Source: Halobacterium sp. R2-5
GTDB taxonomy: Archaea; Halobacteriota; Halobacteria; Halobacteriales; Halobacteriaceae
Reading direction: 5' to 3'
DNA length: 64,000 nt
Assembly (NCBI RefSeq): GCF_011734195.1
Contig: NZ_JAANTH010000002.1
Location: 434,001 to 498,000 of the forward strand
Part shown: in pieces, positions 1 to 64,000 of the stretch
Numbering within the stretch: position 1 is the first letter of the stretch
How the letters are laid out: each line of letters begins with the position of its first letter
Notes under the pieces: generated by a model
The model's input: the letters and a program-made list of their open reading frames with translations, nothing else
The model's database searches: none
What the model was told of the DNA's origin: nothing
Program-made: the position numbers and the translations under genes

Positions 1-2
1 GT

Positions 3-482
3 ATGCAGCGCAAACCCGTGCCGCCGGCGCCGGACTCCCTGGACCGCGTCCGCGAGGTCCGGGACGCCGTCCCGCTGGTCCCCGAGTCCGAGGACGACTG
101 CTGTCGCCGCCTCGTCGAGCGCGCGGGCGCCCACGACCGCGGGGCGGCGTCCGCGTGGCTCGTCTTCCTCGCCGCGCTCGGCGCCGTCGAGGAGACGGAC
201 CTCGGGTACGGCCGGGTACGCGACGACCTCGACCGCGACGACCTCGCCGACCGCTTCCGCGAGAACGTCTTCCTCGCCGCCGACGCTCTCGACGCGCTCG
301 GCGACGACACCCAGACATCGGAGGCGGTGTTCGAGGCCGTCAGCGAGCGCGTGCCGCGCTGGGAGCGCACGAAGCGACAGGACTGGGAGGGGTTCTGGAC
401 GGAGCGCGTCGAGCGCCGCCTCGACTGGGCGGTCCTGCTCGGCCTCGCCGAGCGCGCCGACGGCGGCTACCGCCGCGTCTGA
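3..482 (+). CDS. Conserved haloarchaeal hypothetical protein
   Basis: An acidic 159-residue soluble protein that I do not recognise. It begins at the first ATG of the window, so the true start could lie upstream. It is rich in Asp, Glu and Arg, has no signal peptide or membrane segment, and contains a Trp-rich helix near residues 115-130. Codon use (strong G/C at third positions) supports a real gene, and it ends directly against the convergent gene that follows. No function can be assigned. Confidence 0.6.
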   Translation: MQRKPVPPAPDSLDRVREVRDAVPLVPESEDDCCRRLVERAGAHDRGAASAWLVFLAALGAVEETDLGYGRVRDDLDRDDLADRFRENVFLAADALDALGDDTQTSEAVFEAVSERVPRWERTKRQDWEGFWTERVERRLDWAVLLGLAERADGGYRRV

Positions 483-851
483 CTACCCGATGTACCGGCT
501 GTTCCGCGCGTAGAAGACCGCCTGCCCGGCGAACACGCCGGTCGCGGCCGCGACCGCCGACGCCACCGGTCCCGTCAGCCCGTTCGAGAGCACGAGGTAG
601 CCGCCCGCGAGCCCGACGACCGCCGTCGCCGCCGCCGCGAGCGCGCCGTCGACGACCTGCTCGGTGCTGGACTTCGCGGCGTCGTAGCGCGTCCTGTTCA
701 GGCGCATGCTCGTGCGGACGAGCGCCGGCGTCCCCGCCGCCAGCCCGACCGCGAGCGCGTACGGCATCTCCACGTACAGCGACAGCCCGCCCGCCACGGT
801 GGCGGCCGCGACGATACCGACGACGAACTCCAGCGTGCGGCGTTCGACCAT
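483..851 (-). CDS. Small integral membrane protein
   Basis: A 122-residue protein with about four hydrophobic segments (roughly residues 7-25, 28-44, 68-88, 92-112), so an inner-membrane protein. An Arg/Asn-rich cytoplasmic loop around residues 45-60 precedes the second hairpin. It converges on the preceding gene with no gap and lies just downstream of the GTPBP1-like gene on the same strand (39 bp away), so co-transcription is possible. I do not recognise the family. Confidence 0.7.
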   Translation of the reverse strand: MVERRTLEFVVGIVAAATVAGGLSLYVEMPYALAVGLAAGTPALVRTSMRLNRTRYDAAKSSTEQVVDGALAAAATAVVGLAGGYLVLSNGLTGPVASAVAAATGVFAGQAVFYARNSRYIG

Positions 852-890
852 ACGCCCTCCATCGAAACGGGGGTCCGAGAAGCTTCGCCT

Positions 891-2510
891 TCAGTCCGAG
901 ACGCTCGTCACCGTGCCGACGCCCTTGCTCGCGCCCTCCCGGAACACGAAGCGCTGGCCCTCCTCGACGAGGTACGGCCGGAACTTGAACCGGACGCTCG
1001 TCTCGCCCGAGTCGCCGGGCAGCAGCTGGCCGTCCGCCGGCTCGAAGCGGGCGGCCTCCCCGATGGTCTCGAGGTGGACGACCGGCTCGTAGCCCGCGTC
1101 GATGCGCGTCGGGTGGTTCAGCACCATCACCTCCGCCTGGAACTCCTGGACGGGGTCGGGGTCGGCGTCCGCCGGCAGCAACACCATCCCCCGCTCGACG
1201 TCGGCCTCCCGGACGCCCTTCAGCGCGATGCCGACGATGCGGCCGGCCTGCGCGCGGTCCACGCGGTGGTAGTGCATCTCGATGGACCGCACCTCCACCT
1301 CGCGGAACTCGCCGTCCGGGAACGGCCCGAGCAGGAGTTCGTCGCCCGCCTCCACGGTGCCGGACTTCACGGTGCCGGAGGCGACCGCGCCGACGCCCGT
1401 CACCTTGTACGAGCGGTCGATGTACATCCGGAACGGCCCGCTCGCCGCTGTCGTCTTCGGGAGCCGCCGGAAGCACTCGTCGAGGACGTCCAGGCCCTCC
1501 ATCGTCACCGCGCTCGTGCGCACGATGGGGACGACGTTGTCCCCGATCTCGTCGATCGCGGCGTCGACGCCGTGGCGCTCCACGGGGAGGGGCGTGCGGC
1601 CGGCGTTCCGGAGCAGGCGCTCGACCTCGCGCTCGACGTCCGCGACGCGCTCGTCGTCGACGAGGTCGGTCTTCGTGATGGCGACGATGGTCGGCAGGTC
1701 CGTCGCCAGCAGCACGCCGATGTGCTCGCGGGTCGTGTCGGTGGGGCCGTCGTCCGCCGCGACGGTCAGCAGCCCGTAGTCGAGCTTCTGGCCGACCAGC
1801 CCGCGAATCGTCGTCGACAGCCACGGCTCGTGGCCGACCGTGTCCACGAACGACACCACGCGGTCGGCGTTCTCCACGACGGCCGCGCGCTCGTCCTTCC
1901 GGTGGGGGTTGCGGACGCGCATCGGCCCGTCGCCGTCGAAGCCGTAGACGCCGTACGAGAGGTCCGCCGACAGCCCGCGCTCGACCTCGTGGGGCTGGAC
2001 GTCGAGGAACCCGCGCGTCTCGCCGTCGCCGTCGTCGGGGTCGCCCGTGACGAGGCTGCCGACCAGCGTCGACTTCCCGTGGTCGACGTGGCCAGCCGTC
2101 CCGACGATGATGTGGTCGTCGTCGGGCGCCAGCGACGCGCCGTCGCGGACGACGGCGACGCCGACGATGCCCTCCTCGGCGTCGCCGTCGGCGACGCTGT
2201 CGACGCTCCACGTCTGGACGTCCGCGATGTGCGCGCCCGCCTCCTCGGCGAGCAGGCTCAGCACGTCCATCGTCTCCGAGAACGTCTCCGGGGGCACCCC
2301 CGCGAGGCCGCCGTCGTCGGTGACGCCCAGGACGTACTCGGCCTCGCCGTCGCCGGAGAGCACGCGGTGCCGCAGCTGCGCGGCGAGACTCTCCATGCGG
2401 CCGTCGGCGAGGTGGACGTCGCGGCTGAACCGTTCCTTGAACTCGACGCTGCCGCCCTCCTGCTCCCCGCGGTCGAGTGCGCGAACCAGGCGGGCTCGGT
2501 CGCGGCCCAT
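891..2510 (-). CDS. GTPBP1-like translational GTPase
   Basis: A 539-residue GTPase of the EF-Tu/GTPBP1 superfamily. Residues about 1-130 form an extra N-terminal domain. The G domain follows, with a P-loop of the GHVDHGKS type near residues 140-147, a DTVGHEPW switch II near 223-230 and TKTD near 278-281. Beta-barrel domains 2 and 3 end the protein. In eukaryotes GTPBP1 works in translation and mRNA turnover; the archaeal role is not settled. Translation starts at ATG 2510, about 26 bp after a CTTTTATCC box, so the message is probably leaderless. Confidence 0.88.
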   Translation of the reverse strand: MGRDRARLVRALDRGEQEGGSVEFKERFSRDVHLADGRMESLAAQLRHRVLSGDGEAEYVLGVTDDGGLAGVPPETFSETMDVLSLLAEEAGAHIADVQTWSVDSVADGDAEEGIVGVAVVRDGASLAPDDDHIIVGTAGHVDHGKSTLVGSLVTGDPDDGDGETRGFLDVQPHEVERGLSADLSYGVYGFDGDGPMRVRNPHRKDERAAVVENADRVVSFVDTVGHEPWLSTTIRGLVGQKLDYGLLTVAADDGPTDTTREHIGVLLATDLPTIVAITKTDLVDDERVADVEREVERLLRNAGRTPLPVERHGVDAAIDEIGDNVVPIVRTSAVTMEGLDVLDECFRRLPKTTAASGPFRMYIDRSYKVTGVGAVASGTVKSGTVEAGDELLLGPFPDGEFREVEVRSIEMHYHRVDRAQAGRIVGIALKGVREADVERGMVLLPADADPDPVQEFQAEVMVLNHPTRIDAGYEPVVHLETIGEAARFEPADGQLLPGDSGETSVRFKFRPYLVEEGQRFVFREGASKGVGTVTSVSD

Positions 2511-2531
2511 GGAAGCGGGTTGGGGAGAAGC

Positions 2532-2540
2532 GGATAAAAG
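2532..2540 (-). promoter_or_regulatory. TATA box of the GTPBP1-like gene
   Basis: The minus strand reads CTTTTATCC about 26 bp before the ATG at 2510. That is the expected distance for a haloarchaeal leaderless transcript and supports the chosen start. Confidence 0.6.
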
Positions 2541-2581
2541 CCTTCCCCGGGTAGCGGTCCGGAGACGTCCGGAGACGACGG

Positions 2582-3136
2582 TTACTCGTTCTCTTTCAGT
2601 CGCTCGTAGGCCTCGTTCACGCGCGAGAACTCCGCCTCGTCGCCGCCCCTGTCCGGGTGGAGCTCCCGCGCCTTCTCGCGGTACGCCGCCCGCACCTCCT
2701 CGCTGCTTGCGCCCGGTTCGACGCCGAGCACGCGGTAGTCCTCGCGGCGCGGCCCGCTCGCCGCCGCGCCGCCCGCGGTCTGTCGCTGCCGGCTCCTCTC
2801 GCCGCCCGCCCGCGTCCGGTTGCGCCCGCGGCTGCGACCGCTCGCCCGGCCGCTGTGGCGCTCCCCGCGGGTCCGCCGTCGGCGTTCGCGCTCGCGCTCG
2901 TACTGCTCGCGGGACACCCGGCGCTGCCGGAACGCCAGCTCCCCGAGTCGGCCCGAGGCGTGCAGCCAGAAGACGCCCGCCGCGAGCCCGAACGGCACCG
3001 CGACGCCGAGCGCCACCGGGCTGTACACGACGCCCAGCACGCCGAACACGACGCCCAGCACGCCGAACGTGCCCGCCAGCCCCCAGACGATGCTCGCGTC
3101 GGTCTCCACGGTCGTCCGCCAGTTCGGCGCGCGCAC
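2582..3136 (-). CDS. J-domain (DnaJ-like) membrane protein
   Basis: About 184 residues. Two hydrophobic segments near the N-terminus (about residues 14-32 and 36-56) are followed by a long Arg-rich linker and a C-terminal J domain (last ~55 residues) ending in a helix with the HPD motif (ELHPDRGGD). The HPD loop is what stimulates the ATPase of Hsp70 (DnaK), so this is probably a membrane-tethered co-chaperone. The start is uncertain: GTG 3136 is chosen because the reading frame further upstream runs into the divergent zinc-finger gene. The cytosolic J domain at the C-terminus is the reverse of classical DnaJ. Confidence 0.75.
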
Positions 3137-3184
3137 GTAAATCCTTGGCTCACACTCTTGGGGTTCGCCGCCGTAGCTCCCGGT

Positions 3185-3352
3185 ATGAGTGTCACCGGCC
3201 TCTGTCAGATCTGCTCGGACGAGCAGGCGCAGTTCAGCTGCGACCGCTGCGGGAGCGTCGTCTGTCAGGCCCACTACGACCCCTCGACGGGGTTCTGCAC
3301 CGAGTGCGCGAACGAGGTCCGGGGCGGCCGCGGCGACGCCGGCCCGCGCTGA
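3185..3352 (+). CDS. Small HIT-type zinc-finger protein
   Basis: A 55-residue protein with a dense Cys/His pattern: CxxC, CxxC, CxxxH and CxxC within residues 7-43. This resembles the HIT/B-box zinc-binding folds. Such micro-proteins are common in haloarchaea and usually bind zinc; the target is unknown. It is divergent from the J-domain gene, with about 48 bp between them. A TAAATC box at about 3138 could serve as its promoter. Confidence 0.8.
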
Positions 3353-3380
3353 CTGTTACGCACCGCTCGCCTTCCTGCCG

Positions 3381-4184
3381 CTACCGGTGCTCGTTCAGCC
3401 GCTCTTTCAGCCGGCGCGCGGCCTCGCCCGCGGCGCGCGCCCACTCGGGGGAGTCCTCGCCCGCGAAGATGATGCCCCGCGTGGAGTTCACGAGCCCGAC
3501 GCCCTCGTCGTTCAGGCCGTACTGCACGGCGGCCTCCGCGTCCCCGCCCTGCGCGCCGACGCCCGGCACGAGGAACGGGAGCTCCGGCACGCGGTTGCGT
3601 AGCGCTTCCAGTTCCTCGGGTGCGGTCGCGCCGACCACGAGCCCGACGTTCCCGTACTCGTCGTTCCAGCCCGCGGCGCGCTCGGCGACGTGCTCGTACA
3701 GCCGGCGGTCGTACGCCGCGAGTTCGAGGTGCTGGAAGTCCATCCCGCCCGGGTTCGACGTCCGGCAGAGCACGAACACGCCCGCCGCCTCCTGGGAGAG
3801 GAACGGCTGGAGCGCGTCCTCGCCGAGGTAGGGGTTGACCGTGATGGCGTCGGCGTACTCCAGCACATCGGCGTACTGGCGGGCCGTGTTCCCGATGTCC
3901 GCGCGCTTCGCGTCCAGCAGCACGGGCACGTCCTTCCCGTGGGCGTACGCCACCGTCTCGCGGAGCGCGCGCCAACCGTCGGCGTCCTCGTAGAACGCCG
4001 CGTTCGGCTTGAAGACGGCGGCGTGCTCGTGGGTCGCGTCGATGACGCGGCGGTTGAACGCCCACCGCGGCAGGTCGTGGTCGCGCACCTCCTCGGGGAG
4101 GCGGGCGAGGTCCGGGTCGAGGCCGACGCTGACGACGGAGTCCGCGGCCTCGATGCGCGCCGCGAGGTCGTCGAAGAAGCTCAT
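3381..4184 (-). CDS. pyrF: Orotidine 5'-phosphate decarboxylase
   Basis: 267 residues, the long (type 2-like) form of OMP decarboxylase, which makes UMP in the last step of pyrimidine synthesis. Visible signatures are SVGLDPDLARLP near residue 19, FKPNAAFYE near 58 and the catalytic LLDAKRADIGNTA block near 88-100, followed by TVNPYLG. The start at ATG 4184 is preceded by a strong Shine-Dalgarno run (GGGAGGAGG), so this message probably has a leader. It is divergent from the small membrane protein at 4273. Confidence 0.95.
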   Translation of the reverse strand: MSFFDDLAARIEAADSVVSVGLDPDLARLPEEVRDHDLPRWAFNRRVIDATHEHAAVFKPNAAFYEDADGWRALRETVAYAHGKDVPVLLDAKRADIGNTARQYADVLEYADAITVNPYLGEDALQPFLSQEAAGVFVLCRTSNPGGMDFQHLELAAYDRRLYEHVAERAAGWNDEYGNVGLVVGATAPEELEALRNRVPELPFLVPGVGAQGGDAEAAVQYGLNDEGVGLVNSTRGIIFAGEDSPEWARAAGEAARRLKERLNEHR

Positions 4185-4209
4185 ACGTCCTCCTCCCGGC
4201 AAATCGGCA

Positions 4210-4224
4210 AAAGCGATTCGCTTT
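4210..4224. promoter_or_regulatory. 15-bp palindrome upstream of pyrF
   Basis: AAAGCGA-T-TCGCTTT is a perfect inverted repeat in the 88-bp divergent spacer, 26 bp before the pyrF start. Its place fits an operator or a leader hairpin; no regulator is known to me for it. Confidence 0.35.
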
Positions 4225-4272
4225 CCGGGAACCGTGGAAAAGCACTTACCCGCCCGCTCGCACCGTGGAGTC

Positions 4273-4710
4273 GTGCCCTCCGCTCGCTCCGTCGTTCGCG
4301 CCCTCCTCGCGGTCGTCGGTCTCGCGCTCCTCGCGCTCGGTGCCGCCATCGCCGTGCCGGCGCTCGGTCAGGAGGGGTTCCCGGTCGGCCTCGCAATCGG
4401 CCTCGGCGTGCTCCTGTTCGCCGTGGGTGGCGCCGCGCTCGGCGCCGCCGCGCTGCTCTCCGGCCGCGGCCTCCGCGCGAGCCAGCGCGCCGCGCTCGAG
4501 CTCGCCGGCGTCCTCGCCGTGCTCGCGCTCGTCGTCCCCGCGACCGGGATGTTCGTCACTCCCGGCCTGCTGTACGACTGGTTCGGCGTCGCCGCGCCCG
4601 CGGCCGCGGTGATGGGGTGGCTGTACCTCTCGCTGGGCGCGCTCGCGATAACGGTCGTCGTCGCACTCTGGCGTGCCGTAGAAATCGCGTACGCCGCCGC
4701 GACCGACTAA
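4273..4710 (+). CDS. Four-helix membrane protein
   Basis: A 145-residue protein with four clear hydrophobic segments (about residues 7-28, 34-60, 70-90 and 100-135) and almost no soluble part. GTG 4273 is chosen because it places the first hydrophobic segment near the N-terminus. The stop overlaps the convergent gene at 4707 by four bases. No family recognised. Confidence 0.65.
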   Translation: MPSARSVVRALLAVVGLALLALGAAIAVPALGQEGFPVGLAIGLGVLLFAVGGAALGAAALLSGRGLRASQRAALELAGVLAVLALVVPATGMFVTPGLLYDWFGVAAPAAAVMGWLYLSLGALAITVVVALWRAVEIAYAAATD

Positions 4711-5081
4711 GTTTCCGCGGCCGCACCGAGCACGTCCAGCGCGCGCTTGACGTCCGCGCCCGTCGTCACGAACACGAGCAGGCGCGGCGGCTCGCCGCCG
4801 ACCGGTCGCGACCGCAGGTCGGCGGCGACGGCCGCCTCCTCGGCCGCTTCGAGGCCGTCGTACAGCTCCACTCGCGCGCGCTCCGGCTGCACGTACACCC
4901 GCGCTAGCCGCTCGCCGTCGCGCTCCACGTCGTAGGCGCGCGCGCCGTCCGTCGTCGGCTCCACGTCCGGGTCCGCGTCCCCCACCGCGAGCCCGTCGTA
5001 CGGCGCGTTCTCGTGGCCGGTGACTTCGCTCGACAGCAGCTCCGCCAGCCGCTTCCCGTCGGTTTCGGTGTCTTCGACCAT
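4707..5081 (-). CDS. Conserved acidic haloarchaeal protein
   Basis: A 124-residue soluble acidic protein with alternating beta-strand-like stretches (ARVYVQPERARVELYDG; RLLVFVTTG). It starts one base after the end of the DUF2240 gene, so the two form an operon with DUF2240 first. No function recognised. Confidence 0.65.
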   Translation of the reverse strand: MVEDTETDGKRLAELLSSEVTGHENAPYDGLAVGDADPDVEPTTDGARAYDVERDGERLARVYVQPERARVELYDGLEAAEEAAVAADLRSRPVGGEPPRLLVFVTTGADVKRALDVLGAAAET

Positions 5082-5082
5082 C

Positions 5083-5529
5083 TCAGCCCTCCAGCTCCGT
5101 CCGGGCTTTCCCCGCCGCGTCGTCCACGTCGACGCCCCGTCGGCGCGCGTACACGATTGCTGCCGCGTCGGCCGTGACGCCGAGCTCCTGCTGGAGTCGG
5201 TTCACCGCGGCGACGGTCTCCTGGCGGTCGTGGCCGGCGTCGACGACGGCGCCGAGCGCGCGCTCGAACGCCGACCGCTCCTGGAACAGCGACGCGTCCG
5301 GCGTGAAGTCGTCGGGGATCTCGACGCCCTCGGGGTCGAAGTCCGCGACGAGTTCGCCGTCCGCGCGTTCGACGAGGCCCTCGCCGGTCGCGACGTCCAG
5401 CAGGCGCTTGGCCTGGTCGGGGCTCATCCAGTCGCGGTCCAGCGACAGCGCGACCACGAACGCCTGTTCGGGAATCCTGCGCTTGCCCTTCTGTTTGAAC
5501 GGCGCGGCGACCGCGACCCGGAGGCTCAT
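5083..5529 (-). CDS. DUF2240 family protein
   Basis: 148 residues matching the archaeal DUF2240 family: an N-terminal RVAVAAPFKQKGKRRI motif, a winged-helix-like MSPDQAKRLLDVATGEGLVE stretch and a helical C-terminus. The pattern suggests a small nucleic-acid-binding protein, but the role is unknown. The start at ATG 5529 leaves 87 bp to the divergent S8e gene. Confidence 0.8.
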   Translation of the reverse strand: MSLRVAVAAPFKQKGKRRIPEQAFVVALSLDRDWMSPDQAKRLLDVATGEGLVERADGELVADFDPEGVEIPDDFTPDASLFQERSAFERALGAVVDAGHDRQETVAAVNRLQQELGVTADAAAIVYARRRGVDVDDAAGKARTELEG

Positions 5530-5585
5530 GCCCACAGGGACGACGGGGACGCCGGTAAAACCCGCTGTTTCCCGCCAACCGAGCC

Positions 5586-5592
5586 TTTCAAG
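5586..5592 (+). promoter_or_regulatory. TATA-like box of rps8e
   Basis: TTTCAAG lies about 25-31 bp upstream of the rps8e ATG, the distance expected for a leaderless archaeal mRNA. Confidence 0.45.
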
Positions 5593-5616
5593 TGCGTCCT
5601 GCGCCACTTCCCGGAC

Positions 5617-5994
5617 ATGCAATACCAGGGACGCTCCAAGCGCTCGAAGACCGGCGCGCGACTCCGCCCGCAGAACAAGAAGCAGAAGTCCAAGACGGGC
5701 CGCTCGCCCACCGAGACTACCGTCGGCGAGCCGCGCTTCCGCACGGTCGACGCCCGCGGCGACAACGACAAGGTGCGCGCGCTCTCCACGAACGTCGCGA
5801 ACGTCGCGACCGACGACGGGACCGTCCACGCCACCATCGAGGACGTCGCCGAGAACGGCGCGAACCCGAACTACGCCCGCCGGAACATCATCACGAAGGG
5901 CGCCGTCGTCGAGACGGACGCCGGGACGGCCCGCGTCACCTCCCGGCCCGGCCAGACCGGGCAGGTCAACGCCGTCCTCGTCGACGACGAGTAA
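5617..5994 (+). CDS. rps8e: Small ribosomal subunit protein S8e
   Basis: A 125-residue archaeal/eukaryotic-type ribosomal protein of the 30S subunit. Typical signatures are the basic N-terminus MQYQGRSKRSKTGARLR, the repeated Lys/Gln patch around residues 18-28, and the C-terminal NPNYARRNIITKGAVVETD block. Length is normal for archaea. It appears to be transcribed alone. Confidence 0.96.
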   Translation: MQYQGRSKRSKTGARLRPQNKKQKSKTGRSPTETTVGEPRFRTVDARGDNDKVRALSTNVANVATDDGTVHATIEDVAENGANPNYARRNIITKGAVVETDAGTARVTSRPGQTGQVNAVLVDDE

Positions 5995-6047
5995 CTCCTC
6001 TCTCTTTCCGTCTCTCACCGGCTCGTAGCGTCTCGTCTGTCTCTCAG

Positions 6048-6254
6048 CTATCGATTCAGCACGAACGAGACGTGTAGCGTCGACCGGTACTGCTCGATCT
6101 GACCGCCGTTCACCTCCGCAGTCTGGTCGACGAGTTCGATGCCGCTGATGTTCTCCAGCGTCTCGTCGGCGTCGTTGAGGGCGTTCTGCGCCGCGTCCTC
6201 CCACGACTCCTCGGAGTTCCCCACTAGCTCGATTACTTTGACGGTGTCTGACAT
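6048..6254 (-). CDS. Dodecin-family protein lacking the flavin-stacking tryptophan
   Basis: 68 residues with the dodecin pattern: a first strand VKVIELVG, the SEESWEDAAQNAL helix, and two C-terminal strands ending in VSFVLNR. Dodecins form hollow 12-mers; the Halobacterium protein stores riboflavin between paired tryptophans. Here the position that aligns with that tryptophan (ENISGIEL) is glycine, so classical flavin stacking is unlikely. A CTTATTGA box about 35 bp upstream is a probable promoter. The alignment was done from memory. Confidence 0.85.
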   Translation of the reverse strand: MSDTVKVIELVGNSEESWEDAAQNALNDADETLENISGIELVDQTAEVNGGQIEQYRSTLHVSFVLNR

Positions 6255-6440
6255 AGCGAGAAGGACTAGACGGCGCCGCCGTCAATAAGCATTCGGGCAG
6301 TTACACGTTGATTACCCGAGGCGGCGCGTAGATTCCTCGAAGGCGGATGTGGAGCGGTAAGAGCAGCATACTCGGCCGAAGGGGGAGTTTCACTGCGCGA
6401 GCGGAGCGAGCGCAGGCCGACGAGCGACCGCAAGGAGCGA

Positions 6441-6508
6441 GGAGCGCTTTTTAGCGTAGCTTTTTGCCAGGGAGCGCGCCGGAGGCGCGCGACCGCAGCA
6501 AAAAGGTA
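6441..6508 (-). repeat. 3' hairpin element after cdc48 (copy 1)
   Basis: Directly after the cdc48 TAG the minus strand reads TACC, a T-run, GCTGCG, TCGCG, a hairpin (GCGCGCC-TCC-GGCGCGC, 6474-6490), then CTGGCAAAAAGCTACGCTAAAA (6470 down to 6449, given here as its conserved core). The same order of blocks follows gcvH at 57373. The T-run and hairpin suggest a role in 3'-end formation or mRNA stability. Confidence 0.75.
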
Positions 6509-8734
6509 CTATTGGAACCCGATGTGGCCGCCGCGTTCCTGGCGGTTCTGGGGGTTCTGGCTGCCCTTGAACTGTTCTTCGACGCGGTCGTAGTAGTCCA
6601 TGAGGTCTTCGGTGACGGTGGGGCGGACGTCCTCCATGGCGCGCCGGAAGTGCTGCATCTCGACGTCCTCGGCGTCCTCGTCGTCGCGGAGCGCTTCGAT
6701 GGCGGCTTCGCGGGTGATGTTCGCGAGGTCGCTGCCGACGTAGCCGTCCGTGACTTCGGCGAGTTCGCGGAGGCTGACGTCGGGCGCGAGCGGGATGTTC
6801 TCGGAGTGGATCTTGAGAATCTGCTCGCGGCCTTCGACGTCGGGCTGGCCGACCTGGACGAGGCGGTCGAAGCGCCCGGAGCGGATGAGCGCGGGGTCGA
6901 TGATGTCGGGGCGGTTGGTCGCCGCGATGACCATGACGCCCTCCATCTCTTCGAGGCCGTCCAGCTCGGTGAGCAGTTGGTTGACGACGCGCTCGGAGAC
7001 GTTGTTCCCGACTTCCTGGCCGCGGCCGGGCGCGAGGCTGTCGAGCTCGTCGAAGAAGATGACCGTCGGGGAGACCTGGCGGGCCTTCCGGAACGTCTGC
7101 CGGATGGCCTTCTCGGACTCGCCGACCCACTTCGAGAGCAGCTGCGGGCCGCGCACGCTGATGAAGTTCGCGTTCGTCTCGTTGGCGACCGCTTTCGCCA
7201 TCAGCGTCTTCCCCGTCCCGGGCGGGCCGTACAGCAGCACGCCGGCGGGCGGGTCGATGCCCATGCGGGTGAACTTCTCGGGCTGGTTGAGCGGCCACTC
7301 GACGGCCTCCTTGATGTCCTCTTTGGCCTCGTCGAGGCCGCCGACGTCGTCCCACGACAGTTTGGGGAGTTCGACGAGGACTTCCCGCATGGCGGAGGGT
7401 TCGACCTCGTTGAGCGCGCCCTTGAAGTCGTCGCGCTTGACGATCATGCGGTCGATGAGGCTCGGCGGGATGTCCTCCTCGTCGAGGTCGATCTCGGGGA
7501 GGTAGCGCCGGAGCGCGCGCATCGCGGCCTCCTTGGTGAGGCTCTCGATGTCGGCGCCGACGAAGCCGTGGGTGTCGTCGGCGAGCGACGAGAGGTTGAC
7601 GTCGTCGCTGAGCGGCATGCCGCGGGTGTGAATCTTGAGAATCTCCTCGCGGCCGACCTCGTCCGGGACGCCGATCTCGATCTCGCGGTCGAAGCGGCCG
7701 GGGCGGCGGAGCGCGGGGTCGACGGCGTCGACGCGGTTGGTCGCCGCGATGACGATGACCTGCCCGCGGCCTTCGAGGCCGTCCATCATCGTCAGTAGCT
7801 GGGCGACCACGCGGCGCTCGACTTCGCCGGTGACGTCCTCGCGCTTCGGCGCGATAGAGTCCAGTTCGTCGATGAAGATGATAGACGGGGAGTCCTCTTT
7901 CGCGTCCTCGAAGATCTCGCGGAGCTGTTGCTCGGACTCGCCGTAGTACTTGGAGATGATCTCGGGGCCGGCGATGGAGAAGAAGCTCGCCGACGTCTCG
8001 TTGGCGACCGCTTTCGCCAGCAGCGTCTTCCCGGTGCCCGGCGGACCGTGCAGGAGCACGCCCTGCGGCGGCTCGATGCCGAGCTTCTGGAAGATCTGCG
8101 GGTGTTTCATCGGGAGCTCGACCATCTCCCGGACGCGCTGGATCTCGTTCTCGAGGCCGCCGATGTCCTCGTACGTGATGCCGCCGCCCGTGCGCTCGAA
8201 GCCGCTGATGGGCTCCTCGCGGAGTTCCACGTCCGTGTCCTCGGTGATGAGGCAGACGCCGTCGGGCTCGGTCTCGACGGCGATGAGCGGGATGGCCTGT
8301 CCCGGCGAGCGCATGAACGGGTGGTTCGTGCTCGACATCACCGGCACGATGTCTCGCGAGACGACCGGGCGCTTGAGGATCTGGCGTTTGACCATGCCGG
8401 CGGCGTCGCTGCCGAACTGGACGCTGGCGTCCTCCGGCGGCGCGAGCACGAGCCGGTCGGCCTTCTGGGCCTCGGCCTTCCGGATCTTGACGCGCTCGCC
8501 GATGCCGACGTCGGCGTTCTGCCGCGTGAACCCGTCGATGCGGATGGTGTCGGTGTTCCAGTCCTGCCGGTCGGCGCGCCAGACCTTCGCGGCCGTCGTC
8601 TCGGCACCCTCGATTTCGATGATGTCTCCCGGACTGAGCTTCAGGTGCAGGAGCGTGTCGGGGTCGAGGCGAGCGATGCCCCTGCCCGAGTCGTTCGGGT
8701 AGGCTTTCGCCACCTCAAGTTGGACTTCGTTCAT
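6509..8734 (-). CDS. cdc48: CDC48/VCP-type AAA+ ATPase
   Basis: 741 residues, normal for archaeal Cdc48. Residues 1-190 are the double-psi barrel and second N-domain (substrate and adaptor binding). Two AAA modules follow: Walker [14 protein letters not shown] near 230 with Walker [13 protein letters not shown], and [13 protein letters not shown] near 500 with [15 protein letters not shown]; both have arginine-finger RPGRFD or RSGRFD motifs. Hexamers unfold proteins, in archaea feeding the 20S proteasome. The C-terminal tail IGFQ is short. The 150-bp upstream region holds two AAGTACT elements 33 bp apart. Confidence 0.97.
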
Positions 8735-8779
8735 GATTGGAGGCTACGGTGGATGTGTGCGAATCCGACGGCGCAACTG

Positions 8780-8819
8780 AAGTACTTTCCGCCGCACCCC
8801 ACCGTGGCTGTCAAGTACT
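8780..8819. promoter_or_regulatory. Paired AAGTACT elements upstream of cdc48
   Basis: AAGTACTT at 8780-8787 and AAGTACT at 8813-8819 are 33 bp apart (about three helical turns) in the region just before cdc48. They may be a promoter or operator pair. The evidence is position and repetition only. Confidence 0.25.
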
Positions 8820-8884
8820 AACACACGAGGGCACAAAGTCGTGGCGTCTCGCGCCCCTTCTGCCGACACTCCGGATTCGACCCC

Positions 8885-9607
8885 TCACTCCTCGCGGTGA
8901 CGCTCTAAGGCTTCGTCGAGCGTGAGCTCGCCGCGCGCGACCTTCCGCGCGAGCGCCTCCGTTATCGCCCGGTTCTCCTCGCTCGCTTCCCGCGAGCGGC
9001 TCTTGATGACCTGGAGTTCGCCCTGCGTGGGCTCGATGTTGCGTCCCTCGATTTCCTCGCCCGCCATCAGCGCGATGTTCGCCGCCGCGAGCACGTCGCC
9101 CATGCCGCGCGCGCCCGGCCCGAGGAACGGCGTCGTTCCCGTCTCGTCGACGAGTTCGACGCGCACGTCGTCGAGGTCGTCGACGATGCGCGCGCCCTCC
9201 AGCCGCGCGCCGTCGCCGATGCGCACCACGGCGTCCTCGTCGCCCGCGACCTCCTCGGTGACCACTTCGGCCGCGCGCTCGATGGGCACCTGGAACGCGC
9301 CGACTATCGTCCCGCCCCGCAGCACCGCGATGCCCGGCCGCGTCCCCGGGTCGACACCCACTATCGTTCTCCCTTCGCCGCCGCGCAGGTAGACCAGCGC
9401 CTCCTCGACCGCGCGGCGCACGTGCTCGGCGTCCGCGACCACCACCGGCACGTCGGCGTCCACGTCCTCGCCGGCCGTGATGAGGACGTCCGTCGTCTCC
9501 GGCAGCGCGTCGTCGGGTTCGACGGTCGTGAACGCCACGTCCCGGTCGCGCAGCTCCTCGACGACCTCGTGGTAGACTTCGAAGTCCGCCGTCGCGACGA
9601 CTATCAC
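8885..9607 (-). CDS. RuvC/YqgF-like predicted nuclease, divergent from radB
   Basis: 240 residues. Residues 1-78 look like a Rossmann-type N-domain (VIVVATADFEVYHEVVEEL). Residues 82-185 resemble RNase H-fold RuvC/YqgF nucleases: VGVDPGTRPGIAVL carries the first catalytic Asp, VVRIGDGA may carry a later acid, and DETGTT followed by GDVLAAANIAL matches the DExxTT...DxxAA pattern of YqgF. The C-terminal helix is charged. GTG 9607 is chosen because the N-domain strand starts there. Its position 74 bp from the divergent radB suggests a role in recombination or repair. Function is inferred. Confidence 0.75.
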   Translation of the reverse strand: MIVVATADFEVYHEVVEELRDRDVAFTTVEPDDALPETTDVLITAGEDVDADVPVVVADAEHVRRAVEEALVYLRGGEGRTIVGVDPGTRPGIAVLRGGTIVGAFQVPIERAAEVVTEEVAGDEDAVVRIGDGARLEGARIVDDLDDVRVELVDETGTTPFLGPGARGMGDVLAAANIALMAGEEIEGRNIEPTQGELQVIKSRSREASEENRAITEALARKVARGELTLDEALERHREE

Positions 9608-9681
9608 TGTCCGGACGTGCGCGTTCCCGCGCCAAAAACACACCGGGGGTCTTTTGCCGGGGTGCGACGAACCCCCGGGTA

Positions 9682-10380
9682 GTGAGCGACGACACCCACA
9701 TCTCGACCGGCTGCGGTGCGCTCGACGACCTCCTCGGGGGCGGCGTCGAACGCGGCACCGTCACGCAGGTCTACGGCCCGCCCGGCGCCGGCAAGACGAA
9801 CGTCGCGCTCTCGACCGCCGTCGAGGTCGCGGCCGAGGGCGGCACCGCGGTGTACGTCGACACGGAGGGGCTCTCGGTCGAGCGCTTCGAGCAGGTGCTG
9901 TCCGCGCGCGCCGACGACCCGGAGGCGGCGTCCAGCCGCATCGTCATCTCGGACGCCCACGACTTCGAGGAGCAGGCCGAGGCCGTCCGCGACGTCGCGG
10001 ACTTCGCCGAGCGCGCCGACCTCGTCGTGCTGGACTCCGCGACCGGCTTCTACCGCCTGGAGCGGGACGCCGAGGACGGCGGCGACGCGCTCCGCCGGGT
10101 CGCCGACCAGGTCACGCACCTGCTCTCGCTGGCGCGCAAACACGACCTCGCGGTCGTCGTCACGAACCAGGTGTTCACGGACGTCGACAGCGACAGCGAC
10201 CGCGTCCGGCCGCTCGGTGGCCACACGCTCAACCACTGGACGGGCGTCGTTGTGCGCGTCGACCGCTTCCGCGGCGGCAACCGCCGCGCGACCCTCGAGA
10301 AGCACCGCTCGAAGCCCGAGGGCGAGCACGTCCGCTTCGAGATCACTGACACGGGAATCGAGGGCGTCCAGCAGCACTGA
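9682..10380 (+). CDS. radB: DNA repair and recombination protein RadB
   Basis: 232 residues, the short RecA-family paralogue found in Euryarchaeota. It has Walker A GPPGAGKT near residues 33-40 and Walker B LVVLDSATGFY near 112, followed by the RRVADQVTHLLSLAR helix. It lacks the N-terminal HhH domain of RadA. RadB is a mediator-like partner of RadA and Hjc rather than a full recombinase. The start is GTG 9682. Confidence 0.95.
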   Translation: MSDDTHISTGCGALDDLLGGGVERGTVTQVYGPPGAGKTNVALSTAVEVAAEGGTAVYVDTEGLSVERFEQVLSARADDPEAASSRIVISDAHDFEEQAEAVRDVADFAERADLVVLDSATGFYRLERDAEDGGDALRRVADQVTHLLSLARKHDLAVVVTNQVFTDVDSDSDRVRPLGGHTLNHWTGVVVRVDRFRGGNRRATLEKHRSKPEGEHVRFEITDTGIEGVQQH

Positions 10381-10392
10381 GTTCGGCCGTTT

Positions 10393-11715
10393 CTACACCT
10401 CGCTGCGCTCGTTGTAGACGACCACGACTTCGGCGCGTTCCGAGTCGATGAGCGGCCCGCCCGGCAGGTGAATCGCCGCCCCGATGCGGCCGATGTCGCG
10501 CTGTCGGAGGGTCTCGGCGAGCCGCGGTGGGTCGGTTTCCACCGGGTAGCCGACAGTGACGACGACGCGCTCGGGCTGCCGGGGCGGCACCGGGTTGGTG
10601 TACTCCACGGTCACGCTCATGAGCGTGAGGTCCGCGTACTCGGGCGAGTCGAGGGCGGCCCGGACCTCCTCGGTGACGTCCTCCTCGTAGCTCCCGACGC
10701 GGTGCGTGTCGTAGGTCACCGCGCCGAGCACCGCCGAGAGGACGAGAATGACGGCGACGAGGGCGACGGCGCGCTTCTGCGTCGCGATGCGGGCCTCGTC
10801 GGCCTGAACCCAGTTGTTCGGCCGGTAGCCCTTGTACCAGAGGACGGCGAGGCTGGTGATGTTGATGGTGAGGACGTTGACGAGGACGAGGACGGTCGCG
10901 GCGAGCGCGACGCCCGGGAGCCCCCACGCGATGCCGATGCCGACGACGCCCAGCGGCGGGACGAGCGCGGCGGCGATCATGACGCCGACGAGCGCGGCCG
11001 ACGTGCCGGCGGTGAGCGTCCACGCGCCCGCGACGCCGGCGCCGGCCGCGATGACCAGCGAGAGCAGGTCGGGCGTGAGCCGCCCCTCGATTTCCGCCAC
11101 CTCGAAGATGTCGAACATCGGCGAGACGAGCCCGGTCGTCCGCACGACGGACGCGAAGGCGGCGGCGGTCGCGATGCCGACGCCGAGCCCGATCGCCTGG
11201 AGTTTGAGCCCGCGCCGGAACAGCGCGTGGTCGTCGATGACGGTGCCGACGCTCGCGCCGAGCGCCGGGCCGATGAGCGGCGCGATGACCATCGACCCGA
11301 CGACGACCGCTGGCGAGTCCAGCAGCAGACCCGCGGTCGCGACGACCACGCTCATTATCGTCATGACGACGTACGTGTTGAACCGGGGCGTGAGGTCTTT
11401 CGCCTGCGACTGGAGTTCCTCGCGGGAGATGCGCGGGTCGTTCTGGGCGTAGCGTTTCTCGAGGTCGCTGTAGTTCTCCGAGACGACGGTCTCGGCCTCG
11501 ACGATGACCGTGTAGGAGTCTTCCTCGAGCCCGGCGTCGCGGAGATCGTCGAGGACTGGTTCGACTGCGGGCACCGGGAGCGGGAACGTGATGACGACGG
11601 AGGGCTCCTCGCGGCCCCTCTCCACGAGGAGCGTGTAGTCGATGTCCTCGTCGTGGAGGACGCCCTCTACGACGTCGGACTTCGCTTTCGGAATCAGAAT
11701 CTGGACTAGTCGCAT
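10393..11715 (-). CDS. DUF389 family membrane protein
   Basis: 440 residues. Residues 1-125 are a soluble N-domain (MRLVQILIPKAKSDVVEGVL, an ACT-like beta-alpha fold). The DUF389 membrane core follows with about six transmembrane helices (about residues 135-300; GSMVIAPLIGPALGASVG is the signature loop). A C-terminal soluble domain ends the protein. Transport or stress roles have been suggested for the family; none is shown. It converges on radB. Confidence 0.88.
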   Translation of the reverse strand: MRLVQILIPKAKSDVVEGVLHDEDIDYTLLVERGREEPSVVITFPLPVPAVEPVLDDLRDAGLEEDSYTVIVEAETVVSENYSDLEKRYAQNDPRISREELQSQAKDLTPRFNTYVVMTIMSVVVATAGLLLDSPAVVVGSMVIAPLIGPALGASVGTVIDDHALFRRGLKLQAIGLGVGIATAAAFASVVRTTGLVSPMFDIFEVAEIEGRLTPDLLSLVIAAGAGVAGAWTLTAGTSAALVGVMIAAALVPPLGVVGIGIAWGLPGVALAATVLVLVNVLTINITSLAVLWYKGYRPNNWVQADEARIATQKRAVALVAVILVLSAVLGAVTYDTHRVGSYEEDVTEEVRAALDSPEYADLTLMSVTVEYTNPVPPRQPERVVVTVGYPVETDPPRLAETLRQRDIGRIGAAIHLPGGPLIDSERAEVVVVYNERSEV

Positions 11716-11860
11716 GACGCGGGCTCTCCGTCGCCGCGGCTGGCCGTCCGTCCCGGTTCCACGCCGCTGCGGGAGGGTCGTGGCGCGACTGGAGCGTGCC
11801 TGCCCATACGCGTTCGACGGCGCGTAGCTACTTCTATCCCCGTCGCCTCGCGGACTGTCG

Positions 11861-12706
11861 CTACTCCGTGTTCTCTGCGAGCACGTGGAGGAACGGCTCG
11901 ATTTCGTCGAACTGCGGGCCGGGTGCGACGGTGCCGGCGTCGCGGTCCCAGTCGACGTACCCGGTCGCCTCTAGCTTCGGCAGGTGGCTGTGGTAGAGCT
12001 GCGGGCCGACCTGGTCGTCGTCGAGCAGGCGCTCCAGACTGTCGACGCTGACCTCGGTGGTAGCGTCGCGGACGTACTGGAGCACGAACCGCCGCGTCTG
12101 CTTCGCGAGCGCGTTCAGCATCTCGTCGACCCGCGACGGCGCCAGGGCTTCCAGTTCACCGAGCGCGGCGGTGTCTCGTGCCGCCGGGCCGTTCCACTGG
12201 TTCACCTCGTAGGTCGCCCACCGGCCGTACATCTCGACGAGCGTCACCTCCTCGTCCGTGAGCGGCGGGTCGCGGGGTTCGGTGTCCGCGAAGCAGAGGG
12301 TCCCGTACAGCTCGTCGTCGTCGGTGACCGTCGTGCCGACGTAGCTCTCCAGCCCGAATTTCCGGTGTGCGGGGTGGTCGGCGTACCCGTCCTCGTGGGC
12401 GTCGCTGATTACGAGGGTCCCGTCCGGGTCGCTGATCGTCTCCTGGCAGAAGCTCTCCGAGAGCGGGACGGTAGTGCTGGTCGTCTCCGCGAATGGCCCG
12501 TGGACGACCTCCAAGTGCTGGGTGCCGGCGTCGCGGTCGATGCGGGAGAGGTACGCCGTCTCCATGTCGAATTCGCGGGTCTCGGCGGCGAACAGTCGTT
12601 CGAGCTTGGTCCCCAGGTCGACGCCGGGAGCCAGCAGCTCCGCCCACAGTCGCTGGAAGTAGGACAGTTCCCCACCACATGCCTGCGTAGAGAGTGTGTG
12701 TGCCAT
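11861..12706 (-). CDS. GAF-domain sensor with C-terminal winged helix
   Basis: 281 residues. A GAF domain (about 25-170) contains LSESFCQETISDPDGTLVISDA, typical of sensor GAFs. The C-terminal 95 residues (LAPSRVDEMLNALAKQTRRFVLQYV onward) form a winged-helix domain of the haloarchaeal type. It is probably a one-component transcription regulator responding to a small molecule, light or redox; the ligand is unknown. ATG 12706 is chosen over 12775 because the TATA region at about 12785-12800 places transcription start between them. Confidence 0.82.
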   Translation of the reverse strand: MAHTLSTQACGGELSYFQRLWAELLAPGVDLGTKLERLFAAETREFDMETAYLSRIDRDAGTQHLEVVHGPFAETTSTTVPLSESFCQETISDPDGTLVISDAHEDGYADHPAHRKFGLESYVGTTVTDDDELYGTLCFADTEPRDPPLTDEEVTLVEMYGRWATYEVNQWNGPAARDTAALGELEALAPSRVDEMLNALAKQTRRFVLQYVRDATTEVSVDSLERLLDDDQVGPQLYHSHLPKLEATGYVDWDRDAGTVAPGPQFDEIEPFLHVLAENTE

Positions 12707-12783
12707 GCTGGTTCGTCGTCCCGCCGTGCCTGCCCGCCCGATACCCTCCTCAGATTCCACGTGCCGTGGTAACATAGTGTTTT

Positions 12784-12803
12784 TCCTATACTATATCTAA
12801 CAA
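12784..12803 (-). promoter_or_regulatory. AT-rich core promoter of the GAF-HTH gene
   Basis: The stretch CTATACTATATCTAAC (plus strand) is the most AT-rich spot locally and contains TATA-like TATAGTATAG on the minus strand. Expected transcription start is about 12767, which supports the downstream ATG at 12706. Confidence 0.5.
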
Positions 12804-12909
12804 TATGTGGCGCGCGGGCCAGTTGGCGACCTACCGGTGCGAGTGAACGGTGGGGTGCGAGAACCCTCGCAGCGCTACCGGCGCGGAGAACAGCGGCAGT
12901 CGGGCCGCC

Positions 12910-14052
12910 TCAGAGCTCGTTCAGCTTCCGGAGGAGCTGGCCCTCGTACTCCTCGTCGTGCTCGACGCCCTTGTGTTCGAGGACGTTGCGTTCGAGGGTG
13001 TCAAGCGCCATGTAGAAGGCGTTGTCCGCGCCGTACCCCTCGCCAGTCCCCGCCATCTGGCCCTTGTTCGTTCGGAGGCGAATCTGGGCCTGGATCAGGG
13101 GCGTGCCGCGGAGCTTCTCCTTGTGCTTGTGGAGGCGGACGTGCGCGTGGTGGACGTTCATGTCGCTGTACTTGCTCGCGACCTGCTCGATGCGCTCCTG
13201 GACCTCCTCGCGGGCGAGCGCGTCCAGCAGGTCGATGTTCGTGATCTGGACGTCCATGCGCTCCTCTTCCGTGTACGTGAGCGCGCGCAGCACGTCCGTC
13301 TTCGTGAGCACGCCGCCGACAACGCGGTCGTCGTCGGCGGGCGTGACGACGAGCCCGGAGAAGTCGTTGTCCAGCATCGTCGCGACCGCGTCCTCCACGC
13401 TGTCGTCGATGGTCGCGGTCTCGACCGGGCTGGACATCACGTCGTACACCGGCAGGTCGAGCATCCGTTCGACCTCCCCGCGGCGGTCCCCGCGCGTGGT
13501 CTTCGAGATGTCCCGCACGACGAAGTCGACGATGTCGTGGACGGTGACGACGCCCGTGAGGAAGCCGTCCTCGTCGACGACCGGCAGCCGCGAGATGCCG
13601 TGCTCGCGGAGGCGGTTGATGACCGTCCCCATGTTGTCGTCCTCCTCGATGGTGATGACGTTCTCGCTGTAGATCTGGCCCACGGTGAGCGCGTCGAGGC
13701 TGTCGAGGACGGCCTCGAGGATGGCGTCCTCGGTGACGACGCCCCAGAGGTCGCCCGCCTCGAAGACCGGCGCGATCTTCGTGCCGCCCTCTACGAGCAC
13801 GCGCGCGGTGTCGCGGACGTCCTCCGTCCGGTCGACTTTCGGCGCGGACACGGTGAGCGCGGCGACGCGCGTGTCGTCCTCGATGTGGGAGCCGAGGAGC
13901 TGGCGCTCCGTGATGACGCCCTCGTACTGGCCGGCCTCGGTGACGATGATGCCCTTCGGGTTCTCCTCCTCGAAGATAGAGCGCACCTTCCCCAACCGTT
14001 GTTCGGCCTCGACCTCGATGTAGTCGTTCGTCGCGATGTCAGAGATATCCAT
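12910..14052 (-). CDS. Four-CBS protein with HPF/RaiA-like C-terminal domain
   Basis: 380 residues. Two tandem CBS pairs fill residues 1-260 (MDISDIATNDYIEVEAE; VGQIYSENVITIEEDDN; VYDVMSSPVETATIDDS). Residues about 266-365 resemble the ribosome hibernation factor HPF/RaiA fold: VQITNIDLLDALAREEVQ, then VHHAHVRLHKHKEK, then a GEGYGADNAFYMALDTLERNV helix like HPF's AEGQDMYAAIDGLIDKL. CBS pairs usually bind adenine nucleotides, so an energy-sensing ribosome factor is plausible. The fold match is my own reading. Confidence 0.8.
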   Translation of the reverse strand: MDISDIATNDYIEVEAEQRLGKVRSIFEEENPKGIIVTEAGQYEGVITERQLLGSHIEDDTRVAALTVSAPKVDRTEDVRDTARVLVEGGTKIAPVFEAGDLWGVVTEDAILEAVLDSLDALTVGQIYSENVITIEEDDNMGTVINRLREHGISRLPVVDEDGFLTGVVTVHDIVDFVVRDISKTTRGDRRGEVERMLDLPVYDVMSSPVETATIDDSVEDAVATMLDNDFSGLVVTPADDDRVVGGVLTKTDVLRALTYTEEERMDVQITNIDLLDALAREEVQERIEQVASKYSDMNVHHAHVRLHKHKEKLRGTPLIQAQIRLRTNKGQMAGTGEGYGADNAFYMALDTLERNVLEHKGVEHDEEYEGQLLRKLNEL

Positions 14053-14160
14053 GGGCCTTCAGGTGGAACGTCTCGGACCAGCGCCTTCAACCTTGTTGCG
14101 ACTATAAGAACCCCGGATTCCCCTCGTACAGTTTTGACCCTGGAGCGCGTACCGTGAGCC

Positions 14161-14472
14161 GTGCTACCACCCGGCGTCCCAGACATCGGCGCGGTGTTCG
14201 GCTCGTACACGTACCTCGTCTCCGAGGTGGTGTTCGGGGCGATCGCGTTCGCGCTCCTCCACCGGAAGAACGCGGTCCACCGCGCCGGCGTCACCATCGC
14301 CGCGCTCTACCCCGTCGCGTACGTCTGGGACTGGTACACGCTCACCATCGGCGTCTTCGAAATCCACCTCCGGACGGGCGTCGACCTGTTCGGCATCCCC
14401 ATCGAGGAACACCTCTTCATGATCGTCGTGCCCGCGCTCGTCGTCGCGTTCCACGAGAACCTCCACGGGTAG
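14161..14472 (+). CDS. Lycopene cyclase-domain membrane protein (single repeat)
   Basis: 103 residues with three hydrophobic segments and the PIEEHLFMIVVP motif (about residues 80-91), the hallmark of CarR/CrtYcd-type lycopene cyclase repeats. Full haloarchaeal cyclases have two such repeats. This protein has one and may work as a dimer or have another carotenoid-related role. The start is GTG 14161. Substrate is not proven. Confidence 0.8.
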   Translation: MLPPGVPDIGAVFGSYTYLVSEVVFGAIAFALLHRKNAVHRAGVTIAALYPVAYVWDWYTLTIGVFEIHLRTGVDLFGIPIEEHLFMIVVPALVVAFHENLHG

Positions 14473-14504
14473 GACTGAAGGCCCTGGCCGCGGTAGCCAC
14501 TCGC

Positions 14505-14609
14505 ATGGGCGACCGCGCGTGCTGGCTGGAGTTCTGTCCGGACTGCGACGCCCAGGTCACCGTCGTCGACGACGAGTGCCCGGACTGCGGCGCCGCGCTG
14601 GACGATTAA
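14505..14609 (+). CDS. Zinc-ribbon micro-protein
   Basis: 34 residues, with CPDCDA and CPDCGA motifs (two CPxC knuckles) that would bind one zinc ion. Such CPxCG-type micro-proteins are widespread in haloarchaea and often function in regulation. The stop overlaps the stop of the convergent gene at 14606. It is too small for firm proof, but the two Cys pairs and acidic tail fit. Confidence 0.65.
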
Positions 14610-14806
14610 CCGTCCGCGCCGAGCACCGTCAGTGTCACGTCGGCGTCCGCGGGCGGCGCGTCGAGGTCGACGCTGTCGGACTCGTAGACCGCGCCGTACG
14701 CCGCCCCGTCTGCGGTCGGGAGCGCCTCGACGGCGAACGCGGTCGTCGTGTCCATGCCGTCCTCGTGGCGCACCCGCAGCACGGTGCCGTCCGCCTCGAT
14801 ACCCAT
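14606..14806 (-). CDS. Small acidic protein
   Basis: 66 residues, strongly acidic, starting [17 protein letters not shown] and ending in beta-strand-like [10 protein letters not shown]. No family recognised. The 89-bp spacer to divergent glpA must hold promoters for both. The start at ATG 14806 is the first that keeps the spacer free. Confidence 0.5.
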
Positions 14807-14895
14807 ACTGGAGCGAGCGTGCGCGGCGACGATACGCGGTGCGCTCCGCGCGACTCCCGCGAACTGAAGTGGGCGGCCGCGAAAGGCGTACCAGA

Positions 14896-16602
14896 ATGCC
14901 AGCACCACACGTCGCCGTCGTCGGCGGCGGCTCGACGGGCGCGGGCGTCGCCCGCGACCTCGCGATGCGGGGGTTCGACGTGACGCTCGTCGAGCGGGGC
15001 AACCTCACGCACGGCACGACCGGCCGGATGCACGGTCTGCTGCACAGCGGCGCGCGGTACGCGGTCGCCGACCGGGCGAGCGCACGCGAGTGCATCGAGG
15101 AGAACCGCGTGCTCCGCGACATCGCCGGTCACTGCGTCGAGGACACGGGCGGCCTGTTCGTCAAGCGCCCGGAGGACTCCGAGGAGTACTTCGAGGAGAA
15201 GCTCCGCGGCTGCGAGGCCTGCGACATCCCCGCGGAGGTCGTCGCCGGCGAGGCGGCGCGCGCGATGGAGCCCCACCTCGCCGCGGACGTCGAGAAGGCC
15301 ATCGCGGTCCCGGACGCGGCCGTCGACCCGTTCCGGCTCGTCGTGGCGAACGCCGCCAGCGCCGAGGAACACGGCGCGCGAATCGAGACCCACTCCGAAG
15401 TCACGGACGTGCTCGTCGAGGGCGGCGAGGTCGTCGGCCTGGAAGTCGCACACGACTCCGGCCCCGGAAAGCACGTCCACGGCCGCGAGGGCTGCACCGA
15501 GGAGCTCCGCGTCGACCACGTCGTGAACGCGACGGGCGCGTGGGCGGGACGGGTCGGCGACATGGCGGGCGTCGACGTCGACGTCCGCCCGTCGAAGGGC
15601 GTGATGACCATCACGAACGTCCGGCAGGTCGACACCGTGCTCAACCGCTGCCGGCCGAAGGGCGACGCCGACATCCTCGTGCCCCACGAGACGACGGCCA
15701 TCCTCGGCACGACCGACGTGGAGGTCGACGACCCCGAGGACTACCCCGAGGAGCAGTGGGAAGTCGACCGGCTGATAGCCGAGCTCTCCGAGCTCGTGCC
15801 GATGCTCGCGGACGCCCGGACGATTCGCTCGTTCTGGGGCGTCCGGCCGCTGTACGAGCCCCCGGACGTGGACAGCGACGACCCGACCGACGTCACGCGG
15901 GACTTCTTCCTGCTCGACCACGCCGAGCGCGACGACCTGCCCGGGATGACCACCGTGGTCGGCGGGAAGTTCACGACCTACCGGCTGATGGCCGAAGACG
16001 TCGCCGACCACGTCTGCGAGACGTTCGGCGTGGACGCGGACTGCCGGACCGCCGACGTGCCGCTGCCCGGCAGCGAGGAGGTCTCCGTGCTCCGGGACTA
16101 CGTGGACGAGTTCGGGCTGCGCTCGCCCATCGGGCAGCGGAGCGTCGAGCGCCTCGGCTCGCGCGCGGACGACGTGCTCGACACGGACGGGCCGAACCCG
16201 GTCGTCTGCGACTGCGAGGGCGTCACGCGCGCCGAGGTCCGGGACGCCATCTCGCAGTCGGGCTCGGACCTCAACGCCCTCCGCATCCGCACCCGGGCGT
16301 CGATGGGGAACTGTCAGGGCGGGCTCTGCTGCCACCGGCTCGCCGGCGAACTCCACGACGCCGGCGGCTACGACGAGGCGACCGTCCGCGCCGCGTGGGA
16401 CGAACTCCTGCAGGAGCGCTGGAAGGGCCAGCGTCACGCGCTCTGGGGCGAACAGCTCTCGCAGGCGGCGCTGAACTACGCGCTGCACGCCGCCACGCAG
16501 AACCGCGATTCCGACCCCGCGGACGGCGATGGAATCGACTTCTCGGCGTTCGACAGCGGACCGCGAGCGACCCGGACCGACGGAGGGCAGCATGGCGATT
16601 GA
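14896..16602 (+). CDS. glpA: Anaerobic glycerol-3-phosphate dehydrogenase subunit A
   Basis: 568 residues. The FAD-binding N-terminus [19 protein letters not shown] and the DAO-type [19 protein letters not shown] block mark it as GlpA, which oxidises glycerol-3-phosphate to dihydroxyacetone phosphate. The C-terminal BFD-like [2Fe-2S] segment has VCDCEG and GNCQGGLCC. It starts the glpABC operon; glpB overlaps its end by 11 bp. In haloarchaea this operon, with glpK elsewhere, is the main route for glycerol use. Confidence 0.95.
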
Positions 16603-17866
16603 GTCCGAGGTGCTCGTAATCGGCGGCGGGCTCGCGGGCCTCACGAGCGCGCTCGCCGCCGCGCGAGCGGGCGCTGACGTCCGCCTGGTCTCCGCCAAAC
16701 AGAGCACGCTCCGGCACGCCTCCGGGCTCGTCGACGTGCTCGGCTACACGCCCGACGGGGACGGCCCAATCTCGAACCCCTACGATGCGATTCCGGACCT
16801 CCCCGACGACCACCCCTATCGGACGGTCGGCGCGGAGACGGTCCGCGAGGCGCTGGCGCTGTTCGACGACGCCGTTCCCTCCTATCGGGGCTCGCACACC
16901 GACGCGAACGCCTTACTGCCGACTCACGGCGGCACCGTGAAGCCGACCGCGCGCTACCCGGCGGGCGCGAGCGCCGGCGTCGCCAGCGACCCGCGAGAGA
17001 CGCTGCTCGTCGGCTTCGAGTCCTCGGTCGACTTCGACGCGCTCCGCGCCGCCGCCCACCTCGACGCCGCCGGCGTGCCGTTCGACGTGCGCGGGGCGAC
17101 GGTCCGCTTCCCGGGTGACCTGCGCGCCGACGCGAAAGTCACGCGGTACGCGGCCCTGCTCGACGCGAATCGCGAGGTCACTGTGGGCGGCCGCCAGCGG
17201 CCAGTCCGGGAGGCGCTCGCGGAGCGCGTGAAACCCGACCTCGGCGATGCGGAGCGCGTCGGCTTCCCGGCCGTGCTCGGCGACGACGACCCGGCCGGCG
17301 TCCGCGAGTCGCTCGGCGACGAACTCGGCGCTGCCGTCTTCGAGGTGCCGATGGGGCCGCCCTCGCTGCCGGGGCTCCGGCTGGAGGACGCCCTATTCGA
17401 CGCGCTCGACGACGCCGGCGTCGGCATCGAGACCGGGAATCCCGTGGTCGACTTCGACGGTGGCGACGCCGTCGAGCGCGTGTACGTCGAGAAGAACGGC
17501 GCGCGAATCCCGAACGCGGCCGACCAGTACGTGCTCGCGACCGGCGGGCTCGTCGGCACGGGCGTCGACTCCGACCGCGAGGGCGTCCGCGAGCCGGTCT
17601 TCGACTGCCACGTCGAGCACCCGGACGACCGCTACGAGTGGTTCGAAGACGAGGCCTTCGGCGACCACCGGTTCCCGCGCTTCGGCGTCTCGACTGACTC
17701 CGGGCTGCGCCCCGAAACAGCGGACGGAAACGTCGAGTTCGCGAACCTGCGGGCCGCGGGAAGCGTGCTCGGCGGCTACGACTTCGCGGCCGAGAAGTCC
17801 GGCGGCGGCGTCTCGATTGCGACCGGGTACGCGGCCGGCCGGCGCGCCGCGGAGGCGGTACGATGA
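16592..17866 (+). CDS. glpB: Anaerobic glycerol-3-phosphate dehydrogenase subunit B
   Basis: 424 residues. The flavoprotein subunit B has the FAD-binding motif [22 protein letters not shown] at the N-terminus and a second nucleotide-binding end with [19 protein letters not shown]. It pairs with GlpA and the iron-sulfur subunit GlpC to send electrons to menaquinone. ATG 16592 overlaps the glpA end, which supports translational coupling. Confidence 0.93.
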
Positions 17867-19224
17867 GCGACAGCCGGCACTCCGAGTTCGACCCCGCGGT
17901 GCCGGAGACGGCCGAGCGTGACCCGCCGGGCGACAGCGTCGTCGACGGCGAGAACCCCGACTTGCGACCGGGCGCGGACTCCTGTTACAAGTGCTCGACG
18001 TGCGACACGAGCTGCCCGGTGGCGGAGGTCGACGACGACTTCCCCGGCCCGAAGTTCCAGGGGCCCGAGCAGTGGCGGCTCAAGGACGGCGACGACTCCG
18101 TCGACGAGTCGGTGATGGACTGCTCGAACTGCATGCGCTGCGACAGCGCGTGCCCGACGGGCGTGCCGCTCTCCCAGATGCACAACACCGCCCGCGGCGA
18201 GTACGTCAGCGAGGAGCTGAGCAAGCTGTCCGTGGAGTACGTGCGCGACCGGCTGCTCGCGAACTACCGCAAGTCGGCGTGGCTCGCGAGCAAGGTGCCG
18301 CGGCTCGCGAACGCCGCCGCGAACTTCGGGCCGGCGCGCTGGCTCGCCGAGACGCTGCTGGGCGTCACGCGCGAGCGGGAGTTCCCCGAGTTCGCCACGG
18401 AGACGTTCACCGAGTGGTGGGCGGCGAACGGCGGCGCAGCCGGCTCGAAGGAGCGCGCGAGGGCGGCCCGCGAGCGCCGCGGCGAGCCCGCGGACGCCGA
18501 GAAGCAGGTGGCGTACTTCCACGGCTGCTACGCGGAGTACAACACGCCCGAGGTCGGCCGGGCGCTCGTGCGCGTCTACGAGCACTTCGGCTACGAGGTG
18601 GTCGTCCCCCAGCAGGGCTGCTCGGGCACGCCGATGTTCGCGAACGGGATGCTCGCGGACGCGCGCCGGGACGCCGAAATCAACGTCTCGTCGCTGTCCG
18701 ACCTCGTCGACGAGGGCTACGACGCCGTCGCCTCCTGTACGTCCTGTTCGATGGCGCTCCGGCAGGAGTACCCCGAGCTGTTCGACATCGAGGGAATCGA
18801 GGACGTCGCCGCGAACACGTTCGAGTCCGTCGAGTACCTCCGCGTCCACGAGGACCTCGCGGGCGAACTCGCGGAGGCCGACGTGGGCGCCGACCTCGCC
18901 GCGGAGTTCGCGTACCACGCGCCCTGCCACGCCCGCAATCAGGGCCTCGACCGGCAGGCCGTCGAGCTGTTCGGCGACCTCGACGGCGTCGGCGTCGAGG
19001 ACGTGGGGGACTCCTGCTCGGGCATCTCCGGGACGTACGGCTGGAAGGCCGAGAAGTACGAGACGTCGATGGAGATCGGCGCGGAGATGTTCGACCACAT
19101 GGAAGCCGCCGACGGGGAGACCGGGCTGACGGAGTGCCCGACGTGCGCGATGCAGATGGAGCACGGCACGGACTACGACGTCCGCCACCCGCTGGAGCTC
19201 CTCGAAGCCGCGCTCGTCGACTGA
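17863..19224 (+). CDS. glpC: Anaerobic glycerol-3-phosphate dehydrogenase subunit C
   Basis: 453 residues. Two [4Fe-4S] motifs lie near the N-terminus (CYKCSTCDTSCPV and CSNCMRCDSACPTG). Two CCG-type domains follow (FHGCYAEYNTPE...QQGCSG and YHAPCHARNQ...DSCSG). It links the GlpAB dimer to the membrane quinone pool. The ATG overlaps the glpB stop by 4 bp (ATGA). Confidence 0.93.
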   Translation: MSDSRHSEFDPAVPETAERDPPGDSVVDGENPDLRPGADSCYKCSTCDTSCPVAEVDDDFPGPKFQGPEQWRLKDGDDSVDESVMDCSNCMRCDSACPTGVPLSQMHNTARGEYVSEELSKLSVEYVRDRLLANYRKSAWLASKVPRLANAAANFGPARWLAETLLGVTREREFPEFATETFTEWWAANGGAAGSKERARAARERRGEPADAEKQVAYFHGCYAEYNTPEVGRALVRVYEHFGYEVVVPQQGCSGTPMFANGMLADARRDAEINVSSLSDLVDEGYDAVASCTSCSMALRQEYPELFDIEGIEDVAANTFESVEYLRVHEDLAGELAEADVGADLAAEFAYHAPCHARNQGLDRQAVELFGDLDGVGVEDVGDSCSGISGTYGWKAEKYETSMEIGAEMFDHMEAADGETGLTECPTCAMQMEHGTDYDVRHPLELLEAALVD

Positions 19225-19235
19225 CAGTCGAGCGG

Positions 19236-19655
19236 TTAACGGACCGACGTCACGGGGGCCGGCGAGTGCCGGAACACCTTCTCCGCGACGTTCCCCGTGA
19301 ACAGCCGGTCGGACAGCGACCCGCTGTGCGAGCCCATGACGACGAGGTCGAACGACTCGGCTTCCTCGACGATCGCCTTCGCCGGGCTGCCGAATGCGAG
19401 GTCCGTCTCGACCTCGTGGTCGTGCTCGGTGGCGAGTTCCCGGGCGCGGTCGAAGACGACGTCCGCCGCCTCTCTCGCGCGCTCCTCGAGGCCGTCTTCG
19501 AGCGCGATTGCCGTCGCCCCGCCCATCATCGGGGACGGGCCGCCGGCGACGTGCAGGACGGTGATTTCGGCGTCGGGGTGCTCGCCGAGCGCGAACTCGA
19601 GGGCGCGCTCGGCCATCTCGGAGTCGTCCATCGGGACGAGAATTCGCGTGACCAT
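19236..19655 (-). CDS. Universal stress protein (UspA family)
   Basis: 139 residues, a single Usp domain starting MVTRILVPMDDSEMAERAL and ending LVVMGSHSGSLSDRLFTGNVAEKVFRHS, where the GxxG(9)G(S/T) ATP-binding loop lies (GSHSGS.../GNVAEKV). It probably binds ATP. It converges on glpC with an 11-bp gap. Confidence 0.9.
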   Translation of the reverse strand: MVTRILVPMDDSEMAERALEFALGEHPDAEITVLHVAGGPSPMMGGATAIALEDGLEERAREAADVVFDRARELATEHDHEVETDLAFGSPAKAIVEEAESFDLVVMGSHSGSLSDRLFTGNVAEKVFRHSPAPVTSVR

Positions 19656-19779
19656 GCGGGGCAGTACGGCGAGCGCGGGTATAAGCCTCCGCTGCCGGCG
19701 CGGGAGAGCGCGAGTAGCTCGGCGCGGCAGCGGACGCGTCTGTCACTCTCCGACGGCGGGCCCGGCGTCGGTGCGCCGT

Positions 19780-20628
19780 TCAGTCGTCGTCTCCGGTCGC
19801 CGAGTCCTCGCCCTGCGGCGCCGGCTCGTTGTGCGTCTCGGAGATGGCGTCCGAGACGCTCATCGCCGGCCCCTCGATGTCGTGCTGGTTCATGAACGAG
19901 AACTCGCCCTCCGTGTCGGGGGACTCGCCGGACGTCCACGGCTTCCCCGGGTCGTCCTGCGGGTCGAGGTTCGTCGAGAGGTACGCGTAGTTGAACTCCT
20001 GGTTCTCGACCTCGTCCGGGAAGCTGTCCGGAATCGGGTGGACGTCGAGCAGCTCCTCGGGGTCGCCGAGGTCTTTCAGAATCGAGATCCACTGGTTCTG
20101 GTGCATCGTGTCGCGGGCGATGAGGAACGCCAGCATGTCCTTCATCCCGGGGTCGTCGGTCATCTCGTAGAGCCGCGTCGCGAGCAGGCGGCCGCCGGAC
20201 TCGGCCATGATGTTGGCGTACATGTCCGACGCGAGGTTGCCCGTGGCGACGATCCAGCTCCCGTCGAACGGGACGCCGTTGGAGTCGTTGGGCATCGCGT
20301 GCAGTCCCGAGGAGAGGAAGTGCCGGGGCTGCTGGGCGGCGACGGAGCTGAATCCGTCGGCGAGGCTCACGTCCGCGCCTTCGAGGTTCTTGTTGACGGC
20401 CGTCGCCAGCATCTCGATGTGCGCGAGTTCCTCGGCGGCGGTGTCGCGGAGCACCTCGCGGTACTCGGCGTGCTCGTCCGGGACCGCCGCGGACTGGAAG
20501 AAGTACTGTAACGCGACCCGCATCTCGCCCTCGATGCCGCCGATGGCCTGCTGGAGCATCTTCGCGAACGCCGGGTTCGGCTCTTCGACTTCGACTTTGT
20601 ACTGGAGCTTATCTTCGTGGTAGAACAC
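19780..20628 (-). CDS. Manganese catalase
   Basis: 282 residues. It belongs to the ferritin-like non-haem catalase family, which splits hydrogen peroxide at a di-manganese centre. Candidate ligands: Glu in GGIEGEMRVALQYF (about 35), Glu and His in DTAAEELAHIEM (about 65-70), and later Glu and His in ARDTMHQNQW. The start is GTG 20628, with a TATA-like CTTTCAG about 35 bp upstream. The C-terminal tail is acidic and low-complexity. Confidence 0.93.
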   Translation of the reverse strand: MFYHEDKLQYKVEVEEPNPAFAKMLQQAIGGIEGEMRVALQYFFQSAAVPDEHAEYREVLRDTAAEELAHIEMLATAVNKNLEGADVSLADGFSSVAAQQPRHFLSSGLHAMPNDSNGVPFDGSWIVATGNLASDMYANIMAESGGRLLATRLYEMTDDPGMKDMLAFLIARDTMHQNQWISILKDLGDPEELLDVHPIPDSFPDEVENQEFNYAYLSTNLDPQDDPGKPWTSGESPDTEGEFSFMNQHDIEGPAMSVSDAISETHNEPAPQGEDSATGDDD

Positions 20629-20820
20629 GGTCGAACACCAAGCGAGAAGTCAACAGTGAACTGAAAGTTTCTTGTTGCAGACTCGCCGAGACGTGCCGTC
20701 ACGATTGTTGCACGTTCGTACTCGCCGGACACCGACCGGCGCGAACGCCGGGTGAGACGCGTAGCTCCCGGCGAGGAGGGTTCGCCGGGAAACGCGCGTA
20801 CAACCACTGTCGTCGCTATC

Positions 20821-20838
20821 GAGCACGGTATCGTGCTC
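20821..20838. promoter_or_regulatory. 18-bp palindrome between catalase and NAD-binding gene
   Basis: GAGCACG-GTAT-CGTGCTC is a perfect inverted repeat with 7-bp arms. It lies about 84 bp after the NAD-binding gene and about 190 bp before the catalase start, so it could be a terminator hairpin or an operator. Confidence 0.35.
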
Positions 20839-20921
20839 TAGGACGCTCCGCAGTACGGCTTTTACCGCTCGCGCTGCCCCCGAAATCGAGTAGTCCGCCA
20901 GCGGCGTTCACTCGTGACGCG

Positions 20922-21557
20922 TCACTCGCCCAGCGGACTGGTCACGGCTTCTGCTATCGGCTCGTCCCCGGCGAGCAACTCGAACGTCACGCCGTGCGTC
21001 GCCTCGGCGGGAATCGCGGCGACGAGCGTCTGCGCGACGTCGACGCGCGGCACGTCGCCGTCGCTCGGGTCGAGGCTGGCGGCCGTCCGAATCCGGCCAG
21101 TCCCGTCCTCGTCGGTGAGCTCCCCCGGCCGAACGATGGTGTACGTGAGATTACTCTCCCGGAGCCGCTCGTCCGCTTCGGCCTTCGCTCGCAGGTACTC
21201 GCGGAGCGCCTCCGGCCCCGACTCGGGGTCGCCGGCGCCCATCGAACTCAGCATGACGAACCGGTCGGCCCCCGCGTCCTCCGCGGCCTCGATCAATCGA
21301 ATCGCGCCGCCACGGTCGACCTCCCAGACGGCTTCGCCGCCCGACCCCGCGGCGAACACGACCGCGTCGCAGCCCTCGACGGCGTGCGCGACCGACTCCG
21401 TCAGGTCTGCGACGACGGCCTCGGCGCCGAGCGCCTCGATGTCTCCGACCTGCTCCTCCGACCGGACCATCCCGCGGACGCCGTGGTCGCTGTCCGCGAG
21501 CAGTTCCGTGACGTGCTGGCCGACCTGGCCGTGGGCTCCCGCGACGAGTACTTCCAT
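20922..21557 (-). CDS. NAD(P)-binding atypical SDR / NmrA-like protein
   Basis: 211 residues. The N-terminal Rossmann motif VLVAGAHGQVGQHV (GxxGxxG) and the VVFAAGSGG and FVMLSSMGAGDP blocks match atypical short-chain dehydrogenases. The YxxxK-like segment is REYLRAKAEADERL. Substrate unknown; many relatives are redox sensors. Confidence 0.88.
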   Translation of the reverse strand: MEVLVAGAHGQVGQHVTELLADSDHGVRGMVRSEEQVGDIEALGAEAVVADLTESVAHAVEGCDAVVFAAGSGGEAVWEVDRGGAIRLIEAAEDAGADRFVMLSSMGAGDPESGPEALREYLRAKAEADERLRESNLTYTIVRPGELTDEDGTGRIRTAASLDPSDGDVPRVDVAQTLVAAIPAEATHGVTFELLAGDEPIAEAVTSPLGE

Positions 21558-21781
21558 ACCCCACGTTCGCGCTCCCGCGGCGAATACGTGACGGCTACGG
21601 CGCTCGCTCGTGGGTGTGAGAATATGGGTGTCGGGCGGAATGTGAACCTCCGGAGGACGTGCTCGTTCACCGCGTTCGCTGCGCGCGACTTCCGTGGTTC
21701 AAATCCGCAAACGCCATTCACGTACTCACCACGCGCTCAGCGACACAGGCGTCGTTGAGCGGCGTGAGTTAGCTGAGAAGT
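21558..21781. other. Spacer with a tRNA-like fragment
   Basis: This spacer holds no gene. GGTTCAAATCCGC at 21696-21708 equals the T-arm segment of the neighbouring tRNA-Val but in the opposite orientation. Confidence 0.4.
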
Positions 21782-21856
21782 GGGTTGGGGCGGATTTGAA
21801 CCGCCGACCTCCTCCATGTCAAGGAGGTGTCATAGCCTGACTAGACCACCAACCCG
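21782..21856 (-). tRNA. tRNA-Val (anticodon GAC)
   Basis: 75 nt cloverleaf on the minus strand. The acceptor stem GGGTTGG pairs with CCAACCC; the discriminator base is A. The anticodon stem CTCCT/GGAGG flanks a TGACATG loop with anticodon GAC. The T-arm is GGCGG-TTCAAAT-CCGCC. CCA is not encoded. No intron. Confidence 0.96.
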
Positions 21857-21956
21857 CGGCGGTCTTCGAACGCATTCCAGCGTAGTCCGGGGGTACAGTT
21901 GAAGGTTTCGAATTGGCACCCGTTCGGCAACGAGTGCCCCGGCAGAGTTAAGTCGA

Positions 21957-21972
21957 TGTACGGATTTGTACA
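21957..21972. promoter_or_regulatory. Candidate operator at the trpD promoter
   Basis: TGTAC-GGATTT-GTACA, an exact inverted repeat, lies immediately before a CACTATAACG TATA-like box (about 21971-21980), 33 bp before the trpD ATG. The TGTAC(A) half-site resembles the TRP box bound by TrpY in methanogens. Use by a haloarchaeal Trp regulator is inferred. Confidence 0.55.
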
Positions 21973-22004
21973 CTATAACGCGAAACCATACATTGGTGTC
22001 CACA

Positions 22005-23011
22005 ATGCAGGAATACATCGAGCGCGTCACCGCCGGCGAGGACCTCTCCCTCGACGAAGCGCGTGACGCCGTCACCCGGCTGTTCGAGGACGCGACAGAC
22101 GCGGAGATCGGCGCGCTGCTCGCCGCGCTCCGCGCGAAAGGCGAGACCGAGACCGAAATCGCGGGGTTCGCGCAGGGGATGCGCGACGCCGCGAACACCA
22201 TCGACGTCGACCGCGAGCCGCTCGTCGACACCTGCGGCACGGGCGGCGACGACTACGACACCATCAACGTCTCCACGACGTCCACGATGGTCGCCGCCGG
22301 CGCCGGCGTCCCGGTCGCGAAGCACGGTAACTACTCCGTCTCCTCGTCGTCGGGCAGCTCGGACGTCCTCGAGGAGGTCGGCGTCGATCTCGACGCCAGC
22401 CCGGAGGCGGTCGAGCAGCGCATCGAGGAGCACGGCATCGGCTACATGCACGCGCCCGCGTTCCACCCCGCGATGAAGGCGGTCATCGGGCCGCGCCGCG
22501 AACTCGGCGTGCGCACTATCTTCAACGTCCTCGGCCCGCTGACGAACCCCGCCGGTGCGGACGCGCAGGTCGTCGGCGTCTACGACGAAGACCTCGTGCC
22601 CGTCATCGGTCGCGCCCTCTCGCACATGGGCGTCGACCGCGCGCTCGTCGTCCACGGGGACGGCCTCGACGAGTTCGCGCTCCACGGCGAGTCCGTCGTC
22701 GCCGAACTCGACGACGGCGACATCGAGGAGTACACTGTCACGCCCGCGGACTTCGGGCTCGAGGAGGCGCCCATCGAGGACGTCTCCGGCGGCACGCCCG
22801 AGGAGAACGCCCGCGACCTCCGCGGCATCGTCACCGGCGACGTCACCGGCCCGAAGCGCGACATCATCCTCGCGAACGCGGGCGCCGCCATCTACGTCGC
22901 CGGCGAGGCCGACTCGCTCGAAGCAGGCGCCGAGCGCGCCGCCGAGGCCATCGACTCCGGGGCGGCCGCCGAGACCCTGGAGACGCTCCGGGACCCCGCG
23001 CCGGCGACGCA

Positions 23012-23015
<4 letters not shown>
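22005..23015 (+). CDS. trpD: Anthranilate phosphoribosyltransferase
   Basis: 336 residues. Transfers phosphoribosyl from PRPP to anthranilate, the second step of the tryptophan branch. Signatures: DTCGTGGDDYDTINVST (PRPP loop, about residues 75-92), KHGNYSVSSSSGSSDVLE near 108, and FHPAMKAVIGPRRELGVRTIFNVLGPL near 150. ATG 22005 gives the usual family N-terminus. It is the first gene of trpDFEG, with a 4-bp ATGA overlap to trpF. Confidence 0.95.
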
Positions 23016-23652
<637 letters not shown>

Positions 23653-23656
<4 letters not shown>

Positions 23657-25257
23657 CCGACGCCGAGGAAGCGGCCGCCGCGGGGCTGGACACCACTCGC
23701 GGCGAGTTCGCCGACCTCGCGGCCGACGGTCCCGCCGTGGTCCGGGTCGCCGCCGAGCTCGATATCACCACGTCGCCGCTGACCGCGTACGCCGCGCTCA
23801 CGGAGGGGGACTATGGTTTCTTGCTGGAGAGCGCGGAGAAGACGTCCGCGAGCGACCCGGACGGCGCGTTCCGGCCGTCGGACGCGACCGAGGACCGCCA
23901 CGCGCGGTACTCGTTCGTCGGCTACGACCCCGCGGCCGTCGTCACCGCGCACCCCGACGACACCGAGGTGCGGGCGCTGCGCGACGACCGCGTCACGGAG
24001 TTCCTCGACGCCGGCGACGGCGACGTACTCGACCGCCTCCGGGGCGCGCTCCCGGACGTCGACCGCCGCGGGTTCCCCGACGAGGACCGCCAGCTGCTCG
24101 ACGGCGGGCTCGTCGGCTTCCTCGCGTACGACGCCGTCTACGACCTCTGGCTCGAAGAAGTGGGCGTCGAGCGCCCGGAGACGCCGCTGCCCGACGCCGA
24201 GTTCGTGCTGACGACGCGCACGCTCGTCTTCGACCGCGCGACCGACACCGTCTCGCTGGTGTTCACGCCGCTCGTGGGTGCCGACGACGACCCCGACGAC
24301 GTCTACGACACCCTCGTCGCCGAAGCCGAGCGCGTACAGCGCGAACTCGCGGCGGCCGCCGAGCCCGAGTTCGGCGGCTTCCGCGTCACCGACGAGCGGG
24401 CGGGAGCCCGCGAGGACTACGAGGACAGCGTCGAGAAGGTCAAGGAAGCAGTTCTCGACGGCGAGGTGTATCAGGCGGTGGTGTCCCGGACGCGCGAACT
24501 CGACGGCGACGTCGACCCGCGCGGCCTGTACGCGGCGCTGCGCGACGTCAACCCCTCGCCGTACATGTTCCTGCTGTCGCACGACGACCGCACCGTCGTC
24601 GGCGCGAGCCCCGAGACGCTGGTCGCCGTCCACGACGACACCGTGCTCAACAACCCAATCGCGGGCACCTGTCCCCGTGGGTCGAGCCCCGTCGAGGACC
24701 GGCGGCTCGCCGGCGAGATGCTCGCCGACGAGAAAGAGCGCGCCGAGCACACGATGCTCGTCGACCTCTCGCGGAACGACGTGCGCCGCGTCAGCGAGCC
24801 CGGGAGTGTCCGCGTCCCCGAGTTCATGCGCGTGCTCAAGTACAGCCACGTCCAGCACATCGAGTCCACCGTCACGGGGACGCTGCGCGACGACCGGGAC
24901 GCCTTCGACGCCACCCGCGCGTCGTTCCCCGCCGGCACGCTGTCGGGCGCGCCGAAGGTCCGCGCGATGGAGCACATCCACGCGCTCGAAGCCTCTCCGC
25001 GCGGCATCTACGGCGGTGGCGTCGGCTACTTCTCGTGGAACGGCGACGCCGAGTTCGCCATCACCATCCGGTCCGCGACGATTACACACGATCAGGAGGA
25101 CACCCTCCGCGTTCGCGCCGGCGCGGGCATCGTCGCGGACAGCGACCCCGCCGCGGAGTTCGACGAGACGGAGGCGAAGATGGACGGCGTGCTCGCCGCC
25201 GTCGAGCGAATCCGCGAGGAACGCGAGGAGCCGGAGACGCCGGAGGTGGAGGGATGA
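23653..25257 (+). CDS. trpE: Anthranilate synthase component I
   Basis: 534 residues. Converts chorismate to anthranilate with ammonia from TrpG. The C-terminal chorismate-binding half carries NPIAGTCPRG, DLSRNDVRRVSEPGSV, HIESTVTGTLR and FPAGTLSGAPKVRAME. The N-terminal region near residues 35-55 (LTAYAAL) is where feedback inhibition by tryptophan acts in the family. GTG start overlapping the trpF stop (GTGA). Confidence 0.95.
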
Positions 25258-25847
25258 ACGTGCTGTTCGTGGACAACTTCGACTCGTTCACGTACAACCT
25301 CGTGGAGTACGTCTCCGAGCAGACCGTCGACGGCGAGCGCCCGGAGACGACCGTCCTGAAGAACACCGCGAGCCTCGACGAGGTGCGCGCCGCAGACCCG
25401 GACGCAATCGTCATCAGTCCGGGGCCCGGCCACCCGAAGAACGACCGCGACGTCGGCGTCACCGCGCCCGTGCTCCGCGACGTGAGTACGGAGGTGCCGA
25501 CGCTCGGCGTCTGTCTCGGGATGGAGGCCGCGGTCTACGAGTACGGCGGCACGGTCGACCGCGCGCCCGAGCCGATGCACGGCAAGACCAGCCCCGTCGA
25601 GCACGACGGCCGCGGCGTCTTCGACGGCATCGAGCAGGGGTTCCCGGCGGCCCGGTACCACTCGCTGGCCTGCGGCTCGATTCCGGACTGCTTCGAGATC
25701 TCCGCGCGCACCGACCACGACGGCACCGAGCTCGCGATGGCGGTTCGGCACCGCGAGCACCCCATCGCGGGCGTGCAGTTCCACCCGGAGAGCGTGCTCA
25801 CCGCGGCCGGCCACGACATCGTCGAGAACTTCCTCGCGTCCGTCTAA
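25254..25847 (+). CDS. trpG: Anthranilate synthase component II (glutamine amidotransferase)
   Basis: 197 residues. Class I glutamine amidotransferase: oxyanion loop PGPGHP (about 57-61), nucleophile Cys87 in GVCLGMEA, and His/Glu in VQFHPESV near 173-175. It feeds ammonia to TrpE. The usual GVCLGHQ is GVCLGME here, a minor change. It is the last gene of the operon and its stop overlaps that of a convergent small membrane gene. Confidence 0.94.
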   Translation: MNVLFVDNFDSFTYNLVEYVSEQTVDGERPETTVLKNTASLDEVRAADPDAIVISPGPGHPKNDRDVGVTAPVLRDVSTEVPTLGVCLGMEAAVYEYGGTVDRAPEPMHGKTSPVEHDGRGVFDGIEQGFPAARYHSLACGSIPDCFEISARTDHDGTELAMAVRHREHPIAGVQFHPESVLTAAGHDIVENFLASV

Positions 25848-26035
25848 CCGAGCACCGTCGTCACGACCCACGCCGCGCCGACGAGAATCGTCGCGACGAC
25901 GAGCAGCTTCCACGCGACGCTGAGCACGAAGCGACCGACGAGGACGATGACCGTGATGGCGACGAGCGCGACCAGCAGTGTGCCGAGCGGCGACGACGTC
26001 AGGCCGCCGAGCGCGAGTGCGAGTACAGCGAGCAT
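25844..26035 (-). CDS. Small membrane protein
   Basis: 63 residues with two hydrophobic segments (about 1-32 and 38-60) separated by GRF. Convergent with trpG with a 4-bp stop overlap. An alternative ATG four codons upstream (26047) cannot be excluded. Family not recognised. Confidence 0.55.
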   Translation of the reverse strand: MLAVLALALGGLTSSPLGTLLVALVAITVIVLVGRFVLSVAWKLLVVATILVGAAWVVTTVLG

Positions 26036-26353
26036 ACTCGGAGCCACACGGACCGCGAACTTAAGTGAGGTGGCAGGCGAGCGCAGGGTGTCTTTTCTGC
26101 GCCCCCTTCGGTTCGACTGGACGACCGAAACTGAAATCCGCGCCCCGTCGGGGGGTTGGGCTGTCCTCGGACTGCCACTTTCACCGCGCTTTGGACACCG
26201 TTATATCAGTTCCAGCCTAACGCTTCAGGCACCCAGATTGGGGCGAGTTGGGGGCGAGTTGGTAACCCGTCGCACGGGGTCGGAAAACACAACTACTAAC
26301 CAACCGTGCGCGGTACCTTGTCGTCCCCATCGACACCCCCGATTAGACCATCC
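26036..26353. other. Long 5' region of the nrdJ gene
   Basis: This 318-bp divergent spacer has no convincing gene. A GTTATATCAG box lies at about 26201-26210, and a tandem GGGGCGAGTTG repeat lies at 26242-26264. No B12-box riboswitch consensus was found by eye. Confidence 0.45.
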
Positions 26354-26407
26354 ATGATACACCAACAAGCGACCTCACCGACTGTAGCAGGGAGTGACCG
26401 TCAATGA
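26354..26407 (+). CDS. 17-codon leader ORF overlapping the nrdJ start
   Basis: ATG 26354 opens a 17-codon ORF (MIHQQATSPTVAGSDRQ) whose TGA overlaps the nrdJ ATG as ATGA. This arrangement allows termination-reinitiation coupling. There is no clear TATA box at 26325, so whether it is translated is unknown. Confidence 0.4.
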   Translation: MIHQQATSPTVAGSDRQ

Positions 26408-29400
26408 GCACGCCGAACGTCTCCGCGGACGAAGTCGACCTGCCCATCAAGCGCACCACCGGTGACTCCCTCGAGGAGCGCCTCACCGCCAACGCCTACC
26501 ACAACATCCTGCCGGCGCGGTACCTCCGGAAGAACACCGACGGCAACCACATCGAGGAACAGGAGGACCTCTTCCCGCGCGTCGCGAAGAACATCGCGCT
26601 CGCGGAGGTCGTCTACGAGAGCGACGAGCCGGTCACGGTGACCCCGGACCAGCTCAAGCCCGACCACCCGCGCCGCGACGAGCTCGCCGAGGAAGTCTTC
26701 GGTGAGGGCGTCTCCCCCGACGACGACGAGACCGTCGAACTCACCGAGTCGAACGTCAACAAGTTCGCGTACGACACCGTCGTCCCCGAACTCGACGACG
26801 AGTCGGTCCGCGAGCACGTCGAAGCCCAGCGCGAGCAGTTCCAGCAGCTCATGGAGGACCTCTCCTTCATGCCGAACTCGCCGACGCTGATGAACGCCGG
26901 CGACGAGCTCCAGCAGCTCTCGGCGTGCTTCGTCGACTCCCCGGACGACGACATCACTGACATCCACCAGACCGCCAAGGAAGCCGCCGAGGTCTTCCAG
27001 TCCGGCGGTGGCATGGGGTACGCGTTCTGGAAGCTCCGGCCGTACGGCGACACCGTCGGCTCCACCGGCGGTATCGCGTCCGGCCCGCTGACGTTCATGG
27101 AGACGTTCGACCAGATGTGCGAGACCATCGCGCAGGGCGGCGCGCGCCGCGGCGCGCAGATGGCCGTGATGCGGGTCAGCCACCCGGACGTCATCGAGTT
27201 CATCCACGCGAAGAACAAGGACGTCTCGCTGGCGCACACGCTGAAGCTCAACGACCCCGACGACTACACGTACACCGAGTTCTCGGAAGCGCTCGAAGAA
27301 GCCCGCGACCTCATCGACGACGAGGGCCGCGTGCCCGAGCACCTCCGGAACGCCGTCGAGGGCCACCTCTCGAACTTCAACATCTCCGTGGGCGTCACGG
27401 ACGGCTTCATGGAGGCCCTGGAGAACGGCGAGGAGTACACGTTCACGAACCCGCGCACCGAGGAGCCCCACATCGCCACCGAGGAGACCGAGGAGATGTA
27501 CTCCCGGTACGGGCTCGGCGAGTACGTCACGCCCGGCGAGGAGCTCTCGCTGCCCGCGGAGCTCGTCTGGGAGCGCATCGTCGAGGGCGCCCACGAGAAC
27601 GGCGAACCCGGCGTCATCTACCTCGAACGCGTCAACAAGCAGCACTCCTTCGACGTCGAGGAGCACCCCGAGCACCGCATCCTCGCGACGAACCCCTGCG
27701 GCGAGCAGCCCCTCGAGGAGTACGAGGCCTGTAACCTCGGCCACATCAACCTCTCGACGCTCGCGGCGCAGGACGCCCCTGACTGGCGCGTCTGGAGCGA
27801 GGAGCACGACTTCGGCAGCCTCGAAGAGGGTGTGAACCGGTTCCTCGACGAGGCCCTCGACAACGAGGAGTTCGACCAGCGCATCGAGGCCGGGACGCGC
27901 TTCCTCGAGAACGTCGTCACGATGTCGGACTTCCCGGTCGAACAGATCGAGGAGAAGGTCGCCGAGATGCGGAAGGTCGGCCTCGGCGTCATGGGCCTCG
28001 CGCAGCTGTACATCCAGCTCGGCGTGAAGTACGGCAGCGAGGAGGGCAACGAGATCGCCCGGCAGGTCATGCGCCACATCGACCACGGGTCGAAGGCCGC
28101 GTCCCACGAGCTCGCGACCGAGCGCGGGAGCTTCGACGAGTGGGACAAGTCCAAGTACGCGAACCCGACGGAGTACCCCGAGTGGTTCGAGCACCACACG
28201 GGCGAGGACCCCGCCGACTGGGCGGACGGCTTCCCGGTCCGCAACCACAACACGACGACCATCGCGCCGACCGGCACCACGTCGATGGTCGGGAACACCA
28301 CGGGCGGCTGCGAGCCCATCTACAACGTCGCCTACTACAAGAACGTCTCCGACGACGTGCAGGGCGACGAGATGCTCGTGGAGTTCGACGACTACTTCCT
28401 CCGCACGCTGGAGGCCAACGACATCGACGTCGACGCCGTCAAGGAGGAGGCCCAGGAGCAGATGTCGAACAACGAGTTCGACGGCGTCGACGGGCTGACG
28501 ACCGTCCCGGACTCCATCGGCGAGCTGTTCGTCGTGACCTCGGACCTCTCCGGGAAGGACCACGCGGCGGTCCAGACGGCCTGCCAGCAGGGCGTCGACT
28601 CCGCCATCTCGAAGACGTGTAACTTCCCGAACGACGCGTCCGTCGAGGACATGGACGAGGTGTACCGCTACATCTACGAGAACGGCGGGAAGGGCGTCAC
28701 CGTCTACCGCGACGGCACCCGCAGCAAGCAGGTGCTGACGACGCGCGCCGAGAACACCGAGTTCTCCGAGATGGACGAGGACGAGGCCGCGGAGGCCATC
28801 GTCGAGACCATCCAGGAGACGTTCGGCGGCATCGAGGGCTTCCTCGACAACGAGGACGTGCAGGCCGCCTTCGGCGACGACCTCCGCGAGGTCTTCGCGG
28901 GCGACGAGGACGCCTTCGACGGCGAGTTCGCCGAGAAGCAGCCTCGCCCCGACCTCCTCCACGGCGTCACTCAGCGCATCGACACGGGCTACGGGAAGCT
29001 CTACGTCACCATCAACGAGGACCCCGAGCAGGAGCGGCCGTTCGAGCTGTTCGCGAACACCGGCAACTCCGGCGGCTTCACGGGCTCGTTCACCGAGGCG
29101 CTCGCGAAGACCATCTCGGTCGCGCTGCGCTCCGGTGTCGACCCCGAGGAGATCGCGGACAAGCTCCAGGGCATCCGGTCGCCGAAGGTCGCCTGGGACA
29201 AGGGCGAGCAGATCAACTCCATCCCGGACGCGTTCGGCACCGCGCTGCGGCGCTACCTCGACGGCGACGTCGACCGCGCCGCCTATCCCCAGCAGCAGCG
29301 CCTCGGCGAAGTGGCCGACGACGCCACGACGCCCGAAACCGACGGCGGCGCTGCCTCCGAGCCCGCGGTCGGCGGCCCGCAGGGTCCGTCCGGTGCCGGC

Positions 29401-29538
29401 GAGGAACAGCAGGACGACGCGACGCAGTCGCTCATCGACGCGGGCGAGAGCCCCGAGTGCCCGGACTGCGGGTCGATGACCCTCTACTACAGCGAGGGCT
29501 GCAAGACCTGCGAGTCCTGCGGCTGGAGCGAGTGCTGA
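26404..29538 (+). CDS. nrdJ: B12-dependent (class II) ribonucleotide reductase
   Basis: 1044 residues. Makes deoxyribonucleotides with adenosylcobalamin as radical source. The first redox Cys lies in QQLSACFVDSP near residue 175, and the active-site block NPCGEQPLEEYEACNLG near 430 carries further catalytic residues; PTGTTSMVGNTTGGCEP is the phosphate loop near 620. The C-terminus has a CPDC...CKTCESC zinc-ribbon-like tail that may act in disulfide exchange. cbiZ and cobD at the right edge of the window serve corrinoid salvage. Confidence 0.95.
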   Translation: MSTPNVSADEVDLPIKRTTGDSLEERLTANAYHNILPARYLRKNTDGNHIEEQEDLFPRVAKNIALAEVVYESDEPVTVTPDQLKPDHPRRDELAEEVFGEGVSPDDDETVELTESNVNKFAYDTVVPELDDESVREHVEAQREQFQQLMEDLSFMPNSPTLMNAGDELQQLSACFVDSPDDDITDIHQTAKEAAEVFQSGGGMGYAFWKLRPYGDTVGSTGGIASGPLTFMETFDQMCETIAQGGARRGAQMAVMRVSHPDVIEFIHAKNKDVSLAHTLKLNDPDDYTYTEFSEALEEARDLIDDEGRVPEHLRNAVEGHLSNFNISVGVTDGFMEALENGEEYTFTNPRTEEPHIATEETEEMYSRYGLGEYVTPGEELSLPAELVWERIVEGAHENGEPGVIYLERVNKQHSFDVEEHPEHRILATNPCGEQPLEEYEACNLGHINLSTLAAQDAPDWRVWSEEHDFGSLEEGVNRFLDEALDNEEFDQRIEAGTRFLENVVTMSDFPVEQIEEKVAEMRKVGLGVMGLAQLYIQLGVKYGSEEGNEIARQVMRHIDHGSKAASHELATERGSFDEWDKSKYANPTEYPEWFEHHTGEDPADWADGFPVRNHNTTTIAPTGTTSMVGNTTGGCEPIYNVAYYKNVSDDVQGDEMLVEFDDYFLRTLEANDIDVDAVKEEAQEQMSNNEFDGVDGLTTVPDSIGELFVVTSDLSGKDHAAVQTACQQGVDSAISKTCNFPNDASVEDMDEVYRYIYENGGKGVTVYRDGTRSKQVLTTRAENTEFSEMDEDEAAEAIVETIQETFGGIEGFLDNEDVQAAFGDDLREVFAGDEDAFDGEFAEKQPRPDLLHGVTQRIDTGYGKLYVTINEDPEQERPFELFANTGNSGGFTGSFTEALAKTISVALRSGVDPEEIADKLQGIRSPKVAWDKGEQINSIPDAFGTALRRYLDGDVDRAAYPQQQRLGEVADDATTPETDGGAASEPAVGGPQGPSGAGEEQQDDATQSLIDAGESPECPDCGSMTLYYSEGCKTCESCGWSEC

Positions 29539-29625
29539 ACTGAGCCAGTAGCCTCTCTGCGGTTTTCTCTCTGTTCTCGACGCGCGAGGAACACGCCTAT
29601 ACTCGTCGCGCACGCAGCCGTGAGT

Positions 29626-29760
29626 ATGAGCGAGCAGTCGGCGGACGCCGGCGGCAGCCGCTGTCCGATGTGCGACGCCGCGATGTTCAAGCGCCACTGC
29701 AAGTACGTCTGCCCGCAGCACGGCGTAATCGCCGACTGCGCGGACCCGTTCACGTTCTGA
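29626..29760 (+). CDS. Zinc-finger micro-protein (haloarchaeal)
   Basis: 44 residues with CPMC, HCKYVCPQHG and DC motifs, a compact Cys/His zinc site. A CCTATACTC TATA-like box at 29596-29604 supports separate transcription about 22-30 bp before ATG 29626. The stop touches the stop of the convergent gene. Function unknown; the family is conserved in haloarchaea as I recall. Confidence 0.75.
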   Translation: MSEQSADAGGSRCPMCDAAMFKRHCKYVCPQHGVIADCADPFTF

Positions 29761-30387
29761 CTACGCGCGCCGGCGCCACGACCGGTACGCGACCGGGCTC
29801 AACAGCACGGCAGCGACGACGACGCCGCCCGCGACGACGACCGGGTTCACGTCGGTCGCGGCGACCGTGAACGCGTCGAGACCGCTGCCGACCGCGACGG
29901 TGGCGACGACCCACGGGAGTTCGCCGACGAGCGTCCCGGCGGTGAACGACCGGAGGCTGACGTTCCCCGCACCCGCGGCGGCCGAGACCGGCTCCGCGGG
30001 CGTGGGCGCGAATCGCGCGGCGACGAGCCCGCGAACGTCGCCCGTCGCCGCGAAGAAGCGCCGGCTGCCGTCCGAGAAGCGGCCGAACAGCCGGCCGTCC
30101 GCGGGCGCGTACCGGCCGGCGACGTACGCCGGGAGGCTCGTAGCGAGCGCGCCCGCGAGCGCCACCGGTACGCCGACCGCGAGCCCGTACTTGAAGCCGA
30201 CGAGCGCCGACAGCACGCTGATGGGCCAGCCGAGCAGCGGGCGCACGACGTACAGGCCGACGAGCAGCACGGGGAACCACGGGCTGTCGAGGGCGGCCCT
30301 GAGCGCGCCGAGCGCGTCTGCCGGCCGGGCCACGACGGCGAGTACGACCACCGCGGTGAGCGCGGCGCCGGCCGCGTACCGTTTCAT
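29761..30387 (-). CDS. TVP38/TMEM64 (VTT-domain) membrane protein
   Basis: 208 residues with about five hydrophobic segments. The central motif VRPLLGWPISVLSALVGFKYGLAVG and the following AGALATSLPAYVAGRYA match the VTT/DedA-like superfamily, thought to include lipid scramblases or transporters. It is divergent from the DUF5830 gene. Confidence 0.8.
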   Translation of the reverse strand: MKRYAAGAALTAVVVLAVVARPADALGALRAALDSPWFPVLLVGLYVVRPLLGWPISVLSALVGFKYGLAVGVPVALAGALATSLPAYVAGRYAPADGRLFGRFSDGSRRFFAATGDVRGLVAARFAPTPAEPVSAAAGAGNVSLRSFTAGTLVGELPWVVATVAVGSGLDAFTVAATDVNPVVVAGGVVVAAVLLSPVAYRSWRRRA

Positions 30388-30476
30388 CGCCGCCTGCTAT
30401 CCGAGCGGCGGGTTTAGCGTTGTCCCTTCGCGGGAGTCGCGCAAGCGTTAAGCGCGCGCTCGCCCCACCACGACGT

Positions 30477-30854
30477 ATGCCCGACGGCGACTCCGGGAGC
30501 GTCGAGGACCCCGTCGAACTCGGCGTGGAGCTGCTCGCGCACCTCGAGTTCGAGTCGCTGTCCGTCGCCGACGCCATCGACCGCCTGGAGGCCGTGACGA
30601 CGCACCCGCGGACCACGCGGAAAATCCTCGAAGCGGCCGAGCGCCGCGGCGTCGTCGAGCGTGAGGGCGGCGAAGTCCAGCCCCAGGGCGGCAGCTACGT
30701 CTCCTTCCAGTCAGACGTGATAACGAAAGAGGGGGAGTTCTCGTGTCGGCGCTGCGGCGCTTCGATTTCGACCGGCTACTTCATCAACTTCGAGCACGGG
30801 GAGCTCGGCGCGTTCGGCTCCTCGTGCATCCGGAAGGTCACCGGGCGCGAGTAG
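30477..30854 (+). CDS. DUF5830-type zinc-ribbon/HTH protein
   Basis: 125 residues. A helical N-half (LLAHLEFESLSVADAIDRLEAV) looks like a winged helix. The C-half has FSCRRCGASISTGYFI and GSSCIRKVTGRE, giving a CxxC...C zinc site. I recall this pattern as the haloarchaeal DUF5830 family. Function unknown, perhaps nucleic-acid binding. Its stop abuts the convergent gene. Confidence 0.75.
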   Translation: MPDGDSGSVEDPVELGVELLAHLEFESLSVADAIDRLEAVTTHPRTTRKILEAAERRGVVEREGGEVQPQGGSYVSFQSDVITKEGEFSCRRCGASISTGYFINFEHGELGAFGSSCIRKVTGRE

Positions 30855-31952
30855 CTACGCCTCGTCGACGAGCTCGCGGAGCGCCGCCAGCCGGTCGCGC
30901 TGGGCCTCGATAACCGCCTGCTGAGCGTCGAGCGCCTCGCGCTGGCGCTGTGCGAGCTCGCGCTGGTCGGCGAGCGCGTCCGCCAGCTCTTCGATGGTGT
31001 CCGCGAGGTCGTCGAGCTCCGCGTCGAGCTCCTCGGGGTCGACCGGAGGTTCGACCTTCGCGGCGGCGGTCTGGAAGCCGCTGGACGCGAACTCGTCGCC
31101 GTCCGCGCCCGACGCCGGTTCGCGGGTCGCGCTCGCGGCGCCGCCCGCTTCAGGCTCCGCGCTCGTGCCTGCGCCAGCGCTCGCTCCAGTGTCTGCGCTC
31201 GTGTTCGCCTGCGGTTCCGCGTCCGCCTCGTCGTCCTCGCCGACGCCGCTCGTGTCGATGGGGTCGACGCCGCCGCCGAACGCCACCTCCCCGGTCGCCG
31301 CGTCCGCGTCCTCGTCGACGTTCATGCGCTCGAACTCCTCGGCGCTGGCGGCGTCGTGGTACGCGTAGACGGCGTCCTCGACGGTCTCGCGGACGTCGCG
31401 GAACTGCTCGTTCGGCGCCTTGATGCGCTGGGTGCGGCCCGAGGTCTCGAGGACGAGCTGGCTGGAGACGTTGCCGTCCTCGACGCCGATGCCGGTCACG
31501 GAGTCGTAGCCGATCTCCTCGTACTCCGGCCCCCAGACGGCCTCGCCGACGTGCTTGACGACGCGGTCGCTGGTGACGACGAGCGTGAGCTCGCTGAATC
31601 GGTACGTGCGTTTGACCGTCTCCCCCGGCTGGGTGACGTCCGCGGCGTTCAGCACGCCCGCGATAATCGGGTGGAGGACGTCGTCAACTTTCCCCGACGG
31701 TACCGAGAACGACTCTTCGCCGTCGAGCCCGTAGTCGAGCGTGACCTTCGCCTTCCGTCGTCCCTCGCTGACGCCGATGCCCTCGACGTCGTGGGGGTAC
31801 TCCTCGACGTTCTCGTCACTCAGCAGGCCGTCGGCCGTGTAGACGAGCGTCCGCGTCGGCGTGACGAACACCGCGTCCTCCCCCTTCAGCGGCACGTGCG
31901 CGGCCACGTCCTCGTCCCCGAGCGAGGACTGGACGAGCGCAGGTACGTTCAT
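30855..31952 (-). CDS. PH-like domain protein with C-terminal coiled coil
   Basis: 365 residues. Two beta-rich domains (about residues 1-95 and 100-190) recall PH/GRAM-like folds: LKGEDAVFVTPTRTLVYTADGL and RFSELTLVVTSDRVVKHVGE. A disordered Ala/Asp/Glu/Gly linker (about 210-300) follows, then a long Leu/Gln-rich coiled coil (about 310-360). ATG 31952 is chosen because coding character stops there; a reading to 32078 overlaps the tRNA gene. Role unknown. Confidence 0.7.
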   Translation of the reverse strand: MNVPALVQSSLGDEDVAAHVPLKGEDAVFVTPTRTLVYTADGLLSDENVEEYPHDVEGIGVSEGRRKAKVTLDYGLDGEESFSVPSGKVDDVLHPIIAGVLNAADVTQPGETVKRTYRFSELTLVVTSDRVVKHVGEAVWGPEYEEIGYDSVTGIGVEDGNVSSQLVLETSGRTQRIKAPNEQFRDVRETVEDAVYAYHDAASAEEFERMNVDEDADAATGEVAFGGGVDPIDTSGVGEDDEADAEPQANTSADTGASAGAGTSAEPEAGGAASATREPASGADGDEFASSGFQTAAAKVEPPVDPEELDAELDDLADTIEELADALADQRELAQRQREALDAQQAVIEAQRDRLAALRELVDEA

Positions 31953-32045
31953 GCACGTTCGATGCCGCCGCCTCGGCTTAAACCCGGCGGGTACGCCGAC
32001 CGAGATGAGAACCTTCAAGAGCGACCTCCCCCTAGCCGGAATCGA

Positions 32046-32204
32046 GCCCGGGTGGCTTAGCTGGTCATAGCGCCGCACTCATAGGGTTCCGAGCTTCGGT
32101 GCGGCATCCCACTCGCCACGTGGATGCTCAGCATGTCCGCGAGGCCCGCCGAGCCTCGAACCTGGGACATGCGGAGATCGAGGGTTCAAAACCCTCCCCG
32201 GGCA
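32046..32204 (+). tRNA. Elongator tRNA-Met (CAT) with 85-nt intron
   Basis: 159-nt gene. The acceptor stem GCCCGGG pairs with CCCGGGC; discriminator A at 32204. The anticodon stem CCGCA (32073-32077) pairs with TGCGG (32170-32174). Loop CT-CAT-A is interrupted after position 37 by the intron 32084-32168. T-arm GAGGG-TTCAAAA-CCCTC. An elongator tRNA-Met intron at 37/38 is usual for haloarchaea and is cut by the splicing endonuclease at a bulge-helix-bulge. No C/D box was seen in it. Confidence 0.93.
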
Positions 32205-32297
32205 CTTCTCTCAACGCCGCTCCCGTTACTGAGTGACCGCTATGTGTACATCCTAGTCCTTCTGGCGATACTATCTGAGACAAATAGTTGCAAGCCA

Positions 32298-32666
32298 TCA
32301 CTTCTGCATCTGTTCGCGAGCCAAATTCACGAATTTCCGGCCCATCGATTTTGAGACGGGGTATTCATCATCAATTCCCGATCCTTGGAGAGTGATTTTT
32401 GCAGTACGAAGCCCAGATTCGAACTTGACGCTAGCTACCTCCCCAAGGGAGTAATCCTCGCTGTCAAGACCGACGAGCGCTTTTTTGACGGCGATAATTC
32501 GTGAGTCCGTGAGGACGAGTTTCTGATTAGTTGTGGTACGTACTCGTCCTTCTTTGACGTCGACGGCGTACTGGAACTCTTCGTCGTCGAACATGAGACC
32601 CTCGACGGCTTTCCGCCGGCGCCTGTCGAGGTCTCCGAGGCTATCGTAGGACTTATAGCGAAACAT
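32298..32666 (-). CDS. PH-domain-like protein in a lower-GC patch
   Basis: 122 residues: MFRYKSYDSLGDLDRRRRKAVEGLM, then beta strands LVLTDSRIIAVKKALVG and ASVKFESGLRTAKITLQG. This resembles bacterial PH-like (YokE/SHOCT-associated) proteins of the short kind. Third-position AT is much higher than in neighbouring genes, and it sits next to a tRNA gene, so it may be acquired. Function unknown. Confidence 0.65.
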   Translation of the reverse strand: MFRYKSYDSLGDLDRRRRKAVEGLMFDDEEFQYAVDVKEGRVRTTTNQKLVLTDSRIIAVKKALVGLDSEDYSLGEVASVKFESGLRTAKITLQGSGIDDEYPVSKSMGRKFVNLAREQMQK

Positions 32667-32856
32667 TGTCTAGCATGCTTCTTCGTTCAGCACGATAACC
32701 GTATCGACCATCGTGAATCTGATTCGGCAATTCCTCGCCCAAACGCACCTGCCGCGGCTCTATGCGTCCACCAACATCTAGGCGGCGGACGTAAGCACGT
32801 GCGGCGACTCCGGGACGTATTCAGATGCGCGACATCCTCGACGTTCGACGCCAGCC

Positions 32857-33276
32857 GTGCGGAGGCCGCTCGTGAACAACAAGCGCCACCACGACGAGTA
32901 TGCCGGCCGGAAGGCCCTGCAGGACGCCGGCTGGCGTGTCGAGAAGCGGGACGCCGTCGCGTTCAACTCCGGGAGCGAGACGGACGCGCACCTCGTGGCG
33001 AAGGCGCTGGTCGCGAAGGTTCTCCGGGGCAGGGGGTACCGCGTCGACACGGAGGTCGTGAAGGACGGCGTCGGGGAAATCGACGTGGTCGCGTACGGCC
33101 TCGACGAGCCGCCGTTCGCCGTCGAAGTGGAGACGAACCCCACTCGGGAGGTTATCTCGGACAAGCTCTCCCGGTACTACCACGGTGAGCCGTTCTGCGA
33201 GTGTTACGTGCTTGACCCGACGGAGATGCCCGACAGCCTCGAAGCCGCTCGCGAATGGGTGGAAGCGAAGCTGTAA
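32857..33276 (+). CDS. PD-(D/E)XK-like nuclease-fold protein
   Basis: 139 residues from GTG 32857 (a second GTG at 32872 is possible). The core GEIDVVAYG...PPFAVEVETNPTREV gives an Asp and a strand with ExE, the layout of PD-(D/E)XK nucleases, but the usual Lys is absent from ExE (VEVET), so activity is uncertain. The N-terminus is helical and basic (NNKRHHDEYAGRKALQDAGW). It could be a restriction-like or Holliday-junction-related protein, or an inactive relative. Confidence 0.6.
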   Translation: MRRPLVNNKRHHDEYAGRKALQDAGWRVEKRDAVAFNSGSETDAHLVAKALVAKVLRGRGYRVDTEVVKDGVGEIDVVAYGLDEPPFAVEVETNPTREVISDKLSRYYHGEPFCECYVLDPTEMPDSLEAAREWVEAKL

Positions 33277-33304
33277 GCCACCCGAGAAACACAGCCACTA
33301 CTGT

Positions 33305-33424
33305 TCACGCGAACGACGCCTCTAGCCACGCACCGACTGAGAGGCTGGCGGCAGTCGCGGCGAGACCGACGACGAACGACACGTACGCGAGCAGCGCGGG
33401 GCCGGCGTGGCCCGCTCGGTACAC
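33305..33424 (-). pseudogene. Possible N-terminal remnant of a DUF457 membrane hydrolase
   Basis: A 39-residue reading frame from GTG 33424: VYRAGHAGPALLAYV followed by one hydrophobic segment. The YRAGHxGxALL start resembles the N-terminus of haloarchaeal membrane metal-dependent hydrolases of the YbcI/DUF457 type, but the rest is missing. It could equally be a small membrane protein. Confidence 0.3.
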
Positions 33425-33671
33425 GCCGTTTGTTATCCGGCGGCGAACTGTTCAACGTTCGTCGGCCCCGCTCGGTCGCCCGACGGTTCGCCGGCTGCTA
33501 ACCCGCCGCGAGACACCCCGCCGGAACCGGTGCTATTCGGTGGAACTATCCGAACAGCAAGACGGACGCAAAATACAGTATAAACTTTCTAACCGCGTCT
33601 GGTAGAGTCGTAAAACGTCCGGAACCGGAGGAACAGTCGGGTGAAACGAACTGAATTCCAGCCAACGGTCG
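33425..33671. other. Spacer with no clear gene
   Basis: About 250 bp between the remnant and the palindromic promoter. Local GC falls near 33560-33600 (ACAGTATAAACTTTC), which may be a cryptic promoter. No ORF with haloarchaeal codon bias was found. Confidence 0.4.
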
Positions 33672-33688
33672 ACCCCCTATATGGGGGT
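33672..33688 (+). promoter_or_regulatory. TATA box inside a 17-bp palindrome
   Basis: ACCCCC-TATAT-GGGGGT is a perfect palindrome whose centre is a TATA-like core, 37 bp before ATG 33725. A regulator binding here would block TBP, so it is a good operator candidate for the following gene. Confidence 0.5.
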
Positions 33689-33724
33689 GGCAGATGTACG
33701 GTGGAGTAGACGAGGTGAGACCCA

Positions 33725-33970
33725 ATGTCTGTTCCCTCCCGCTCCGCGCTGACCGAGGTCGCATCGGACGCCGTGAACACCCCCGCGTCCGCGACGCTGC
33801 TCAAGCCCTTCGAAGTCGCCGGCTTCTGGGCTGCCGTCGCGCTCCCGTTCCTCTACACGCCCCTGCTGATGGCCGGCCCGGACACGTCCTCCCAGCAGCT
33901 CGCGCTCGGCGCCATGGTCGCCCTCCACGTCGTGGCGCTCGTGCTCGGGCACCGCCACAACACCCGGTAG
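33725..33970 (+). CDS. Small two-helix membrane protein
   Basis: 81 residues with two hydrophobic segments (about 30-48 and 58-75) and a His/Arg tail. Preceded by a palindromic TATA promoter. Family not recognised; it looks like a conserved haloarchaeal micro-membrane protein. Confidence 0.65.
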   Translation: MSVPSRSALTEVASDAVNTPASATLLKPFEVAGFWAAVALPFLYTPLLMAGPDTSSQQLALGAMVALHVVALVLGHRHNTR

Positions 33971-34018
33971 CGAAGCGAAGACGCGCCGCTTAACAGCGCC
34001 GCCCCACTCGGTCCCCGC

Positions 34019-34987
34019 ATGGGTCTCGACGCTGTCCCCCTCGGACGCACTGGTCTCCGCGTCTCCGAAGTCGCGTTCGGTACGTGGCGGTTCGGCCGCG
34101 AGAACGACGCCGGCGAGGTCGAAGTCGGCCGCGACCGGGCGCACGACCTCCTCGACGCGTACGCCGACGCCGGCGGGCGCTTCATCGACACGGCAGACAT
34201 GTACGGCAGCGGCCGCGCCGAGCAGTACATCGGCGAGTGGCTCGCCGGCCGCGACCGCGAGGAGTACGTCGTCGCCTCCAAGATCTACTGGCCGACCCGG
34301 GAGGGCCCGAACGGCCGCGGCCTCAACCGCAAGCACCTCCGGAACAACGTCGACGCGATTCTCGACCGCCTCGGCACGGATTACGTCGACGTCCTCTACG
34401 TCCACCGCTGGGACGACGAGACGCCCGCCCGCGAGTTCATGCGCACGCTCGACGAGTTCGTCGGCGACGGGAAGGTCCACTACCTCGGCGCGTCCACGTT
34501 CGAGCCGAACGCGTGGAAGGTCGCGAAGGCCAACGAGATCGCGCGCCGCGAGGGCTACGAGCCGTTCACCGTCGCCCAGCCGCGGTACAACGCCGTCAAC
34601 CGGGAAATCGAGGGGAACTACCTCGACATGTGCCGGGACTACGGCGTCGGCGTCGTGCCGTGGTCGCCGCTCGCGGGCGGCTTCCTCACGGGGAAGTACA
34701 CGCGAGGGGAGACGCCCCCTGAGGGCACCCGGGGGGCGACCGACCAGCAGTTCGTCGACTCCTACCTCACGCCCGAGAACTTCGACGCGCTCGAAGAGGT
34801 CGAGGCGGTCGCCGCGGAGGTCGACGCGACGCCGGCGCAGGTGTCGCTGGCGTGGCTGCTCGCCCACGACCAGGTGGTCGCGCCGATCACGGGCGCCCGC
34901 ACGCCCGACCAGCTCCGCGAGAACCTCGCGGCCGCGGACCTCTCGCTGACCCGCGAGCAGTTCGACCGCATCGCCGCCGCGAAGTAG
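34019..34987 (+). CDS. Aldo/keto reductase
   Basis: 322 residues, TIM-barrel NADP-dependent oxidoreductase. FIDTADMYGSGRAEQYIG carries the catalytic Asp and Tyr, VVASKIYW the Lys, and DVLYVHRWDDE the His. The C-terminal APITGARTPDQLRENLAA binds NADP. Substrate unknown. It starts at ATG 34019 and converges on the EamA gene with no gap. Confidence 0.92.
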   Translation: MGLDAVPLGRTGLRVSEVAFGTWRFGRENDAGEVEVGRDRAHDLLDAYADAGGRFIDTADMYGSGRAEQYIGEWLAGRDREEYVVASKIYWPTREGPNGRGLNRKHLRNNVDAILDRLGTDYVDVLYVHRWDDETPAREFMRTLDEFVGDGKVHYLGASTFEPNAWKVAKANEIARREGYEPFTVAQPRYNAVNREIEGNYLDMCRDYGVGVVPWSPLAGGFLTGKYTRGETPPEGTRGATDQQFVDSYLTPENFDALEEVEAVAAEVDATPAQVSLAWLLAHDQVVAPITGARTPDQLRENLAAADLSLTREQFDRIAAAK

Positions 34988-35905
34988 CTACGCCCAGACG
35001 CCCCGCACTTTCCGCAGTTCGTCGGCGAGCGCGCGCCGCTTCAGCAGGCAAAAGCCCGCGAAGATGACGACGAAGCCCGCGACCGTGTTCGACGTGATCG
35101 GCTCCGCGAGCACGAGCAGCCCGACGACGGCCGCGAAGACCGGCGCGACGTAGCTCACGAGGTTGATCTCGATGGGGCCGAGCCGCTCCAGGAGCTCGAA
35201 GTAGACGAGGAACCCGGCGGCGCTGGCGGCCAGCGAGAGGTACGCGATGGCGAACAGCGCGTCCGCGTTCCGGGGAATCGTCTGCGTCTCGCCGCGCGCG
35301 AGGCTGACGACGTGCATCAGGAGCGCGCCGAGTACCATCGCCCACGCCTCCATCGTCTCCACGTCGAGGTCGTCGTCGACGCGCTGCGTGAGCACGCTCC
35401 CGAGCGCGAAGCACATCGACGCCGCGAACACGAGCAGGACGCCGACCGTGTTCCCGCCGAGGAGGTTCGACGGGTCGGGGTTCGAGAGGACGACGACGCC
35501 GACGAGCCCGAGCGCGAGCCCCGCGAGACCGGCGACCGAGAGCCGCTCCGAGGGGAGCAGCGCCCGCGCGTACCCCGTCGTGAGCACGGGGCTGAGGCTG
35601 ACGACGACGGCGGCGACGGCGCTCGTCGTCTGCTGTTCGCCGACGAACAGGAACGCGTGGTAGGCCGCGATGAGGAAGACGGCGGCGACGGCGACGACGG
35701 TCCAGTCGGCCCGCGAGCGCGGCAGCCAGTCGTCGGCGGCGTACGCCGCATACGCGAGCATCAGCACGCCCGCGACGTCGTAGCGGACGGCCGCGAACAG
35801 CACGGGCTCGAAGCCCGCGTCGAGGCCGGCCTTGATGGCGACGAACGCCGACCCCCAGACCGCCGCGAGCGCGAGAAACAGGAGGGCGTTCCGGTAGTTG
35901 GTCAC
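34988..35905 (-). CDS. EamA/DMT superfamily transporter
   Basis: 305 residues with ten predicted membrane helices in two EamA repeats (LLFLALAAVWGSAFVAIKAGLDAGF; GVLLVFAASMCFALGSVLTQR). Members export metabolites or amino acids. GTG 35905 gives the normal N-terminus; a longer frame upstream is a shadow of the CBS gene. Confidence 0.9.
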   Translation of the reverse strand: MTNYRNALLFLALAAVWGSAFVAIKAGLDAGFEPVLFAAVRYDVAGVLMLAYAAYAADDWLPRSRADWTVVAVAAVFLIAAYHAFLFVGEQQTTSAVAAVVVSLSPVLTTGYARALLPSERLSVAGLAGLALGLVGVVVLSNPDPSNLLGGNTVGVLLVFAASMCFALGSVLTQRVDDDLDVETMEAWAMVLGALLMHVVSLARGETQTIPRNADALFAIAYLSLAASAAGFLVYFELLERLGPIEINLVSYVAPVFAAVVGLLVLAEPITSNTVAGFVVIFAGFCLLKRRALADELRKVRGVWA

Positions 35906-35967
35906 GTCGAATCTCCGTCCGGGGGTACGTTTACGCTTTCGGACCCGGTGCCGTTTTGCCGCGACGG

Positions 35968-36459
35968 CTACTCGGTGCGCTCGTCGTGGAGCGCGCGCAG
36001 GACGTCCTGCCGGGTGACGATGCCGACGACGACGTCGTCCTCGACGACGGGCACGCGGTTGACGTCGCGCTCGTCGGCCGCGAGGATGGCGAGCACGTCG
36101 TCGACGCTGGCGTCCGGCTCGACCGTGAGGACGTTCTCGGTCATGATGGTCTTGACCGGCTTGCCGGCGTTCTGCGCGAGATCGAGTTCCGTCTCCAGTT
36201 CGCCCCACGAGAGGTCGATGCCGTAGTCCAGCGTCTCCAGGAACGGCGGCAGCCCGATGGGGATCCAGACGGTGCGGTCCTGTGGCTCGAACAGTTCCAC
36301 GAAGTCCCGCTGGGTGACCACGCCGACGAGGCGGTCGTCGTCGTCCACCACGGGGAAACCGGTGAACTCGCGGCTGGCCAGTAATCGGAGGACGTCGCTG
36401 ATCTCGTCGTCCTCGTGGACGGTCTCGACGTCCGCTGTCATCAGGTCGCGTGCCTGCAT
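35968..36459 (-). CDS. CBS-pair protein
   Basis: 163 residues with two CBS domains (MQARDLMTADVETVHEDD; VKTIMTENVLTVEPDAS) and a short inserted segment with WIPIGLPPF near 69-76. CBS pairs bind adenosyl compounds and usually regulate a partner. ATG 36459 gives the family-like start MQARDLM. Partner unknown. Confidence 0.88.
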   Translation of the reverse strand: MQARDLMTADVETVHEDDEISDVLRLLASREFTGFPVVDDDDRLVGVVTQRDFVELFEPQDRTVWIPIGLPPFLETLDYGIDLSWGELETELDLAQNAGKPVKTIMTENVLTVEPDASVDDVLAILAADERDVNRVPVVEDDVVVGIVTRQDVLRALHDERTE

Positions 36460-36559
36460 ACGCGACACCTCGCGGGCCCGCCACGTATCGTTTTGGATGC
36501 GACCGCCCCGGAGACGTTCGGGACAACCCTTTCGCTGGCGGCCGGGAAACGAGCCGTCG

Positions 36560-36946
36560 ATGACAGAGAGCTACGACGACCTGCCGCTCGTCTACTCGTG
36601 TTCGGGCTGTTCGAGCGCCGCGCAGATGGCCAACGACCTCGCGGTCCGCCTCGACCGCGAGCGGGTCGCGGAGATGTCCTGCATCGCGGGCGTCGGCGGC
36701 GACGTCGGCCCGCTCGTCGACACCGCCACCTCGGGCCGCCCGATGCTCGTCGTCGACGGCTGCCCGCTGGAGTGCGCCCGGAAGAGCTTAGAGCAGCACG
36801 GCGTGACGCCGGACCGCCACGTCAACCTCGCGAAGCGCGGCGTCCCGAAGGAGTACCACACCGACTACGACGACGAGCAGGCCGAAGCCCTCTACGAGGA
36901 CCTCGTCGAGGAAGCCGAGGGGCTGACGGACCGGCGGACCGCTTAA
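36560..36946 (+). CDS. DGC-domain putative zinc-binding protein
   Basis: 128 residues. N-terminal YSCSGCSSAAQMAND and the later VDGCPLECARKSL motif define the DGC domain family. The cysteines probably bind zinc or act in metal or redox handling. No transport or enzyme role is known. It is followed by rnhA after 24 bp. Confidence 0.85.
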   Translation: MTESYDDLPLVYSCSGCSSAAQMANDLAVRLDRERVAEMSCIAGVGGDVGPLVDTATSGRPMLVVDGCPLECARKSLEQHGVTPDRHVNLAKRGVPKEYHTDYDDEQAEALYEDLVEEAEGLTDRRTA

Positions 36947-36970
36947 GTTCCCACCGCCTGTACGGTGCGT

Positions 36971-37591
36971 ATGGCCATCGTGGGCCGGTCGAGCCTCCGA
37001 GACCTCTTCGACGACGCGCCGACGCCGCACATCGCACACCCCCCGCAGTCCCACCGGCGAGACTTCTACGTCGCGACCGACGGCTCGTACTCCAGCGACG
37101 GCAGCGGCCTCGGCGTCATCGTCGAGACCCGGACCGGCGAGCGGGTCGCCCGCCTCGCGGTGCCGGACGAAGCCCCGAACAACAACGTCGCCGAGTACCG
37201 CGCGCTCCACCTCGGACTGGACGTGCTCGCGGCGCGCGCGCCCCGGGACGCCCGCGTGGGCGTGCTCGTCGACCACAACGACCTCGCGGGCGACGTCAAC
37301 ACCGCCGCGCTCGCCGCGCGCGCCCACGATTACCGCCCCATCACGGAGTTCTCGCCGCCGGCGACCGCCGACCACCACTGGCGCGGCATCCGCGCTCGCG
37401 TCGTCGGCTTCGAGGAGGTGCGGGCCGCCCAACTGGACAGCAAGACGAACCCCGCGCACCCGCTCGCGAACGAGCCCGAGCAGTACGTCCACGTCAACGA
37501 CGAGCCCGCGCGCTGCCTGCTCCCCGAGCGCGACACCGGCGACGCGCAGGTGCCGCCGCCGTCGCGCAGCGACCGTCGCGCCAGCGACTGA
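36971..37591 (+). CDS. rnhA: Ribonuclease HI
   Basis: 206 residues. The RNase H fold has acidic residues at D37 (ATDGSYSS), E75 (NVAEYRALHLGL) and D101 (LVDHNDLAG). It resembles the haloarchaeal type-1 RNase H with an N-terminal extension of about 30 residues. It degrades RNA in RNA-DNA hybrids. ATG 36971 is preferred to GTG 36965. Confidence 0.9.
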   Translation: MAIVGRSSLRDLFDDAPTPHIAHPPQSHRRDFYVATDGSYSSDGSGLGVIVETRTGERVARLAVPDEAPNNNVAEYRALHLGLDVLAARAPRDARVGVLVDHNDLAGDVNTAALAARAHDYRPITEFSPPATADHHWRGIRARVVGFEEVRAAQLDSKTNPAHPLANEPEQYVHVNDEPARCLLPERDTGDAQVPPPSRSDRRASD

Positions 37592-37599
37592 AACCCACT

Positions 37600-37866
37600 T
37601 TTTGCGCGGTCGCCGAAGGAGCGCGTAGCGCTCTTTCGAGAGCAGGCGAACGCTGTGCGTTCGCCGCCTTCGCGAATCTTCGATTCGCCCGGTGACGAGA
37701 GACGCCGCAGGCGTCTCTCGGGCCACGTGGGGCGCGCTCCGCGCGCCCCACTCGGCAAAACTTGGGGAAAAAGCGCCGTCACCCCACCTCCGGTGGGGTT
37801 CGGCGCCCGAGTGCTCACTCCGCTCGCACTCGGTGAAACTCGGCGTCGCTCCGCTCCGCCGAGTAC
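37600..37866. repeat. Tandem array of eight stem-loops
   Basis: Perfect inverted repeats follow one another: GCTCT/AGAGC (37630-37643), GGCGAACGC/GCGTTCGCC (37645-37665), GCGAATC/GATTCGC (37672-37688), CGAGAGACGC/GCGTCTCTCG (37696-37720), an 11-bp stem GTGGGGCGCGC (37727-37751), ACCCCACC/GGTGGGGT (37781-37799), CCGAGTGC/GCACTCGG (37807-37833) and ACTCGGCG/CGCCGAGT (37838-37864). Loops are mostly 3 nt; the last two share a TCxCTCCGCTC loop. It fills the gap between convergent rnhA and maeB. Confidence 0.85.
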
Positions 37867-37867
37867 G

Positions 37868-40114
<2,247 letters not shown>

Positions 40115-40275
40115 GTTGTTCCCTGCCGCGCCGACCGGCAAAAACCTATCCCAACGCGTCGAACGTTGCTTCGTCGGTCGTCGAAGGAAGCGGTGTTCGT
40201 TCGACGGAAATCCGGCCGGCGGGAGAGAGTTCGGCGCTGCTCCTCGGGACGGCGTTGGTCCGCCACGCCGCGCGC

Positions 40276-40309
40276 CACGCTGCTCACGGCTCCCTCCGGT
40301 CGCCGTTCG
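40276..40309 (-). repeat. Dispersed 35-nt element (copy A)
   Basis: On the minus strand: CGAACGGCGACCGGAGGGAG followed by CCGTGAGCAGCGTGG. It differs from the copy at 45960-45994 at three positions only. It lies in the divergent maeB-ctaA spacer, outside any coding sequence. Confidence 0.6.
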
Positions 40310-40387
40310 CACCAAACGCGGTTCTCGCTCGCTCCGAACCGCGCTGAATACGACACGCATACGTACCGACCGCGAAAAGACTCGCCT

Positions 40388-41218
40388 ATGGACCGCCGCT
40401 CGTACCAGCTCGCGGCCGTGACCACCGTGTTGACGTTCGCGCTCATCCTCGTCGGCGAGTACACCGCCGTCTCCGGGTCGGGCGCGACCTGCGGCCTCCA
40501 GTGGCCCGACTGCAACGGCCAACTGCTCCCGCTCGGCCTCCAGGTTCACGACTTCGTCGAGCAGTTCCACCGCGGATTCGCGATGGTCGTCGGCTTCTTC
40601 ATCCTCGGCACCGGCGCCGTCGCGTGGCGCGGCTTCGACGCCCGGGACGTGAAAGCCGGCGGCGTGCTCGCCGTCGTCCTCCTGCCGCTGCAGGTGATTC
40701 TCGGCGGCACCACCGTGACGTTCAGCGGGCTCGTCCCGTGGGGGTACATGCCCATCACGCAGGCCGTCCACCACCTCGCCGCGCTCGCCATCTTCGCGAC
40801 GCTGCTCTATACCACGCTCCGGATGCGCGAGCTCGCGGGCGTCGGCCTCGGTCGCGTCCGCACCGCTGCAATCGGCGGCCTCGCGGTGCTCCCGGTCGCG
40901 CTCGTGTTCTCGCGGAACACCGTCTTCGCGGTGTACGGCACTCGCGTCCAGCTGATCCACCACGCGCTCGAACTGCTCGTGTTCACCGCCGCCGTCGCCG
41001 CGTTCGTGTGGGCGCGCCGCCACGGCGACCGACGCGTGTCGCAAGCGATGCTCGCGACCGGCGTCGTCGTCACCGTCCAGATTCTCATCGGTACTGGCGT
41101 CGTGCAGTTCTCCCCGACCGTCCAGCTCACGTACTACGTGCTCACCGCGGTCGTCGCCGCGCTGTTCCTCGTCGCCGCGCGCTCGACCCCGAACCGGTCG
41201 GTCGCCGCCGCGTCGTAG
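40388..41218 (+). CDS. ctaA: CtaA/Cox15-like heme A synthase
   Basis: 276 residues with about eight hydrophobic segments. His residues in [12 protein letters not shown] and [10 protein letters not shown], and later LIHHALELL, match the heme-ligating His pattern of heme A synthase. It converts heme O to heme A for terminal oxidases. The [10 protein letters not shown] Cys pair near residues 38-46 is like the conserved Cys pair of Cox15/CtaA. ATG 40388. Confidence 0.85.
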
Positions 41219-41278
41219 AGCGGATGTGCTCGCACCGGTTCGATTGTCTTTAAGGGATTCAACCCGAACGGGCGTGGT

Positions 41279-42073
41279 ATGTCTGACCTGAACCGGCGGA
41301 CGTTCCTGAAGAGCGTCGGCGGTACCGGCGTCGCACTGTCAGTCGCTGGCTGCTCGCAGCTCACCGGCGGCGGCGGGGACGACTCGAATACTCTCACCCC
41401 CGGCACTGCGTCCGGGTTCCCGCCGTTCGAGTACGTCAACGAGGACAACGAACTCGTCGGCTTCGACGTCGACCTCCTCTCGGCCGTCGTCGAGGAGACC
41501 GACTACGAGCTCGGCGAGTGGGAGGACCTCGAGTTCACCCAGCTCACCACCGCGCTCCAGAACGACAACATCGACGTCATCGCCGCCGCGATGACCATCA
41601 ACGACGAGCGCGACCAGAACATCGACTTCACGGACCCCTACTACGACGCCAACCAGGCGGTGCTCGTCCGCGAGGGCGGCGACTTCCAGCCCGAGAGCAC
41701 CGACGACCTCGCCGACCGCCCGGTCGGCGCCCAGTCCGGCACCACCGGCAAGGCCCAGATGGACGCCCTCGTCGACGACGGCACTATCAGCTCCTCGCAG
41801 GCGACCACCTACGAGAACTACGTGCTCGCCGTCGAAGACCTGACGAACGGCAACATCGACGCCGTCATCGTCGACACGCCCGTCGCGAACACGTTCGTCG
41901 AGGACCGCGACGTCGTCTACGCGTTCACTATCGAGACCAGCGAACAGTACGGGTTCGGCGTCCGCGAGGGCGCGAGCGACCTCCAGAGCGCGCTCAACGA
42001 CGGTATCTCGGCCGTCCGGGACAGCGGCACCTACCAGGACCTCGTCGAGGAGTACGACGTCGGCAGCGAATAA
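41279..42073 (+). CDS. Polar amino-acid ABC transporter, substrate-binding lipoprotein
   Basis: 264 residues. Tat signal with RRTFLK at 6-11 and a lipobox ending in Cys25, so exported folded and lipid-anchored. A periplasmic-binding domain (SBP family 3) follows: [21 protein letters not shown] and [17 protein letters not shown]. It heads a four-gene operon with two permeases and one ATPase. A CTTTAAGG TATA box lies about 28 bp upstream of ATG 41279. Substrate probably a polar amino acid. Confidence 0.92.
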
Positions 42074-42078
42074 CGCCA

Positions 42079-42765
42079 ATGGACCCGACGCAACTCGTAC
42101 TGCAGGCCGAACCCGGCGACTGGGCGTTCGTCTGGCGCCAGCGGCAGTTCTTCGTCGACGGGACGATACTGGCCGTCCAGCTGACGTTCTTCAGCATGGT
42201 GCTCGGGTTCCTGCTCGGCCTGCCGGCGGGCGTCGTCGAGGCCTACGGCGGCAAGTACTCGAAGGGCGTCGTGCGCCCGCTGGGCGTCGTCGTCCGCGGC
42301 ACGCCGATTCTCGTCATCATCTCGCTGACGTACTTCGCGGGCGGCGTCTCCCCCGCGTTCCTCGCGGCGACGCTCGCGCTCGGCGTGCGGTCGGCGGCCT
42401 ACCAGAGCCAGATCTTCCGCGGCGCCATCGAGAGCGTCGAGGGCGGCCAGATGGAGGCCGCGCGCGCGGTCGGGCTCTCGAAGCTCGACGCCATCCGCCA
42501 CGTCGTGTTGCCGCAGGCGCTGCGGCGCTCCGTGCCCGGGTTCCAGAACGAGTTCACCATCGTCCTCAAGGACACCAGCATCGCGTACGCCATCGGCGTC
42601 GCGGAGCTGTTGAAGCGCAGCTACGACCTGTTCTCCATCCAGACGACCGCCGCGCTCGAAGTGTTCCTCGCGGCGTCGCTGATCTACTTCGTGTTGACGT
42701 TCAGCGTCAACCGCGGCATCGAGCGGCTCCACGACTACGTCGCGATTCCCGGAGGTAACCAATGA
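42079..42765 (+). CDS. Amino-acid ABC transporter permease (first)
   Basis: 228 residues with about five membrane helices and the EAA loop of HisM/GlnP-type permeases (EAARAVGLSKLDAIRHVVLPQALRRSVPG). ATG 42079 lies 5 bp after the preceding gene and overlaps the ATPase gene by 4 bp at its end. Confidence 0.9.
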   Translation: MDPTQLVLQAEPGDWAFVWRQRQFFVDGTILAVQLTFFSMVLGFLLGLPAGVVEAYGGKYSKGVVRPLGVVVRGTPILVIISLTYFAGGVSPAFLAATLALGVRSAAYQSQIFRGAIESVEGGQMEAARAVGLSKLDAIRHVVLPQALRRSVPGFQNEFTIVLKDTSIAYAIGVAELLKRSYDLFSIQTTAALEVFLAASLIYFVLTFSVNRGIERLHDYVAIPGGNQ

Positions 42766-43508
42766 CGGACACACTACTCGACGTCGACGACGTCCACCAG
42801 AGCTACGGTGAGGAGAAGGTACTCGAGGGCATCTCCTTCGAGATGGACCGCCAGGACGTGAAAGTGCTCGTCGGGCCGTCGGGCTCCGGGAAGTCGACGA
42901 TGCTGCGCTGCATCAACCGGCTCACGGACATCGACGACGGCGACATCAGCCTCGACGGCGAGTCCATCTACGACGTGGACGTCAACGACCTCCGGCGGCA
43001 GGTCGGCATGGTGTTCCAGGACTTCAACCTGTTCGCGCACCTCACCGCCCTCGAGAACGTCACGCTCGGGCTCAAGCGCGTCCGCGACATGGGCGAGCGG
43101 GAGGCCACCGAGAAGGCCGCTTGGCAGCTCGAACAGGTCGGGCTCCGCGAGCAGGCGAACTCCTACCCCGCCGAGCTCTCCGGCGGCCAGAAGCAGCGCG
43201 TCGGCATCGCTCGCGCGCTCGCGATGGACCCGAAGCTGATGCTGTTCGACGAGCCGACGTCCGCGCTCGACCCCGAGCTCATCGGCGAAGTCCTCGAAGT
43301 GATGCGCGAGCTCGCCGAGGAGGGGATGACGATGCTCGTGGTCACCCACGAGATGGGGTTCGCGAAGCAGGCGGCGACCGACGTGTTGTTCCTCGAGGAC
43401 GGCCGCCTCGTCGAGCAAGGGTCGCCCGAACAGCTCTTCGAGAACCCCGAGCAGGACCGCACGGCGGCGTTCCTCAGCCGCCTCACACAGCTCCACGGCG
43501 GCCAATGA
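42762..43508 (+). CDS. Amino-acid ABC transporter ATP-binding protein
   Basis: 248 residues. GlnQ/HisP-like ATPase with Walker A GPSGSGKST, signature LSGGQKQR and Walker B LMLFDEPTSALDP. It powers the flanking permeases. It overlaps both neighbours by 4 bp (ATGA), so the operon is translationally coupled. Confidence 0.95.
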   Translation: MTDTLLDVDDVHQSYGEEKVLEGISFEMDRQDVKVLVGPSGSGKSTMLRCINRLTDIDDGDISLDGESIYDVDVNDLRRQVGMVFQDFNLFAHLTALENVTLGLKRVRDMGEREATEKAAWQLEQVGLREQANSYPAELSGGQKQRVGIARALAMDPKLMLFDEPTSALDPELIGEVLEVMRELAEEGMTMLVVTHEMGFAKQAATDVLFLEDGRLVEQGSPEQLFENPEQDRTAAFLSRLTQLHGGQ

Positions 43509-44449
43509 CCCGGAGCACGCAGCGCGTCGTCCGGGACGCCGTGCTCGCGGTGTTCTGGGCGTGGTTCGCCGCGCGCCTGCTCAACGACTGGTTCGGCGGC
43601 GTGCTCGTCGCCCGCGGACAGCCGTTCGTCGACCCGCAGCCCATCGCGGCCGCGGGCGTCGCGCTCTCCGACACCGCGGCCGCACTCGGCGTCGTCGGGA
43701 TTCCCGTCGGCTGGGTCGCGGACCTGCTCGACTCGGTCGCGTTCGCGATGACGTACCTCCCGGACCTCGCCGCGGGCATGTGGCTCACCGTCGTGCTCAC
43801 GACGCTCGGCATCGTCTTCGGGCTCGTGCTCGCGGTACCGCTGGCGGCCGCCCGCGTCTACGGCCGCGTCACCCACTGGGTCGCGCTCGGCGTCATCGAG
43901 CTCATCCGCGGGACGCCGCTGCTCGCGCAGCTGTTCGTGCTGTACTACGCGCTCCCGCTCTCGCGGTGGTTCGCGGCCGTGCCGTTCGTCGGCAGCGGCG
44001 TCGTCCCCGCGCAGGCGGTGTGGGTCGCCATCGTCGGGTTCACCATCAACAGCGCCGCCTACCAGGCGGAGTACATCCGGGGGTCCATCGAGGGCGTCGA
44101 CCCCGGCCAGCTCACAGCGGCGCGCGCAGTCGGGCTCTCCCAACTGGAAGGCATCCGGCACGTCGTGCTGCCGCAGGCGCTCCGGTTCGCGATTCCATCG
44201 TGGACCAACGAGCTCGTCTACCTCGTGAAGTACTCCTCGCTGGCGTCGTTCATCACGGTGCGCGAGCTCTACCACGCCGCGGAGGCCGCCGCCTACGACA
44301 ACTACGCGTTCCTCGACCTGTTCCTGCTCGCGGCGGTGTTGTACGTCCTGCTCGTGCTCTCCGCGACGACCACGATGGAGTGGGTCCGCAAGCAGGTCGC
44401 GATTCCGGGCGTCGGCGGCTCAGCGGGCGGCCGCGCCTCCGCGGAGTAG
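43505..44449 (+). CDS. Amino-acid ABC transporter permease (second)
   Basis: 314 residues, longer than the first permease because of an N-terminal extension of about 80 residues with an extra hydrophobic segment. The EAA loop reads TAARAVGLSQLEGIRHVVLPQALRFAIPS. The two permeases likely form a heterodimer. It ends directly against the convergent rfcL gene. Confidence 0.9.
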   Translation: MTRSTQRVVRDAVLAVFWAWFAARLLNDWFGGVLVARGQPFVDPQPIAAAGVALSDTAAALGVVGIPVGWVADLLDSVAFAMTYLPDLAAGMWLTVVLTTLGIVFGLVLAVPLAAARVYGRVTHWVALGVIELIRGTPLLAQLFVLYYALPLSRWFAAVPFVGSGVVPAQAVWVAIVGFTINSAAYQAEYIRGSIEGVDPGQLTAARAVGLSQLEGIRHVVLPQALRFAIPSWTNELVYLVKYSSLASFITVRELYHAAEAAAYDNYAFLDLFLLAAVLYVLLVLSATTTMEWVRKQVAIPGVGGSAGGRASAE

Positions 44450-45886
44450 TCAGAAGAAGTCGTCCAGGCCCGCCTGGTCGTCCGCGCTCTCCGCCTCACT
44501 GCTGCCGTCGTTTTCCGTCTGCTCCTCCGCGTCGTCCGTCTCCTCGTCCCCGACGTCGGCGTCGCCGAGCGTCGTCTCGCCCTCGAAGGCGCCGCCGGAG
44601 TGCTCGACCGCCCGGTCCTCGCGGAGCTGTTCGGCGTCCTCGACGATCGACTGGACCTTGTTCGTCGTCTCCCCGGAGCCCGTGACGAACGAGACGTGTT
44701 CGGTGTCGAGGTCGTAGGCCGCCGTCATCGCCACCGTCAGCTCGCGGTTCTTGCAGTGGTGGGTCATCGTCGCGAGGAACGGCACGACCTTCCGGCGCGC
44801 CGTCGCCATACTGGTGCCGCTGACCTCCGCGACCTTCCGCGCGACGTAGTCCCGCTTCTCCCGGGTCGCCCGCGAGGACCCGAGCTTCCGCCAGTACGAC
44901 GGCGGCCCGTACCGCGTCCAGCCGCCGTGGTCGTGCTGGCGCGAGGCGGCCACGCCCGCCGCGATGTTGTCCGTCGCGTACCGCCAGTACGAGTAGTTCT
45001 GGGTCGCGCGCACGCGGCCCAGCCAGACGTCCGCGTTCGAGAGGAACTCGTAGGCGTCCGCGAGCTCGTCCCCGTAGTAGTCCTTCGGGACGTTGTCCTC
45101 CACCCAGTTGATGAGGTCGTCCGGCGTCTCGTCGACGTCGTAGGCGGCCTCCAGGGCGTCCTGCGCGCCGAGGTTCTTGATGAGGTCGTCGAGGAAGTCG
45201 AAGACCCCCTCCGTGCGGTCGCGCTCGCCCATCACCACGTCGTCGGCGGTGAGCGTCTCGGCGGTCTCCGCGAGCGCCTGCAGGTCGTTGACAGCAGAGC
45301 GCAGGTCTCCGGAGTTCTGCTCGGCGATGGCCTCCAGGGCCTCATCGTCGTACTCGATGCCCTCCCGGCGGCAGATATCCCGCAGCACGGGCACGATGGA
45401 GCGTTTCGAGACATCCCGGAACTCGATGTCCCGGCAGGCGTTCCGGAGCGTGTTGCTCATGTCGTAGAACTCGTTCGCGATGAGCACGATGGGCTGCGTG
45501 GAGTCCTTCACGAGGCGGGTGATGGCCGCGGAACCGCCGCGGTCGACGTTCCCGTGGAGGTTGTCCGCCTCGTCCATCACCACGAGCTTGCGACCCCCGG
45601 TGCCGCCCGACAGCGTCCCCGACTTCGCGGCCTCGCCGGCGACGCGCTCGACGACGTCGGCGGTGCGCTGGTCGGACGCGTTCAGCTCCACGACGTCCCA
45701 CCCCTCGTCCGCCGCGAGCGCGTGCGCCGCCGACGTCTTCCCGACGCCGGGGCTCCCGTGGAGGATGACGGCCTCCCCGTGGTCCTCCCAGGTGTCCGCC
45801 CACTCTCGGAGCGCGTCCCGGGCCTTGTTGTTCCCGCGGACCTCCGACAGCGACGACGGACGATACTTCTCCGTCCAATCGGTCAT
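44450..45886 (-). CDS. rfcL: Replication factor C large subunit
   Basis: 478 residues. AAA+ clamp loader: Walker A GSPGVGKTSAAHA near 45-56, Walker B LVVMDEADNLHG near 105-115, sensor 1 in LIANEFYDMSN. It loads PCNA onto primer junctions with RfcS. The C-terminal 70 residues are acidic and disordered, ending in LDDFF, a PIP-box-like tail (QAGLDDFF). ATG 45886 gives the normal MTDWTEKYRP start. Confidence 0.95.
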   Translation of the reverse strand: MTDWTEKYRPSSLSEVRGNNKARDALREWADTWEDHGEAVILHGSPGVGKTSAAHALAADEGWDVVELNASDQRTADVVERVAGEAAKSGTLSGGTGGRKLVVMDEADNLHGNVDRGGSAAITRLVKDSTQPIVLIANEFYDMSNTLRNACRDIEFRDVSKRSIVPVLRDICRREGIEYDDEALEAIAEQNSGDLRSAVNDLQALAETAETLTADDVVMGERDRTEGVFDFLDDLIKNLGAQDALEAAYDVDETPDDLINWVEDNVPKDYYGDELADAYEFLSNADVWLGRVRATQNYSYWRYATDNIAAGVAASRQHDHGGWTRYGPPSYWRKLGSSRATREKRDYVARKVAEVSGTSMATARRKVVPFLATMTHHCKNRELTVAMTAAYDLDTEHVSFVTGSGETTNKVQSIVEDAEQLREDRAVEHSGGAFEGETTLGDADVGDEETDDAEEQTENDGSSEAESADDQAGLDDFF

Positions 45887-45959
45887 TACCGGAGGAAAGC
45901 GCGAGTCGCGTTTAGTGGTTGCGGAGCGCGTGCTCGACCGTAGGGAGAGCACGGAACGG

Positions 45960-45994
45960 CGAACGGCGATCGCAGGGAGCCGTGAGCCGCGTGG
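45960..45994 (+). repeat. Dispersed 35-nt element (copy B)
   Basis: CGAACGGCGATCGCAGGGAG followed by CCGTGAGCCGCGTGG. Three mismatches with the copy at 40276-40309, on the opposite strand. It lies in the divergent rfcL-YihY spacer. Confidence 0.6.
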
Positions 45995-46072
45995 GCGAGC
46001 ACGACGGAACTACGAACAGAGCGAACAGCGAACCGCCGTGTCGACTTTCCAGTTGCGTTCCGAAGGTGTACT

Positions 46073-47140
46073 GTGTCCCGACGCTCCAGCGTGACCGGAT
46101 TCGGCAAGCGCGTGTTCGCGGAGTTCTCCGAGAAGAACGTCACGTTCATGGCCGCGGGGCTGGCGTACAACGCGTTCGTCTCACTGGTCCCGCTGCTCGT
46201 CCTCGTCTTCCTGGTGCTCACCACCATCGGCGGCGGGCTGGAGGACCGCATCATCGAGGCGGCGGGAACCTGGCTCCCGGGACCGATTGCGGAGGTCGTC
46301 CGGCAGCTGTTCGCGGGCGAGGGAGCGGGCCGCGGTGCGTCGGTCGTCGGGCTCATCGTGGTGGTGTGGGGGACGCTGAAGATCTTCCGCGGGCTCGACG
46401 TCGCGTTCTCGGAGATCTACGAGACGGCCGGGAGCAACGACTTCACGGACAAGCTGAGGGACGCCGTCGTCGTGCTCGTCGCGCTCGTCGTCGCCATCGT
46501 CGCGACCGTCGGCGCGAGCGCCGCGTTCGCGGCGTTCTCGGACGCGGTCCCCTACCTCGGGCTGCTGACGCCGCTGGTGCTGGTCGCCGGGCTGGCCCTC
46601 GCGTTCCTCCCGATGTTCTACGTCTTCCCGGACACCGAGGTCGGCGTCCGAGACGTGCTGCCGGGGGTCGTGTTCGCGGCGGTCGGCTGGGCGGCGTTCC
46701 AGGCGCTGTTCCAGGTGTACCTGGCGTTCAGCGACCCCGGGTCGGGGAGTTTCTTCGGCGGCGTCGTCGTCGTCATCACGTACCTCTACTTCTCGGCGCT
46801 CGTGCTGTTGCTCGGCGCCGTCATCAACGCCGTCGCCGGCGACCACTCCTCCGGGGTTCCCGGCGGCATCGGGGCGGGAGCCACGGGGTACGAGACCAGA
46901 CACGACGGCGCGATGAGCACCGACCGACTCGCCGCCTACCTGAACGACCTCCGCGAGGACCTCACGGGGTACCACCGCAAGATGGAATCTCGGACGGACG
47001 GCGCGTACGAGCGGCAGTCGCCCGACAGTGACGTCGTGGTTGTCGAACAGACGACGTCGGACGACGGCGAGCGGACGTCGAAGGTCACGCTACAGTGGAC
47101 GGCCAGCGAAGACGGCGAGCGGCAGACGGACGAACGCTGA
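46073..47140 (+). CDS. YihY/BrkB-family membrane protein
   Basis: 355 residues with six predicted helices in the first 265 residues. The family signature is FMAAGLAYNAFVSLVPLLV at the N-terminus and FPDTEVGVRDVLPGVVFAAVGW. A long hydrophilic tail (270-355) follows. BrkB/YihY proteins are poorly understood membrane proteins. GTG 46073. Confidence 0.88.
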   Translation: MSRRSSVTGFGKRVFAEFSEKNVTFMAAGLAYNAFVSLVPLLVLVFLVLTTIGGGLEDRIIEAAGTWLPGPIAEVVRQLFAGEGAGRGASVVGLIVVVWGTLKIFRGLDVAFSEIYETAGSNDFTDKLRDAVVVLVALVVAIVATVGASAAFAAFSDAVPYLGLLTPLVLVAGLALAFLPMFYVFPDTEVGVRDVLPGVVFAAVGWAAFQALFQVYLAFSDPGSGSFFGGVVVVITYLYFSALVLLLGAVINAVAGDHSSGVPGGIGAGATGYETRHDGAMSTDRLAAYLNDLREDLTGYHRKMESRTDGAYERQSPDSDVVVVEQTTSDDGERTSKVTLQWTASEDGERQTDER

Positions 47141-47212
47141 GCGCCGGGAGCAGACTAACGGGCCCCAGAACCACCCTGCACAGTTTTCCTGTCGGCCGTG
47201 GTAGGAGGCGGC

Positions 47213-47656
47213 ATGGAAGACCCTCGGGCGGTTCACCTCGACGACGCCGACCGCGACGCGTTCCTCGGCACCGGCGGCACGGGCGTGCTCTCGTTCCCCA
47301 CCGAGGACGGCGACGCGCCGCACTCGATCCCCGTCTCGTACGGCTACGACGCCGAGACCGGCCACTTCTTCTTCCGGCTGGCGTACGGCGCGCACACGGA
47401 GAAGCCCGACCCGACGGCGGGCCCGGTGACGTTCGTCGTCCACGGCGAGACCGGAGACGGCTGGCGCAGCGTCGTCGCGCGTGGTCCCCTCGAAGCGACC
47501 GACGACGAAGCCATCTCCACGACGGCCCTCGACGCGCTCCAGCGGGTGGACATCCCACTCGTGGACATCTTCGAGCGGTCGCCCCGCGAGGTGAATTTCG
47601 GGTTCTACCGGCTGTCGCCCGACAGCGTGACCGGTCGGATGGAGGCGGACCGCTGA
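47213..47656 (+). CDS. Pyridoxamine 5'-phosphate oxidase-like flavin-binding protein
   Basis: 147 residues with the split-barrel fold typical of PNPOx-like proteins: GVLSFPTEDGDAPHSIPVSYGYD, FFFRLAYGAHTEK and VTFVVHGE. It probably binds FMN, F420 or heme; the enzyme activity is not known. A start 5 codons upstream (47198) is possible but less likely. Confidence 0.82.
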   Translation: MEDPRAVHLDDADRDAFLGTGGTGVLSFPTEDGDAPHSIPVSYGYDAETGHFFFRLAYGAHTEKPDPTAGPVTFVVHGETGDGWRSVVARGPLEATDDEAISTTALDALQRVDIPLVDIFERSPREVNFGFYRLSPDSVTGRMEADR

Positions 47657-47752
47657 CCGGCGCCCGCACCCCGTCTCCTGACAACGTGTGTCGCGATTTT
47701 TCGCGATTCAGCTGCCACAAAGGCTTTTTGCCGCGGGCGGAGGTGTACAACC

Positions 47753-48328
47753 ATGTCACAGCGAACCGCCACCGGCTCTCTCGGGAAGACGCTCGGCGTC
47801 GGCGCCGCCGCCGGCGCTCTCTCGTACGTCGTCGGCTACCTCGTCACGTACCTCTGGCAGGCGTCGTCCGTCCAGGAGCGCCTCGAATCGTACAACGCCA
47901 TCGTGGAGTTCCTCGGCGGCGACCCGATCCCCGCCTGGCAGGCCGTCGGCTGGCTGTTCTACAACGCCCACGGCGTCGCCTTCACGTACCCGGCGCTCGG
48001 GGAGGGACAGGCGTCCCGGAACCTAATCGCGGACGGGAGCGCGGCGATGCTGCTGTACCTCGTTCCAGCCGTCGTGCTCGTGCTCGCCGGGTTCGTGCTC
48101 GCGCGGTACGCGAACGCCGACGACCCGTCGACGGGCGCGAAACGCGGCGCGGCCGTCGCTGCCGGCTACGTCGTCCTCGCCGTCGTCGGCCTGTTCGTCT
48201 TCGAGTACACCGCGGGCGGGAGCGCCATCCACCCCGAGTACGTCCCCGGCGTGCTGCTCGCGGGCGTCGTCTACCCCGCCGTCTTCGGCGCGGTCGGCGG
48301 CGTGCTCGGCAGCGTCACCGCCACCTAG
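47753..48328 (+). CDS. Four-helix membrane protein
   Basis: 191 residues with four hydrophobic segments (about 16-38, 97-120, 133-155 and 165-190) and an extracytoplasmic-type soluble loop (about 40-95) containing WQAVGWLFYNAHGVAF. An AAGGCTTTTT promoter box lies about 25 bp upstream. No family recognised; the stop overlaps the convergent GNAT gene by 4 bp. Confidence 0.65.
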   Translation: MSQRTATGSLGKTLGVGAAAGALSYVVGYLVTYLWQASSVQERLESYNAIVEFLGGDPIPAWQAVGWLFYNAHGVAFTYPALGEGQASRNLIADGSAAMLLYLVPAVVLVLAGFVLARYANADDPSTGAKRGAAVAAGYVVLAVVGLFVFEYTAGGSAIHPEYVPGVLLAGVVYPAVFGAVGGVLGSVTAT

Positions 48329-48807
48329 AGGTCCCGGGCGACCATCTCGCCCCAGTGCTCGAAGCCGTACCGCTCGTAGAACGCCTGCGCTCGCTCGTTC
48401 CCCCGATCGACGTCGAGTACCATCCGGTCGAGCGGTAGCGACTGCTCGCGCGCGGCGGCGAGCGCGGCGTCCATCAGGTCGTCCGCGACGCCCGTGCCGC
48501 GGTGCTCGGGCGCGACGTAGACCTCGTTCAGGACGGCGGCGTCCCAGACGAACGCCAGCGACTCGGGAAGCACGAAGACGTACCCCGCGAGGCCGTCCTC
48601 GCTTTCGGCGACCTGCACGCAGCGCTCGTCCTCGGCGACGCAGCGCTCTGCCCAGTCCAGCCACTCCCGGCGGTAGCCGTCGTCCAGTTTCGCCTCGTAG
48701 ACCGCTCGTTTCTCCTCGTCACCCGTGCCCTCGCCGAGCCCCGTCTCGAAGCCGCGCTTCAGTTCCCAGAGTTCGGCGCTGTCCCCGTCCGCGTACGGCC
48801 TGACCAT
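48325..48807 (-). CDS. GNAT-family N-acetyltransferase
   Basis: 160 residues. The acetyl-CoA-binding motif A reads LNEVYVAPEHRGTGVADDLMDAAL (RGTGV is the Q/RxxGxG/A loop) and the C-terminal LDVDRGNERAQAFYERYGFE completes the GNAT fold. Acceptor unknown. Confidence 0.9.
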   Translation of the reverse strand: MVRPYADGDSAELWELKRGFETGLGEGTGDEEKRAVYEAKLDDGYRREWLDWAERCVAEDERCVQVAESEDGLAGYVFVLPESLAFVWDAAVLNEVYVAPEHRGTGVADDLMDAALAAAREQSLPLDRMVLDVDRGNERAQAFYERYGFEHWGEMVARDL

Positions 48808-48831
48808 GCCCGGACTCGTCGCTCCCAGGCG

Positions 48832-49464
48832 TTAGCGTTTGCCCTCCCGGAACCGGCCGGCGACGCCCGCGAGCGCGGTCAGCACGACGACGAGCTGGAG
48901 CCCCGAGGAGACGACGGGGAACACGCGCTCGGCGTTCTCCGGGTCCTCGCCGCGCTCCAGGTCGACGCCCGTGTAGTAGTGGGTGTTCTCGGTGGTGCCG
49001 CCGACGGTGCCGCCGCCCCCGGGCTCGTCGCCGAAGTCCACGAACGTCTGGACGAGCCCCTCGGTGCTGGAGAGCTCTATCGACCCCGCGAACGTGTAGA
49101 AGCGGTCGTGGACGGGGTAGAGGAGGTTCACGCCGTTCGTCATCAGGTCGGGGAGGACGCCGCCGAACAGGAGCGCGACGACGCCGACGCCCGCGACGTG
49201 CGGGCCGTTCGGTCCGAACCGCTCGCAGAGCCACGAGTCAGGGCGGCGGCTGTCCCAGTAGACGAACGCCCCGAGAACCGCCGGTAGCAGCGCCGTGTGG
49301 AGGATGGCGCGGTGGCCGCCCGCTATCCAGATCCCGAGGAACGTGTCTACGTCCGGGAGCGCCGCGAACGCGCAGACGGCGGCGAGGAGCTTCGCGTCGA
49401 ACTCCCGGAGCAGCGCCGTCGCCACGAGCGCGCCGAACGCGACGTGGACCACCGACGATGGCAT
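48832..49464 (-). CDS. Membrane-bound metal-dependent hydrolase (YbcI/DUF457 type)
   Basis: 210 residues with four to five hydrophobic segments. N-terminal VVHVAFGALVATALL, then DVDTFLG and GGHRAILHTALL give the His/Asp metal site of this family. The role is uncertain. ATG 49464. The same family may be represented by the broken fragment at 33305. Confidence 0.85.
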   Translation of the reverse strand: MPSSVVHVAFGALVATALLREFDAKLLAAVCAFAALPDVDTFLGIWIAGGHRAILHTALLPAVLGAFVYWDSRRPDSWLCERFGPNGPHVAGVGVVALLFGGVLPDLMTNGVNLLYPVHDRFYTFAGSIELSSTEGLVQTFVDFGDEPGGGGTVGGTTENTHYYTGVDLERGEDPENAERVFPVVSSGLQLVVVLTALAGVAGRFREGKR

Positions 49465-49561
49465 GCGTGTGTGGTACTCACACACCGGGATGGGTCTTTC
49501 TCTTCGGCACGTGTCGAAGTTCTCCGGCAGGCTTTTTGGCGGCGACTCCGGAGTCCCGGGC

Positions 49562-50269
49562 ATGACCGACGACCCACGAGCGGACCTCGCCGAGCGCGTC
49601 GCCGGCGACATCACGCTCAGCGACGACCCCGGCGCCACGCTCCGGAAGTGGCGCACCGACTTCGACGTCTCCCAGACCGACCTCGCCGACGAGCTCGACG
49701 TTTCGTCGTCTGTCGTCTCCGACTACGAGAGCGGCCGCCGCTCCAGCCCCGGCATCGCGCTCGTCACGCGCGTCGTCGAGGCGCTGCTGGACATCGACGA
49801 GCGCCGCGGCGGCGACCACATCCGCCAGTACGGCCGCGTGCTCTCCGCGGGCTTCGACAGCGACGTCGTCCTCGACCTCCAGGAGTACTCGACCGCGCTC
49901 CCCGCCAGCGAACTGTACGACGCCGTCGGCGCCACCGAGGTCGTCACCGGCGACCACGACACCGTCACCGGCCACACCGTCATCGACTCCATCGAGGCCA
50001 TCCGGCGGCTGCGCGCCGACGAGTTCTACCGGCTGTACGGGCAGTCGACGAGCCGCGTGCTCGCGTTCACGAACGTCTCCCGCGGCGAGAGCCCGCTGGT
50101 CGCGCTCCGCGTCGTCAACCCCACACCGAACGCCGTGCTCCTCCACGGGCTCTCCACGGACGACCTCTGGGAGCACGCGCCCGCGCTCGCCCAGCGCGAC
50201 GGCTACTCGCTGGCGGTCACCGAGATGGACCTCGACGAGATGCTCGCTGCGCTCCGCGAATACGCCTAA
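49562..50269 (+). CDS. XRE-family HTH transcription regulator
   Basis: 235 residues. Helix-turn-helix residues about 25-75 (LRKWRTDFDVSQTDLADELDVSSSVVSDYESGRR) and a C-terminal domain of about 150 residues (SRVLAFTNVSRGESPLVALRVVNP) that could bind a ligand. The archaeal COG1709-like regulators look the same. It converges on the HMG-CoA synthase gene, 56 bp away. Confidence 0.85.
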   Translation: MTDDPRADLAERVAGDITLSDDPGATLRKWRTDFDVSQTDLADELDVSSSVVSDYESGRRSSPGIALVTRVVEALLDIDERRGGDHIRQYGRVLSAGFDSDVVLDLQEYSTALPASELYDAVGATEVVTGDHDTVTGHTVIDSIEAIRRLRADEFYRLYGQSTSRVLAFTNVSRGESPLVALRVVNPTPNAVLLHGLSTDDLWEHAPALAQRDGYSLAVTEMDLDEMLAALREYA

Positions 50270-50325
50270 CGGCCGGCGAAAAGCGGGAGAACGGAGAGGC
50301 GGCGGAGCGAGAGAGGCGGCGGGAG

Positions 50326-51663
50326 TTACTCGACGTACGTGTACTGGCGCTCGTTCATCGGGCCCCAGCCGTCGAAGACGAACTCGCTGTCGGGCTGCGT
50401 GAACGGCTCCAGTTCCACGCTCTTCTCGTGGTTGTGGCGGTCGTGGACCTGCTCGTACTCCGAGAAGTCGAGGTCGTAGCGGCGCTCGATCTGTTCGTCG
50501 ACGTTCAGCGCAGCGACCTCGTCCTCGAAGCCGGGCTGGACGGTCTCCTCGTGGATTTCGGCCTGGGCGCCGGAGCCGTACGACGCCACCAGGAGCTTCT
50601 CCCCGGCGAGGTCGCGGCCCTGCTCGGCCGCGTGCTTGAGCGCGCTGACGCGCGCGATGTGCACCGAGCCCGTGTACCAGTTCCCGACCTGACTGGCGAT
50701 GTTCAGCGTGGGGTCGATGGCCTCGCCGTACCACTCGCGGTACGCGTCGGTCTCCTTGAGGTCGTCGACGTACCCGCGGATGGCCTCGTCGAACTCCTCG
50801 CGGGAGTCGAAGTCGTCGCGGCGCGGCTGCCGGCCGATGTCGTCGGCGAGCTCGTCCTCGACGTCCGTTCCGCGAATCATGTGCCGGTAGCCCAGCACCG
50901 CGGCCTTCCGCACCATCCCCGGGAACGGCGTGTGGAACGGGATGAACGCGTAGTCGTCGGGGTGGGTGTCGCCGGCCGCGCGCTCGAAGTCCTCCAGCGC
51001 CTCGCGCATCCGCGCGAGGTAGACCTGCACGGAGCGCTTGCCGTCCACGCTCGGGAACTGCTGGTTCGGCTTCAGGAAGTCCGTCTCGTCCGCCGAGCCG
51101 TAGCCCTGCTCGGTCGAGAGCTCCACGAGGTCGGGGTCCTCGGTGATGTACATCGCGACCGCGCCCGCGCCCTGCGTCGCCTCCCCGGAGGAGTCCCGGG
51201 CGTACAGCGCCGTGTCCGTCGCGACGACGAGCGCGCCGCGGCCGCGGTTCCGCCCCGCGAGAATCCAGTTCACCGCGTCGTCCAGCGACTGGGTGCCGGC
51301 GATGCACGCGAACTTCCGCTCGCCCTTGTTCGCGTGGTGGAAGTCACCGTCGTACACCTGCTCGAGACACCCGGCGATGTACGTCGACACCGGCTTCGAG
51401 TTGTCGAACGACGACTCGGTCGCGACGTCGATACGCCCGACGTCGTCGGGTTCCAGTCCCTTCCGTTCCATCAGACGGTGGGCGGCGTTCGCGCCCATCG
51501 TCACGATGTCCTCGTAGGCGTCCGGGAACGACGACGCGTACAGCCCCAGTCCCTTCGTGTACTTCTCGGGGTCGTCGCCCTGCTTGGGCGCGAACGTCTC
51601 CGCGAGGTCGAGTTTCAGCCGCCCCGTTCGCACTTCGATGGCGTCGATGCCGACGCTAGTCAT
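50326..51663 (-). CDS. hmgB: Hydroxymethylglutaryl-CoA synthase
   Basis: 445 residues. Condenses acetyl-CoA with acetoacetyl-CoA to make HMG-CoA, first committed step to archaeal lipid isoprenoids. The catalytic triad is visible: E83 (ATESSFDNSKP), C120 (FACIAGTQS) and His near 244 (IPFHTPFPGMVRK). ATG 51663; a CCATAAGAC box lies about 24 bp upstream. Confidence 0.95.
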   Translation of the reverse strand: MTSVGIDAIEVRTGRLKLDLAETFAPKQGDDPEKYTKGLGLYASSFPDAYEDIVTMGANAAHRLMERKGLEPDDVGRIDVATESSFDNSKPVSTYIAGCLEQVYDGDFHHANKGERKFACIAGTQSLDDAVNWILAGRNRGRGALVVATDTALYARDSSGEATQGAGAVAMYITEDPDLVELSTEQGYGSADETDFLKPNQQFPSVDGKRSVQVYLARMREALEDFERAAGDTHPDDYAFIPFHTPFPGMVRKAAVLGYRHMIRGTDVEDELADDIGRQPRRDDFDSREEFDEAIRGYVDDLKETDAYREWYGEAIDPTLNIASQVGNWYTGSVHIARVSALKHAAEQGRDLAGEKLLVASYGSGAQAEIHEETVQPGFEDEVAALNVDEQIERRYDLDFSEYEQVHDRHNHEKSVELEPFTQPDSEFVFDGWGPMNERQYTYVE

Positions 51664-51729
51664 GCTCGTGTGGTAGTCGAAGCGGTCTTATGGCTTTGTC
51701 GATGGGGGTTTTCGACGGGTGTCGAAGTA

Positions 51730-53385
51730 TCAGTTCACGTCGACTGTGTACGTCTCCGACGTTCCGTCCCCGTAGTGGAGGGTTATCTCGACTGTCTTGC
51801 CCCGCATGTCCACCTCGTTCCCACCGTTGTTCCGGAACGCGCTCAGGGAGACTGTCGCCGTCGTTCCGCCGTTCACCGTACCCGTTTCGGTCATCGGCTC
51901 CTCCTGGCCGAACGGTAACGGCGTCCCCGAGTCCTCGTAGTACGGCGTCCCGTCCATGTCCAGAACACCGTCGGTCGACGCCGCGACGAACACCTCGTGT
52001 TGGCCCTGAGAGTAACTCCCCGTCTGAGTCTCGGAGAGCTCCGAAACCTGGGACCCCGAGACGCTCTCCAGCGTGACCGCCGTGACGTCGACGGCGTCGT
52101 CTCCCGTGTTCTCGACATCGAAAGACACTCTGGCGTTCCCGCCCCAGAACGTGTCCCCGCTGTCGGTGACGAGTCTCATCTGCTCAGCCGACGTGTTTCC
52201 GTCACCACCACCACCGCCACCTCCGCCGCCACCGCCACCCCCGCCGCCTCCGCCGCTGGCATCGACGCTAACGGTCACGTTCTCGCGAACGTGGGCGTTG
52301 TCGAGGATGGCGAGTGTCGCGTCACCCTGCTTGTTCCCGTCGACGACGAACGTCGCCTGCCCGTTCTCGTCAGTGACGTGCCGTTCGTTCTCGAAGAGGT
52401 TCGCTACCGTCGACTCGTCGACGTTCACCCCGACGCCACTCTCCGCGTTGTTGAAGCGGTCCCGCGCTTCGACGGTCACGCGGTCGCCGCGGTTCTCCAC
52501 GAGCGTCAGGTAGTGCGGCGGCGGATTCTCGGTGTTGCTGCCGACGCCGACGCGCGCGGTCTGGAGCGTGAAGCGGTCGGTCCAGTTCACCTGCACGACG
52601 ACGCGGTTCTCGTCGGGAACGTCCACGACGTCGACGACGCCGGGGTGGCCACCGAGGTCGGTGCGGCTCTCCAGCTGGCTCGCCGACACCCGCGTCGGCA
52701 CGGAGACGTTCACGGGGCCACTGGAGGCTTTCGTCACCTGCACGCGCTGGTAGGGCGCGCTCAGGGTCTCCGGGGTCACGGTCACCGAGCTCGCGCGCGA
52801 CGTGCTCAGTGAGCCGTTGAGCGTAACCAGCGTGATGGTCCGCGTCTCGTTGTCCACGAGCAGCTGGTCGGTGAGCGGAATCGCCGTGCCGCCGTCCGCG
52901 TTCGGGTAGAAGTTCGAGAGCACCGACGCCTCGTAGAGGAGGTTCGGGGCGTTGTCGTACTCGCTGTAGTCCGGCTCGTACTCCAGGTACTTCGTGGACG
53001 CCGTCCACTCCTCGTTCAGGAAGTCACGCGTCTCCCTGTTCGTCGCTCGGACGTTCGAGACGCGAACCGTGTCGTCGTCGTAGCTGCCAGTTCTGAGCGT
53101 GCCCGTCGCCGGCGGTGGGTTCATCAGGAAGACCCGAGAGGGGTACTGCGTACCGAGGGTGACCGACGCCGGCTGCGCGTTGCCGGTCGCTGCGGAGCGG
53201 AGAACCCCGTTGCGCACGTCCGTCAGCTGGTTCTGGACCGTCTGGCTGTGCTTGTACTCGACGTCGGCGTTCTGCGAGGGGACGACTGTCGCCTGGTACA
53301 GCGAGAGCGCGATAATCAGCGTGGCGAAAAGTAGCACGGCCCCGATCTGGACCGTGACTGCCCTGTTGTCGTCCCTGAAACGCAC
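51730..53385 (-). CDS. Pilin-like surface protein with Gly17 tract
   Basis: 551 residues. The N-terminus RFRDDNRAVTVQIGAVLLFATLIIALS has the positive stretch plus hydrophobic segment of archaeal type IV-pilin-like proteins. A large beta-rich exterior follows, then a run of 17 glycines (52204-52254, mixed codons) and a final domain of about 170 residues. GTG 53385 is chosen to place the charged stretch first. It is probably anchored on the cell surface. Function unknown. Confidence 0.78.
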   Translation of the reverse strand: MRFRDDNRAVTVQIGAVLLFATLIIALSLYQATVVPSQNADVEYKHSQTVQNQLTDVRNGVLRSAATGNAQPASVTLGTQYPSRVFLMNPPPATGTLRTGSYDDDTVRVSNVRATNRETRDFLNEEWTASTKYLEYEPDYSEYDNAPNLLYEASVLSNFYPNADGGTAIPLTDQLLVDNETRTITLVTLNGSLSTSRASSVTVTPETLSAPYQRVQVTKASSGPVNVSVPTRVSASQLESRTDLGGHPGVVDVVDVPDENRVVVQVNWTDRFTLQTARVGVGSNTENPPPHYLTLVENRGDRVTVEARDRFNNAESGVGVNVDESTVANLFENERHVTDENGQATFVVDGNKQGDATLAILDNAHVRENVTVSVDASGGGGGGGGGGGGGGGGGDGNTSAEQMRLVTDSGDTFWGGNARVSFDVENTGDDAVDVTAVTLESVSGSQVSELSETQTGSYSQGQHEVFVAASTDGVLDMDGTPYYEDSGTPLPFGQEEPMTETGTVNGGTTATVSLSAFRNNGGNEVDMRGKTVEITLHYGDGTSETYTVDVN

Positions 53386-53475
53386 GGTTACGTGGACTCG
53401 TGGGGGCAGCGGCATAAACGCGACGCCTGTCGGGGCGCCGCCGAGGACAGTCCGCGGCAGACCGGCTCGCGACCG

Positions 53476-54054
53476 TCAGTCGTCGTCTTCGATGACTTCC
53501 GGGTCCGAGAGCGCGCTCTGGAGGCTGTCGAGACCGTTGACCCACTCGGTGACGAGGCCGTACTCGACGTCGTCGAGGACGCCCATGTCGAGTTCCTCGC
53601 CGTCGACGACGCGCGTGCCGGCGCACGCGCTCAGACCGAGCGCGCGGTCGAGGTCGTCCTCCTGTTCGGCCTCGGCGGCGGCCTGCACGTAGCCGGTGAC
53701 GTCGGCCTCGTCGGCGACGCCGTCGGCGACGTACTGCTCGGCGCTGTAGAACACGCAGACGAGGCTCGTCTGGACGCCGTCGACGAGCATCAGCTTGTCC
53801 TCGTCCTCGAAGTTCGGCTCGGAGAGCACGACTTCGCGGATGTCCGTGAGCTCGTCGAGGGCTTCCTCGTCGTCGATGTCGTCGCCGTCGTAGGCCTTCA
53901 GAATCTTCGCGACGGCGATGGCGACGTCGTCCTGGAGGTTCAACAGGAGGCGGGCGGAGTCCTCGTCCTCGGGGTCGATGTCCTCGTCCCGGAGCCGGTC
54001 GAGCCAGTTCTGCCAGCGTTCTTCGGAGTAGAACTCCTCCTCGGGGGCACTCAT
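53476..54054 (-). CDS. DUF2150 family protein
   Basis: 192 residues, very acidic. The pattern EEEFYSEERWQNWLDRLRDEDID and LNLQDDVAIAVAKILKAY matches the euryarchaeal DUF2150 family as I recall it. A few cysteines lie in SLVCVFYSAE and GLSACAGTR. Function unknown. ATG 54054. Confidence 0.78.
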   Translation of the reverse strand: MSAPEEEFYSEERWQNWLDRLRDEDIDPEDEDSARLLLNLQDDVAIAVAKILKAYDGDDIDDEEALDELTDIREVVLSEPNFEDEDKLMLVDGVQTSLVCVFYSAEQYVADGVADEADVTGYVQAAAEAEQEDDLDRALGLSACAGTRVVDGEELDMGVLDDVEYGLVTEWVNGLDSLQSALSDPEVIEDDD

Positions 54055-54153
54055 ACTCCGAATGCCGGCCGCCCGAGACAAAGGCCTTTCCTTCAACCGT
54101 GCCGCGAGTCACGCGTCCGCACGGATAGCCGACACGAACGCAACCGAATCCCG

Positions 54154-54999
54154 TTACCCGTCGAGGGTGCCGCGGGTGTCGATGCCGTAGACTGCCTCCG
54201 GCGTCTCGACGTGCGCGCGCCGGATCGCCTCGTCGTGGCCCCGCTCCTGGAGCCAGCGCACGCGCCGCGGCACGGTCTTCGGCCCCATCACGGCGCCCGG
54301 GCGGTCGGCGTCGTCCACGAAGTCCGTCTCCATCAGGAACGGCTCGCCGGCCTCGACGGCGGTCTCCAGGTACTCTTTCTCACACATCACGCTCTTCGTG
54401 ACGCCGTCGAGTTCGCCGCTCGCGTAGTGTTTCACGACGCGCTCGGGCGGTAGCCCGGCGTCCTCGGCCCACTCCGCGACGTCCGTGAGGTCCTCGGTCG
54501 CCTCGGTGTGCAACTGGAGCGCGACCCCGGTCTCGGCGGCGCGCTCGCAGGCGTGCCGGATGACGGCGTTCGAGGCCTCCCAGACGGCGTCGCTGACGTC
54601 GTAGTGCGGGCGTCCGGACTTCAGCGCGACCGCGCGCCCGTCGCTGGCGTACTCCGCCGCGGTGTCGATGCCCGCGCGCATCAGCTCGCGGGCTTCCCCG
54701 GGAGAGAAGCCGCGGTCGTCGACGAGCCGCGAAATCAGACCGGGGTGGACACCGAGCACGGGCCACGCCCGGCCCGGGAGCACCTCGCTCGCCTCCTCGA
54801 CGAGCCGGAGCGTCTCCTCGAAGACGGGCCGGAACTCCTCGCCCGTGTCGGGTTCGACGCCGAGGTGCCAGGAGGGCTTGTTCACTACGAGCAGGTGCGT
54901 CCCGCCGAGGTGGACGAAGTCCTCTACGGCGTCGATGCCCCGGTTCTCGGCGTCGAGGTGGAGGTGGTCGTCGAGTACCGGCGTCCCGAGGTCGGTCAT
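54154..54999 (-). CDS. TatD-like metal-dependent hydrolase
   Basis: 281 residues, TIM-barrel amidohydrolase-like. DDHLHLD gives the HxH metal motif; further metal residues lie in LQLHTEATED, VVKHYASGE and FLMETDFVDD. It resembles archaeal COG1099 proteins rather than the DNase TatD itself. Substrate unknown. Confidence 0.85.
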   Translation of the reverse strand: MTDLGTPVLDDHLHLDAENRGIDAVEDFVHLGGTHLLVVNKPSWHLGVEPDTGEEFRPVFEETLRLVEEASEVLPGRAWPVLGVHPGLISRLVDDRGFSPGEARELMRAGIDTAAEYASDGRAVALKSGRPHYDVSDAVWEASNAVIRHACERAAETGVALQLHTEATEDLTDVAEWAEDAGLPPERVVKHYASGELDGVTKSVMCEKEYLETAVEAGEPFLMETDFVDDADRPGAVMGPKTVPRRVRWLQERGHDEAIRRAHVETPEAVYGIDTRGTLDG

Positions 55000-55038
55000 G
55001 GCTGCGGGTTGGCGGCCGGCGCCCGAAAACCTGTCCGT

Positions 55039-55509
55039 CTACTCGCCGAGGACGACCGCGTCGTCGGCGGCGTTCCGGAGCGCGTCCGACCGGCCGTGCT
55101 CGCCGGGCGCGATGGCGAGCGTGCGCACGCCTCGCCGCGCCGCCGTCTCCAGCACGGGCTTGAAGTCCGTGTCGCGGGACGCGATGGCGAGCACGTCGAC
55201 GCCGCCGTCGACGACGAGCTCGGTCGCGTCCACCGCGAGCTTCACGTCCACGTCGCCGCTCGTGACGCGGACGTCGTAGCCGCGGGCCTCCGCGGCCTGC
55301 ATCAGTTCGGGCGTCGCGTGTTCGTCGACGTACAGCCGCGTCACCGCGAGCCGGCCGGCCGCTTCCGCGGTCTCCCGGACGTCGTCCAAGTCCACGTCGA
55401 ACTCGTCGCGGAGGACGTTCGGCCCGTCGACGAACAGCGCGACGCCGCCGTCGTCCCCCTGGCCCGCCGGCGGGTCCTCGCCGTCCAGCAGGCCGCTGAG
55501 TCGCTCCAT
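55039..55509 (-). CDS. NYN/LabA-like nuclease-fold protein
   Basis: 156 residues. ALFVDGPNVLRDEFDVD is the N-terminal Asp-containing strand of the NYN (PIN-like) domain; DVDVKLAVDATEL and AIASRDTDFKPVLE carry the other Asp residues. These proteins are predicted ribonucleases. ATG 55509. Confidence 0.85.
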   Translation of the reverse strand: MERLSGLLDGEDPPAGQGDDGGVALFVDGPNVLRDEFDVDLDDVRETAEAAGRLAVTRLYVDEHATPELMQAAEARGYDVRVTSGDVDVKLAVDATELVVDGGVDVLAIASRDTDFKPVLETAARRGVRTLAIAPGEHGRSDALRNAADDAVVLGE

Positions 55510-55591
55510 ACCCGCGTTCGGACGCGCCCGGACAAGAGCGTGCCGGAAGTCCGGCGGTACGTTGTAGTGGCTGGCGCCCACACCCTCCGGT

Positions 55592-55849
55592 ATGGCCGAC
55601 ACCGAGGACGCTAGCGACGCCGCGCTCCGCCGCATCGTCCGCGAGGAGGTCTCGCGAGCGGTTCGGTCGGCGGCCTCGACGGTCGTCTGGACGCTGCTCT
55701 CGGTCCTCGGCGTGCTCGTCGGCCTGCAGTCCGTGCAGGTCGCGCTCCAGCCGACGGTCACGGGCGCCGCCGCGGCCGGATTTGGTGCCGGCGGAGTCGC
55801 CGTCGTGGCGTCCAGCGCGTACCTCCTCTACGTGCTCCACGCGGAGTGA
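55592..55849 (+). CDS. Small membrane protein
   Basis: 85 residues. An acidic N-terminus with an amphipathic helix (AALRRIVREEVSRAVRSAAS) is followed by two hydrophobic segments. It precedes gcvT by 54 bp and could share its transcript. No family recognised. Confidence 0.65.
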   Translation: MADTEDASDAALRRIVREEVSRAVRSAASTVVWTLLSVLGVLVGLQSVQVALQPTVTGAAAAGFGAGGVAVVASSAYLLYVLHAE

Positions 55850-55903
55850 CGGCACCGCGGCGGGATACGAAAGCATTACTTGCCGGCCGCCGACGCCACG
55901 GGT

Positions 55904-57001
55904 ATGGCTCTCCGAACGCCGCCGCTGTCCGACCGCCACGGCGACCGGGGCGCGCAGTTCACGGAGTTCGGCGGGTGGGAGATGCCCGTCGAGTTCGACT
56001 CCATCCGGACCGAGCACGCCGCGGTGCGGGAGTCCGCTGGCGTCTTCGACGTCTCCCACATGGGGGAGATCGAGGTCGGCGGTCCGGACGCCGAAGCGCT
56101 GATGCAGCGGCTCACGACCAACGACGTCGCCGCGCTCGACCCCGGTGAGGCCCAGTACGCCGCGATAGTGGACGACGAGGGCGTCATGCTCGACGACACG
56201 GTCGTCTACCGGCTGCCAGAGGGCGACGACGCGGAGTTCCTGTTCGTGCCGAACGCCGGCCACGACGAACAGATGTACGAGCGGTGGACCGACTACCGCG
56301 ACGGCCACGACCTCACGGCGAGCGTGGACAACGTCACCAGCGAGTACGGCATGGTCGCCGTGCAGGGCCCGGACGCCCCCGGTCTCGTCGCAGCACGCGC
56401 CGGCGACTCTGTACTCGACCTCGGGCGCTTCGAGGCCGAGTACGCGGCGGTCGCGGGCGTCGAGTGCTGGGTGGCGAACACCGGATACACCGGCGAGGAC
56501 GGCTTCGAGGTCGTGTTCCCAGCGGACGGCGCGGGCGCAGTCTGGGACGCGTTCGCGAACAACTGCCAGCCCTGCGGGCTCGGCGCGCGCGACACGCTCC
56601 GCCTCGAAATCGGGTTACTACTGTCCGGCCAGGACTTCCACCCCGAGGAGAACCCGCGCACGCCCTACGAGGCCGGCGTCGGGTTCGTCGTCGACCTCGA
56701 CACCGACTTCGTCGGGCGGGACGCCCTCGAAGCCCAGCAGGGCGCGGGCCTCGACGAGGAGTTCGTCGGGTTCGTCCTCGAGGAGCGCGGCGTCCCCCGA
56801 CACGGCTACGAGATCACCAGCGAGGACGGCGACCCCGTCGGCGAGGTCACGAGCGGCACGATGAGCCCGACGCTGGGCGAGCCGATCGGGCTCGGCTACG
56901 TCGACACCGACTACGCAGAGGACGGCACCACCGTCGAGGTCGTCGTCCGCGGCACCGGCAAGCGAGCGACCATCACCACACCACCTTTCATCGACCAATG
57001 A
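55904..57001 (+). CDS. gcvT: Glycine cleavage system T protein (aminomethyltransferase)
   Basis: 365 residues. Transfers the aminomethyl carbon from H protein to tetrahydrofolate. Signatures: [32 protein letters not shown] and [12 protein letters not shown] near 196-207, [18 protein letters not shown] near 233. The TGA overlaps the gcvH ATG (ATGA). Confidence 0.95.
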
Positions 57002-57372
57002 GCTTCGAAGTACCCGACGACCTGTACTACCTCGAATCGCACGAGTGGATCGACCCCGAGACCGGCCGCGTCGGCATCTCCGAGTTCGCGCAGGACGAGC
57101 TCGGCGACGTCGTCTTCGTCGAACTCCCGGCCGTCGGCGACGAACTCGACCGGGAGGAGGAGTTCGGCGTCGTCGAGTCCATCAAGGCCGTCTCGGACAT
57201 CTACGCGCCCGTCTCGGGCGAAGTGACCGCGGTCAACGACGCGCTCGAAGACGAGCCCGAGCTGGTCAACGACGACCCGTTCGGCGACGGCTGGCTCGTC
57301 GAACTCGACTTCGAGGAGGCCGACCTCGAGGACCTCCTGGACGCCGACGAGTACGCCGACCAGATCGCATAG
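56998..57372 (+). CDS. gcvH: Glycine cleavage system H protein
   Basis: 124 residues. Lipoyl carrier with the lipoylated Lys63 in [14 protein letters not shown]. It shuttles the aminomethyl group among P, T and L proteins. Its stop codon is followed at once by the 3' hairpin element. Confidence 0.95.
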
Positions 57373-57435
57373 GTACCGTTTGCTGCGCTCGCGGCCTTCG
57401 GCCGCTCGCTGGCAAAAGCTACGCTAAAAGCCCTC
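57373..57435 (+). repeat. 3' hairpin element after gcvH (copy 2)
   Basis: Immediately after TAG: GTACCGTTTGCTGCGCTCGC, then hairpin GCGGCC-TTC-GGCCGC (57391-57405), then CTGGCAAAAGCTACGCTAAA and A (57409-57429), then GCCCTCCTCC. The block order equals the element after cdc48. Hairpin stems differ but both pair. Confidence 0.75.
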
Positions 57436-57560
57436 CTCCTTCACTTCGCGCTCTTCGAGCGCTCCATTCAGTCGTCGGCCCACGCTCGTTTGCTTCGCTC
57501 ACTCGCGCGGTGAACCGGCGACCTTCCGGGTCCTTCGGACCACTCGGTCGCCGGATGCTG
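57436..57560. repeat. Further stem-loops in the gcvH-downstream spacer
   Basis: GCGCTC-TTC-GAGCGC at 57448-57462, and a nested hairpin CCGGCGACC...GGTCGCCGG (57515-57554) that encloses GGTCC-TTC-GGACC (57529-57541). Loops of TTC recur. They may form part of a 3'-end array similar to that after rnhA. Confidence 0.65.
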
Positions 57561-57608
57561 GCTGTTTCGTGCCGAACGTTCTTGTCGTGTCGGTGTGACT
57601 GTTCGCAA

Positions 57609-57887
57609 ATGGCACCGACCGTCGACGACCTGCGGAACGAGATTCGGGAGGCAGTCGGCCGGTACTCGCGCGTGGAGTCCACCGGCTTCACGAAGGAGGC
57701 GCTGGCGGCTATCTGCGAGGAACTGGGGTACGACGTCGGCCCGGGGAGTCTCCCGCCGAAATCCGAGATGCGCGCGGAGATTCGGTCGCGGGTCGGACTC
57801 GCCGACGACGCCGACCCCGAGAGCGCGGGCGGCGCGTTCCGGAAAGCCGACCTCGAAGCGATCGCCGAAGCGCTCCGCGACCCGTAG
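57609..57887 (+). CDS. Small haloarchaeal hypothetical protein in the gcv cluster
   Basis: 92 residues, helical and charged, with two similar segments (FTKEALAAICEELG; FRKADLEAIAEALRD) separated by a loop. It sits between gcvH and gcvPA, isolated by the hairpin region. Not a known glycine-cleavage part. Function unknown. Confidence 0.7.
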   Translation: MAPTVDDLRNEIREAVGRYSRVESTGFTKEALAAICEELGYDVGPGSLPPKSEMRAEIRSRVGLADDADPESAGGAFRKADLEAIAEALRDP

Positions 57888-58003
57888 GCCGTTCGCAACG
57901 TTTGCCGCTCGGGTGGCGCGTTCGTGTCTACCTCCTCGTTCTCGACACTGACCCACTACACGTTCGTGGTCACTTCTGCTCGGGTGGGGGCACCGGAACC
58001 GGG

Positions 58004-58011
58004 AGTATCTT
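58004..58011 (+). promoter_or_regulatory. TATA-like box of the gcvPA leader
   Basis: AGTATCTT lies 26-33 bp before the leader ATG 58037, which suggests that transcription starts at the leader ORF. Confidence 0.4.
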
Positions 58012-58036
58012 GGTGTCCGCTCCGTAAGCCACGCGT

Positions 58037-58081
58037 ATGTCTGGATTCGAGGCCGGTCCGTCGCGGGGTGGACGCCGATGA
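58037..58081 (+). CDS. 14-codon leader ORF overlapping the gcvPA start
   Basis: ATG 58037 opens [14 protein letters not shown]; its TGA overlaps the gcvPA ATG as ATGA. With the TATA-like box just upstream, a leaderless leader peptide followed by coupled gcvPA translation is plausible. Confidence 0.45.
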
Positions 58082-59400
58082 GCGGGAGTCCGTACGCGCC
58101 GCACACCGAGGAGGAGACGGCGGCGATGCTGGACGCCGTTGGCGTCGAGGACGTCGAGGCGCTGTTCGACATCCCGGAGTCGGTGCGCTTCGACGACGAG
58201 TTCGGCATCGACGCCAAGTCCGAGCAGGCCGCCGTCACGGAGACGCGCAAGCGCCTGCAACGAAACGACGACCTGACGGAGTTTCTGGGGCGGGGCCACT
58301 ACGAGCACTACGTGCCGTCGCTGGTCGATCACCTCTCCCAGCGCTCGGAGTTCCTCACGTCGTACACGCAGTACCAGCCCGAGGTCACGCAGGGGTTCCT
58401 GCAGGCCTTGTTCGAGTACCAGTCGATGCTCGTCGAACTCACGGGCCTCGGCGTCGCGAACTGCTCGATGTACGACGAGGCGTCCGCGCTCGCGGAGGCC
58501 GCGCTGCTCGCCAAGCGCGTGCGCGCCGCGGACGGCGACCGCGTGCTCGTTCCCGAGTACGTCCGCGACGGCCACGTCAGCGTCCTCGAGAACTACACGG
58601 GCGGCGCCGACGTGTCCGTCGAGCGCTACGGCACCGACGCCGGCAACGTCGACACCGACGCGCTCGCCGACGCACTCGACGACGACGTCGTGATGGTGTA
58701 CGCCGAGAACCCCACGACGGTCGGCGCCGTCGAGGAGAACCTGGACGCAGTCGGCGACCTCGCCGACGACCACGGCGCGCTGTTCTGTCTCGGCTCGGAC
58801 CCAGTCGCGCTGTCGCTGCTCCAGCGGCCCGTCGACGTCGGCGCGGACGTCGTCGTCGGAGACGCCAGCGTCCTCGGGATGCCCGCGAGCTACGGGATGG
58901 GCCTCGGCGTGTTCGCGTGCCGCGAGGACTTCCTGCGGCAAGTCCCCGGACGACTGGTCGGTGCGAGCGAAGACGAGGACGGGAACCGCGCGTACACGCT
59001 CACGCTCCAGACCCGCGAGCAGCACATCCGGAAGGAGCGCGCGACGTCGAACATCTGCACGAACCAGGCGTGGGTCGCGCTCCGTACCGCCATCCACGCC
59101 GCCTCGCTCGGCTCGGAGGGGCTCGTCGACCTCGCCGAACGCATGGTCGAACTGCCCCGGGAGGTCGCCGCGGAGCTGAACGACATCACGGGCGTGCGGG
59201 CGCCCGTCCACGACCGCCACCACTTCCGGGAGTTCCTCGTCTCCACGGACCAGCCCGCGCCCGCCATCGCGACCGACCTCGAAGCCGAAGGGTTCGCCGT
59301 CCACGCGGTCGCGGACCACCGGCTGCAGGTCTGCGTGACGGACGCCAACGAGCACGCCGCCGACCGCCTCGTCGCCGCGTTCGAGGAGGTGACCCACTGA
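58078..59400 (+). CDS. gcvPA: Glycine dehydrogenase (decarboxylating) subunit 1
   Basis: 440 residues. N-terminal half of the split P protein of archaea and some bacteria; with subunit 2 it decarboxylates glycine using PLP. Signatures: [32 protein letters not shown], and the later [13 protein letters not shown]. It overlaps gcvPB by one base. Confidence 0.95.
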
Positions 59401-60821
59401 TGGAACACTACGACCAGGCCGCCTACGCGCAGGCCGACGACGACCAGTACGAGCCGCTGCTCGCGGAGAAAGACGAGACGACCACGGACGTGGAGTCGTC
59501 GCTGCCCGACGACCTCACGCGGGACGAACTCGAACTGCCGAGCCTCGCCGAACCCGAGCTCGCCCGGCACTACGTCCGGCTCAGCCAGCAGAACTACGGC
59601 GTCGACTCCGGGCCGTACCCGCTCGGCTCGTGTACGATGAAGTACAACCCCCGGTTCACGGAGGACGTCGCCGCGCTCGACACCGCGAGCGTCCACCCGG
59701 ACCGCTCCGCGAAGAGCGTGCAGGGAACGCTCGAAGTCATGCACGACCTCCAGGACTACCTCGGGCGCATCGGCGGCATGGACGCCGTGACGCTCCAGCC
59801 GCCGGCGGGCGCCGCGGGCGAGTTCACGGGCATCCTGCTCGCGGCCGCCTACCACGAAGCCAACGGCGAGGGCCACCGCGACGAGGTCGTCATCCCGGAC
59901 GCCGCCCACGGCACGAACTTCGCGTCGGCGGCGCTCGGCGGCTACGACGTCGTCGAGATTCCCTCGGGCGACGACGGCCGCGTCGACCTCGACGCGCTCG
60001 ACGCCGCGCTCGGCGAGGACACGGCGGCGCTGATGCTCACGAACCCGAACACGCTCGGGCTCTTCGAGCGCGACATCGAGGAGATCGCGGACATGGTCCA
60101 CGACGCCGGCGGCCTGCTGTACTACGACGGCGCGAACCTCAACGCGTTGCTCGGCCGCGCGCGCCCCGGCGACATGGGCTTCGACATCATGCACTTCAAC
60201 GTCCACAAGACGTTCGCGACGCCCCACGGCGGCGGCGGCCCGGGCGCCGGCCCGGTCGGCGTCACCGAGGAGCTCGCGGAGTTCCTCCCGGACCCCCACG
60301 TCCGGGAGACCGAGAGCGGGAAGTACGAGCGGTACACGCCCGAGCAGTCCGTCGGGAAGGTCCACGGCTTCGCCGGGAACTGGCTCGTCCTCGTGAAGGC
60401 GTTCGCGTACATCGACCGCCTCGGCGACGACGGCCTCAGCGACGCCTCCGCGAAGGCCGTCCTGAACGCGAACTACCTCGCCGAGCGGGTCGACTACGAC
60501 GTCCCGCTCGGGCCGTTCCACCACGAGTTCGTCGCGAGCGCGGGCGACCAGGGCGCCGCCGACGTCGCCAAGCGCATGCTCGACTACGGCGTCCACCCGC
60601 CGACGACGAAGTGGCCGGAACTGGTCGACGAGGCGCTGATGACCGAACCGACGGAGGTCGAGACGAAGGGGAACCTCGACGACCTCGCGGACGCGTTCAA
60701 CGCCGTCGCGAGCGAGGACGCGGAGACGCTCGAAGCCGCGCCGAATCGCACGACTGCCCGGCGCATCGACCAGACGAGCGCCGCGCGGAACCCCCGGCTG
60801 TCGTGGCACGACCTCGACTAA
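59400..60821 (+). CDS. gcvPB: Glycine dehydrogenase (decarboxylating) subunit 2
   Basis: 473 residues. The PLP-bearing subunit: Lys near 269 in HFNVHKTFATPHGGGGPG binds PLP. Other signatures: SCTMKYNPR, LQPPAGAAGEFTGIL, AHGTNFASA. The L protein (dihydrolipoyl dehydrogenase) is not in the window. Confidence 0.95.
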   Translation: MEHYDQAAYAQADDDQYEPLLAEKDETTTDVESSLPDDLTRDELELPSLAEPELARHYVRLSQQNYGVDSGPYPLGSCTMKYNPRFTEDVAALDTASVHPDRSAKSVQGTLEVMHDLQDYLGRIGGMDAVTLQPPAGAAGEFTGILLAAAYHEANGEGHRDEVVIPDAAHGTNFASAALGGYDVVEIPSGDDGRVDLDALDAALGEDTAALMLTNPNTLGLFERDIEEIADMVHDAGGLLYYDGANLNALLGRARPGDMGFDIMHFNVHKTFATPHGGGGPGAGPVGVTEELAEFLPDPHVRETESGKYERYTPEQSVGKVHGFAGNWLVLVKAFAYIDRLGDDGLSDASAKAVLNANYLAERVDYDVPLGPFHHEFVASAGDQGAADVAKRMLDYGVHPPTTKWPELVDEALMTEPTEVETKGNLDDLADAFNAVASEDAETLEAAPNRTTARRIDQTSAARNPRLSWHDLD

Positions 60822-60857
60822 CTCGTCGCCGCTGAGAGCGCGAATTTAGCCAATCCT

Positions 60858-60884
60858 TATTACTCGACGCGCCGTCGATTAATA
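60858..60884. promoter_or_regulatory. 27-bp palindrome at the nikR promoter
   Basis: TATTACTCGACG-CGC-CGTCGATTAATA has 12-bp arms with one mismatch and ends one base before the nikR ATG at 60886. The size is close to the 28-bp NikR operator of E. coli. It overlaps the likely transcription start, so repression by NikR itself is plausible. Confidence 0.6.
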
Positions 60885-60885
60885 C

Positions 60886-61311
60886 ATGACTGTCGTCAGC
60901 GTCTCGATGCCCGACGAGCTCCTCGAACGGCTCGACGAGTTCTCCGAGGACCACGGCTACACCGGCCGCAGCGAGGTCGTCCGGGAGGCCGCGCGCAACC
61001 TCCTCGGCGAGTTCGAGGACAAACAGCTCGAGGACCGCCCGCTCATCGGCGTCGTCACCGTGCTGTTCAGCTACGAGAACTCCACCGTCGAGGAGCGCAT
61101 GATGAACCTCCGCCACGAGTACGAGGGCCTCGTCACGAGCAACGTCCACAACCACGTCGGCGACCACTACTGCATGGAGCTGTTCATCCTCGAGGGAAAA
61201 CTCGACGAGATCTCGGAGTTCGTCGGCCGCGTGCGCGCCACGAAGGACACGATCACGGTCGACTACTCGGTGATTCCCGTCGACGGCTTCACGGCGCTGT
61301 CGGACGCCTAG
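60886..61311 (+). CDS. nikR: NikR-type nickel-responsive regulator
   Basis: 141 residues. N-terminal ribbon-helix-helix ([23 protein letters not shown]) for DNA binding. The C-terminal ACT-like domain has all NikR nickel ligands at standard spacing: H77, H88, H90 and C96. It probably represses nickel uptake; no nickel transporter is in the window. It is preceded by a 27-bp palindrome. Confidence 0.93.
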
Positions 61312-61574
61312 TCGATCACCCGCGGCTCGTAGATGCGCTTCCTGGCGTCCGGGATGTAGACGCGCTCCTCTACTAGATTCGCGTCCTTCAGCAGCGCGAG
61401 CCCGTGGCGGGTCGTCCGCTTCGAGAGCCGCGTCCGGTCCCGCAGTTCGGCCTGCGTGAGCGGCGAGTCGTACTCCAGAACCTTGAACACGAGCTTCGCG
61501 CTCGGCGGCAGGTCGTTCAGGGCGTCGCTGTCGGGGGTCGGCGATGCGTCGTTACCGTCGGCAAAAACGACCAC
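61308..61574 (-). CDS. Small winged-helix transcription regulator
   Basis: 88 residues from GTG 61574 (a longer start at 61655 is possible). [26 protein letters not shown] and [24 protein letters not shown] form a typical MarR/TrmB-like winged helix. Convergent with nikR with a 4-bp overlap. Target unknown. Confidence 0.75.
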
Positions 61575-61708
61575 TGGTCTCTGCCATACAGGTGCCGGGA
61601 GGACGCGAGCACAGTTAGGTGTTTGCCTCCCGCCAGAAACGGCCGGCGTAGCCACCCGGTCACTACCCTACCAGTACAGCTAATCCCCGGGCTGCCGAAC
61701 ACGAGCCC

Positions 61709-62110
61709 GTGACCGGTGCCGCTACGGGACTCGTCCTCGGGAGCATCATCGGCGCAGTCGCGACTATCGCGGGCTCGTACTTCCTGTTCTGGCGGCGCCG
61801 ACAGGCGACGCGCGCCCACCTCCGGCAGGCCTTCGAGACGGAGCTCGCCGCGCTGTCGTACGTCGACGGGATGGCCGACCGGGGGAACTACGAGACGCTC
61901 ACCGAAACTGTCGAACAGCCGGTCGTCTACGAGAGCAACGCCGACGAAATCGGCCGGCTCTCCGGCGACGAGGTCGAGGCCCTGGTCTCGTTCTACACCG
62001 ACCTCTACTGGCTGCGCGACCAGCAGGACATCGAGGACAAGAAAGAGCGCGTCCACGAGATCGTCGAGAAGCGCCAGCGCGCGCTCGCCGCGGTCCGCGA
62101 ACACGAGTAG
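61709..62110 (+). CDS. Membrane-anchored coiled-coil protein
   Basis: 133 residues: one N-terminal hydrophobic segment (about 5-28), RRRQ stop-transfer, then a helical soluble part with a coiled coil (LRDQQDIEDKKERVHEIVEKRQRALAAV). GTG start. Function unknown. Confidence 0.65.
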   Translation: MTGAATGLVLGSIIGAVATIAGSYFLFWRRRQATRAHLRQAFETELAALSYVDGMADRGNYETLTETVEQPVVYESNADEIGRLSGDEVEALVSFYTDLYWLRDQQDIEDKKERVHEIVEKRQRALAAVREHE

Positions 62111-62651
62111 ACAGCGAACACTCCGGAATCCGTCCCGTTAGCTTCTCGGCGGCTACCCGCTCGGCCGTCGCTCTCACTCTGAGCGCAGACGGATCGAATT
62201 TCGTATCCCAATATACAGTTTACGTATTCGTCAAAGACGTCTTCACGGCGCCACAGTTCGACTCTCCGCGGTCGAACAACCCGATTCGGGTCGAAACGTT
62301 CTCTCAGTAAGCGGTCGCACTCGGTAGGCAGTATTCGAGCAGCGGGTAACGTTAGTCAGGCGAGAGAAGGAGACGGGCCGACCTGGCGGGGCAGGCCAAA
62401 CGCAGTATCCAGGTCGCGCTGAAGCCACGGGGACACGCGCGCGAATTCAAATCGACTCCTTCGGCCAGATGGACTACCGCACCTCGGAATATCTACGACG
62501 TTTCCGGCCGTAGCGGCTGTGGTCTCCTCCGTAGTGACGAGTTCCGACGACGAGTAGGTCAGTCGAGGTATCGAGAAGACGCGTTCGTCGAGACGACACC
62601 CGGGGTTCGCCGGTCGAAGACCGGGTTCCGGAATCGGGGTAGTCCGAGCGA
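62111..62651. other. 541-bp spacer with no recognised gene
   Basis: The longest non-coding stretch in the window. Its GC is lower than its neighbours (for example 62205-62240). Several ORFs exist but lack haloarchaeal codon bias. It could contain an untranslated RNA or a decayed gene. Confidence 0.45.
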
Positions 62652-62822
62652 TCAGGCGCTGGCCGCGGAGCTGATGTCGCCGTCGATGCGGATGAAGCCG
62701 TACCCGCACTCGGGACAGTACCACTTCGTCTTCAGGCCGAGGTGGAGTTCGGTCGCCGCAGCGCGGTAGAACGACTGCGTCTCCTCGCACTTCGGGCACT
62801 CGTGTTCGAGTTCGCTGGCCAT
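62652..62822 (-). CDS. Zinc-ribbon micro-protein
   Basis: 56 residues: HECPKCEETQSFYRA and KWYCPECGYGFIRID give two CPxC knuckles of a zinc ribbon, as in other small haloarchaeal zinc proteins and RPB9/TFS-like ribbons. ATG 62822. Function unknown. Confidence 0.8.
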   Translation of the reverse strand: MASELEHECPKCEETQSFYRAAATELHLGLKTKWYCPECGYGFIRIDGDISSAASA

Positions 62823-62966
62823 GCCCCGAGTTCGGGGAGCCACTCCATTCAACGTACTGGTTTCGCGGTTCTGTACCCGGCACTGTCGATGGATGAACCA
62901 CATATAACGATACAGAGTTACGACACACGGACCGAACAGCGCTCGTCGCCCCTGCTATCGAAAAAC

Positions 62967-63674
62967 CTACTCGCTGGGCGCGAACACGTCGGTCTGGACG
63001 TCTGTTCGCACGCCGTGTCGCGCCTCTGCGACAGACGCCGGTGGCTCCTCGTCGTCGTAGCGGCTGGCGTAGCTCGCTCGCACGGCGTCCCGGACGCAGG
63101 CGCGCGCCGCGGCCCCCACTTCGGTCGCGCTTCCGGAGAACGCCGCCGGCTCTCCGTCCGGGTCACAGGCCGCGACGACCGCGTCCGTCGTCGTCCCCGG
63201 GAAGCCCACCGCGTCGAGGAGCGTCGCAGTCTTCGCCTCCGCAGCGACGGCGACGAGGTTCGCGAGCGCCGCGTCGTCTATCGCGCGCGTCGTCCCGACG
63301 AACACGTTCACCGTCCCGGCGACGGGTTCGGGCTCTTCTGGGAGCGACCCGCCCTCGGGGTCCATCGGGAGCGCGGCGGGGTTCGAGACGCCGACGGTCG
63401 CGACCGCCTCGACGGGGCCGCAGCGCGCGCCGCGGGCGTGGCGCTGCGCGATTCCGGTGAGCAGCACGGGGTCCTCGGCGTCCCGCGAGAACTCCGCGTC
63501 GGCGAGCCGGTCGGCGACGTACGCGTCGAGGTCCTCGGGGTCCCAGCCCTCGGGGACGGTGACGTTGAACGCCCGGTCGGCGTCCGCGAGTCCGCCGTCC
63601 CAGCCCGTCGACAGCCAGCGCGTCCGCTCGCGTTCGAGCGCGAGGACGCCGTCCCGCGTCGTCGCCTCAAACAT
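62967..63674 (-). CDS. cbiZ: Adenosylcobinamide amidohydrolase
   Basis: 235 residues. CbiZ cuts the aminopropanol side chain from salvaged cobinamide, giving cobyric acid for rebuilding into B12. GIAQRHARGA, ATVGVSNPAAL and GTVNVFVGTTRAIDDAALANLV match the archaeal family. It overlaps cobD by 8 bp. It links with the B12-dependent reductase in this window. Confidence 0.9.
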   Translation of the reverse strand: MFEATTRDGVLALERERTRWLSTGWDGGLADADRAFNVTVPEGWDPEDLDAYVADRLADAEFSRDAEDPVLLTGIAQRHARGARCGPVEAVATVGVSNPAALPMDPEGGSLPEEPEPVAGTVNVFVGTTRAIDDAALANLVAVAAEAKTATLLDAVGFPGTTTDAVVAACDPDGEPAAFSGSATEVGAAARACVRDAVRASYASRYDDEEPPASVAEARHGVRTDVQTDVFAPSE

Positions 63675-64000
63675 CCAGGGCCTCCAGCAGGCGGTCGTTC
63701 TCCTCGGGCGTGCGGACCGCGACGCGTACGTGGCTGTCTAGCCCGCGGAACGTCGTCGCGTCTCGGATTGCGACGCCCCGGGACTCGGTCGCTTCGCAGA
63801 GCGCGTCCACGTCTCGGTCGCCGACGTCGAGCAGGAGGAACGGCGCGTCCGAGCCGTGGACGCCGAAGTCGTCGCCGAGTTCGCGTGACACCCGCCGGCG
63901 CTCGCTGGCGACGCGCTCGCGGGTGTCCGCGACGAACTCGCGCTGGCGCATCGCGTGCGCGCCGACGGCCGCCGCGGGCGTCCCGAGGTTCCACGCGCGA
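63667..64000 (-). CDS. cobD: CobD-like threonine-phosphate decarboxylase (C-terminal part)
   Basis: At least 110 residues; the rest lies outside the window. The frame runs through to the edge without a stop (WNLGTPAAAVGAHA precedes MRQREFVADTRERV). The C-terminal fold of PLP class I aminotransferases and the neighbour cbiZ identify it as CobD, which makes aminopropanol phosphate. It is truncated by the window end, not by mutation. Confidence 0.8.
   Translation of the reverse strand, partial: RAWNLGTPAAAVGAHAMRQREFVADTRERVASERRRVSRELGDDFGVHGSDAPFLLLDVGDRDVDALCEATESRGVAIRDATTFRGLDSHVRVAVRTPEENDRLLEALDV

Follow-up and report, generated by a model that had tools for sequence, protein, structure and literature searches.

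A structured, position-anchored element behind haloarchaeal genes and its probable role at transcript ends

Results

Three elements at gene ends

The window, that is, the whole 64,000-nt stretch of Halobacterium DNA analysed, holds three hairpin-bearing elements, each lying just behind a protein gene. A first-pass annotation had described two of them, at the stop codons of gcvH and cdc48. Both copies are present as described and Pfam assigns their hosts to GCV_H and CDC48; a third copy with another core type (37594-37867) had been missed.

56998-57372, + strand: gcvH (glycine cleavage H-protein), host gene; stop codon TAG at 57370-57372; Pfam GCV_H, E=7e-41
57373-57558, + strand: whole gcvH element (hairpin 1, core, module 2, GTGAA, hairpin 3, ATGC)
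57373-57375, + strand: boundary triplet GTA, paired with TAC at 57420-57422 (fold and covariation)
57378-57381, + strand: run 1, GTTT, a degenerate T4 forming the 5' base of hairpin 1
57382-57413, + strand: inner part of hairpin 1
57414-57417, + strand: run 2, A4, the 3' base of hairpin 1
57418-57425, + strand: core 8-mer GCTACGCT
57426-57429, + strand: run 3, A4
57430-57509, + strand: module 2, a second hairpin region that is subtype-specific
57510-57514, + strand: GTGAA linker
57515-57558, + strand: hairpin 3 and terminal ATGC
6509-8734, - strand: cdc48 (AAA ATPase), host gene; stop codon TAG at 6511-6509; Pfam CDC48_N, E=2.4e-30
6366-6509, - strand: whole cdc48 element, its first G being the last base of the cdc48 stop codon
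6461-6504, - strand: T5 (6504-6500), hairpin 1 and A5 (6465-6461) of the cdc48 element
6448-6460, - strand: core GCTACGCT (6460-6453) and run 3, A5 (6452-6448), of the cdc48 element
36965-37591, + strand: host gene of the third element, 208 aa, stop codon TGA at 37589-37591; no Pfam match
37594-37867, + strand: third element, beginning with CCCA-C-T5 (37599-37603), a long nested hairpin 1 and A4 (37757-37760)
37761-37772, + strand: core CTTGGGG (37761-37767) and A5 (37768-37772) of the third element, behind which it continues with further hairpins
37868-41044: malic enzyme gene, convergent to the host of the third element

The order behind the gcvH TAG is GTACC-GTTT-hairpin-AAAA-GCTACGCT-AAAA, and behind the cdc48 TAG, on the minus strand, TACC-TTTTT-hairpin-AAAAA-GCTACGCT-AAAAA. 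The 22-nt pattern with up to three mismatches had no chance match in 100 shuffles of the window, and the RNA folding z was -3.6 for the cdc48 copy and -1.6 for the gcvH copy. A T-run had been reported for both copies; it is intact behind cdc48 but degenerate behind gcvH. The pairing of the stems stands, although the paired region is longer than the stems first drawn, with the T-run and A-run forming the hairpin base. Likewise, hairpin and core were correctly placed but the end was not: the elements continue to ~57558 and ~6366, with two more hairpins separated by GTGAA. The third element, with its CCCA/TGGG boundary, occupies the entire gap separating two convergent stop codons.

A repeated architecture with three equal runs

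The annotation had taken these copies for a repeated 3'-end module, and the genome bears this out. About 23 canonical sites with AAAA-N-CTACGCTAAAA or close variants occur in its 2.98 Mb, the reversed pattern occurs 0 times, and allowing three As in each A-run gains just two sites across the genus. The analysis drew on the loci surrounding these hits. (G)TACC-T(4-6)-hairpin precedes the core at nearly all of these ~23 sites, and in many copies a second hairpin, GTGAA, a third hairpin and ATGC follow. The same order recurs in Haloarcula, Halococcus, Natronococcus, Natrinema and Haladaptatus, among other genera. The general architecture is XYA-CC-T(n)-hairpin-A(n)-NN-TY'X'-NNN-A(n), often with two more hairpins following; the T-run is the 5' foot of the hairpin and the A-run its 3' foot, the outer triplet pairs with the core, and the third run comes after. 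The few bacterial matches to the pattern are chance strings. A viral origin was also rejected, as 28 core matches on viral contigs are chance strings in AT-rich DNA that lack the T-run and hairpin.

Among 192 canonical copies, the T-A-A run lengths are (5,5,5) in 134, (4,4,4) in 36, (6,6,6) in two and (3,3,3) in one; (6,6,6) runs were also found in families with other cores. Run 1 pairs with run 2, run 3 has no partner of its own, and the lengths shift together between species at the SRP RNA and IdsA sites. These equal lengths are an observation without a settled cause: the lineages are not independent, and copying of the whole core could yield the same pattern. At the SRP RNA 3' end of one genome, a single A-run stands in place of the whole stretch between the start of the first A-run and the end of the second, which looks as if a deletion had occurred between two equal runs.

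Some copies are more elaborate. A two-hairpin module, CTGCTCACGG..CCGTTCGCACGGCCAGCGGGACC..GGTCCCGCTCGGCT, recurs inside hairpin 1 in several genomes and genera as a hairpin nested in a hairpin (eight loci, including one in Haloarcula and one in Halococcus). At four loci, Natronococcus-like and Halobacterium, a short element is flanked on either side by copies of a coding-like stretch.

The element abuts stop codons and mature RNA ends

Fixed orientation and distance to the stop codon, proposed from the first two copies, hold generally. The stop codon-to-TACC distance is 0 in 64 of 121 protein hosts and at most 5 nt in 115, and the T-run follows the stop codon at ~4-9 nt; behind RNA genes it is found at the mature end. 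TAG, which overlaps the boundary GTA, is the stop codon in 89 of the 121 hosts, compared with 19 of the 50 predicted genes of the window, and TAA is preferred where core types have other boundaries. As TAG supplies the G of GTACC and elements with other boundaries prefer TAA, the element shapes the stop codon.

The protein hosts are mostly core genes. In this genome they include, besides GcvH and Cdc48, the two confirmed by Pfam among those named, proteins that we take from their sequences to be EF-2, thermosome, FtsZ, LonB, PCNA, TFS, IdsA and AdoHcyase; CarS is a further host named in this way. RNA genes also carry the element at their 3' ends, namely SRP RNA (in four Halobacterium genomes), RNase P RNA and several tRNAs. 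At two loci a second tRNA-like T-arm (locus position ~1420-1455) separates a tRNA-Arg gene from the element; ARAGORN did not predict a tRNA at this place, and the T-arm may belong to a tRNA with an intron or be a tRNA fragment. Where the upstream gene is on the sense strand, the downstream gene is convergent in 41 cases and co-directional in 36, which rules out placement solely between convergent genes.

Hairpins are replaced at fixed sites

Clustering by upstream DNA revealed corresponding sites in two to five Halobacterium genomes, and FtsZ, EF-2, Cdc48-like proteins, CarS and a few more recur as hosts in other genera. At orthologous sites identity is 87% over the final 150 nt of the host and 100% over the core plus A-run, whereas the hairpins are 59% identical (median, 102 pairs) against 54% at unrelated sites (p = 0.0003). 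As hairpin identity is near the unrelated level while the site and its fixed parts are kept, the hairpin must have been replaced or rewritten. The annotation's proposal of a mobile or copied module found no support: sites are largely orthologous between species, no Y1 transposase is detectable in this genome, and the part that changes is the hairpin, within a site that stays in place.

The element is lacking or was lost in several species at the SRP RNA and EF-2 sites, and it is therefore dispensable there. In one Halobacterium genome the canonical core is absent, and the EF-2 and SRP RNA ends are bare.

A base-pairing code across the class

Of 391 genomes sampled from the class, 314 contain the pattern T5-N{22,52}-A5-N8-A5, some of them with 20-60 matches, and reversed controls were near zero. 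With any spacing from 4 to 12 allowed, almost all of the matches listed had 8, or 7 or 6 in subtypes with a one-C boundary; this listing repeats overlapping matches, so that its counts are upper bounds.

At the EF-2 and SRP RNA sites of other families, core and boundary differ together. Across the 241 elements whose core is 8 nt long, pairing between the boundary triplet and core positions 3-5 holds at 89% of positions, and 83% of elements are fully paired; shuffling gave 36% on average and 44% at most. A single register is used (0.89, all others 0.69 or less), and seven complementary combinations each occur more than once: GTA/TAC, CCA/TGG, CGA/TCG, GGA/TCC, GCA/TGC, CAA/TTG and GAA/TTC. Excluding the canonical core leaves 79% fully paired against a permutation maximum of 37%. 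The permutation takes no account of shared ancestry; when each non-canonical boundary-core combination is counted once, 63% of the 52 are complementary (permutation maximum 29%). The earlier suggestion of selection on structure is thus borne out by covariation between boundary and core. A lack of further copies, random placement relative to stop codons and absence of covariation were checked for, and none of the three was found.

Folding points the same way. The minimum free energy of 253 elements had a median z of -4.1 against dinucleotide shuffles, and 188 of them beat all 60 shuffles, although part of this is built in, since a paired T/A foot was a criterion for choosing the elements. Stem conservation was judged by grammar matching and permutation in place of a covariance model; MAFFT alignment of canonical hairpins was uninformative for stems because the hairpins are not homologous in sequence.

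The canonical core is absent from every sampled genome of one family, probably the Haloferax/Halorubrum family to judge from how large it is and from its pattern of absence, while the general grammar is present in some of its genera. Three of its genera are almost free of the structural grammar; others hold several copies.

Discussion

We propose that this is a position-anchored haloarchaeal transcript-end (terminator/insulator) element conserved at the level of structure, a reading to which we give a probability of roughly 0.55. Because its letters change while pairing is kept, the element probably ends and insulates transcripts. As the T-run follows the stop codon at once, sense transcripts would most likely end there, by intrinsic termination and/or FttA (aCPSF1), leaving a very short trailer. 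Antisense transcription would meet hairpins 3 and 2 and then T(n)-N8-T(n), and should likewise end, which would make the element a two-way terminator/insulator around important transcription units. Any hairpin letters would be allowed provided that pairing holds, and with such freedom the hairpin could be replaced wholesale in evolution. This proposal accounts for the placement, for the RNA genes among the hosts and for the fact that any hairpin is tolerated; the fixed core and run 3 are left unexplained. Furthermore, plain T-run termination does not need the hairpin, because the sense T-run precedes it, and two-way termination is not always needed, because downstream genes are co-directional as well as convergent.

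Archaeal T-stretch terminators (T5C in Haloferax, and the aCPSF1/FttA-dependent U-tract) resemble the element in having a T5 run a few nucleotides after the stop codon or RNA 3' end, and a T-run of four or more directly downstream of the host gene is present here as it is there. In contrast to them, the T-run of the element is half of a hairpin foot, accompanied by a paired boundary triplet, a fixed core and a third run. On the antisense strand the hairpins followed by T-runs recall Rho-independent terminators; the sense order, however, is T-run and then hairpin, so the element does not qualify as one. The only Rfam matches over the gathering score in the searched loci were tRNA, SRP RNA and RNase P RNA, and identity with a known RNA family is rejected on that search. 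No earlier description of the element was found in the open-access literature. The core string did not occur in open-access haloarchaeal full text; the nearest things described there are the PATE/SMR repeats and the T-stretch terminators of Haloferax.

An unlikely alternative is that the element is a selfish palindromic repeat of the REP or PATE/SMR kind, mobilised by a hairpin-acting transposase of the IS200/IS605 type. Insertion just behind genes would be favoured as harmless, and the boundary/core pairing would be a guide-target code like that of IS605 ends; the triplet code does resemble guide/cleavage-site pairing. Bacterial REP/BIME sequences are likewise dispersed palindromic repeats behind genes with a conserved motif at the hairpin foot. 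Haloarchaeal IS605-derived PATEs are also short palindromic repeats, and ~110-bp SMR-A repeats insert into palindromes by an unknown mechanism (PMC3119063). Compared by description, SMR-A (inverted terminal repeats, located in PATE/IS605 palindromes) is of similar size to the element, and both include nested forms. Some elements share inserted hairpin modules between loci and genera, and closely spaced copies are present. However, the PF01797 profile (Y1/RAYT transposase) had no match in the window's genome, which is 99% complete, and IS200-type mobilisation in this genome was rejected on that search; its six TnpB loci have no element nearby, and no virus carries it. In contrast to REP/BIME, the element has several core types with compensating boundaries, and its orthologous sites are kept across species while the hairpins differ; no sign of current mobility was found. 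PATEs and SMR-A show strain-specific insertions and target other mobile elements (PMC3119063), whereas conserved genes have the element right at their stop codons or RNA 3' ends, with an exactness that exceeds what harmlessness requires.

An mRNA 3'-UTR stability or processing element, with a hairpin that is kept in the mRNA and either stops 3' exonucleases or attracts a nuclease, would suit the strong RNA fold, the fixed place behind stop codons and the apparently well-expressed hosts, yet seems improbable to us. The element also lies directly behind tRNA, SRP RNA and RNase P RNA genes, none of which requires a tail of this kind at its end, and efficient termination at the T-run preceding the hairpin would exclude the hairpin from the transcript. 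Of the two roles termination is the likelier, since Haloferax relies mainly on a T-stretch behind the gene as its intergenic terminator and T5C alone gave 95% termination in a reporter there (PMC7237163).

The three equal runs could also, at long odds, form base triples, the antisense U(n)-N8-U(n)-hairpin-A(n) folding into n U-A-U triples; the first U-run could then lie parallel to the A-run, by analogy with triple-helix RNA stability elements. A duplex-DNA or cruciform site for a chromosome-architecture protein, also benefiting from a place between transcription units, would fit the invariant core and A-tracts at fixed 8-nt spacing but is very unlikely given the tight coupling to gene ends and the cores that differ between families and within one genome while pairing is kept, which suits a structure read from a single strand better than one duplex site.

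Hairpin replacement at fixed sites is a neat natural example of selection that acts on structure and not on sequence. Were the base triples real, haloarchaea would own a triplex-based transcript-end or insulator device with an interchangeable hairpin. Descriptions of haloarchaeal termination come mostly from Haloferax, a member of a family that apparently lacks this core. Should the element prove to be a terminator, a large part of the class would be ending transcripts with a structured, two-sided device that has a base-pair code of its own.
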